From: a bacterium
GTDB lineage: Bacteria > Pseudomonadota > Alphaproteobacteria > Rhizobiales > JAKIUO01
DNA length: 38,115 bases
NCBI GenBank assembly: GCA_024228495.1
Contig: JAAETJ010000124.1
Location: 1 to 38,115, forward strand
Direction of reading: 5' to 3'
Position 1 is the stretch's first letter, and every line of letters starts with the position of its first letter. The position numbers and the translations under genes were made by a program. The notes under the pieces are model-generated. The model had not been told where the DNA came from and did no database searches. It worked only from the letters and a program-made list of their open reading frames with translations. Below, in pieces: positions 1 to 38,115 of the stretch.

Positions 1-780
<780 letters not shown>

Positions 781-1048
781 GAGAATTCAATTCTGTCTAT
801 CGACCCGGATGGAAATTCCAGGTCATCGCTATGCGTTTTGCGTTTATTGACGAGTTCCAACACATAGATTTTCCAAAGGTACAAGTACCAATAAAAAACC
901 ATGGTTGAAAATCAAAACACAGATAGACAAAGTCTCTTTCAGCTCACAATTCCCACCAGAGATCACAACCCGAAAGCTGATCAACCTAATTTCAAAAGTG
1001 AGCCCGCCAGGACTCCGCTGCCTGCGTTTCTCTTTCTTCATATTCACT

Positions 1049-1060
1049 TGTCAAAGAGCC
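1049..1060 (-). promoter_or_regulatory. boxA-like antitermination site in the rRNA leader
   Basis: On the minus strand the leader contains GGCTCTTTGACA, close to the TGCTCTTTAACA boxA consensus bound by NusB/S10 in rRNA antitermination. It lies about 270 nt upstream of the 16S 5' end and about 180 nt downstream of the promoter, which is the expected order. The function is inferred from sequence and position only. Confidence 0.55.
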
Positions 1061-1241
1061 GGACCCCCCGGAAACAGGAGATCACCTTTCTCACCGCCGG
1101 AGCTAAACTCCAAACAGAGATCAAAAGCCAATGCTGCATCCCTCCGGTTAAACCGACGTTACACAGCACAGCGTCTGATGAAAGTATTTCCAATCAGTTG
1201 GGAGCCACAAAAGAGTATCTCGCCGTCTGATCAGAAGTTGA

Positions 1242-1303
1242 GTTATATGCCCCGGCCCCAAATTGGTCAAGCACTCTTTTTAACTTTTTTACAGTTTTTT
1301 TAA
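1242..1303 (-). promoter_or_regulatory. rRNA operon promoter with A-rich UP element
   Basis: Reading on the minus strand there is TTGACC (-35, 1265-1270), a 17-nt spacer and TATAAC (-10, 1242-1247), a near-consensus sigma-70 promoter. Immediately upstream (1271-1303) are three phased A-tracts (runs of five to seven A), as expected for an UP element contacted by the RNA polymerase alpha subunit. It would give a leader of about 455 nt before 16S. Confidence 0.75.
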
Positions 1304-1638
1304 CCAAGCCGTAACTAGCTCTTTCCATTCGTAAGTCAAGCCGGTCTTTACGTCCCCCAAACCAATCGTTCCAAGGATACACTAACATAGGGCTAATCTC
1401 GAGAAATTAAGGAACCGCTATAAAAACCAGCCCAATTCAAAGTGTGCCATATTGTATCTAAGTATCTGTAAACAATGCTATTTACTCACCTATAACGTAG
1501 CAAGCCCCTCCTGGCGAAAAATGAAAAAACACTCGTTTACGCTCTTCTTAATCAGTTAGGCGCCCTTGTGCATAAACTGTGGATTTCATAACAAGGCCAC
1601 ATTAAGATAGGAAGCTTGGAAATAGAGCAATCTGCCCA

Positions 1639-3738
1639 ATGCGGATCCAACGTTATCAAATTAACTCAAAGCGTCGATCCACACTGCAAATTAACACCAG
1701 ATCAGCGCCTTTGTTTAAGGGACCTTCACGTTTGAGCCACTCGCGTCACATAAAAAGAACCGCACGCCGGCGGCGTGCGCTCGTTCCAAGCGGCACGAAA
1801 AAAGCCTTGCCGCAGGTTTATCTGCGCGGTGGCAACAAGATATTACCAGAAATATACATGACGGATCACGGCACCCACAAGGGATCGATGATCAAGTGGA
1901 TGCTCAGCACCATATTTGCTAGCATATTTGGGATCGGGGCAATCGGCACCGTGATCTATGCGTCCATGAATTCAGACAAGAAGCTGAGATCAGGAGATTT
2001 CGCCACGCAATTGCGAGATATCGGCGCCAAGGCGATGACGCCGTTCAAGCCGCTACTGGTCCATCGCCAGACCGGGCCCCGTTTTATCGGCAACAAGAGC
2101 GACCGTCTGATTGTCACTTCGAAAGGGCTGTCGGCGCGCCATATCATTCACGATACCTATTCAAAAAAACGCAATAATAAAGCCTATTTAATCATCAAAC
2201 CCTATGCTCTAATGGCCACCTCTTTTGCCACGGCCAGCCCGCATGATCAGCCTGATATCCCGGTTTTTAACCCCTACAAGCTTTATACAAATACCGCCCC
2301 TGCCCGCCTTTCGAAAAAGGGGGGCAAAACGACACCCGTGGCCAATGCCTTGACCAAGACATTTGTATTGGCCCTGACCATCTCTGCAAATGATGATCAC
2401 TTTAAACTCACCGATGACATGGCGCAAAAGCTGGTCGCCATCGCGGCAAGTGATTACTTCACAGCGCGCGACGAAACCGAAGCACAAAATCGTCGCTCCC
2501 GTCAAAATGAAGAATCTGGTGGACTGGAGGCAGTTTATAAAAATACCACGATCATTGCCAAACAGGCCGGTGCCCCGGTGGTCGTACATGACAATACCCA
2601 ACAACATGAAAAAACCGTTCGCTCGGGCGATAGCATAAACACCATGTTACGAGCAGCTGGAGCCGAGTACTGGCAAAGTGCACAGATTATCAAGGCCATG
2701 AACAAGGTCTATGCAGCCCACTCCTTGAAAGTGGGGCATAAACTGCGATATGTGACCGCTCCAAGAGCAAACAACGCAGGCAAAAGCGAACCCGTGGAAA
2801 TCGCTCTTTACAATGGTAAAAATCATTTGGTGACGGTGGCACGCAACGAAGCCGGAGAATATGCGGCAAGTGCGAAACCTGGAACAACAAAGTTTTTTGG
2901 TCGCTCCAATTCATACCCACGACGCGCCTCTTTATATCAAAGCTTCTATCATTCAGGGCTAGCGCAAAAACTACCTCCCGAGACCATTATGAAGCTTTTG
3001 CGCATTCACGCCTTTGACACCGATTACAAACGCACCACCCAGCCAGGGGATAATTTCGAAGCTTTTTTCGATATGCACGAAGGCAAAGAGCAGTTTGAAA
3101 ATGTTCCCAATGAACTACTCTTCACCTCGATCACCATCAATGGCAGCAAACGTGCCTTTTATCGCTTCAGAACGCCAGATGGGCGCATAGACTATTATGA
3201 TCGCAATGGTAAAAATGCTAAAAAATTCCTGATGCGCAAGCCGGTACGCGGCTCTCGTGTGCGCCTATCTTCGGGGTATGGATCGCGTATGCATCCGATA
3301 TTAAAACGACGCAAAATGCACAATGGCACCGATTGGGCGGCCAGTCGGGGCACCCCTATTCTGGCGGCCGGCAATGGCACGATCGTCAAAGCTGGCATGA
3401 CGCAATTTAGTGGTAACTATGTGAAAATTCGCCACGCCAATGGCTATAAGACCTCCTATAGCCATATGCATAAAATCAGCAAGGGCGTGATCAAGGGTGT
3501 GCGCGTACGTCAAGGGCAGATCATTGGTCTGGTTGGCAATACCGGCCGCTCGACAGCCCCCCATCTCCATTATGAAGTGTTGATCAATAACAGGGCCGTC
3601 AACGCCATGACAATCCCGGTGCCACGCGGACGCGTACTGGATGGCTACTTGTTGACCAAATTCAAGAAAGAGCGTGATCGTATCGACGAGCTCATGGGGC
3701 GGGACCCGGTCACAACGAAAGTCGCCTCGGCGAACTAA
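1639..3738 (+). CDS. M23 family peptidoglycan metallopeptidase, membrane anchored
   Basis: This is a 699-residue protein with a very basic cytoplasmic N-terminus (residues 1-83), one membrane span (about 87-108), a long periplasmic region and a C-terminal LytM-type M23 domain (about 540-665). The zinc-binding and catalytic pattern is intact: H552 in GSRMHP, H561xxxD565 in HNGTD, H609/H611 in SHMH and H642-L-H644. It should be an active endopeptidase cutting peptide cross-links in murein. Residues about 320-375 include a LysM-like or opacity-associated segment preceding the catalytic domain. The start has no clear ribosome binding site; a later ATG at residue 74 would still keep the membrane span, so the N-terminus is uncertain. 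The gene is divergent from the rRNA operon and convergent with the following small gene. Confidence 0.9.
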   Translation: MRIQRYQINSKRRSTLQINTRSAPLFKGPSRLSHSRHIKRTARRRRALVPSGTKKALPQVYLRGGNKILPEIYMTDHGTHKGSMIKWMLSTIFASIFGIGAIGTVIYASMNSDKKLRSGDFATQLRDIGAKAMTPFKPLLVHRQTGPRFIGNKSDRLIVTSKGLSARHIIHDTYSKKRNNKAYLIIKPYALMATSFATASPHDQPDIPVFNPYKLYTNTAPARLSKKGGKTTPVANALTKTFVLALTISANDDHFKLTDDMAQKLVAIAASDYFTARDETEAQNRRSRQNEESGGLEAVYKNTTIIAKQAGAPVVVHDNTQQHEKTVRSGDSINTMLRAAGAEYWQSAQIIKAMNKVYAAHSLKVGHKLRYVTAPRANNAGKSEPVEIALYNGKNHLVTVARNEAGEYAASAKPGTTKFFGRSNSYPRRASLYQSFYHSGLAQKLPPETIMKLLRIHAFDTDYKRTTQPGDNFEAFFDMHEGKEQFENVPNELLFTSITINGSKRAFYRFRTPDGRIDYYDRNGKNAKKFLMRKPVRGSRVRLSSGYGSRMHPILKRRKMHNGTDWAASRGTPILAAGNGTIVKAGMTQFSGNYVKIRHANGYKTSYSHMHKISKGVIKGVRVRQGQIIGLVGNTGRSTAPHLHYEVLINNRAVNAMTIPVPRGRVLDGYLLTKFKKERDRIDELMGRDPVTTKVASAN

Positions 3739-3760
3739 CGCCTCCGACCTCAAGAGCTGG

Positions 3761-4297
3761 TCATTTGCGCCGTTTTATCACTTTGAAACTGGCTGGCAGT
3801 CCGGCGCGCGAGCCACGCGGCGTCCCGCCCCCATCGAGACATACGCCATCAATGGTTTTGATTTCACCTACATCTTTCATGTCACCGACCAACAAGTCAC
3901 CGTTCAGATCGCGCATCCTCACTGTGAGCCCACCCGCCTCAAGGGCGCTGGCATATCGCCAATTGCCCTGCTTGACATTCAAAAAACCGATCAACAGCAC
4001 CCTCTTGTCGCGCCAATTATCACAGCCGCCGCCGGCAGCGCTGCCCGCTGTCAGGCCGATGGGCGAAAGCCGACACGAGGAAGTGCGCTTGAAGCTGGCA
4101 CCCTTGCCAGCCCGCGGTGATCCCCAAAGGAAATATTTTATGGGGCCATAGCAGTCGATGCGCAATCGAAAGCCTTTGCTGGTCGCCATCATGAACTTGC
4201 CCTCATAGGTCTTGTCGCTGCCGCGATCATAAGCCTGATCAGCAAAGGTGGTGCCCCCATAAAAAAACAACAAAAACAATAGAACGAATAACCTCAT
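3761..4297 (-). CDS. small secreted cysteine-containing protein, unknown function
   Basis: The 178-residue protein begins with a typical signal peptide (hydrophobic residues 3-15, predicted cut after TFA at residue 19). The mature part has four cysteines (49, 75, 92, 153), which could form two disulfides in the periplasm. A TGGAGA ribosome binding site lies about 7 nt before the ATG. It is Gly-rich in the middle (residues 81-91) and ends in a basic tail (IKRRK). I do not recognise the family. It is convergent with the M23 gene, whose stop is 22 nt away, and divergent from the NYN gene. Confidence 0.65.
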   Translation of the reverse strand: MRLFVLLFLLFFYGGTTFADQAYDRGSDKTYEGKFMMATSKGFRLRIDCYGPIKYFLWGSPRAGKGASFKRTSSCRLSPIGLTAGSAAGGGCDNWRDKRVLLIGFLNVKQGNWRYASALEAGGLTVRMRDLNGDLLVGDMKDVGEIKTIDGVCLDGGGTPRGSRAGLPASFKVIKRRK

Positions 4298-4410
4298 TGT
4301 GACGTCTCCATTGATTGAGAAACTCTACCAGCCACTCACCTGCAGCCCGACATCAATACAATACACGCAGCCCTCTTGACGACAAGCATATTTTGTGGCG
4401 CTCAAGCCAC

Positions 4411-4438
4411 TTGTCACAGAGCAAATCGTGCCGATAAT
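4411..4438 (+). promoter_or_regulatory. putative sigma-70 promoter of the NYN-domain gene
   Basis: TTGTCA (4411-4416), a 16-nt spacer and GATAAT (4433-4438) sit about 37 nt upstream of the ATG at 4475. Transcription starting near 4445 would exclude the longer open frame from 4376 and so supports the 4475 start. Confidence 0.4.
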
Positions 4439-4474
4439 GGAACAAGTGATTCGTTTTACGGCTGGGAGACAAAA

Positions 4475-5974
4475 ATGAATATGCGTGATCGCACAAAAGA
4501 GCTGACAATTAGCACCGCAACGCCGCCGCGTCTGACCGCCCTATTCATTGATTTTGACAATATCTATATTTCCCTGCTCAGCCGTGATCGCTTTGCCGCC
4601 ACCCATTTTGCCACCAATCCCGTGGCCTGGACGTCAGCCTTGCTGACAGGTGGGCTCTCCACGTCGTCCATCAATAATGGTGGTGTTGCGCCGCGCCGAC
4701 GCATGATTATCGCACGCGTCTATGGCAACCCGGTTCTCAAAAACAAGGACCGCAGCAGTTTCGCCTATGTCCGCAACCATTTTATGCATGCCGGCTATGA
4801 GGTCATCGATTGCCCTCCCCTCACCAATCAACTCAAAAATGGCTCCGACATTCGCATGGTTCTGGATATGCGGGACTGGCTCGAACACAACCCACGGGTC
4901 GATGAATTTGTTATCATGTCGGGGGATAGCGATTTTGTACCAATCTTGCTGCGCTTACGCGCCCATGATCGCCGCACGATGATCTATGGAGGATTGCAAA
5001 CCGCCAAATCCTACACCTCACTAGCCGATGAAATCATCACTGAAGATGCCTTGGTGGCGTTTCTACATGAGAGCGCGGGGCGCCCGGCGCCAATCATCGC
5101 ACCCACTGCAGGCAAACAGATCCCGAGCGACCCGCTCGACGAAGCGCGGCGTGAAATCATTGAAGAAGTTTCCAAAATTGTAGAGGACTCAGACAAACCC
5201 GTTTCGATGGAACTTCTGGCCACAAGTGTCCGCAACACCATCGGATTGAAACGCACCATTGATACGAAATGGGCCGGACATGGACAATTTTCAGTGCTGC
5301 TTGCACAGGCACTAAGCCAAGAGTTTATGCTGTCTTCGACCCCGCCTTATATGGTCTGGCACAAAAAGCTTCACAAAGAACCTGCCGTTCAGCCTGAAGG
5401 TGGTGCGGCTATAGAGACAGACAAACAGTCAGATAATCAAGAACTTATCGATATCGAGCAGACGCAGACCAGCGATAAAAAAGCCAAAATATTGGATAAA
5501 GCTGGATCAACTCCCAAACCTCTAATCGAGAATGTCTTGCAAGTAACTGATATTCCATTTCTTTCTGCCAGATATTACCATCGCCTGTTCGATTTGATCG
5601 CAGTGGAAATTACTCAAAATGGTTTTGTCTTCACGAAAACTGCTAACAATACGGCCAAACGCGGTGAAGAGATAAAACTGCCGGTCGACCCTGAACATGT
5701 ACAAATCATATTGCACCGCATCAGACGCCATGGTCACTGGTTTAATGATAAAGATAGCGCCCTGAGCCTTGCGCAGGCATTTCGCGATTCGGTAATTTCC
5801 GAGTGCGCAGAGGCAGATTTTAAATTGACCAATGCACAACAAAAGTCACTCAACGATTGGTTCTTGCCCGTAGCCAACGATCAGCAAGCCTCATCCAATA
5901 CAAAGAATAGCGTCGCCAAAAAGAGCCGCACGAAAAATACAGACAAACCGGCACCAAAAGACGTCGCCGTTTAG
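4475..5974 (+). CDS. NYN (PIN-like) domain protein with LOTUS/OST-HTH domain
   Basis: The 499-residue protein starts at the ATG preceded by GGGAG; the frame stays open to 4376 but that N-terminus looks non-coding. Residues 20-195 form a NYN domain of the LabA/DUF88 type: LFIDFDN (D26, D28), SDIRMVLD (D125) and MSGDSDF (D151, D153) supply the acidic metal-binding residues of PIN-like ribonucleases. Residues about 225-300 (RREIIEEVSKIV ... PYMVWHK) fit the LOTUS/OST-HTH fold, an RNA-binding winged helix. A third, unassigned domain covers about 365-480, followed by a Lys-rich tail. The architecture suggests an RNA-binding nuclease acting in RNA turnover; substrate unknown. It is a single-gene unit between divergent and convergent neighbours. 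Confidence 0.85.
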   Translation: MNMRDRTKELTISTATPPRLTALFIDFDNIYISLLSRDRFAATHFATNPVAWTSALLTGGLSTSSINNGGVAPRRRMIIARVYGNPVLKNKDRSSFAYVRNHFMHAGYEVIDCPPLTNQLKNGSDIRMVLDMRDWLEHNPRVDEFVIMSGDSDFVPILLRLRAHDRRTMIYGGLQTAKSYTSLADEIITEDALVAFLHESAGRPAPIIAPTAGKQIPSDPLDEARREIIEEVSKIVEDSDKPVSMELLATSVRNTIGLKRTIDTKWAGHGQFSVLLAQALSQEFMLSSTPPYMVWHKKLHKEPAVQPEGGAAIETDKQSDNQELIDIEQTQTSDKKAKILDKAGSTPKPLIENVLQVTDIPFLSARYYHRLFDLIAVEITQNGFVFTKTANNTAKRGEEIKLPVDPEHVQIILHRIRRHGHWFNDKDSALSLAQAFRDSVISECAEADFKLTNAQQKSLNDWFLPVANDQQASSNTKNSVAKKSRTKNTDKPAPKDVAV

Positions 5975-6053
5975 ACCCTTAAATTTTACGAAAGCAAAAC
6001 GGGGACTTTGATATGTTCATAATCACCGCTTATTGTGCCAAGTGTAATGTGAG

Positions 6054-6758
6054 CTATTTATAACTCTTGTGACGCCTACGCTTGCGCTTGTAGCGAGCCA
6101 GGCGTTTCCTTGCCAGAGATTTGCGACCACAGCCATAGTGCCATGAGCGCTTTGGACCCACATCAATATGGACCGTGGAAGAATTGCAATAGGTGCCAAT
6201 ACCGCCACGTCCCGCCAATGTCTTTAGGAATTTTGCCAACTTGTATTTGTTGACGCCCGACACCTGAATATCGACCGCTTTACAGCTCACGTGAAAAGAA
6301 CGTCTGGCACCCCCGACACGGCGATTGTAGTGTTTGGAGCGATAGCCGGATTGAATATGGACCTTCTTGCCATAGTGCCAGGCGACCGTATTGAGAAGCA
6401 TTTTAAGATCAGCAGGAATACAGCCGATCTTTGCTTTACGGCGCTTCCCGACCATACCTGACAGTCGGCTTATATTGACACCCCGCGGGGCAAGTCCGCG
6501 CGCCATTTTTCGAATGGAGTTCATGCGGCTCATGGGGGATTTCTTTTTTACCTGTCGCGCTAGCCAACTAGGGCGGGCCGGTTCGATATAATGCCCTTCA
6601 ATATCGAAGCTGCCGCCCTTTGACGATCGCCACGAAGCATCGCTGCCAGATTTGGCGATGCCACTTGCGCCTATACGGCGCGCCTGATCATTGGTTTGAC
6701 ACCCTGCAAGGGCAAATGCAGCAATCAATAAGATTGCACAACGTACATACTGTTTCAT
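6054..6758 (-). CDS. M15A-like (DUF882/YcbK-type) peptidoglycan peptidase lipoprotein
   Basis: The start chosen (MKQYV...) gives a lipoprotein signal with lipobox LAGC (Cys20); the open frame continues 27 codons upstream but that would bury the signal. The 234-residue product carries the M15A/DUF882 core at about 112-208: SGYRS, SFH156, a D163 in AVDIQ and VH197IDV, matching the His-Asp-His zinc ligands of D,D-carboxypeptidase-like enzymes. Family members cut or bind peptidoglycan stems in the periplasm. The last 25 residues are extremely basic (Arg/Lys), perhaps an electrostatic murein or membrane tether. A GGAGAG lies 10 nt before the ATG. A perfect TATAAT on this strand at 6909-6914 may be part of its promoter, but no good -35 accompanies it. 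Confidence 0.8.
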   Translation of the reverse strand: MKQYVRCAILLIAAFALAGCQTNDQARRIGASGIAKSGSDASWRSSKGGSFDIEGHYIEPARPSWLARQVKKKSPMSRMNSIRKMARGLAPRGVNISRLSGMVGKRRKAKIGCIPADLKMLLNTVAWHYGKKVHIQSGYRSKHYNRRVGGARRSFHVSCKAVDIQVSGVNKYKLAKFLKTLAGRGGIGTYCNSSTVHIDVGPKRSWHYGCGRKSLARKRLARYKRKRRRHKSYK

Positions 6759-7211
6759 TACAGACAAGCTCTCCGCTTTACCTGCTGGCACGCACGAAAC
6801 AATTTTCCAGCCTTTGACCAAACTAAAATCGGGGAGCACAACAACTCAAAAGGTTACGTTGAATATGTACCGCGATAAACGAGGTACACAGCCCGATATG
6901 TAAGATCAATTATATGGTGGTTGGTTTAAATAAGTCTTATCAAGCCTTGAATTTTAAAACTTGTGCCGCTCAATCGCTGGCATCCCCCCAAAAAAGGATC
7001 GCTAAAAGCTCATCCATCGCTCCAGCTCTCCCCGCTCATTGCCGTTTTATAATTTTAACAGCACGCTTGAACTGATCGACTTTCAACACTTGCGATGAGC
7101 ACGCTCGGGAAATCAGGCAAGAAAAAGGCAAATTCATCGTTTGCAAAAGACAAGAAAAAATGTGTGGTCAAATGAAATCCCTTTCACGGATAAACCTCAC
7201 ACATCGCATTT
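6759..7211. other. intergenic region between rppH and the M15 lipoprotein gene
   Basis: There is no coding sequence I can support here. It holds the probable terminator behind rppH (7154-7204) and an upstream region for the lipoprotein gene, including a TATAAT at 6909-6914 on the minus strand. Confidence 0.5.
7154..7204 (-). terminator. possible terminator after rppH
   Basis: On the minus strand, ATGTGTG (7198-7204) pairs with CACACAT (7160-7166) around a 31-nt loop that contains a second small hairpin (TGAAA/TTTCA). A run of T follows (ATTTTTTC). It stands just downstream of the rppH stop, at the end of the long operon. Confidence 0.4.
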
Positions 7212-7721
7212 TTAGTTGGTGATGATCGAAGCCAATGGCTTGAAATGCGCTACGACGCGCGCGTAGACAGGGCGTTTGAAGGATACAACCAGGTCGATTA
7301 ACTCGTCAATATCGCACCAGCGCCATCGATCAAATTCCACTTCATGACCATTGGCCCCGCTGATATCGATCAAATCATCTTCCCCCAAAAAGCGCATGGC
7401 AAACCATTTTTGGGTCTGCCCGCGATATTTTCCGCCCAGTGCAGATCCAAGCAACTCTTGAGGAAGCTCATAATTAAGCCAATCAGGATGTACACCAATC
7501 ATGTCAGCCTGATTGGTGCCGATTTCTTCTTCCATCTCGCGCATGGCTGCTTCAACAGGAGTCTCTCCCTTATCGATACCACCTTGCGGCATCTGCCACA
7601 TTTTTTGCGAGCCATCCCCATCCCACTTGGCAATGCGGCGACCGATCCAGACCTTGCCGGCACGATTGAATAGCAAGATGCCGACGCAGCGTCGATAAGG
7701 AAGATCAGGGGCACTCGTCAT
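7212..7721 (-). CDS. rppH: RNA pyrophosphohydrolase (Nudix)
   Basis: The 169-residue protein removes pyrophosphate from the 5' triphosphate of mRNAs and so starts 5'-dependent decay. The Nudix box is complete: G47x5E53x7REMEEEIG, with the preceding WQMPQGG typical of RppH/IalA. Length matches the family. The start at 7721 overlaps the stop of the deacetylase gene as ATGA, so translation is probably coupled; the 24 extra codons upstream lie inside that gene and are not needed. It is the last gene of the operon that starts with rsfS. Confidence 0.93.
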   Translation of the reverse strand: MTSAPDLPYRRCVGILLFNRAGKVWIGRRIAKWDGDGSQKMWQMPQGGIDKGETPVEAAMREMEEEIGTNQADMIGVHPDWLNYELPQELLGSALGGKYRGQTQKWFAMRFLGEDDLIDISGANGHEVEFDRWRWCDIDELIDLVVSFKRPVYARVVAHFKPLASIITN

Positions 7722-8773
7722 GAGCGTGATCTCCCATATGCCGCTGACACAGGCACCAGATGAAAGCCACGGCTTTCCAGTTTCCTGGCCCACTCGCTGA
7801 TTAAATTAATGGAGACGGGATGCATGTGAGCCACCCCAACGGCAAATCCGGAACGCTTCGCAGAGGCTTCAAGCTTTTGCAATGCTCGTGCAATCGCGCC
7901 CCCACTGGGGTTTCTATCTATTTGCAGATTTGCCTGAGAATAGCCAAGCCCGACGCGCTCAGCAATCTGTAAAAGTGCCGGACTGCCACCGGTGTTCTCG
8001 CGAAAAAATACTAACCCACGATGTTGCAATTCCTTGAACAGACCGTCAGCCGCCTTATTATTTGCCAAGAAGCGTCCGCCCTTATTATTGACCACCCCAA
8101 AATATCCGCTAAACCGACCTAATGACCAATACAATCGAGGACGGTTTTCCAGCGCGCTATTTGCAACCAGCAAGGTTTGCGGACCAGTATCACTTTCAGG
8201 ATAATCGTGAGGTTCCATTGGCACTTGCAACATTAGTTCATGGCCCAGATCTCGCGCTTTGCTGACCAATTTTGGCAAGCGGCGTCCATAGGATGAAAAG
8301 GCCAGAGAAATTTCAGGTGGAAACTTTTGTACCGCACGCTCCGAAAGGCGTTGATTGAGCCCGAGGCCCGTGACCAGGATAGCAATGCGTGGCAAGGCGT
8401 CGGCGACAGTCAGATCAGCACGGGCATAGACGAGTGATGGGCTGCGTCCGTCCGTTGAGCGTTTTGGCAGTGGCCCAAATTTACTTTGTTCGATCAGGCC
8501 GTTACTTGAGCCCTTAGTCAGTGGAGTCGGAGTTGATCGCAAATGATCGGGTGTCACATTGAGCACAACTTGCGCCTGACCACCGCTCAAACCTTGTACA
8601 GCTGGAGTGGAAACAGACTGGGAGTGGGCCATTTTTTGCGGATTTGTTTCCTTATTTATATGCATGAGAGCGCTTGGCTCCCCTGATAAAGGCGTGCCAC
8701 TTGCCAGCGCCCAGACGAAGATGCCCAAGAACAGTGCCAATACCAGCATTGTTGCCACACCTAAAGCTTTCAT
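7718..8773 (-). CDS. divergent polysaccharide deacetylase family protein (DUF610)
   Basis: The 351-residue protein begins with a hydrophobic signal/anchor (residues 5-25) and carries the divergent polysaccharide deacetylase domain from about 135 onward: RIAILVTGLG, then ELMLQVPMEP, DYPESDTGP and FRENTGG are family hallmarks. It is expected to act in the periplasm, possibly on glycans, but the metal-binding residues of classical NodB deacetylases are not conserved in this family and activity is unproven. The ATG at 8773 has AGGAG 10 nt upstream; an earlier ATG at 8806 lacks one. In Alphaproteobacteria this gene regularly follows ctpA and envC, pointing to cell-wall remodelling. The stop overlaps the rppH start by 4 nt. 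Confidence 0.88.
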   Translation of the reverse strand: MKALGVATMLVLALFLGIFVWALASGTPLSGEPSALMHINKETNPQKMAHSQSVSTPAVQGLSGGQAQVVLNVTPDHLRSTPTPLTKGSSNGLIEQSKFGPLPKRSTDGRSPSLVYARADLTVADALPRIAILVTGLGLNQRLSERAVQKFPPEISLAFSSYGRRLPKLVSKARDLGHELMLQVPMEPHDYPESDTGPQTLLVANSALENRPRLYWSLGRFSGYFGVVNNKGGRFLANNKAADGLFKELQHRGLVFFRENTGGSPALLQIAERVGLGYSQANLQIDRNPSGGAIARALQKLEASAKRSGFAVGVAHMHPVSINLISEWARKLESRGFHLVPVSAAYGRSRS

Positions 8774-8830
8774 TCCTAGTTTTCTCCTAGTACACGACCG
8801 AATCACTCAAACCATAACGCAAAACGCAAA

Positions 8831-8856
8831 CAGGCGCACATTTTCATGTACGCCTG
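8831..8856 (-). terminator. hairpin after ctpA
   Basis: CAGGCG (8831-8836) pairs with CGCCTG (8851-8856), extended by ACAT/ATGT after one mismatch, with a 4-nt loop. On the minus strand it is followed by TTTGCGTTTTGCG, a broken T tract. It lies between ctpA and the deacetylase gene, so it may only attenuate readthrough. A second 7-bp inverted repeat, GTTCCAT/ATGGAAC, lies nearby at 8876-8900. Confidence 0.45.
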
Positions 8857-8921
8857 AACAATTCGTTTTCTGTCAGTTCCATTTTTATCTGGTATGGAAC
8901 AGATCATTTTACGAATTCAGC

Positions 8922-10271
8922 CTAGTTGGCAATAGTCTTCTTTGGCACGTCCACCGCATCGCTTTTGGCGGTCTCCTCCGCCTTGACGCCATGCAAAAGA
9001 TCGAGTGCAAATTTTAGCTGCGTATCTCTGGCCCGATCTTTAGGGACATAAGACTGTGAGCCGCTTTCTTCTTTTTCGATACCACTGTTTTTAAGATGAC
9101 CACGCAAGCTTGCTTCACCGCGAGGTTTGATATTTCTTTTTGCCAGCTCTTCTGGCAAAGGCTGGACGATCTTGTGATCGGGCTTGATCCCCTTGGCCTG
9201 AATGGAGCGATTTGATGGTGTATAATAACGAGCTGTGGTCAAGCGGATCGCACCATTTGCGCCAAGTGGCACAATGGTTTGCACCGACCCCTTGCCAAAT
9301 GATCTGGTGCCAACAATGGTGGCCCGTTTGTGATCTTGCAAGGCCCCCGCGACAATCTCCGACGCTGATGCGGACCCGCCATTGATCAACACGACGACTT
9401 TACCACCTTTGGTCAGGTCGCCTGAGTGCGCATTGGCCCGCTGGGTTTCCTCGATATTGCGACCACGGGTTAATACGATGGCACCTTTTTCAAGAAATAC
9501 ATCAGAGACATCAATAGCCTGATCGAGAAGACCGCCGGGATTATTGCGAAGATCGACAATATAGCCCTTGATCTTGGGACCGATCTCCTTGTTCATCTTG
9601 CGAATAGCCGCTTTAAGCATATCGGTTGTCTGCTCGTTAAAGGTGGTAATACGGACATAGCCAATGTCTTTTTTATCACCTTCGACCCGAGATTTAACGG
9701 GATTGATACGAATTTTATCGCGCACAACTTTTACGTCAAATGCGTCCTCCTTGCCTTTTCTAACAATGGTCAAGGTCAAGGGGGTGTTGATGGGGCCGCG
9801 CATTTTGTCGACGGCTTCACCAAGTGAGAGGCCAGTAATGCCTTCGCCATCCAGATGGGTAATAAGGTCGCCAGATAAAATACCGGCGCGCGAAGCTGGC
9901 GTATCATCGATCGGCGAGACCACCTTGACGATACCGTTTTCCATGGTCACCTCAATGCCAAGGCCCCCGAACTCACCGCGGGTCTGCACCTGCATATCTT
10001 CAAAATGCTTAGCATTGAGAAAAGAAGAATGAGGGTCTAACGAACTCAACATGCCATTAATGGCTGTTTCAATCAGTTTTTTGTCGTCAGGCTTTTCCAC
10101 ATAGTCAGAGCGCACACGCTCCAGCACCTGCCCAAACAGATCAAGCTGTCGATAAATCTCGGTATTTGCGGCAGTCGCCGAGTGGCTACGCATCATGTTC
10201 AGCACTGCAGTCCCGGCTGCCAGCATAGCCATCGCCATGAACGCCCAAAATGCAAACTCGGTTTTCCGCAT
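8922..10271 (-). CDS. ctpA: S41 carboxyl-terminal processing protease
   Basis: This periplasmic serine protease trims or degrades cell-envelope proteins, and in several bacteria controls murein hydrolases. The 449-residue product has an N-terminal membrane anchor (about 6-26), a PDZ domain (about 97-180, with GGLGIEV and SGDLITHLDG) and the S41 core: GGSASASEI with catalytic S302, and SFGKGSVQ with K327 and Q331. The ATG at 10271 lies 5 nt after the envC stop with AAAGG upstream; the longer frame would overlap envC. The direct envC-ctpA coupling suggests a shared role in septal murein splitting. The C-terminal 70 residues are variable and charged. Confidence 0.95.
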   Translation of the reverse strand: MRKTEFAFWAFMAMAMLAAGTAVLNMMRSHSATAANTEIYRQLDLFGQVLERVRSDYVEKPDDKKLIETAINGMLSSLDPHSSFLNAKHFEDMQVQTRGEFGGLGIEVTMENGIVKVVSPIDDTPASRAGILSGDLITHLDGEGITGLSLGEAVDKMRGPINTPLTLTIVRKGKEDAFDVKVVRDKIRINPVKSRVEGDKKDIGYVRITTFNEQTTDMLKAAIRKMNKEIGPKIKGYIVDLRNNPGGLLDQAIDVSDVFLEKGAIVLTRGRNIEETQRANAHSGDLTKGGKVVVLINGGSASASEIVAGALQDHKRATIVGTRSFGKGSVQTIVPLGANGAIRLTTARYYTPSNRSIQAKGIKPDHKIVQPLPEELAKRNIKPRGEASLRGHLKNSGIEKEESGSQSYVPKDRARDTQLKFALDLLHGVKAEETAKSDAVDVPKKTIAN

Positions 10272-10276
10272 AATCT

Positions 10277-11674
10277 TTATACCTTTTCTTTGCCGGTTTT
10301 CCCGGTAGCTTTGATCCACCAGGGGGCGGGATTAATCGGTCGGCCCTTCTTGCGAAATTCAATATAGAGCGATGGCAGGGGTTTACCAGCTATTTTATTT
10401 CTGCCAACCCCTGCAATCTTTGCAAGAACCTTCTTTGTAAAACTCTCATGTGTGGCTATTTTGGTATTTCTGCCACTCGCCTTTTTCGCGCCCATCAGGG
10501 CGACTGGTTCACCAGCCAGCACAAATTGCCCAAGTACCACATCGATTCGTTCCATACCCGCCAGAAGTATATGATAGCCTCCACCGGCATTAATGATCAA
10601 GAGGTTCCCATATCTGCGGAACTTCCCGGCATAAACAATCCAGCCATCCGAAGGCGCTGTCACCTGCGCTTTGGCTCTTGTTTCAATCACCATACCTTTG
10701 GAACGTGATCCTATTTTGTTATTGTCACCAAAAGATTGGATTTTTTTTCCAGACACCGGCAGGGGTAACACCCCGCGGGTTTTGGCAAACTCTACGGCCG
10801 GCTCAATACGCGCTGGATTTAAAAAAGCCAGTTTTTTGTTGCTTTTTCCTGCCTTGCCCCCTGCGAGTTTTTTCTCATATTGGCCAAGTCGACTATTTTT
10901 GGCAATTTCTTTGTTCAATTTGGTGATCAATTCAGACAGTGAACTGACGCTCTTTGTGTGCAGTTTGGTCACATTACGCAAATTCAACAACTGGCTTTTG
11001 CGGGCCGCAAGACGAGCCTTTTTCTGGGACATCAACTTCTTGATACTGACCCGGTTGGAGTTCAGCATGATGCTTTGTTTTTTTAACCGATTGCGCTCAG
11101 AGCGAATATTGGACGACACGCGCACCAGCGCCGTAAGCTTTGTCGCCAACTCATCGGCCTGACCTTTTAGCTGTGGATAGAGCGAGCGCAACAACATGGC
11201 GCTGCGGACCATTTTCAGAGCATCGGCTCTTTGTGTGAAGATAACGGGGGGAGGCTGGCGGCCAATTCTTTGCATGGACGCAAGCAGCGTGGCGATCTTC
11301 CCGTGACGCTGCGCCAGGCTGCTGCGGATCTTGGTTTCGTTACCTGACAGCTCCCCAAGCCGCAATTCAATGCGCGACAGCATGCCCTCCCCGTCCTGAA
11401 CACGCCTTGCTGTACTAATCAGGAGCTTGTTAAGACGCGAGCGCTCTTCATCCAGAATGGAGACATTATGCTCGACACCTTTCTGACGCGCCCTTGTTCT
11501 TTTGAGTTGTTGTTTATAGCGCTGTAGCTGTTTTCGGGCTTTATTGGCTTTGTTTTCAAGCTCGGTAGCAGCGCTTGCTGGGCCAGATGTGAGCACAGGA
11601 CAGGCCAGCAAAGAAGCTCCAACTACAAGCGCCAACACGCTTGTCAGCAGACCCGAGCTAATTTGTCCATTCAT
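10277..11674 (-). CDS. envC: EnvC-like murein hydrolase activator (degenerate M23/LytM)
   Basis: The 465-residue secreted protein has a signal peptide (about 1-36), a long coiled coil (about 38-260, rich in Lys/Arg/Leu) and a C-terminal LytM domain (about 310-455). The catalytic His and Asp of M23 enzymes are missing: the HxxxD position reads GMVIE and the HxH position reads LYIEF. This is the hallmark of EnvC/NlpD-type activators, which switch on amidases at the division septum instead of cutting murein. The start can be ATG 11674 or the adjacent GTG 11677. It is followed 5 nt later by ctpA. There is an A8/T8 homopolymer inside the gene (about 10741-10748). Confidence 0.9.
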   Translation of the reverse strand: MNGQISSGLLTSVLALVVGASLLACPVLTSGPASAATELENKANKARKQLQRYKQQLKRTRARQKGVEHNVSILDEERSRLNKLLISTARRVQDGEGMLSRIELRLGELSGNETKIRSSLAQRHGKIATLLASMQRIGRQPPPVIFTQRADALKMVRSAMLLRSLYPQLKGQADELATKLTALVRVSSNIRSERNRLKKQSIMLNSNRVSIKKLMSQKKARLAARKSQLLNLRNVTKLHTKSVSSLSELITKLNKEIAKNSRLGQYEKKLAGGKAGKSNKKLAFLNPARIEPAVEFAKTRGVLPLPVSGKKIQSFGDNNKIGSRSKGMVIETRAKAQVTAPSDGWIVYAGKFRRYGNLLIINAGGGYHILLAGMERIDVVLGQFVLAGEPVALMGAKKASGRNTKIATHESFTKKVLAKIAGVGRNKIAGKPLPSLYIEFRKKGRPINPAPWWIKATGKTGKEKV

Positions 11675-11761
11675 CACAAGCTGTTCTCACTATCTATCGT
11701 CAAACTGATTTTCACGGAATCACATAACTCATTATACACTCAACTGTATGAACAACTTAAT

Positions 11762-11781
11762 GGGGTCGAAAAAATGACCCC
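11762..11781 (-). terminator. small hairpin between rlmH and envC
   Basis: GGGGTC (11762-11767) pairs with GACCCC (11776-11781) across an 8-nt A/T loop. On the minus strand no T run follows, so it is at best a weak attenuator or RNA-processing site in the operon. Confidence 0.25.
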
Positions 11782-11838
11782 TTGATGGTAACTCGTTGAC
11801 AGACAATCATGTTCGGCAACGCATCGCGCAAATTTTTC

Positions 11839-12318
11839 CTAGTCGCGATGATAGGGATGATTAGCAAGAATGGTCAAAGCCCGGTAGACCTGTTCGACCA
11901 GAACAGCTCTGGCTAGGCCATGAGGCATAGTCATATGGGAGAGCGAAAGCTTGATCTGGGCCTTTTGCAGCAAGGCCTCGCCATGACCATCTGGACCACC
12001 AAGCGCAAATACCAAATCGGGTGCCCCTCTATCACGAATATCGGCAAGCAATTTGGAAAATTTCTGTGAGTCCAGTGATTTGCCACGCTCGTCCAACGCA
12101 ATGAGTACGGCTTTATCAGAGACTTTCGTTAAAAGCTCGTCTGATTCAATTTTTTTTCGTGCCTTAAGGGTGTTGCCGCGCCCCTCATTGATGACGCTTA
12201 ACTTACATTTGCCGATGCCTAGTTGGCGGCCCATCAAACCAATACGCGTGATGTAGCGATCGCACAACTCTTGTTCCGGGCCTTTCAGGCGGCCCACGGC
12301 AAGAAAATTTATATCCAT
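11839..12318 (-). CDS. rlmH: 23S rRNA pseudouridine-1915 N3-methyltransferase
   Basis: RlmH is a SPOUT-class methyltransferase that modifies pseudouridine 1915 in helix 69 of 23S rRNA on the assembled ribosome, using SAM. The 159-residue protein has the family length, the SAM-binding knot motif ALGGPDGHG (about residues 107-115), LSLSHMTMPHGLARAVLVEQ and the C-terminal ending HPYHRD that contacts rRNA. It follows rsfS by 47 nt, the usual pair of ribosome-related genes. Confidence 0.96.
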   Translation of the reverse strand: MDINFLAVGRLKGPEQELCDRYITRIGLMGRQLGIGKCKLSVINEGRGNTLKARKKIESDELLTKVSDKAVLIALDERGKSLDSQKFSKLLADIRDRGAPDLVFALGGPDGHGEALLQKAQIKLSLSHMTMPHGLARAVLVEQVYRALTILANHPYHRD

Positions 12319-12365
12319 GAGGCGTACTCGAAATCTAGCTCATCGCAGTGCAAGGATATTGCATC

Positions 12366-12749
12366 CTAAACCTGTCCACCGTCAGGGCGTTCTGCCGACC
12401 ACATTTTTTCAAGATTATAAAATTCGCGTATTTCAGGTTGGAAAACATGCACAATAACATCTCCCACATCGAGCAGAACCCATTCACCGGTGCTTTGTCC
12501 TTCGACTTTCACGCTGCGGTGGCCCTGCTCCTTGAGAACTTTGATCAGCTTGTCAGCCAGTGCGCCGACATGCCGCCTTGAGCGGCCAGATGCAATGATC
12601 ATGGCGTCCGCGATAGCCGTTTTACCCTCAAGATCAATCGTGACGATTTCTTCACCCTTGCTATCATCAAGGCACATCGTAATAAATTCGACAAGGGAGG
12701 CTGATTTTCCGCCGGGGTGTGCAAGTTTGGTGTGAGGGGCGCTATTCAT
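12366..12749 (-). CDS. rsfS: ribosomal silencing factor RsfS
   Basis: RsfS binds ribosomal protein uL14 and blocks subunit joining when nutrients are low. The 127-residue protein shows the family core: VTIDLEGKTAIADAMIIASG, RSRRHVGALADKL, GEWVLLDVGDVIVHVFQPE and FYNLEKMW. The ATG at 12749 is preceded by AAAGGGG at ideal spacing; earlier in-frame ATGs (12791, 12782) lack such a site. It is the first gene of the operon leading to rppH. The usual neighbour nadD is not present immediately upstream. Confidence 0.95.
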   Translation of the reverse strand: MNSAPHTKLAHPGGKSASLVEFITMCLDDSKGEEIVTIDLEGKTAIADAMIIASGRSRRHVGALADKLIKVLKEQGHRSVKVEGQSTGEWVLLDVGDVIVHVFQPEIREFYNLEKMWSAERPDGGQV

Positions 12750-13105
12750 AACATCCCCTTTGTTCCCGACACCATCTGTCATGGTCTGCATTACTCTGTA
12801 ATTGTCCTTCGAATTCCTGTTTGTGCTGATCCGCACGCCGCAAAGTCGCAACAAAATGCGTTCTGTTCGACCATATTACGCCATCTCGTTGCAAAAGCCG
12901 TTGCGCTTTTTGGTTTGATGATTTCATCAATCGCCTGATCGTTGCATTGATATTACCGATGAACCCCCACCGGCTAGTGCCATTATAGACCTTTTTGCAA
13001 AACCGGTGCAACCATTTCAGCGGGCACGTGATGAACAGCGCGCAAAAGCCGCAATATGCGCCGATGCTAATGTCATTCCCTTCTTTTATACGAGGGGGCA
13101 AATAT
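12750..13105. other. intergenic region upstream of rsfS
   Basis: Apart from the promoter at 12982-13011 I see no gene. A 125-codon open frame spans the gap on the minus strand but overlaps both neighbours and has a composition unlike real proteins (many Cys, Trp and Arg). The 225-nt leader contains a TGATGA-TT-TCATCA palindrome at about 12917-12930. Confidence 0.5.
12982..13011 (-). promoter_or_regulatory. sigma-70 promoter for the rsfS-rlmH-envC operon
   Basis: On the minus strand TTGCAC (13006-13011), an 18-nt spacer and a perfect TATAAT (12982-12987) form a near-consensus promoter. Its start point, near 12975, would leave a 5' leader of about 225 nt before rsfS. Confidence 0.55.
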
Positions 13106-13789
13106 CTAGCCGATACCACGCTCTTTCAGGCGGCGAATATGGAAGCGCTGGAAGTTAAGGCCGGTCTCATAACCCTTGATTTTTACCCATGTAAACGTAT
13201 CAAATGTCGTGAGGGGACCAAAGGCTCCCGGGAAAAAGGCTGGAAAAACAGCCAGTTCACGCCCTGATTTTTTGCTATCCTTTGCAATAGTTTCCGGCAT
13301 GAAAAAAGCGGTCGGTGTGTTGACCACGCCCCAGCGACCCGCCAGTTCTTTCTCAGTGACCGTCGTGCCGTCAAAATCGACGACTTCGCGGTCGCCCCAA
13401 AGATTAATCTGCAACAGCACAAAATTCTTGCGCACATATTCATTAATATATTTTTTGGACAAGATCTCTGTATGGAATTTTTTACAATAGATGCAGCCCT
13501 TTTGTTCAAAAACGATGAGCAGGCGTTTGCCTGATTTGGTTGCCTCGGCAACATCTTCTCGCAGATCAAGAAATGATTCACCAACCCATTTTTGGGTATA
13601 CAGTCCGTTGGCGTCTCTGACTGCCTTGACCGCGGGCAGCTCTTCGAGGTCCGATAGTTTCGGCAACTGCTTGTCTTTCAGGAAAGTTTCAAGTTTTTGC
13701 TGATCATCTGCGTACGCTGGGGCAAGCGGAGCCATAATCGTCACGGCGCAAAAGGCCGCCAGCACGAGTGATGATAGTATTTTGATCAT
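13106..13789 (-). CDS. SoxW-like secreted thioredoxin
   Basis: The 227-residue protein has a signal peptide ending in AYA (residue 27) and a thioredoxin fold with active site C99-I-Y-C102, preceded by LLIVFEQKG and followed by the cis-proline stretch NTPTAFF. Periplasmic thioredoxins of this kind (SoxW/SoxS group, thioredoxin_2 family) keep sulfur-oxidation enzymes or other periplasmic cysteines reduced. The adjacent TauE/SafE exporter 89 nt upstream on the same strand is consistent with sulfur compounds, but no sox genes are in the window, so a general disulfide reductase is equally possible. AAAGAAG lies 6 nt before the ATG. Confidence 0.8.
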   Translation of the reverse strand: MIKILSSLVLAAFCAVTIMAPLAPAYADDQQKLETFLKDKQLPKLSDLEELPAVKAVRDANGLYTQKWVGESFLDLREDVAEATKSGKRLLIVFEQKGCIYCKKFHTEILSKKYINEYVRKNFVLLQINLWGDREVVDFDGTTVTEKELAGRWGVVNTPTAFFMPETIAKDSKKSGRELAVFPAFFPGAFGPLTTFDTFTWVKIKGYETGLNFQRFHIRRLKERGIG

Positions 13790-13878
13790 GACATCTTCTT
13801 TCTATTTAAGTTTAGTCCTGCATGCGGGATATGTTAACTGGTCTATTTTAAAAAGTCACGCGCCTGATGTGTAATGTT

Positions 13879-14715
13879 TCAGCTTAAAAGACTGTAGAAA
13901 AAGCGCGCGGACACCAGCATCAAGAATATGGCAAAGCTCTTTTGCAACATCTGTCTTGATAATTTATGGGCAAGACGCACACCATAGGGAGCCGCAAAAA
14001 TACTGGCGGGTATCACCATCAAAACCCCCAGCAGATTGACATAGCCAAAGGAAAAAACAGGAAGATTAGCAACCCCGCGCCCGGCCAGAACAAAACCAAT
14101 CGCACCAGGCAGCGCAATCAGCACGCCCATGCCAGACGAGGTGGCAACGGCTGTATGGATGGAGCGACCAAACAATGTCATCAAGATATTGTTGAAGACA
14201 CCACCACCAATCCCCATCAATACCGAGAAAAATCCCATGGCCGCGCCCAATCCTTGAAAAAGCGGCGATGGAGGAAAATCATTCCAAATCTGGAAGTCGG
14301 CGCGCCCAAACGTCATTTTTAACGCCATCAACAACGCAAGAAACGCGAATAATGCCCGCAGCTGAGCACCGGAGATCACGGTCGCAACCAATGAGCCTGC
14401 CCCTACCCCGATAAACACCCAAAGCGCCATTTCACGCAGATAGGGTACATCAACCGCCTCGTGCTTGAGGTGACTTTGGAAAGAGCGAATAGAGGTTGGC
14501 ACGATGATGCCAAGCGAGGTGCCAACAGCCAATTGCATGCGCACCACAGGATCCACATCAAGAAAGATAAAAAACTGATATAAGATCGGCACCAGAACCG
14601 CACCGCCACCAACACCAAACAGGCCGCCAGTTCCCCCCGCAATCAGTCCCGCTAGCAGCAAGGTCAGTGCGAAAGGAGCCAAAGCAAGCAGTTGCGAGAT
14701 CAGCTCACCCGACAT
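13879..14715 (-). CDS. TauE/SafE family sulfite/anion exporter
   Basis: The 278-residue integral membrane protein has about eight hydrophobic segments and the two family repeats, each with a glycine-rich signature: GGTGGLFGVGGGAVLVPIL (about residues 27-45) and GIGGGVFNNILM (about 167-178). Members move sulfite, sulfoacetate or other organic anions across the inner membrane. The ATG has a GGAGG four nt upstream and overlaps the 3' end of dusA by 16 nt, so the two genes are probably translated from one message, with the thioredoxin gene following. Confidence 0.88.
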   Translation of the reverse strand: MSGELISQLLALAPFALTLLLAGLIAGGTGGLFGVGGGAVLVPILYQFFIFLDVDPVVRMQLAVGTSLGIIVPTSIRSFQSHLKHEAVDVPYLREMALWVFIGVGAGSLVATVISGAQLRALFAFLALLMALKMTFGRADFQIWNDFPPSPLFQGLGAAMGFFSVLMGIGGGVFNNILMTLFGRSIHTAVATSSGMGVLIALPGAIGFVLAGRGVANLPVFSFGYVNLLGVLMVIPASIFAAPYGVRLAHKLSRQMLQKSFAIFLMLVSARFFYSLLS

Positions 14716-15704
14716 ACCGCCTCCTCCCGGATACGCTCCACAAGCGCCATCGCATCAAGCACAACACTCACCCCTGCCCCGTCCTTACAAGCCTCCACGC
14801 TTAAATGTTGCCGCCAATAACGAGCACCGGGCTCATTGAGATAAAGCCCCATCATATGACGGGTGATCGAGGACAAACGCACCCCGTTGACCAACTCGCG
14901 CTCGATATAAGGCACCATGGCCTCAACCACCTGAGCGCGCGTCAGGCTCAGATCTTCGTCTCGATAAATCTGGTAATCGACCAAAGCCAGTATAAATGGA
15001 TTGTGATAGGCTGCCCGCCCCAGCATCGTCCCATCCACCTGTTCGCCATGCAGCGTGCATTGCTCAAGCGTTTCGATCCCGCCATTGATGGATATTTGCA
15101 GATCCGTGCGTCTTTGCTTCAGCAGATAGACCCGGTCATAATCAAGCGGCGGCACCTCGCGATTGTTTTTTGGACTTAAACCGCTGAGCCAGGCCTTGCG
15201 CGCATGCACAACAAAATGCTCACAACCAGCATTTGCGACCTTATCAATAAAACGATCCAGATCCTTTTCTATGTCCTGCTCATCAACGCCGATGCGGCAT
15301 TTCACCGTCACGGGGATAGCAACCGCCTCGCGCATCGCTTCCACGAGACGCGACGTCAAGTCCGGCTCCAGCATTAAAGCTGCTCCAAAATTTCCTGATT
15401 GCACCCGCTCTGATGGACATCCCACATTGAGATTTATTTCATCATAGCCATAGTCGGCACCGATTCTCGCCGCCTGTGCCAGTTCATCGGGTTCGCTGCC
15501 GCCCAACTGCAGAACCAGCGGCGATTGCCCCGAAGAAAATCCCAGCAATTGCTCACGTTTTCCATGTATAACCGCCCGCGCATGCAGCATTTCTGTGTAC
15601 AATACCGCCCGCCTCGTCAGCAAGCGCATAAACGACCGGCAATGCCGATCCGTCCAATCCATCATGGGCGCCACGGAAAACCGATGCATACTGATCTTTT
15701 TCAT
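14700..15704 (-). CDS. dusA: tRNA-dihydrouridine(20/20a) synthase
   Basis: DusA is an FMN enzyme that reduces U20/U20a in the tRNA D-loop. The 334-residue product starts with HRFSVAPMMDWTDRHCR, contains the catalytic cysteine in NVGCPSERVQSGNFGA, the FMN/tRNA contacts VKCRIG and HARKAWLSGLSPKNNR and the INGGI motif, all typical of the DusA subgroup. Starts at GTG 15716, ATG 15704 or ATG 15689 are possible; none has a clear ribosome binding site. It is the first gene of a dusA-tauE-thioredoxin group and is divergent from the 180-residue gene. Confidence 0.95.
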   Translation of the reverse strand: MKKISMHRFSVAPMMDWTDRHCRSFMRLLTRRAVLYTEMLHARAVIHGKREQLLGFSSGQSPLVLQLGGSEPDELAQAARIGADYGYDEINLNVGCPSERVQSGNFGAALMLEPDLTSRLVEAMREAVAIPVTVKCRIGVDEQDIEKDLDRFIDKVANAGCEHFVVHARKAWLSGLSPKNNREVPPLDYDRVYLLKQRRTDLQISINGGIETLEQCTLHGEQVDGTMLGRAAYHNPFILALVDYQIYRDEDLSLTRAQVVEAMVPYIERELVNGVRLSSITRHMMGLYLNEPGARYWRQHLSVEACKDGAGVSVVLDAMALVERIREEAVCRVS

Positions 15705-15797
15705 TTTGATTATCACTTAAACTAGAAATTAACGACCTCAACGTACCTTCTTAGCATGTTCGTCGGATTGTCATCAAATGGGATAAGATAAAACCAA

Positions 15798-16340
15798 GTG
15801 GCTAAAGCAAGATATCATAAAGCTCAACGTGTGTTTGTAAAACCCGTTGGTACATGGGGATTTGTAGAAAACATTATTCCAAAGTGGGTTCAAGGCGTTG
15901 AAGAGCCTATTAAAATTCAATACGATGTCGGCATGGGACGCGATTTCAGCCAGGATGAGCTGGACATCGATAAAACCGATCTTGAGGTTGCAGGCACTCC
16001 AGCTGGCATAAAATCAGACGAAAACAAAACCTGGCACGTTGTACGGGCACAAAACAAATGGAAAAGCTCCTGCGATTGCGGACATCATCCCTATCCGGGA
16101 ACCCACCCCGTTGTCGTGACCACAGATCGCGATTGGGGCGGATGGCGCGTCCCGGGTGCTGAATATGATCGCGACCCAGACCTGATTGAACGCCAGGCTC
16201 GTCTGCTGACGAAAGCACCATTAATCGCTGCTTTGCTCTATCAATTTATTGAAGACATCAATGATCAGGAAGAAAATCTGCCAAAATCCACAGTGCAGAT
16301 TGCCCGCCTCGCGCAAAAGGTATTGACCCAGGTCGAATAA
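15798..16340 (+). CDS. conserved-looking hypothetical protein with GTG start
   Basis: The 180-residue soluble protein has no signal peptide or membrane span. It starts at GTG (MAKARYHKAQRVF...). A central motif SSCDCGHHPYPGTHP (about 91-105) followed by TTDRDWGGWRVPG suggests a Cys/His metal site; this is inference. The C-terminal half is helical and charged. I do not recognise the family. It ends in a strong terminator at 16420-16458 and is therefore probably transcribed alone. Confidence 0.7.
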   Translation: MAKARYHKAQRVFVKPVGTWGFVENIIPKWVQGVEEPIKIQYDVGMGRDFSQDELDIDKTDLEVAGTPAGIKSDENKTWHVVRAQNKWKSSCDCGHHPYPGTHPVVVTTDRDWGGWRVPGAEYDRDPDLIERQARLLTKAPLIAALLYQFIEDINDQEENLPKSTVQIARLAQKVLTQVE

Positions 16341-16419
16341 GGCGCTTCGACGCCGACATTTAAGACATTCATCTATCATTTCAGGCAAAAACTGTTTGCA
16401 AGCGAACACGTTTTGCGTA

Positions 16420-16458
16420 AAGAGCACTATATCTAGCGATATAGTGCTCTTATTTTTT
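16420..16458 (+). terminator. strong Rho-independent terminator
   Basis: A 13-bp perfect stem (AGAGCACTATATC / GATATAGTGCTCT, 16421-16433 and 16438-16450) with a TAGC loop is followed by TATTTTTTT. It ends 27 nt before the pepN ATG, so pepN transcription must start within or very near this element, or depend on readthrough. Confidence 0.85.
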
Positions 16459-16484
16459 TGTAAAATGGCAAGGGAAACTGATAA

Positions 16485-19154
16485 ATGAGTGATAAAAAAC
16501 CCGAGACGATTTATCTCAAGGACTATCAGGTCCCCGCCTTTTTAATCGACAATGTCGACCTTGATATCAAACTGCACCCCACCAAAACAAAAGTCGACGC
16601 CCGCCTGACCATGCGGCGCAATCCCGATCATCCCGACCAATCAGCTCCACTGGTGCTGAATGGGGAAAATATTGAGCTGCTAGAAATTGCCATCGATGCC
16701 CGGTCTCTTGAAAAAGAAGCCTACACGACCGATAATAACTTACTGACGATTGAACCAGACGCCGCTCAAAATCTCCCCCCCCCCTCTGCCAGCTTCACCC
16801 TGATCACCTCCAGCATTTGCAACCCGCAAGACAACAAGGCACTCTCGGGATTATATCGCTCCAGCGATATCTACTGCACACAATGTGAAGCCGAAGGTTT
16901 TCGGCGCATCACCTGGTTTATTGATCGCCCTGATATCTTGAGCCGTTACCGGGTTCGTCTTGAAGCTGACAAAAAACAGACTCCTGTACTACTGGCCAAT
17001 GGCAATCTGGTGGAACAAGGGGAAAGTGAAGACAAGCAAAAACATTTTGCCTCCTGGGAAGATCCGTTCCCCAAACCCTCCTATCTGTTCGCTATGGTCG
17101 GGGGACAACTTGGTGTTGTCAAAGATAGCTTTACAACCATGTCTGGGCGCAAGGTTGATTTGCATATCTATGTGGAACCCGGCAAAGAAGACCGTTGTGA
17201 GTGGGCCATGGATTGCCTCAAACGCTCCATGAAATGGGATGAGACACGCTTTGGCCGCGAATATGATCTCGATCTGTTCATGATTGTAGCGGTCTCTGAT
17301 TTTAATATGGGGGCGATGGAGAACAAAGGTCTCAACATCTTCAATGACAAGCTGATCCTGGCCCGTCCTGACACGGCAACCGATGGTGATTACGCCGCCA
17401 TCGAAAGCGTGATTGCCCACGAATATTTTCACAATTGGACGGGTAATCGCATTACCTGTCGCGACTGGTTTCAGCTTTGCCTGAAAGAAGGCCTGACCGT
17501 GTTTCGCGATCAAGAGTTTTCATCCGACGAGCGCGACCGCACGGCACAACGCATCGCGGATGTACGCAGCTTACGCAGTTTTCAATTCCCCGAGGATGCC
17601 GGACCTCTAGCGCATCCAGTACGTCCTGATCATTTCATTGAGATCAATAACTTTTACACCTCGACGGTCTACAGTAAGGGTGCCGAAGTTATTCGCATGA
17701 TCCACACAATGCTTGGAGAGCAAGGTTTTCGCAAAGGCATGGATCTCTATTTTGATCGCCATGACGGCGATGCGGCGACTGTGGAACAGTTCATCAAATG
17801 CTTTGAAGAGGCCTGCGATATTGACCTTGAGCAATTCATGCTGTGGTATTCGCAAGCGGGAACGCCAGAACTCGTCTGTTCGCTTGAACACGATGAAAAG
17901 TCCAAAACGGCAACCCTCAATGTCACACAAATGCTTTCGCCAAGTCCCGGGCAAAAGACCAAGAAAGCTCAACACATCCCGCTGAAAATCGGCCTGATCG
18001 GCGACAATGGTGCTGATCTGCCGCTGATGCTTGAGGATGGACAAAAACTTGATGATGGCTTGCTCCACATCAGGGAGTTTGAGCAAAAAACCGTGTTCAC
18101 CAATATAGCAATGCGCCCGACCTTGTCCCTGCTGCGCAATTTTTCCGCCCCGGTGACGCTTAAAACAAACTTTGACAATGATGATCTGCTGTTCCTGTTG
18201 CGCCATGATGCGGATCGCTTCAATCGCTGGCAAGTCGCGCAAACCTATATGCTACGACTGCTATTGACCAACGTAAAGGCAACGCAAAAGGACCAGCCAC
18301 TTGATCACGGAGAACAGCTCGGCGAAGCACTTTCACTAGCCCTGTCCGAAAAGCAACTGGATCCCTTGTTCAGCCCAGGCCTTTTGGCCTTTCCCGGCAT
18401 CAATGACGTGGCGCGCGAACTGGGAGGTGATGTGAACCATCAACTCATCCTTGAAATTCGCAATAAGCTGCGCTCGAATATTGGCGAACAATTACGCGAA
18501 CTGTTGACCCAAATATACGACAATACGGATGTCTCTGGCCCCTTTAACCCCGATGCCAAAAGCGCCGCCAAACGAGGCCTGCGCCATGCAACTCTTGGCC
18601 TGCTCGGCGCCACCGGCAAGCCAGACGATATCGCGCGCCTCTACCAGCATTATCAAGGCGCCAACAATATGAGCGAGAAAGCAACGGCGCTTGGTTACCT
18701 TGCCCAAACAAATGCCCCAGAGCGCCAACTGGCCTTTGACGACTTCTTCGACAAATGGCAAAAAGATCATCTGGTGATCGACAAATGGTTTGCCATGCAA
18801 GCCATGTCACCACAAGATGATGCCCTGGAGCGCATCGAAACCTTAATGGAAAACAAGCTGTTTTCCCTAAAAAATCCCAACAAGGTACGTGCTGTGATTG
18901 GTGCTTTTGCCATGGGGAATCCGGTACAGTTTAATCGCGCTGATGGACGCGGCTATGAATTTATGGCCCGCAACATCCTTGAAATCGACTGCTTTAATCC
19001 GCAAATCGCCTCTCGTCTGGCGGGCTCTTTCAAGAGCTGGAGAATCCTAGAGCCGCAGCGCCGCGACAAGCTAAAAACTGTACTTGATGAGCTTGCAAGC
19101 CACAATAATCTATCTCCCGATACTTATGAGATCATCTCAAAAGTGATTCAATAA
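16485..19154 (+). CDS. pepN: aminopeptidase N (M1 zinc metallopeptidase)
   Basis: PepN is a cytosolic exopeptidase that removes N-terminal residues from peptides during protein turnover. The 889-residue length fits the bacterial PepN family. The exopeptidase motif GAMEN is at 276-280 and the zinc site H312EYFH316-x18-E335 is complete. Four domains are expected: the N-terminal beta domain (1-190), catalytic domain, a DUF3458 beta domain (about 450-550) and the helical C-terminal ARM-like part. A run of ten C (16775-16784) encodes Leu-Pro-Pro-Pro near residue 100 (see findings). AGGGAAA lies upstream of the ATG. It is transcribed apart from the previous gene. Confidence 0.97.
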   Translation: MSDKKPETIYLKDYQVPAFLIDNVDLDIKLHPTKTKVDARLTMRRNPDHPDQSAPLVLNGENIELLEIAIDARSLEKEAYTTDNNLLTIEPDAAQNLPPPSASFTLITSSICNPQDNKALSGLYRSSDIYCTQCEAEGFRRITWFIDRPDILSRYRVRLEADKKQTPVLLANGNLVEQGESEDKQKHFASWEDPFPKPSYLFAMVGGQLGVVKDSFTTMSGRKVDLHIYVEPGKEDRCEWAMDCLKRSMKWDETRFGREYDLDLFMIVAVSDFNMGAMENKGLNIFNDKLILARPDTATDGDYAAIESVIAHEYFHNWTGNRITCRDWFQLCLKEGLTVFRDQEFSSDERDRTAQRIADVRSLRSFQFPEDAGPLAHPVRPDHFIEINNFYTSTVYSKGAEVIRMIHTMLGEQGFRKGMDLYFDRHDGDAATVEQFIKCFEEACDIDLEQFMLWYSQAGTPELVCSLEHDEKSKTATLNVTQMLSPSPGQKTKKAQHIPLKIGLIGDNGADLPLMLEDGQKLDDGLLHIREFEQKTVFTNIAMRPTLSLLRNFSAPVTLKTNFDNDDLLFLLRHDADRFNRWQVAQTYMLRLLLTNVKATQKDQPLDHGEQLGEALSLALSEKQLDPLFSPGLLAFPGINDVARELGGDVNHQLILEIRNKLRSNIGEQLRELLTQIYDNTDVSGPFNPDAKSAAKRGLRHATLGLLGATGKPDDIARLYQHYQGANNMSEKATALGYLAQTNAPERQLAFDDFFDKWQKDHLVIDKWFAMQAMSPQDDALERIETLMENKLFSLKNPNKVRAVIGAFAMGNPVQFNRADGRGYEFMARNILEIDCFNPQIASRLAGSFKSWRILEPQRRDKLKTVLDELASHNNLSPDTYEIISKVIQ

Positions 19155-19334
19155 GATCACACTACTAGACGCGTTTACATTTTGGTAAGATTTAAATGTG
19201 GACAGTTCGCAGGTTTTGGATTCACTATGATCTCATTGATTCGTTTCGTGGCTCCATTATCGAGGGCGTATAATCCTCAAGAACAGTTTGGTTCTGCAAT
19301 AAAAATGTGAGTCATTCTTAGGGGGATAAATATA

Positions 19335-20696
19335 ATGGTGCGAGCCAAAATAGCTCGCCGCCTAGCCGTTAAGCGTACGGCGGAGCGAAGTGGTGATAAA
19401 CTATTTCGCGACAAGCTTGCCATTGGGGGATGGTCCAGGCTTTATACTCAACTCAAAACCCGATTGGGCAATATCACCAAAGTCGAGACGGATCGTCTGG
19501 CCAATGCGGTGGAGGCATTGCCTGACAGCTTTGCCTTGTGGGATAGCAAGAACAATCTTATCACCTGCAACGCACGCTTTCGTGAGTTTTTCGGTCTGCT
19601 CAATGTAGGGCTTGTGCCCGGCATGTCGAGACGGCTTGTCATGAGCATGGGCACCAAACCCGTGCGCAGTACAGTCATTAAAAAACCAATCGGCCAAATA
19701 CTCGACAGCACCAGCTTTGAAGTGCTGATGTCAGATGGGCGCTGGCTTCATGTCAACGAAAGCAAAACCCGGGAGGGTGGTACAGTCAGCGTTGGTACTG
19801 ATATTACGGCCCTGAAAAAGAATGCGCAAAAAATCATTGAGAATGAAAAACAGTTGCGCGTGTCGGTGAGCGATCTGCGCGAGTCACGGCGTGAACTTGA
19901 ACGGCAAAAACAGATCCTTGTGGAGCTGTCCGAAAAATATTCCAACGAACGAAATCGCGCCGAAGCCGCCAATCACGCCAAGTCGGAATTTCTGGCCAAT
20001 ATTTCTCATGAATTGCGCACGCCGCTCAATGCCGTGATCGGCTTTTCAGAGATTATGCAACATGGTCTATTTGGCAATATGACCGAGCAGAAATACGCTG
20101 AATATTCTCGCGATATTCATGAAAGCGGTCATTTCTTGCTGGAAGTCATCAATGATATTTTAGACATGTCGCGCATCGAAGCTGGCAAAGTTGATCTCAA
20201 TTTTGAACATGGCGACATCTGTGAAATTTTTGATGAATGCCTTCGCCTGGTCACTGGTATCGCCGATACCAAGAATATTAATCTCTCCTATAAAGGGCCC
20301 GCTGAGCTTTCGTGCCGACATGATCGACGAGCGCTCAAACAGATTACTTTGAACCTACTGTCAAATGCCATAAAATTTACCCCCGAACAGGGCTATGTGA
20401 CAATTGTCGCCTCGCAAAAACAAGAACATTTACAAATTGTTATCAAGGACACGGGCATTGGCATCCCGGATGATGAGATATGCAAACTTGGCCGCCCCTT
20501 CGAACAGGTCGAGAACCAGTTCACAAAAAGTCATAGTGGTACGGGCCTTGGGCTGGCGATTTCACGATCTCTCGTGGAACTTCATGGCGGGAAACTGACT
20601 ATAAATAGTCAGCTTGACCTTGGTACAAAGGTGAGCTGCATTTTTCCCACCGTAGAAGATGATCACGATCTCACCAACAAGCAAAATGCCGCCTGA
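19335..20696 (+). CDS. PAS-domain sensor histidine kinase
   Basis: The 453-residue soluble kinase has a PAS domain (about 55-160: ALPDSFALWDSKNNLI, CNARFREFFG), a coiled-coil linker (about 162-215), a HisKA domain with phospho-accepting H225 in NISHELRTPL, and a HATPase domain with N box NLLSNAIKF, G1 DTGIGIP and G2 GTGLGLAIS. The HisKA region (FLANISHELRTPLNAVIGFSEIM) is like the PleC/DivJ group of alphaproteobacterial cell-cycle kinases; this is a resemblance, not an assignment. No membrane span and no response regulator nearby, so it is an orphan cytoplasmic sensor. GGGGG lies about 9 nt before the ATG, and a TATAAT occurs at 19269-19274. Confidence 0.9.
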   Translation: MVRAKIARRLAVKRTAERSGDKLFRDKLAIGGWSRLYTQLKTRLGNITKVETDRLANAVEALPDSFALWDSKNNLITCNARFREFFGLLNVGLVPGMSRRLVMSMGTKPVRSTVIKKPIGQILDSTSFEVLMSDGRWLHVNESKTREGGTVSVGTDITALKKNAQKIIENEKQLRVSVSDLRESRRELERQKQILVELSEKYSNERNRAEAANHAKSEFLANISHELRTPLNAVIGFSEIMQHGLFGNMTEQKYAEYSRDIHESGHFLLEVINDILDMSRIEAGKVDLNFEHGDICEIFDECLRLVTGIADTKNINLSYKGPAELSCRHDRRALKQITLNLLSNAIKFTPEQGYVTIVASQKQEHLQIVIKDTGIGIPDDEICKLGRPFEQVENQFTKSHSGTGLGLAISRSLVELHGGKLTINSQLDLGTKVSCIFPTVEDDHDLTNKQNAA

Positions 20697-20757
20697 TCGC
20701 TCCTTTTGATACAATCACTTGTTGCACCAGACAGGTATCTGACCTACTCACTGAGCG

Positions 20758-21351
20758 ATGGAACAAAATCTGCCAGCCTTGCTGCTGTTTACCACCTCGG
20801 CAGCCTTTACGCCTGGGCCCAATAATTTGATGATCACCGCCTCAGGAGCCAATTTTGGTTATCGGCGATCCCTCCCCCATATGATGGGGGTGACTTTTGG
20901 CTTCCCTGCCATGCTCGTCGCCATGGCATTTGGCCTCGTTCAAATATTTGATGCCTGGCCTGTTCTGCACACGTACCTGCGCTATGCCGGGGCCACCTAT
21001 ATGGTTTATCTGGCTTTTCGTATCGCCACTTCAACCACGATCGACAAGGCCAGGGAAACAGCCCAACCTTTAAGCTTTATGGAAGCTGCACTATTCCAAT
21101 GGATCAATCCCAAGGCCGTGATTTATGCCCTCTCGACATTGTCGATATTCACAACACCAAAGGGACATTTTTTTGAAGAAATCTTGTTGCTAACGATTGT
21201 CGCCGTGCTAGTGTCATTCGCTTCAATCACCACCTGGTGCATGTTTGGCACCGCCATTGGCCATCTATTGAAGTCAGCCAAAGCCTTGCTAGTTTTCAAC
21301 CTGACAATGGCCGCCACGCTACTCGCATCAATCACGCTTATTTTCAGATAA
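20758..21351 (+). CDS. LysE family amino-acid/metabolite exporter
   Basis: The 197-residue inner-membrane protein has about six hydrophobic segments and the LysE/RhtB hallmark TPGPNNLMITASGANFG (residues 19-35). Family members export amino acids such as lysine, threonine or homoserine lactone using the proton gradient; the substrate here cannot be told. It lies 61 nt after the kinase stop and could share its message. Confidence 0.87.
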   Translation: MEQNLPALLLFTTSAAFTPGPNNLMITASGANFGYRRSLPHMMGVTFGFPAMLVAMAFGLVQIFDAWPVLHTYLRYAGATYMVYLAFRIATSTTIDKARETAQPLSFMEAALFQWINPKAVIYALSTLSIFTTPKGHFFEEILLLTIVAVLVSFASITTWCMFGTAIGHLLKSAKALLVFNLTMAATLLASITLIFR

Positions 21352-21378
21352 ACCGCGCGCGCAGGCAATTGCCACAAA

Positions 21379-21678
21379 TCACTTTTGTTTCTTTTCCATC
21401 TCGCTACTGGCTTCTTCGACCGCCAACGCTATGAGATAGGACAAGAAGTTCATGCCGGCTTGATCAGCGAGGTGCTGATAGGGCTTGAGCCCTTCATGAA
21501 TATGACGGCGCAAGTCTGCCTTACTCAAATAGGCAAGACTGGACGAAGAAGCTATTTGTTGTTCCGCTTCTTGTTTTTTGGTGGTTCGTCGCGGGCGTCT
21601 TGCAACGCGACCAGCTTTGGCAGGCTTTCTCACACGCTTGCGAACCATCACTTTTTTTCCACGCACTTCCTTGGCCAC
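21379..21678 (-). CDS. small very basic hypothetical protein, GTG start
   Basis: The 99-residue reading starts at a GTG with AAGGAG six nt upstream, better than the ATG at 21732 (117 residues), which has none. The N-terminal 40 residues are dominated by Lys/Arg (VRKRVRK, RRPRRTTKK), as in nucleic-acid-binding tails. The C-terminal part (about 50-95) is helical, with YLSKADLRRHIHEGLKPYQHLADQAG. I do not recognise it; DNA or RNA binding is an inference from charge only. Confidence 0.6.
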   Translation of the reverse strand: MAKEVRGKKVMVRKRVRKPAKAGRVARRPRRTTKKQEAEQQIASSSSLAYLSKADLRRHIHEGLKPYQHLADQAGMNFLSYLIALAVEEASSEMEKKQK

Positions 21679-22026
21679 CAAGGTCTCCTTCAACGAGTAT
21701 TGCCCCGCATAACAAACGGGTATCGCGAGCATAAAAAAGGTAAACGAAAATAACGGGTGGGTACCTTTTGGGGAGGTTGATCAATGCCCTCTTAACCGGG
21801 CAGACCATATTTGATTCCCTGTGTGCAATTATACGCTATTTTAGTGCAAGATGGTCCAATAAAGTGATAAATTCTAGCAATGATAGTAGTAATGTGGAAA
21901 AATCTGTTTGCACTGTGAAATCCAGTCGCCCAAGAGCTGAGATGGCGCTTGCTAAGCCCTTGCAGACGTTCAAAAAGTCCGTGTATCAAGCCTAAAATAC
22001 ATTCTAAACAATAAAAGTGAGATACC
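21679..22026. other. divergent intergenic region
   Basis: No gene is supported in this stretch. It separates the basic small protein and the EamA transporter. A TATAAT on the minus strand (21828-21833) has no good -35 at standard spacing. Confidence 0.4.
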
Positions 22027-22923
22027 GTGTTTCGATCCATTTTTAACGCTGCTTTATCGAATGCAACGCTGATTTTATCCCTTACGGCGCTATTTTGGGC
22101 TGGCAATTTTGTGGTTGGTCGGGGCATGCATGAAAACATCCCGCCCCTAGCCATGGCGACCGTGCGCTGGTTCCTGGCGGCACTGATTTTCAGCCCTTTC
22201 GCTATCAAACATTTGCGCCACGACTGGCCGACCATCAAGTGCTCTTTTGGGGTGATTTTTCTGCTAGGCCTGCTGGGGGTCGGCTGTTTTAATTCGTTCG
22301 CTTATATTGGCCTCAACCACACAACTGCCCTCAATGGTCTGATCATGCAGTCTGCCGGGCCAGTGCTCATCTTACTGGGCGCTTTGTTCTTATATGGCGA
22401 GAAAATCAATAATCGTCAGATCATGGGCATATGTATATCGCTGGTTGGCGTACTGGTGATTGTCTCCAAAGCAGTGCTGGGCAATCTGCTGGCGCTCTCC
22501 CTGAACAAAGGGGATTTTTGGATCCTCGCGGCAATGTCGATCTGGGCTCTTTATACGCTTCTATTGCGCAAACGCCCGGACATTCATCCTGTAAGCTTTC
22601 TCGCTGTCACCTTCTGGATTGGCGCCATCGTCAATATCCCGTTTTTTGTATGGGAGCATCTGAATATACGCCAGTTGCAAATCACCCCGGAAAGCATTGT
22701 CGCCATTTATTATATCTCAGTGTTCCCCAGCATAGTGGCTTATCTGTTTTACAACAGAGGCGTCGCCCTGATCGGCGCTGCCAAGGCAGGCATGTTCTTG
22801 CACTTGGTGCCTATGTTTGGCTCCGTGCTGGCTATCATTTTCCTTGGCGAGCAGCTTCATTTATATCATGCGCTGGGCTTTGGCCTGATTCTGCTGGGGG
22901 TCACAACCGCGGTCCGCTCCTGA
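22027..22923 (+). CDS. EamA/DMT family transporter, GTG start
   Basis: The 298-residue protein has ten hydrophobic segments in two EamA repeats (about 15-140 and 155-295), with FWAGNFVVGRGMH near the start and IGAAKAGMFLHLVPMFG before the last spans. It is a drug/metabolite transporter superfamily permease, probably exporting small metabolites; the substrate is unknown. The start is GTG; the ATG-like alternatives further in would cut the first span. Confidence 0.88.
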   Translation: MFRSIFNAALSNATLILSLTALFWAGNFVVGRGMHENIPPLAMATVRWFLAALIFSPFAIKHLRHDWPTIKCSFGVIFLLGLLGVGCFNSFAYIGLNHTTALNGLIMQSAGPVLILLGALFLYGEKINNRQIMGICISLVGVLVIVSKAVLGNLLALSLNKGDFWILAAMSIWALYTLLLRKRPDIHPVSFLAVTFWIGAIVNIPFFVWEHLNIRQLQITPESIVAIYYISVFPSIVAYLFYNRGVALIGAAKAGMFLHLVPMFGSVLAIIFLGEQLHLYHALGFGLILLGVTTAVRS

Positions 22924-22929
22924 ACCACT

Positions 22930-23502
22930 TTATCGCTCCAATACGTTTCCAGCCTGCGCAAAGGGTGGATTAAACGGGCGCAATTGCAGGGCTGCAGCTG
23001 TTGGAATAGAGTTGGCAAGAATATGAAAAAAGCCCCGTATACGAAATTGCTCATGGCTGCCGCTGGAGGTATATTCGCATGACACATCATGATAGGGAAA
23101 CACTGCGCGCTCACCTGTGTAAACGGTCATCAATAAGTGATTATAGCTAGCAATCGGCCCCAGGGAATAAGCATGGCCAGGCCCCATCGGTAAAGGACCA
23201 ATCTCCGCGCAGGTTACGCTATTTCCATGAGGTGTCCCCTTCACATTGACGCTCGAAACAAAAGGAGCACCGCCTCCATTGCGCGCCGAAAAGTTGATCC
23301 TCAGATCGAGATAGACAAAGCGGTGTTTTTCCAGATAGGTCAGTTTGTCAATGATCACGGCCTTGGTCTTTTCATTAATGACAAGCGGTACATCAAGTGT
23401 AACTTTCATGATAGCAACAGGTGCCGCAGCCGCTGCACTTGCAGCATTGGGCAAAACCGGAAAGAGAAAAACGGCAAACAATATCCCAAAAATTCGTTTC
23501 AA
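22930..23502 (-). CDS. secreted hypothetical protein, TTG start
   Basis: The TTG at 23502 has AGGAG seven nt upstream and yields a textbook signal peptide (MKRIFGILFAVFLFPVLPNA, cut near residue 23). The longer frame from an ATG at 23538 would hide the signal and lacks a ribosome binding site. The 190-residue product has two cysteines (98, 142) that may form one periplasmic disulfide. It appears to be rich in beta strands. I do not recognise the family. It is convergent with the EamA gene, only 6 nt between stops. Confidence 0.65.
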   Translation of the reverse strand: MKRIFGILFAVFLFPVLPNAASAAAAAPVAIMKVTLDVPLVINEKTKAVIIDKLTYLEKHRFVYLDLRINFSARNGGGAPFVSSVNVKGTPHGNSVTCAEIGPLPMGPGHAYSLGPIASYNHLLMTVYTGERAVFPYHDVSCEYTSSGSHEQFRIRGFFHILANSIPTAAALQLRPFNPPFAQAGNVLER

Positions 23503-23774
23503 ACTTACGCTCCTAAAAAATAGAGATACCCCCTGCACCCCGATTTAATTGCTTGGCTTTGCCAAAATAACATTGACCACAATTAGCAACGTGTTGCGCT
23601 ATTCTAACGCTACAATAGAGCGATATTGCGTTGCGATAACAGATTAAGGGTGCCGCAGGTTTTCAACCCCACAAACTGCATAGCTACCGGGATGCCGACC
23701 ACCACCCCCATATAAAATGAAAGCGCCAATAACACTGCGAAGAGAGTGGCCTTTAAGCTTTACCCATTTTTATC

Positions 23775-24206
23775 TCAACCATCTTCCTTGGGTGCGTAAT
23801 GGGCGAACACTTCGGCCCCGGTCATTTTTTTTGTCTCCGTGGAGATTTCATAGAAATCTGGTTGCTCATCAACAAAAATCTGATTGATCAGGTTGAGGTC
23901 CGTTTGATCATCCAGCAGACCAACCGACAGCATATACTCGCCAGTCTGCACCAGGCGATAATAAAGAGTGGTGCCGCATCTATTGCAAAATGCCCGCTCG
24001 CCCCATTCGGACGAGCCAAAGGCGGTGATGTGCTCGATGCCCTTGATCTTAATATCTGAACCCACATGCACAACCATCATCGGCCCCGAAGTCCAGCGCC
24101 GACACATTTCGCAATGGCACATGCCGACATCATTATGATCTGCGGTGATCGTCACCTCAACAGATCCACACAAGCATTTCCCGGTTCGTTGTTTTTTGTC
24201 AGACAT
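23775..24206 (-). CDS. GFA-family (CENP-V/GFA) zinc protein
   Basis: The 143-residue protein has the GFA zinc-binding pattern: GKCLCGSVE, MCHCEMCRRW and RAFCNRCGTTLYYR. The family includes glutathione-dependent formaldehyde-activating enzyme and many uncharacterised paralogues; formaldehyde metabolism cannot be inferred from this alone. The ATG at 24206 is preceded by GAAAGAAGTGAG; the open frame upstream of it passes through the repeat at 24298-24330 and is probably non-coding. Confidence 0.88.
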   Translation of the reverse strand: MSDKKQRTGKCLCGSVEVTITADHNDVGMCHCEMCRRWTSGPMMVVHVGSDIKIKGIEHITAFGSSEWGERAFCNRCGTTLYYRLVQTGEYMLSVGLLDDQTDLNLINQIFVDEQPDFYEISTETKKMTGAEVFAHYAPKEDG

Positions 24207-24297
24207 CTCACTTCTTTCACATGGTTTATTGTGTTCGAACACGGCTACCATAAACCGTAGAGTGTCAATAGCGAAGCCTATTGCACCGCTTTTCGTC

Positions 24298-24330
24298 ATC
24301 CCCGGACAAGCGGAGCGTAGATCCGGTGAT
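24298..24330. repeat. REP/RPE-like intergenic palindrome
   Basis: ATCCCCGGA (24298-24306) pairs with TCCGGTGAT (24322-24330) with one mismatch around a 15-nt loop. The wording (GTCATCCCCGGACAAGCGGA) is like the short dispersed palindromes commonly found between genes in Alphaproteobacteria. Only one copy is seen in this window, so the repeat status is inferred. Confidence 0.4.
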
Positions 24331-24474
24331 CCAACGAAACTGCATCTTGTATCACCGCGCAAACAAAATTGAGAGACCCTATTAGATCACCTATTCAAGC
24401 CAGGCCTTGACGATGTTGGATATCCCAGCCCGCTCATCGAGGCTTACCGATGCTCATTGACTATCTTGATATAT

Positions 24475-25539
24475 TTATGCCTTTCGCCAAATATCATATA
24501 TCTGCTTGATGCCTGGCAGGTTTTTAATATGAAGTATGCCGATATAATGGCTCATCATGGAGAGCTCCAGCAGACGCAAATGCCATTTCGTGGCGATAAA
24601 AACCGGATAGTCTTCGCCGCGATATCGACGCTTGTGCTCGTGGGAGCCTTTAAAGTTGTAAAGATAGTTGGCCGTCTCATAAAAAACCTTCAAGGTCGCC
24701 CAAACCTGTATGGAATGTCTTGGCGCACCTTCAATCTGCTTGAGATATGACAAAGGCGCGACACCCAGATTGAGACTTTCTATGCCCTCTTGCTGGAATT
24801 TTTGTACCGCTTCCATGGTGATATAGGTTGTCAATCCGGTTGGTGCGGACTTACTCCCTGCTGCAATATCATTGTAATAGCCAATGACCCTGCCCTCTCG
24901 GTAGAGCGGCGAAAAGAACACATACCCCTGCAATTCACCGCGCTCGTTGATCGCATAAAATTTGCGCACATCTGGTTCATCTTCAAAAATAGCCGGTCTG
25001 ATCAGGAATTTCAGCTGATGGCGCGCTGTTCTTGTGGTCATCCAGTCAGCAAAAATCGCTTCCAGATCGCTTTTGGCCAGATTGAAATCGCGCTTTAGCT
25101 CACTCATGGTCAGCTCATGTACATCCGCGCTTTTACGGCCCTGACGGATGGCATAGCGCAGATTATTTTTCTTGTTGCCCCTTAGCGAAAAGCCTTTCAG
25201 CGGCACGCTTGTTTCGAGGCCAAAACTATTAATGGAATAACCATATTTCTTGCCAAGCAGATCGGCGCAATCACGCGAGACCTGGACAAAAGTCGGTTTT
25301 GGCACCGCCTTGATCATTTCATCGAGAAACTTCGTCAGCTGATCCGGGGCGCAAATCGGATCTCCCAACACCAGGTTGGCGCCCAAATGACGGGCGAAAC
25401 TCGCGTAACCTATGCCCGGCAAATGGTATTCCGTAAAACCTGGCTGCGTTGTCAAAAACCCGACGGGCTGATGACTGTACAAACGCAAATATTCATATTT
25501 TTTAGTAACACTTAAAGTTTCAAGCACCCCAGTACTCAT
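24475..25539 (-). CDS. DUF2156 (GNAT-fold, phosphatidylglycerol lysyltransferase-like) protein
   Basis: The 354-residue soluble protein matches the C-terminal catalytic region of aminoacyl-phosphatidylglycerol synthases (MprF, LysX): the stretch GDPICAPDQ, FVQVSRDCADLLGKKYGYS, NLRYAIRQGRKSADVHE and GLTTYITMEAVQKF...LNLGVAPL are typical. The membrane flippase part of MprF is absent. Stand-alone DUF2156 proteins may move acyl or aminoacyl groups to lipids or other acceptors; the function here is unproven. The ATG has AAGGAA six nt upstream. Confidence 0.8.
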   Translation of the reverse strand: MSTGVLETLSVTKKYEYLRLYSHQPVGFLTTQPGFTEYHLPGIGYASFARHLGANLVLGDPICAPDQLTKFLDEMIKAVPKPTFVQVSRDCADLLGKKYGYSINSFGLETSVPLKGFSLRGNKKNNLRYAIRQGRKSADVHELTMSELKRDFNLAKSDLEAIFADWMTTRTARHQLKFLIRPAIFEDEPDVRKFYAINERGELQGYVFFSPLYREGRVIGYYNDIAAGSKSAPTGLTTYITMEAVQKFQQEGIESLNLGVAPLSYLKQIEGAPRHSIQVWATLKVFYETANYLYNFKGSHEHKRRYRGEDYPVFIATKWHLRLLELSMMSHYIGILHIKNLPGIKQIYDIWRKA

Positions 25540-25769
25540 CGGAAATTCCTTAGTATTTAAAGAAATCCCACCATGAATGTAGAAATTTATCCTAATATAT
25601 CATTAATTTCAACTTTCCTCTTGGCTTTGCTCCAAATAAGCTCAACCCCATATCAACCGGCTATTGCTTCGGCCCGTTGCTCGATTGAAGGTCCGACTTG
25701 GCACGAATATCGCGAAGCAGATACAATAGCTATGGTGGCTCGTACGCCTTTCCCTACCTCATTCATACT

Positions 25770-26462
25770 CTAATAGGGCGCCCCTACCGCCCGACACAAG
25801 AAGCGCATCAGCGGACTGGCCGCCTTAAAACCATTGATCACGTCTGCAACAAAATCAGATCGCGCCGCCTGTTTGGCGGTTGCGGTATGCATCAGGAAAA
25901 AGCTCTTGCGCTTCAGATCCTCAATATGAGGGTGATCGACGTCATATCCGCGCGGTGGACGCTTCAGGCTATCGCCGCGTAACTCATCAAACATCGCGTT
26001 GAGTTTTTTATTGTTACGCACCCGGCTCCAGCCAGCCGTGTCGCTAGCAATGCCTTGCCGGATGCTTTTTATCTGCGCAGAAGCTGGCATCCAGACGCCA
26101 CCGCCATAGCGAATATTACCCGGCTCCAGATGCACATAAAAACCAGGGGCATGGGCATCGCGCCCGTTCATATGACGAAACTGAATAGCAGCACTTTCTT
26201 TATACGGACGTTTGTCTTTTGCAAATCGCACATCGCGATAGATACGAAACATGGAGCCACCATGTTTTCTCGGGTTGGCCAAAAAATGCGGTGAAACTTT
26301 TTCGAGCGGTTCCGCAATGTCTTCGATAAAATCAAGGATGGGCACAATCACTTCACGATCATAACGCTGCTTGTTGGCGGTGAACCATTCGCGATCGTTA
26401 TTTTCCTTGATGTCGATAAAGAATTGAAAGAACTCCGGTCCAAAGCCTGTAAATTTTGTCAT
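25770..26462 (-). CDS. DUF2461 (TIGR02453) family protein
   Basis: The 230-residue protein begins FTGFGPEFFQFFIDIKENNDREWFTANK and has RIYRDVRFAKDKRPYKES and PGFYVHLEPGNIRYGGGVWMP, which are the signatures of DUF2461, a widespread family of unknown function. Length fits. AAGGG lies seven nt before the ATG. It is on the same strand as the DUF2156 gene, 230 nt upstream. Confidence 0.88.
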   Translation of the reverse strand: MTKFTGFGPEFFQFFIDIKENNDREWFTANKQRYDREVIVPILDFIEDIAEPLEKVSPHFLANPRKHGGSMFRIYRDVRFAKDKRPYKESAAIQFRHMNGRDAHAPGFYVHLEPGNIRYGGGVWMPASAQIKSIRQGIASDTAGWSRVRNNKKLNAMFDELRGDSLKRPPRGYDVDHPHIEDLKRKSFFLMHTATAKQAARSDFVADVINGFKAASPLMRFLCRAVGAPY

Positions 26463-26571
26463 GATAAGACCCTTAGCAGAAATGCGTCGTGAGGTGTTTC
26501 GAGTATCGATTGGCTATTCATAGCGATAGCTTTTGCGCAGGTTTTTGGGCCATTTTCCGTAGACATATAGT

Positions 26572-26757
26572 TTATTCTGGCAAGGATTCTGCGGGCCAGC
26601 ATTGATTCCACCCTTCACCATCCATGAATAGCAAGAGGATATCTGCTTCATATTCTGCAAGGGAGTGTTTTAGTTCGGTTAAAGTATGCCTTTTTGAAAT
26701 CACGCACAAACCGGCAACATCTTTGGAGCCTGCAATCAGATACAAATGATTAAGCAT
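26572..26757 (-). CDS. possible small hypothetical protein (61 residues)
   Basis: A 61-codon open frame with natural-looking composition (LTELKHSLAEYEADILLLF) lies alone in a 470-nt gap. A stop codon sits three codons upstream of the ATG, so this is the only start, but there is no ribosome binding site. I would not rely on it without conservation. Confidence 0.25.
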   Translation of the reverse strand: MLNHLYLIAGSKDVAGLCVISKRHTLTELKHSLAEYEADILLLFMDGEGWNQCWPAESLPE

Positions 26758-26887
26758 AAAAACTTAGGAGTAAATTTTCAGCCCCTTGTTTTTCTGGCAG
26801 CAGATGAGACAATCGGTTGTTTTTAGCCCGCAAATGGTTCATCGGGTCGGCGCTTCACTTATCTGGATATGACCAAAGGAATGGTAC

Positions 26888-26920
26888 ACAAAAAAGGGCG
26901 GGGATTTCTCCCTGCCCTTT
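26888..26920 (-). terminator. Rho-independent terminator of sat
   Basis: On the minus strand AAAAGGGC pairs with GCCCTTTT, continued after one mismatch by GGG/CCC, with an AGAAAT loop and a terminal T6 tract. It begins about 13 nt after the sat stop codon. Confidence 0.8.
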
Positions 26921-26932
26921 TCTCAAAGTTTG

Positions 26933-28117
26933 CTATGCAGTGCTCTGATAATAATCCATCAGGATCTGTGCGACTTCTGGGCGGGAGAACTCTTTGGGAG
27001 GAGCTTCGCCATTGCCAAGCATTTCGCGTACCTTGGTGCCGGACAGAAGCACAAAGTCTTCTTTCGTGTGATCTTCGACTTCACGCATCATCACGACCTT
27101 GTCGAGTTTTTTCGAATAGGCAGTGTGGTCAGCGGCGAAAATTTCCAATTCAAGCGCCCCTTCAGGCACTTCGTCGAAAATTTCCTGTGCGCCAAAGTCG
27201 GTGTAATAGTCACCAACACCGGCATGGTCACGGCCAACGATCAGATGGGTTGCACCCATATTCTGGCGGAACACGGCATGCAGCACAGCTTCACGAGGAC
27301 CGGCATAGAGCATGTCAAAACCATAGCCTGTGACCATGGCGCTGTTCTCTTTGAAATAGATGTCGACCATCTTGCGAATAGCGTTATCACGAACATCAGC
27401 TGGAATGTCGCCCGCTTTGAGCTTGCCGAGCAGCATGTGAATAACCAGACCATCAGCGCCAAGACGCTTCATAGCCATATGACAAAGCTCTTCATGGGCG
27501 CGATGCATGGGGTTACGGGTCTGGAAGGCCACAACCTTATTCCAGCCGCGCGCCTTGATCTCGTCGCGAATTTCAACGGCGGTTTTATAAGTATCGCCAA
27601 AATCGGTTTCAAAATAAGAAGAGTTAAGAACCTGAATAGGACCAGAAAGAGCCACATTGCCAGCGGTCATAAAGGCCGACACACCGGGATGCTCCATATC
27701 GGTGGTGCCATAGACTTTTTCGGCAACCATCACCATTTCGTCGCCAGACAGCTCTTCAATCGCTTCAATATCCATCACGGCAACAACAGGGTTACCATCT
27801 ACGTTTGGATCTTTAAGCGCGATACGATCACCGGCGTTCAAATCGCCTGCGTCCTGCACCATGTTTACAACCGGGGTTGGCCAGAACAGGCCACTGGTGG
27901 TTTTCATATCCGCGGCGACCGACAAAATGTCAGCCTTGTTCATGTAACCGGTCAACGGATTAAAATAACCGCCGCCCAACATCACGGCGTTGGCAGCAGC
28001 AGCCGAACTGACAGTGATCGAGGTGAGACCATTTGCTTCGCTTTGCAGTTTCTCGTTTTCGGCTGGATCAGAGACGAACAGTGGATTGAGTTCATCGGAG
28101 CCATGTGGCTTTATCAT
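26933..28117 (-). CDS. sat: sulfate adenylyltransferase (ATP sulfurylase), single-chain type
   Basis: Sat catalyses sulfate + ATP = APS + PPi. In sulfur-oxidising bacteria the single-chain type runs backwards, making ATP from APS; in others it activates sulfate. The 394-residue protein shows the PUA-like N-domain (1-165), the ATP-binding loop QTRNPMHRAH (199-208), LLGKLKAGDIP and GRDHAGVGDYY (about 280-290). It is not the heterodimeric CysDN form usual for assimilation in Proteobacteria. No APS kinase domain is fused. The ATG at 28117 has AGAGGAAG five nt upstream; the frame upstream is ignored. It stands alone, without aprAB or cys genes. Confidence 0.95.
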   Translation of the reverse strand: MIKPHGSDELNPLFVSDPAENEKLQSEANGLTSITVSSAAAANAVMLGGGYFNPLTGYMNKADILSVAADMKTTSGLFWPTPVVNMVQDAGDLNAGDRIALKDPNVDGNPVVAVMDIEAIEELSGDEMVMVAEKVYGTTDMEHPGVSAFMTAGNVALSGPIQVLNSSYFETDFGDTYKTAVEIRDEIKARGWNKVVAFQTRNPMHRAHEELCHMAMKRLGADGLVIHMLLGKLKAGDIPADVRDNAIRKMVDIYFKENSAMVTGYGFDMLYAGPREAVLHAVFRQNMGATHLIVGRDHAGVGDYYTDFGAQEIFDEVPEGALELEIFAADHTAYSKKLDKVVMMREVEDHTKEDFVLLSGTKVREMLGNGEAPPKEFSRPEVAQILMDYYQSTA

Positions 28118-28569
28118 CGCATCTTCCTCTAAGGTAACTTTCAAAATTGCGAGCCCTGATCACGCCAACAACCGATCCAAGGGGCGATCATGACATGTTT
28201 ATAATGTGAAGGGCTGCTTCCGTTTATCCATCGCAGCGCCTTAATGCAAGCCCCCCAGACGCCCTTATTGACGCATTATTCCATATATCACCCCTCTTGG
28301 CGGAGCCACACATAGGCGCAAACCCCCGACTTTTTAGGGACATTTATTAAAAAATCAGAAGATTTGAACATTCGAAAATTTATTTTTGATATATTTTACA
28401 CGATGCATTACCGCAAAGTTTGTGATATCGACGCCATTTCATTGCAGCCCAATCTGGTTTGGCTCTTGCCACAAAAAGTGCAGATCCATTTGAAGGGGAA
28501 GGCTTTTGGTAACTCCCCAGCTCATTTCCCCGATCTTGCCAAATAGCTTTTTTTCTGAATCAATGGGGC

Positions 28570-28692
28570 ATGGCTGATGACATTGAAAAATTGCTTGAAA
28601 TCAATGCTGTGCAGGGCGAGCAGATCGGGGCGTTGCAGGCCCTTGTTACCGAGCTTGAACGTATACTGAAGCTTGACAGTTTAACGATATGA
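28570..28692 (+). CDS. possible 40-residue coiled-coil peptide
   Basis: ATG at 28570 opens a 40-codon frame reading MADDIEKLLEINAVQ... with a regular Leu/Ile heptad pattern (EKLLEIN, GALQALVTELERILKL), as in a short coiled coil. A GGGG lies directly before the ATG, too close to be a standard ribosome binding site. Its TGA overlaps the next ATG as ATGA. It could be a remnant of a larger operon. Confidence 0.35.
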   Translation: MADDIEKLLEINAVQGEQIGALQALVTELERILKLDSLTI

Positions 28693-28762
28693 ACGCAACC
28701 AATCCATTTGCCGCTGGCGACCTGGTCACCTGGAAACGGGGTTTCCAAAGACGAGAGAAAAC
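28689..28762 (+). pseudogene. truncated start of a gene, coupled to the 40-residue ORF
   Basis: The frame begins MNATNPFAAGDLVTWKRGFQ, similar in style to the starts of small DUF2158-like proteins (xFxxGDxVxxKxG). After about 25 codons it runs into the 3' end of rluB on the other strand, where its continuation to 28916 is low-complexity antisense reading. I call it a probable remnant cut off by whatever joined it to rluB. The end is set at the rluB boundary. Confidence 0.3.
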
Positions 28763-29665
28763 TTATCGGCGTGTCTGCTTTTTCTTCTTGCCACCAAAGG
28801 GTGGCTTTTTTCTTGGTTTTGGTTTGGTCTTTGCTTTGGGTGACGAAGCATTTACACTTGGTGATGCCGCCCCAGCCGTTCTTCTTACCTGTGGTTTTGG
28901 TCCCAGCTCGAATTGATCGGTAAGCTCTTTGCCCAGCTGCTCGGCCAGCACCCGGCGCTTCACCTCTTCCACAGAACCAGTCTTTAGCTCGCTAAGCTGG
29001 AACGGCCCGTAGGAAAGCCGGATCAAGCGGCTGACTTTCATCCCCAAATGCTCCAGAATCCGCCGGATTTCTCGATTTTTACCTTCCGAAATGGACATAT
29101 TGATCCACGGATTATTGCCGTCACGCTCCAGCTGCGCAGATATTTCACCATAGCGCACGCCATCAATGGTCAAGCCGTTTTTAAGGCCGTCGAGTTGCGC
29201 TTGCGAGATCCTGCCAAAGGCCCGCACCTTGTAGCGCCGCCGCCAACCGGTCGCCGGTAATTCCAGATGACGCGCCAGCCCCCCATCCGTGGTCAATAGC
29301 ATCAGACCTTCCGTGTTATAATCCAGCCGCCCAACCGAAATAACACGCGGCAGGTGGTCAGGCAGGGCGTCGAACACTGTCGGGCGCCCTTGCGGATCCT
29401 TATGGCTGGTGACACGCCCGCGAGGTTTATGATAGCGCCATAAACGCACTGGTTCGCTCACGGGCAATAGCTTGCCGTTGACCAACACAATATCGCTGGC
29501 GCTGACATTGAACGCAGGGCTTTTCAGCAATTTGCCATTCACCATGACACTCCCAGCTTCGATCAGGCGCTCGGCGTCACGGCGCGAACAAACCCCCGCG
29601 CGCGCAATCATCCTGGCAATACGCATACCCTCTTTCACTGGTTTTTGCTCTGAAATTTTTGACAA
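28763..29665 (-). CDS. rluB: 23S rRNA/small-subunit-type pseudouridine synthase (RluB/RsuA family)
   Basis: The 300-residue protein has an N-terminal S4 RNA-binding domain (about 14-60: MIARAGVCSRRDAERLIEAG) and a RsuA/RluB catalytic domain with the conserved Asp in GRLDYNTEGLML and the ending SEGKNREIRRILEHLG. RluB makes pseudouridine 2605 in 23S rRNA; rsuA-type activity cannot be ruled out. The tail (about 275-300) is Lys-rich. The start is TTG at 29665 with AAAGG eight nt upstream; ATG at residue 14 is an alternative. It is divergent from tadA by 78 nt. Confidence 0.92.
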   Translation of the reverse strand: MSKISEQKPVKEGMRIARMIARAGVCSRRDAERLIEAGSVMVNGKLLKSPAFNVSASDIVLVNGKLLPVSEPVRLWRYHKPRGRVTSHKDPQGRPTVFDALPDHLPRVISVGRLDYNTEGLMLLTTDGGLARHLELPATGWRRRYKVRAFGRISQAQLDGLKNGLTIDGVRYGEISAQLERDGNNPWINMSISEGKNREIRRILEHLGMKVSRLIRLSYGPFQLSELKTGSVEEVKRRVLAEQLGKELTDQFELGPKPQVRRTAGAASPSVNASSPKAKTKPKPRKKPPFGGKKKKQTRR

Positions 29666-29743
29666 ATGAAAGACCTTTACGTAGATACTTGTGCCGTTGA
29701 GCTGCTGTGCAGTTCAAGTGATTGATCATATTGAAAGAGTACA

Positions 29744-30208
29744 GTGGCAAATCACACAAACACAAGCAACAGCTTTATGGCGCTGGCCCTCGCACAGGCC
29801 AAAGCGGCAGGTCAGCGCGGCGAAGTGCCGGTGGGAGCAGTGATCATTGCACCAGACAATGCAATTCTTGCCAAGGATGGTAACCGCACACGAGAACTCA
29901 AAGACCCCAGCGCCCATGCCGAACTTCTGGTCATTAAGAAAGCTTGTCAGCTGATTGGCAGCGAGCGGCTGATTGGCCACGACATTTATGTTACCCTGGA
30001 GCCTTGCACCATGTGCGCCGGACTGATCAGCTTTGCGCGTATCCGCAGGCTATATTTTGGCGCCTATGACACAAAGGGTGGTGGAATCGAGCAAGGCGCA
30101 GCATTTTTTTCTCAAAGCACCTGCCATCACGCCCCGGAAATCTATGGCGGCCTAGAAGAAACCAGCGCCGCCGCATTGCTGAGGGATTTTTTCAAGGAAA
30201 AACGCTAG
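29744..30208 (+). CDS. tadA: tRNA-specific adenosine deaminase
   Basis: TadA converts the wobble A34 of tRNA-Arg(ACG) to inosine. The 154-residue protein shows the deaminase zinc site: H58-A-E60 and P87-C88-T-M-C91. The context VPVGAVII, SAHAE and LEPCTMCAG fits the family. The start is GTG with AAAGAG four nt upstream; the internal ATG at codon 12 has none. It is divergent from rluB, a common alphaproteobacterial arrangement. Confidence 0.95.
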   Translation: MANHTNTSNSFMALALAQAKAAGQRGEVPVGAVIIAPDNAILAKDGNRTRELKDPSAHAELLVIKKACQLIGSERLIGHDIYVTLEPCTMCAGLISFARIRRLYFGAYDTKGGGIEQGAAFFSQSTCHHAPEIYGGLEETSAAALLRDFFKEKR

Positions 30209-30224
30209 CCATACTTATCCTTGA

Positions 30225-30254
30225 CGCCTCCCCCCGGCGGGATTGGCAGAGGCG
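30225..30254. terminator. possible bidirectional hairpin between tadA and the lipoprotein gene
   Basis: CGCCTC (30225-30230) pairs with GAGGCG (30249-30254) around a G/C-rich loop in the gap between two convergent genes. No T tract follows on either side, so its role as a terminator is uncertain. Confidence 0.3.
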
Positions 30255-30284
30255 AGGAAACATCGGCCAAGACCGTTCGGGCAA

Positions 30285-30893
30285 TTACAACTTTGCGAGC
30301 ATTCTGCTAGCGCACTTGCTGGCGATCATATCGAGATCGGTCTTCAACACTGCACCGTTATTTTGCAATATTTCATCATAACCGCGTTTTTTGGTCATAC
30401 CTTGCGAATTCAAACAAGTCCCTTTTGTGAGGACCTTCTTGCTTCTCCGGTCTGCAAGTTCGACAACGATACTCGTGCGTGGCGTATAACTCATGAAGTC
30501 GAGGGCTCCGTGGTTTACCTGCCAAAAAACGGTGCTCACACGAAGCAAAATATCCGCCGATGCCGGGGAAGAAACGATGGACATACGATATTTTGTGGCA
30601 AGTTTACTTTTAAGTCGTTGCCCCACAGTTTTTGCCGGATCGGTTACCCCGTAATCTGTGGCAAGATTATCGCTCATACCGTGAATGAGCAAAGTGGCAA
30701 TCAACCCGTTATTAAGCGATTTTTCCGGCGTATTGATAATCAGTTTTGGCGGTGGTCCAACCACAAGAGCGAGCTTGCGGTTCTGGATTTTACCGATGGT
30801 CGAGCTGTCAAGTTTCAACGAATGGCTGGAACATCCAGCCAGCAATCCTGCCAATATCACCAGTCCGACAAGTCTTAGAAAAATACGCCCCAT
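30285..30893 (-). CDS. hypothetical lipoprotein
   Basis: The ATG at 30893 has GGGGGCGGAG five nt upstream and gives a 202-residue lipoprotein with lipobox LAGC (Cys21). The frame upstream of it is discarded. The mature part includes GKIQNRKLALVVGPPPKL and a run typical of small periplasmic or outer-membrane lipoproteins, and two further cysteines near the C-terminus. I do not recognise the family. It is convergent with tadA. Confidence 0.75.
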   Translation of the reverse strand: MGRIFLRLVGLVILAGLLAGCSSHSLKLDSSTIGKIQNRKLALVVGPPPKLIINTPEKSLNNGLIATLLIHGMSDNLATDYGVTDPAKTVGQRLKSKLATKYRMSIVSSPASADILLRVSTVFWQVNHGALDFMSYTPRTSIVVELADRRSKKVLTKGTCLNSQGMTKKRGYDEILQNNGAVLKTDLDMIASKCASRMLAKL

Positions 30894-31089
30894 TGAATCT
30901 CCGCCCCCAATTATGAGGTGGTCAATCCCGATTGGATCGCGCTTCTCACAATAAAATTGTCCATAAAGGAAAGTGTACATCTTTTTAACATCCATTTAGC
31001 GCAATCAACAATGGCTGCGAACGCCACATAACATATTTATCCAAATCGTGACAATCACGCATCAGCATATACGTGGCATTAACCCTGCG

Positions 31090-31998
31090 CTAAATATCCA
31101 CTTTTTGACTTTCCATCGCCGCTTCCAGCTCGCGCTTAACGTCATCCTTCAAGGTATCGCATCTTTGCAGCACCTCTTCCATCTTGAAGAAATCGAGCAC
31201 CTTGAAACGCCCTACCGGGGGAGAAATCAGAATATCTGGCTGATGGTCCCGCAGTTTCTCTCGCACAATTGAGCGCATGATGATTTGTGAAGTGCCAATC
31301 AGCGCCTCCACGGAGCCCGGCACGCTTTGACCATCACCGCGCGGCTCCCCATTAACATCAATGGCCAGGGATATGTCTGTTTTACCCTTCAGGCTCTCAA
31401 AGGGCAGTGGATTGACAAACCCACCGTCAATCAGCACATGCCCGTCAATCACAACGGGTTCAAGAAGGGCGGGAAGGGCCGCGCTGGCAGCAATTGCTGG
31501 AAGAAGCCGACCGCTTGTGACATCTCTTTGCAACTGCGTATGATAATTCGTCGTAACAGCAATAAAGGGGATTTTCAAATCTTCGAAATCTTTTGCCAGA
31601 CCATCTGACATGAGTGTTCCAAGTATGGTTTCCATATTGAATATCGCGGGTGAAAACGGGTTCCATATCTGCGTACGAGAGCCGTGCCATTTGCTCATCA
31701 TTTTGCGCACCAGATTGCTCTTCTTGAGGAACAATTCCTCGCAGTGCGCGCGGATTTGCATCCCGGACATGCCAGAGGCATAAGCGGCGCCCAATATTGC
31801 GCCAATGCTGGTTCCTGAAATAAGATCCGGTTTAACGTCGAACTCGTCCAGCGCCTCCAACACGAGAATATGCGCAAGGCCGCGCGCACCGCCGCCGCCA
31901 AGCGCCAGTCCAATGGTTGGCCGGGCTGATTTGGGCTTCGCGGTTTCCTTCTTTTTCTTGGTCATTTTAGGTTTCTTGTCAATCATTTTACCGGACAT
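31090..31998 (-). CDS. patatin-like phospholipase (RssA-type)
   Basis: The 302-residue protein has all patatin-fold catalytic elements: oxyanion loop GGGGARG (34-40), nucleophile S64 in GTSIG and catalytic D191 in LIDGG. The family cleaves acyl chains from phospholipids or acts as regulators of lipid turnover. The N-terminus (1-28) is Lys-rich and may bind membranes. GGAGAGG is six nt before the ATG. It precedes the lipoprotein gene on the same strand with 196 nt between. Confidence 0.9.
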   Translation of the reverse strand: MSGKMIDKKPKMTKKKKETAKPKSARPTIGLALGGGGARGLAHILVLEALDEFDVKPDLISGTSIGAILGAAYASGMSGMQIRAHCEELFLKKSNLVRKMMSKWHGSRTQIWNPFSPAIFNMETILGTLMSDGLAKDFEDLKIPFIAVTTNYHTQLQRDVTSGRLLPAIAASAALPALLEPVVIDGHVLIDGGFVNPLPFESLKGKTDISLAIDVNGEPRGDGQSVPGSVEALIGTSQIIMRSIVREKLRDHQPDILISPPVGRFKVLDFFKMEEVLQRCDTLKDDVKRELEAAMESQKVDI

Positions 31999-32069
31999 AG
32001 GGGGCCTCTCCAGAAAATATTAGGGGGCAAGATAAATTTCAACTTCAAGGGGGTGCACGGCGGCGATCA

Positions 32070-33353
32070 TCACGTCGTTTCCTTTTCCCGCTCTACTGCC
32101 CGCCAGCCAATATCCTTGCGATAGAAACCTTGAGGCCAATCAATTTTTTCAATTGCCGCATAGGCTTTGTCACGCGCTTTCGATACCGTTTTGCCAAGTG
32201 CTGTGATATTGAGCACGCGGCCACCTGTCGCCAAAATCCGGCCGTCCTCATTTTTAGTCCCGGCATGAAAAATCATGATATCGGGATCCTTGGCCGCCTC
32301 TTCAAGTCCCTTGATCTCGCTACCACTTTCATAAGCACCAGGATAACCCTTTGATGCCATGACAATGGTGATGGCGGGGCGGTCGTCAAACTGATTGACC
32401 ATGCGGTCGAGCTTGCCATCTGAAGATGCAAGCATCACTGGTAAAAGATCCGAGCGCAGGCGAGCTATCAAAACCTGACATTCGGGATCGCCAAACCGCA
32501 CATTATATTCGATGAGCTTGGGACCGTCGCTGGTGATCATCAACCCCGCAAACAGCACCCCCTTGAACGGTATACCGTCCGCCTTCATACCTTTGAGGGT
32601 CGGCATAATAATCTCATCCATGGTGCGCTGGCGCATCTCATAGCTCATCACTGGTGCGGGCGAATAAGCGCCCATGCCACCGGTATTTGGTCCGACGTCT
32701 CCGTCAAAAGCGCATTTGTGATCTTGGGCTGTGGGAAGCTCCATCGCGGACTCTCCATCACAAATGGCGAAAAAGCTGGCCTCTTCACCCACCAGATATT
32801 CTTCAATAACAATGCTCGTTCCAGCGTCGCCAAAACGCCCGTCAAAACAATCCTGGACAGCCTGTTGGGCTTGCGCATGATCATGCGCAATGACCACTCC
32901 TTTGCCTGCCGCCAGCCCATCGGCCTTGATGACAACAGGGTAAGAACAATCATTCAAATAGCAATACGCCACATCGGCTTCATCAAAGACTTCGTAATCA
33001 GCCGTCGGGATATTATATTTGCTGCATAATTGTTTTGTGAAGGCTTTTGACCCTTCCAGCTGAGCGGCCGCTTTGGTGGGGCCAAAGGCCTTGATGCCCT
33101 GCGCTTCAAGGCTATCTACCAGTCCATCGACGAGGGGCAGTTCTGGTCCAACCACCACCAGTTCCACACTATTATTTCTGCAAAAATCGACAACGGACAT
33201 GTGATCGTTGACATCAAGATCAAGACAGGTGGCTAGTTCCGCGATACCGCCATTGCCCGGCGTACAAAAAATGTCACTGGCCATCTGGTTACGCGAAAAG
33301 GCATAAGCCAGCGCATGCTCGCGCCCACCCGACCCAATTAGTAAAACACCCAT
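32070..33353 (-). CDS. purD: phosphoribosylamine-glycine ligase (GAR synthetase)
   Basis: PurD joins glycine to phosphoribosylamine with ATP in purine synthesis. The 427-residue protein has the N-terminal GSGGREHALA loop, the ATP-grasp signatures (VIKADGLAAGKGV, NTGGMGAYSPAP, YNVRFGDPECQ) and family length. It is divergent from xseA, a frequent neighbour in Alphaproteobacteria. Confidence 0.97.
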   Translation of the reverse strand: MGVLLIGSGGREHALAYAFSRNQMASDIFCTPGNGGIAELATCLDLDVNDHMSVVDFCRNNSVELVVVGPELPLVDGLVDSLEAQGIKAFGPTKAAAQLEGSKAFTKQLCSKYNIPTADYEVFDEADVAYCYLNDCSYPVVIKADGLAAGKGVVIAHDHAQAQQAVQDCFDGRFGDAGTSIVIEEYLVGEEASFFAICDGESAMELPTAQDHKCAFDGDVGPNTGGMGAYSPAPVMSYEMRQRTMDEIIMPTLKGMKADGIPFKGVLFAGLMITSDGPKLIEYNVRFGDPECQVLIARLRSDLLPVMLASSDGKLDRMVNQFDDRPAITIVMASKGYPGAYESGSEIKGLEEAAKDPDIMIFHAGTKNEDGRILATGGRVLNITALGKTVSKARDKAYAAIEKIDWPQGFYRKDIGWRAVEREKETT

Positions 33354-33386
33354 TCAATTTTATCCCCGCATTGGCAAATTCTGTTG

Positions 33387-33415
33387 TTGATGAGTTTTTA
33401 CCTAAAGTCTATCTA
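33387..33415 (+). promoter_or_regulatory. putative promoter of xseA
   Basis: TTGATG (33387-33392), a 17-nt spacer and TATCTA (33410-33415) precede the xseA ATG at 33447 with AGGAAA in between. The match to sigma-70 consensus is fair. Confidence 0.35.
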
Positions 33416-33446
33416 TAGGGCCAGATAAAATAGGAAATATGTGTAA

Positions 33447-34928
33447 ATGCCGCGCGAACGACCGCCACTGGATAACAACGACAATGGAAACGGCAAGGGT
33501 AACGTCGCCGAATTCACCGTTTCCGAGCTGTCATTTGCTGTCAAGCGCACAGTAGAGCGCGGTTTTGAGCATGTGCGGGTGCGCGGCGAACTCGGGCGTA
33601 TTTCAACACCGGCCTCGGGGCATATTTATCTCGATTTGAAAGATAACAAGGCGGTCATCAACGGGGTAATCTGGAAAGGCAATGCGCAAAAGATGAAAAT
33701 CCGCCCTGAACAAGGGTTGGAAGTCATCGCCACGGGTAAACTCACCACCTTCCCCGGCCAGAGCAAATATCAAATCATCATTGACAGTATCGAGCCTGCC
33801 GGGGTCGGCGCGCTAATGCAGCTGCTTGAGCAGCTCAAGAAAAAACTTGAAGCCGAGGGACTGTTTGCCGATGAGCGCAAAAAACAACGCCCCTTTTTGC
33901 CCCGTACCATCGGCATTATCACTTCGCCAACCGGCGCAGTGATCCGCGATATGATGCACGGCTTTACCGAACGCTTCCCCTCCCATGTCATTGTCTGGCC
34001 GGTGCGCGTGCAAGGCAAAACCAGCGGCGAAGAAGTTGCTACAGCCATTCGCGGCTTTAATGCGCTTGACGAGAGCGGCCCTGTGCCTAAACCAGATGTG
34101 TTAATCGTGGCACGCGGTGGTGGCTCGCTGGAAGATTTATGGGGCTTTAACGAAGAGGTGGTGGCGCGCGCCGCCACAAATAGCGATATCCCGCTCATTT
34201 CAGCGGTTGGCCATGAAACCGACTGGAGCGTGCTGGATCTGGTCGCAGATTTTCGAGCGCCCACCCCAACGAAAGCGGCTGAATGGGCAGTGCCCAAATA
34301 TTCTGAATTGATCGAGCGACTTGGCGAGTTGGGGCATCGACTCAACCTTGCCAATCGACGCTCACTGGAAGCGCGCCGCAACCGGCTACTGGCCGCATCA
34401 CGTGGTCTACCCCGATTGGCAGATCTTTTGGCATTGCCACGCCAACGGGTCGACGAGATGAGCCGCCGTCTGTCCGGCAGCCTCATGCAACATGTCCGCG
34501 AAAAACGCTCAAAACTTGAGCGTCTGCCCCTATCGGCCAATATACTGATGATGCGCCAGCGCCAAGGATGCGAGCGACTTCATACCTTAAGCGAACGACA
34601 TAATCGCAGCTTCAAGGCGCTCATTGAGCGCAAACGGTTCGCCTTTGAGGGGCAAGGAAAACTGCTGTCAACGCTTAGTCACAAATCCGTGCTGGAGCGC
34701 GGTTTTGCACTTATCCACGATACCAGCGGCGCCATGATCAGATCAGTCACGGATATGAAAAGCGGCCAACTGATCCAGCTCGAAATGGTTGATGGCAATA
34801 TCAGCAGCGAGGTCGTTGACACCAGCATAAAGCCCGAGCGCCGGACCACAAAAAAAACCAAGCCACCAGCCAAAAAAGTCGCGAAAAAACCGACTTTCAA
34901 CGGAGGGGGGCAAGGGTCATTATTCTAG
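33447..34928 (+). CDS. xseA: exodeoxyribonuclease VII large subunit
   Basis: XseA is the catalytic subunit of ExoVII, which degrades single-stranded DNA from both ends together with XseB. The 493-residue protein has an N-terminal OB-fold domain (about 22-115), the catalytic segment (ITSPTGAVIRDM, IVARGGGSLEDLWGFN, SAVGHETDWS, DFRAPTPTKAAEW) and the coiled-coil region (about 290-400). The C-terminus is Lys-rich. xseB is not in the window. It ends at an inverted repeat (34922-34948). Confidence 0.96.
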   Translation: MPRERPPLDNNDNGNGKGNVAEFTVSELSFAVKRTVERGFEHVRVRGELGRISTPASGHIYLDLKDNKAVINGVIWKGNAQKMKIRPEQGLEVIATGKLTTFPGQSKYQIIIDSIEPAGVGALMQLLEQLKKKLEAEGLFADERKKQRPFLPRTIGIITSPTGAVIRDMMHGFTERFPSHVIVWPVRVQGKTSGEEVATAIRGFNALDESGPVPKPDVLIVARGGGSLEDLWGFNEEVVARAATNSDIPLISAVGHETDWSVLDLVADFRAPTPTKAAEWAVPKYSELIERLGELGHRLNLANRRSLEARRNRLLAASRGLPRLADLLALPRQRVDEMSRRLSGSLMQHVREKRSKLERLPLSANILMMRQRQGCERLHTLSERHNRSFKALIERKRFAFEGQGKLLSTLSHKSVLERGFALIHDTSGAMIRSVTDMKSGQLIQLEMVDGNISSEVVDTSIKPERRTTKKTKPPAKKVAKKPTFNGGGQGSLF

Positions 34929-34975
34929 CAAAACATGATCGCTAGAATATAACGGCTGTTCCTTTAAGAACCGCC
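34922..34975. terminator. inverted repeats between xseA and the DUF2892 gene
   Basis: ATTCTAGC (34922-34929) and GCTAGAAT (34941-34948) form an 8-bp stem that includes the xseA stop codon. A second hairpin, GGC-T-GTTC / GAAC-C-GCC (34954-34975), follows. The two genes are convergent, so both hairpins could serve as terminators, but T tracts are weak. Confidence 0.45.
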
Positions 34976-35000
34976 ATCAAATATGATCCTGAACAAATAC

Positions 35001-35216
35001 CTATTTAAAGGCATTTCCAGGTGTGGCGCCAAGGGCCTTGAAAATTATCGCCGCCGGGCAAAATCCGGTAATCGATGCCTGAAACAGATTGGCACCAACA
35101 AAAGCTGGTATGATCAGCCAATAAGCGCCAAAGTCCATCCAATTCAGAAAAGCGCCAGCCGTACCAACCAAAATAAAAACCCCGGCCATCATCATCACCA
35201 TACGATCGATATTCAT
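35001..35216 (-). CDS. YgaP-like small membrane protein (DUF2892)
   Basis: The 71-residue protein has two membrane spans (about 5-22 and 32-52) and the family core AFVGANLFQASITGFCPAAIIFKALG, where Cys sits in the GFCP motif. The family is often fused or adjacent to rhodanese domains, which suggests a link to sulfane sulfur, but no rhodanese is here. GGGAGAGGAA lies upstream of the ATG. Confidence 0.88.
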   Translation of the reverse strand: MNIDRMVMMMAGVFILVGTAGAFLNWMDFGAYWLIIPAFVGANLFQASITGFCPAAIIFKALGATPGNAFK

Positions 35217-35368
35217 TTTTATTTTCCTCTCCCTTATGTTCTACAATTCGCAAAACCACCATAAACAGTCTGTGTCATGAAAACAATATAAACACAGATC
35301 AAAACTTCGGGAGTACGCCAAATATAATGTAATATCGCTCTGTTTGAGCGCAAAAGCTACCAAACCGC

Positions 35369-35397
35369 TTGCGTCACAACCATGAGACGAATATAAC
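35369..35397 (+). promoter_or_regulatory. promoter of the lytic transglycosylase pair
   Basis: TTGCGT (35369-35374), a 17-nt spacer and TATAAC (35392-35397) sit 36 nt before the ATG of the first transglycosylase gene. It is a close sigma-70 match and the only good promoter seen upstream of the pair. Confidence 0.55.
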
Positions 35398-35432
35398 CCG
35401 CGTCAATAAAGATTAACACCGGAGCGATTGCC

Positions 35433-36257
35433 ATGATGTCGAAAACAGCCGACTCGATCAGCTTACTGATAGTGACTTTGTGCCTTGCCCTGGCCCTTAC
35501 AACGACCCCAACCCTTGCCGCCAAATGTGGCAATAACTCCAAGGGCTTTGGCAAATGGCTGGTGCAGTTTAAAAAAGAAGCCCGCAGAAAAGGCATCAAG
35601 AAACGCACCCTTAGACGCACCCTTCGGGGCGTGCGCTATGATCATTCAGTGATCAAAAAAGATCGCGGCCAAAAGCATTTCAAACTTAGCTTTGCCAAGT
35701 TCTACAAATTGCGGGTCTCCCCCGGCGGACTCAAAAAAGGTCGCGGCATGATGCGCCGCCATCGTAAATTACTGCACCGCGTCTACAAAAAATATGGTGT
35801 GCAGCCACAGATCATCACAGCAATCTGGTCGCTAGAAACATTTTATGGCGGCTATACCGGCGACAAACCGATCTTCCGGTCGCTCGCGACACTGTCATAT
35901 GATTGCCGCCGCACAAAAATGTTCACCCAAAACCTTTATGCCGCTTTGCGCGTCGTACAGCGCGGTGATTTGAACCCCAAAAGAATGAAGGGTGCCTGGG
36001 CCGGAGAACTCGGCCAGACCCAGTTCATGGCGCGCAACTATTATAAATATGCCGTTGATTTTGATGGCGATGGAAAACGCGACCTGATCCGCTCAAAGGC
36101 CGACGCCCTCGCATCGACCGCCAATCTTTTGCGGGCCCACGGCTGGAAACGCGGCGGCTGTTATCGCCCCGGCTGCAAAAATTTCAGAGTCCTGCACCAT
36201 TGGAACCGTTCGAAAGTCTACCAAAAAACAATCGCCAAAATGGCCTCACAGCTTTAA
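35433..36257 (+). CDS. MltB-like lytic murein transglycosylase, copy 1
   Basis: The 274-residue protein has a signal peptide (cut near LAA, residue 29) and an SLT_2 (MltB) domain: IWSLETFYGG with catalytic E135, and GAWAGELGQTQFMARNYY. A DFDGDGKRDL loop (about 206-215) resembles a calcium-binding loop, as in MltB. The enzyme cleaves the MurNAc-GlcNAc bond giving 1,6-anhydro ends. It is shorter than classical MltB and has no peptidoglycan-binding domain. The mature protein is very basic. The start has GGAG eight nt upstream. It is followed 69 nt later by a paralogue. Confidence 0.92.
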   Translation: MMSKTADSISLLIVTLCLALALTTTPTLAAKCGNNSKGFGKWLVQFKKEARRKGIKKRTLRRTLRGVRYDHSVIKKDRGQKHFKLSFAKFYKLRVSPGGLKKGRGMMRRHRKLLHRVYKKYGVQPQIITAIWSLETFYGGYTGDKPIFRSLATLSYDCRRTKMFTQNLYAALRVVQRGDLNPKRMKGAWAGELGQTQFMARNYYKYAVDFDGDGKRDLIRSKADALASTANLLRAHGWKRGGCYRPGCKNFRVLHHWNRSKVYQKTIAKMASQL

Positions 36258-36326
36258 ATACCAAACCTAATTGACAGGCGGTGGGACTTTTCTCGCTGCT
36301 TCTTTGTAAAAACAGGAATTAGAGTC

Positions 36327-37136
36327 ATGCGCTTTAAACAATTACGTCTCATCACCCTTGCTCTTTCAATCGCGGTTATATCGAGCCCGGCCCTTGCTGC
36401 CAAATGCGGCAATAGCGCTGGCGGCTTTAACGCCTGGAAGGCCCAGTTCACCAAAGAGGCCCGCAAAAAAGGCATCTCGCAAAAGACCCTCAATCGGGCC
36501 TTCAAGGGCGTCTCTTATGACCGGCGCGTCATCCGCCTTGATCGCTCCCAAAAAAGCTTCAAACTTTCATTCGCGCAATTTTACAAGCGCCGCGCGGCTG
36601 GCCTTGTTGGCCGCGCCCGCCGCAAGCTCAAACAAAATGCCGGTCTGCTCCGGCGTATCGAAAAGCGCTTTGGTGTACCCGGCCCGATCCTTGTCTCCAT
36701 CTGGGGTCTGGAAACCGGTTTTGGGGGAAATTCGGGCAAGATGAATGTCGTAAAATCCCTCGCCACCCTGTCCTATGATTGCCGCCGCACCAAATTCTTC
36801 ACCAGGAACCTTTATGCAGCCCTCAAAATCATCCAGCGCGGCGATATGAGCCCCGGTCAGATGCGCGGAGCCTGGGCCGGAGAGCTTGGCCAAACCCAGT
36901 TCATGGCCCACTCCTATCTGCGCTTTGCCGTTGATTTCGACGGTAATGGTCGCCGTGATCTGGTGCGCTCGCGTGCCGACGTCCTCGCCTCCACCGCCAA
37001 CTATCTACGTGGCCATGGCTGGAAACGCGGCGGCTCCTGGGGCCCCGGCACCCACAATCACAACGTCCTGCGCAAATGGAACAAAGCCGGCGTCTACCGC
37101 AAAACCATCGCCAAAATGGCGAATGCGATAAAGTAG
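36327..37136 (+). CDS. MltB-like lytic murein transglycosylase, copy 2
   Basis: This 269-residue paralogue of the preceding gene shares its whole layout: signal peptide cut near ALA (residue 24), the opening AKCGN, catalytic E129 in WGLETGFGG, GAWAGELGQTQFMAHSY, the DFDGNGRRDL loop and the C-terminal HGWKRGG...KTIAKMA. Identity looks high by eye in the catalytic half. It has AGGAATTAGAG just before the ATG and no separate promoter that I can see, so the two are probably cotranscribed. GC content at third positions is visibly higher than in copy 1. Confidence 0.92.
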   Translation: MRFKQLRLITLALSIAVISSPALAAKCGNSAGGFNAWKAQFTKEARKKGISQKTLNRAFKGVSYDRRVIRLDRSQKSFKLSFAQFYKRRAAGLVGRARRKLKQNAGLLRRIEKRFGVPGPILVSIWGLETGFGGNSGKMNVVKSLATLSYDCRRTKFFTRNLYAALKIIQRGDMSPGQMRGAWAGELGQTQFMAHSYLRFAVDFDGNGRRDLVRSRADVLASTANYLRGHGWKRGGSWGPGTHNHNVLRKWNKAGVYRKTIAKMANAIK

Positions 37137-37167
37137 GCTGGCGCAATCAAGTAGGAATGAACAGGTT

Positions 37168-37194
37168 GGCGAGTGCAAATATAATGCGCTCGCC
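37168..37194 (+). repeat. inverted repeat after the transglycosylase pair
   Basis: GGCGAGTGC (37168-37176) pairs with GCGCTCGCC (37186-37194), 9 bp with one wobble, around an A/T-only 9-nt loop. No T tract follows. It could stabilise the mRNA end. Confidence 0.35.
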
Positions 37195-37237
37195 GGCCCC
37201 AATGTCTTCGCCAGGCAGGCAGCCTGTGCGGCTGGCA

Positions 37238-37265
37238 CCAAGGGCAAGCCCTTGGAACCCTTTTT
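37238..37265 (+). terminator. probable terminator of the transglycosylase operon
   Basis: CCAAGGGC (37238-37245) and GCCCTTGG (37248-37255) form a perfect palindromic stem with effectively a 4-nt loop, followed by AACCC and T5. It lies about 100 nt after the second transglycosylase stop. Confidence 0.45.
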
Positions 37266-37351
37266 GAGTAATCCGTTTAACATGATGAGAGTAAGCGGAC
37301 GAACACCAAGAAGGTTCAACCAAGCTTATTCAGCATCTTTAGAAAAAACAT

Positions 37352-37844
37352 CTAGGGCGATGGCCTGTCCCATTGTTTTCCCGGCATCCGAGTATGAAGA
37401 GCTCCGCGTTGTTTTTTTCCACAAGACTTACTCGATGAAAGACTTTTCAAGAAAACCGCTTGTTCCTCGCCAAACAAGAGGGTCATCAAACTCCGCTGCC
37501 TGTCTCTTATACTGGGGTTTCGATGAAGTTTCATCACCATCGGAATAAAACTGCGTCTTTGCCAATTCAGGTGGCAGTACTTCATTAGAGCAGAAACAAT
37601 ACCAGTTTTGATAGCCTCACGAGCCTGATCTCGTGATATTGGCGGAACCTAAAATTCCTCCTTCGTAGTAGGGCGGCATTTGATTTTACCACAATTTCCT
37701 CTCTGGATTCTTTTTAGCGCCAGTCAAATAAGATTGTCGACTCGTTGATCCGAAAGGTATTTGTCCATAGTCGTCGGCGCTGATCCAACCTCCTCGGCCA
37801 GAACGATGAAAAAACAAAGAACTGCTAGAAAACGTCCAATCATA
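37352..37844 (-). pseudogene. probable broken gene for a small secreted protein
   Basis: On the minus strand an ATG at 37844, with GGAG eight nt upstream, opens a 52-codon frame with a signal-peptide-like start (MIGRFLAVLCFFIVLG, cut near ISA), ending in TAA at 37686-37688. In another frame, open from 37648 to the TAG at 37352-37354, a protein-like segment follows: AREAIKTGIVSALMKYCHLNWQ..., RRSFIPMVMKLHR, RQRSLMTLLFGEEQ. The two pieces together have the length of a small exported protein, so a frameshift plus nonsense changes may have broken one gene. Alternatively they are unrelated short frames. I do not know the family. Confidence 0.35.
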
Positions 37845-38008
37845 AATCAAACTCCATATTGGCGTGTGCGCCTCTATTTTAGGTCGCGAAACAAAAAATA
37901 CAAACCCACTCCGATATTTTAATTGTTCCTACCCCCCAATTCAGGGTTTGGGGACCAGTCCCCAACGCTGTGCGCGCAGCACGCCTGTCCGGCGAGGACA
38001 TTACTTTC

Positions 38009-38115
38009 CTAATTCACAACCGCCCCTTCACCGACCACCACAAAGGGGGCCCAGTAAGAGGGGTGTGAGGCCAGGTTATCATCTTTTTTGTCGATCAGTG
38101 ACAGCATAGCAAGGC
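38009..38115 (-). CDS. C-terminal end of a CHAT-domain protein (partial)
   Basis: Read on the minus strand from the right edge, the last 34 codons of a gene end in TAG at 38009-38011. The residues include LSLIDKKDDNLASHPSYWAPFVVVGEG. The pattern HPxYWAPFVxVGxG is the typical ending of CHAT domains (caspase HetF associated with TPRs), caspase-like proteases usually attached to TPR repeats. Catalytic His and Cys and the rest of the protein lie outside the window. The assignment rests on this short motif. Confidence 0.65.
   Translation of the reverse strand, partial: LAMLSLIDKKDDNLASHPSYWAPFVVVGEGAVVN

Follow-up and report, generated by a model that had tools for sequence, protein, structure and literature searches.

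The window, by which we mean the whole 38,115-nucleotide stretch that was analysed, is the entire contig C123 of a fragmented genome assembly (G000, hereafter the own genome; 1254 contigs, 4.5% contamination), and its right edge carries the end of a minus-strand gene whose translation over 38009-38113 is LAMLSLIDKKDDNLASHPSYWAPFVVVGEGAVVN, followed by the stop codon. A first-pass annotation had taken this fragment for the C-terminus of a CHAT-domain protein and had expected the frame to run past the window end; both readings were borne out. The 34-codon frame is real and continues through 141 identical bases into contig C131 (4001 bases), which holds a single open reading frame (ORF; 17..3967, 1316 codons). 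This ORF ends in the same C-terminal sequence and includes a complete CHAT domain. Three records of the same genus have contigs named 'k141_', and the 141-base overlap therefore looks like an assembly k-mer overlap. At its other end, C131 agrees at 97-98% identity with the end of contig C827, which represents a strain variant of the 5' flank, and this near-identity suggests a strain mixture in the assembly. In the relative L040 (G004:C75), an uncut contig carries xseA, an SLT_2 transglycosylase, CHAT, an ECF sigma factor, an anti-sigma protein and a subtilase in one piece and in this order, so that the gene order does not depend on the 141-base overlap alone. The features on the window side are listed in Table 1.

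Table 1. Features at the right end of the window (positions on contig C123)
Feature	Position	Strand	Remark
xseA (large subunit of exonuclease VII) in the housekeeping flank, used as synteny anchor	33447..34928	+	
SLT_2 lytic transglycosylase, tandem paralogue	35433..36257	+	synteny and domain search
SLT_2 lytic transglycosylase	36327..37136	+	kept on the CHAT side in L038, L040 and L041
Gene-poor spacer between transglycosylase and CHAT gene	about 37137..38008	.	varies between species
Exact 141-base overlap with the end of contig C131	37975..38115	.	identical to C131:3861-4001 (-)
C-terminal 34 codons and stop of exported (predicted) TPR-CHAT gene	38009..38115	-	translation; remainder on contig C131

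The gene-poor stretch that had been described next to the fragment is real, with two ORFs only (98 and 104 aa) touching it at a 90-aa threshold. By blastn (E 1e-3), short parts of it match the genus relatives L038, L039 and L040, and no match was obtained against L041. Beyond the spacer, the ten window ORFs that were scanned are mostly housekeeping genes. Both copies of the tandem SLT_2 pair (35433-37136) are also present in L038 and L041. Between CHAT and transglycosylase, L038 has a TIR_2 and TPR protein of 366 aa (8517-9614, minus strand), and L040 has a UPF0114 membrane protein in its place.

The TPR-CHAT protein and its immune reading

The full-length protein has the architecture of many TPRs followed by CHAT that the first-pass annotation had proposed. 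Pfam assigns nine TPR_12 and nine TPR_10 stretches, and the CHAT family PF12770 is covered from profile position 3 to 289 of 289 by residues 975-1311, with 181 bits against a cut-off of 24 (E 1.9e-54 when the whole genome was searched). A check for the catalytic His and Cys had been suggested at the outset; the ATHG and SACN motifs, which we take to hold this pair in CHAT domains, are identical in all five genus orthologues. The four other orthologues are 64-83% identical to the own-genome protein. Translation likely starts at the ATG at position 68 of C131, which is preceded by an AAGGAG element and followed by a hydrophobic stretch and a cleavage site of the ANA↓Q type. A signal-peptide-like N-terminus was recognized by eye in the alignment of all five orthologues, and the TPR-CHAT protein is predicted to be exported. 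Among other CHAT ORFs from the order, 29 of 34 begin in a signal-peptide-like manner according to a rough and generous heuristic; exported TPR-CHATs thus seem to be common in the order. The second CHAT match of the own genome, on C210, was ruled out as a TPR-CHAT: the ORF (L004, 6588-8165) encodes an exported-looking caspase (Peptidase_C14) fused to an NADase_transloc F5/8-type domain, with a weak CHAT match.

The fragment had also been placed among the TPR-CHAT proteases of bacterial immunity, such as the Craspase partner of gRAMP and gasdermin-activating proteases, and this membership is not supported. That the gene encodes a protease acting in immunity or cell death, like that of Craspase or the gasdermin-activating enzymes, is, in our judgement, very improbable. 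The CHAT and TPR architecture would fit such a protease, as would the TIR-TPR gene found within this variable spacer in a single relative, L038, and general PADLOC matches were obtained for the subtilase (model 'subtilase' 1.4e-29, IetS 4.2e-12) and for the window patatin at 31090-31998 (phospholipase effector models, 3e-13). We read these PADLOC matches as family-level only, and the CHAT protein itself was matched through a general TPR model only. Against the immune reading stands the signal-peptide-like start of all five orthologues. Moreover, no gRAMP, gasdermin or CRISPR gene was found among 10 window ORFs and 6 C827 ORFs by Pfam (3 of the latter also by PADLOC), and a PDB sequence search with the CHAT protein listed no Csx29/Craspase chain at E 0.001.

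The divergent ECF operon, its distribution and its promoter

As the first-pass annotation had anticipated, the interesting part of the region lies past the window edge. On C827, the genes divergent from CHAT encode an ECF sigma factor, a 230-aa protein with a single transmembrane segment and an exported subtilase. The sigma factor matches PF04542 and PF08281 over cut-off, and NCBIfam PRK12515 with 270.4 bits against a cut-off of 236. The 230-aa protein, which we call the anti-sigma protein, has only sub-threshold family matches (PRK13920, E 9.7e-4, 18.8 bits against 225; NF052375, 16.6 bits against 100), and the model of the own-genome protein has a long hydrophobic helix at 111-134. The subtilase matches PF00082 (E 1.5e-44), and its residues D213, H244 and S399, invariant in 31 of 31 sequences, are read as the catalytic triad. 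CHAT lies beside the ECF gene in all five genus genomes; in L038, L039, L040 and L041 the arrangement is found on single contigs, and in the own genome the 5' part of CHAT is beside ECF on C827 and the remainder on C131.

The operon itself is distributed far more widely. A search of 150 genomes found the anti-sigma protein in 34, the own genome included, and gave 36 operon loci; ECF, anti-sigma and S8 genes are all present in 33 of these, and the three in which no subtilase was detected (L058, L062 and L069) are each cut near a contig end. The anti-sigma gene adjoins the ECF gene in 35 of the 36 loci, the exception, L062, being a contig-end piece. Searched against 385 genomes from across the class, a profile built from the 34 anti-sigma sequences had matches in 35, again including the own genome, 14 of the 35 at E 1e-19 or better. 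For alignment, set A1 leaves out L062 and L063, where the anti-sigma gene is cut by contig ends, as does set A3; set A2 is without L054 and L038, the latter with its subtilase in two frames, and set A4 is without L054 and four members lacking a clear catalytic motif by pattern (L044, L057, L071 and L072). In L063 (3270-5765) the order is changed, with the subtilase upstream of ECF and anti-sigma, and in L038 (1543-2915, minus strand) the subtilase is split in two overlapping frames, by a frameshift or an assembly error.

The TPR-CHAT gene adjoins the operon in the window genus only. None of the 31 other operon loci has CHAT within the fetched stretch; in six of them the divergent side spans less than about 0.7 kb or the ECF gene is missing, so that 25 loci are informative. 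On this distribution, the operon is evidently older than its link with CHAT. CHAT was found at 80 places in 39 of the 150 genomes, five of them the genus orthologues, and 40 of the other 75 places were fetched; none of these 40 regions has ECF, anti-sigma or S8 matches near the CHAT gene, which makes the link genus-specific and positional, six of the 40 being without a CHAT match at E 1e-5 (L088, L106 and L108-L111) and several contigs being short. In five loci from other families that were tested (L043, L044, L046, L056 and L060), the divergent slot is filled by a homologue (E 3e-125 or better) of a 677-aa, exported-looking protein without a Pfam match. The own-genome copy of this protein lies apart from the operon (L147, 711-2741; contig C278), and matches to it were found in 56 of the 150 genomes, the own genome included. 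The G004 copy contains one in-frame TAG, and the G003 match is in two pieces.

A promoter-like motif, TGAACC-N16-CGWC, precedes the inferred ECF start by 19-43 bases in 29 of 35 loci. Among 26 less redundant ECF upstream regions, the commonest dyad is present in 20, whereas the commonest dyad of any one of 20 shuffled sets reached 4-6 regions; for this count, eight of 34 upstream regions were dropped (six near-duplicates and two genus loci). A position weight matrix made from 20 sites outside the genus recognises the ECF promoter of each of the five genus genomes (P at most 0.015). The CHAT promoters have no exact site in any of the five loci, and with the same matrix they give P 0.56-0.91 in four loci and 0.03 in L041, so that control of the CHAT gene by the sigma factor is not supported. 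A TGAACA element kept upstream of CHAT in four of the five loci was rejected as a sigma site, its -10 side being a misfit and its score that of chance. Because the motif precedes the sigma gene and not the CHAT gene, the link of CHAT to the operon is one of position alone. Within 1.5 kb on the divergent strand, an exact motif occurs in 9 of the 35 loci and in none of the five genus loci.

Genome-wide, exact sites number 21, 23, 13 and 17 in the four genus relatives against 9, 6, 1 and 8 in reversed controls, and 17 against 17 in the own genome, where there is no excess. Chance sites are among those of the own genome, since at least one of them (L155) falls within a helicase-like ORF. In each of the five genus genomes, an exact site lies some 275-310 bases ahead of the gene for the 677-aa protein, by direct view in G000, G002 and G004 and by coordinate comparison for G001 and G003. 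We read 20 site regions (10 from the own genome, 7 from G002 and 3 from G004): three sites precede the 677-aa protein, five or six precede a small exported-looking protein as judged by eye, the L153 site lies 254 bases before an L,D-transpeptidase, and those in L150 and L159 precede a 236-aa-type protein without a Pfam match. The remaining regions showed no convincing gene.

These data bear on a reading in which TPR-CHAT is an unrelated neighbour, one of many exported-looking TPR-CHATs that landed by chance in the divergent slot. We consider this a serious contender, if a somewhat less than even one. It would account for a CHAT promoter without the sigma motif and for the 40 other fetched CHAT regions, none of which is near such an operon, and it agrees with the five other-family loci, in which the divergent partner is of the 677-aa type, the genus orthologue of which lies elsewhere and has kept the motif. 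However, the adjacency is preserved in all five genus genomes despite a CHAT divergence to 64% identity, and the pairing of TPR-CHAT with ECF has precedents in Craspase and in ECF54.

The anti-sigma periplasmic domain and the subtilase prodomain

In the AlphaFold2 model of the anti-sigma protein, the C-terminal 70 residues form a beta-alpha-beta-beta-alpha-beta arrangement, with pLDDT 77-85 per ten-residue block over 161-230; the N-terminal half is mixed and the linker poor, with a pTM of 0.33 and only 119 of 230 residues reaching pLDDT 70. The prodomain of the subtilase model has the same order of elements (blocks of pLDDT 86-95 over 101-170), and pro-subtilisin and fervidolysin, aligned along most of the model, are among its best matches. 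When the anti-sigma domain was compared with the PDB by VIA-align, subtilisin propeptides took ranks 1, 2, 3 and 5 with Z 8.6-8.9. The best was 1scj_B (Z 8.9, rmsd 2.0, 64 of 71 residues aligned), and 3whi_B (8.9), 3cnq_P (8.8), 1spb_P (8.6) and POIA1 (8.3) were also found. The same list contains the unrelated proteins NapD (Z 8.8) and elongation factor 1 (Z 8.3), because the ferredoxin-like fold is common, and a Z near 8 can reflect that common arrangement. Foldseek gave no match for the anti-sigma model at E 0.001 or better (best E 8.3e-3), and PDB sequences searched with a profile of the anti-sigma C-terminal domains yielded nothing notable (best E 0.68).

Family and profile comparisons point in the same direction. 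PF22148 (Fervidolysin_NPro-like) is the commonest Pfam family of the anti-sigma domains, matching 8 of 34 (best 7.1e-5), and it is also the commonest family of the subtilase prodomains, matching 15 of 28 (best 2.5e-6); the own-genome anti-sigma domain and S8 prodomain, each searched singly, match no Pfam family. In hhalign, the anti-sigma domain and the prodomain align colinearly over 61 columns with a score of 24.8 and P 6e-4, at a probability of only 28.6%; the real score exceeds all of 200 column shuffles (maximum 17.5) and the reversed control (10.9). Earlier profile comparisons covering the anti-sigma N-terminal part, the subtilase catalytic domain, ECF and both domains gave P 0.019-0.25 against 0.0016. 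By predicted fold, Pfam and profile comparison, the putative periplasmic domain of the anti-sigma protein thus resembles the subtilase prodomain. A literature search, limited to titles and the openings of abstracts with most subscription papers and preprints beyond reach, found no report of a prodomain-like anti-sigma domain.

The second Pfam family of the anti-sigma domains is SPOR (4 of 34, best 1.2e-4), which raises the alternative that the domain is a SPOR-like peptidoglycan sensor and that the subtilase is merely a member of the regulon. The motif site 254 bases before the L,D-transpeptidase and the two lytic transglycosylases beside the CHAT gene would suit a sensor of this kind. We nevertheless find this explanation unlikely, given that PF22148 has double the number of matching members and ranks first among the families of the neighbouring subtilase prodomain too, and that the fold list is headed by subtilisin propeptides. 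No SPOR-domain structure is among the 50 matches listed by Foldseek and VIA-align, which in itself excludes nothing.

A proposed protease switch and its known relatives

We regard the chances as evenly balanced that the locus joins an exported TPR-CHAT protein to an ECF/anti-sigma/subtilase switch that has a sensor of prodomain fold and frees its sigma factor by cutting. The ECF sigma factor would be held at the inner membrane by the single-pass anti-sigma protein, the periplasmic domain of which, with its predicted subtilase-prodomain fold, would provide a docking site for the mature subtilase encoded by the next gene. Docking of the subtilase, or loss of docking while the protease is engaged elsewhere, would set whether the juxtamembrane linker of the anti-sigma protein is cut, and the sigma factor freed in this way would act at TGAACC-N16-CGWC promoters to transcribe its own operon together with genes for exported envelope proteins. 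Our inference is that the subtilase releases the sigma factor by docking on the anti-sigma protein or by cutting it; most simply, the subtilase would be the regulatory protease of its own operon. The signal might alternatively have the opposite sign, the anti-sigma domain being an inhibitor that reports free protease. In the window genus, the TPR-CHAT protein would most likely contribute to that envelope function as another periplasmic endopeptidase, and its TPR superhelix may recognise a protein ligand. More tentatively, and with some doubt on our part, a captured subtilase prodomain could be the periplasmic sensor in the anti-sigma proteins of this alphaproteobacterial ECF family, through which the sigma factor reads whether the protease encoded next to it is free or engaged, with TPR-CHAT having joined in the window genus to give a two-protease envelope switch. 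To our knowledge, the signal sensed by many ECF anti-sigma periplasmic domains is not known; a sensor that is built like the protease's own inhibitor and encoded in the same operon offers a direct, testable rule for what is sensed.

In the type III-E CRISPR system, the TPR-CHAT component of Craspase is Csx29; it cuts Csx30, which inhibits the ECF-like CASP-sigma (PMC10028731). The system resembles the window locus in that a TPR-CHAT is linked genetically to an ECF-like sigma factor and its inhibitor, and in that cutting frees the sigma factor. The comparison with Craspase made in the first-pass annotation therefore survives in its functional part, CHAT adjoining an ECF/anti-sigma pair here, and is not supported as immune membership. 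The present locus differs in that TPR-CHAT is predicted to be exported, Cas7-11/gRAMP was not seen, a subtilase is present, a prodomain-like domain is part of the membrane-bound anti-sigma, and the PDB search gave no sequence match to Csx29. The catalytic residues of Csx29 are H615 and C658 in its own numbering (PMC10028731). An exported TPR-CHAT beside a cell-envelope signalling operon would echo the TPR-CHAT/sigma pairing of Craspase outside immunity. The same precedent, together with the adjacency to the ECF/anti-sigma pair in all five genus genomes, raises the idea that TPR-CHAT, and not the subtilase, cuts the anti-sigma protein from the periplasmic side, as Csx29 cuts Csx30. We think this improbable, though a live alternative: the operon has no adjacent CHAT in the other 31 loci (25 of them informative), the subtilase is present in 33 of 36, and Csx29 works in the cytosol on an inhibitor of a different type.

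The nearest published parallel that we could find is group ECF54, for which a review gives a conserved context of carboxypeptidase, subtilase and CHAT genes with no anti-sigma, a model protein from Geodermatophilus and a proposal of proteolytic control (PMC8999054). Both systems combine an ECF sigma factor with subtilase and CHAT proteins. Whereas ECF54 is described there as having no anti-sigma in the locus, here the gene of an anti-sigma-like membrane protein with a prodomain-like domain adjoins the ECF gene and separates it from the subtilase gene, and only in one genus is CHAT next to the operon. Proteolysis of the RseA/DegS type likewise involves a membrane anti-sigma with a periplasmic domain, a site-1 protease, which is only proposed in our case, and an envelope regulon; here, however, the protease is a subtilase and not of the HtrA type, its gene belongs to the operon itself, and it is the protease's own prodomain that the sensor domain resembles. 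In Sinorhizobium meliloti, rpoE6 (ECF26) is described as part of an ECF/anti-sigma pair with a divergent serine protease gene that belongs to the regulon, an arrangement stated to be widely conserved in the group (PMC6180224). The association of such a pair with a serine protease gene is shared, whereas the listed RpoE6 targets show upstream sequences other than TGAACC-N16-CGWC.

Subtilisin propeptides and I9-type inhibitors (1scj, 1spb, 3cnq and POIA1, 1v5i) share the predicted beta-alpha-beta-beta-alpha-beta fold at Z 8.3-8.9, but in the present system the domain is fused to an anti-sigma protein behind a transmembrane helix. Only three residues follow the last strand in the own-genome anti-sigma model, so that an inhibitor tail reaching into the active site may be missing. 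Propeptides without their last residues do occur in protease complexes, according to PDB titles (3a3o and 3a3n).
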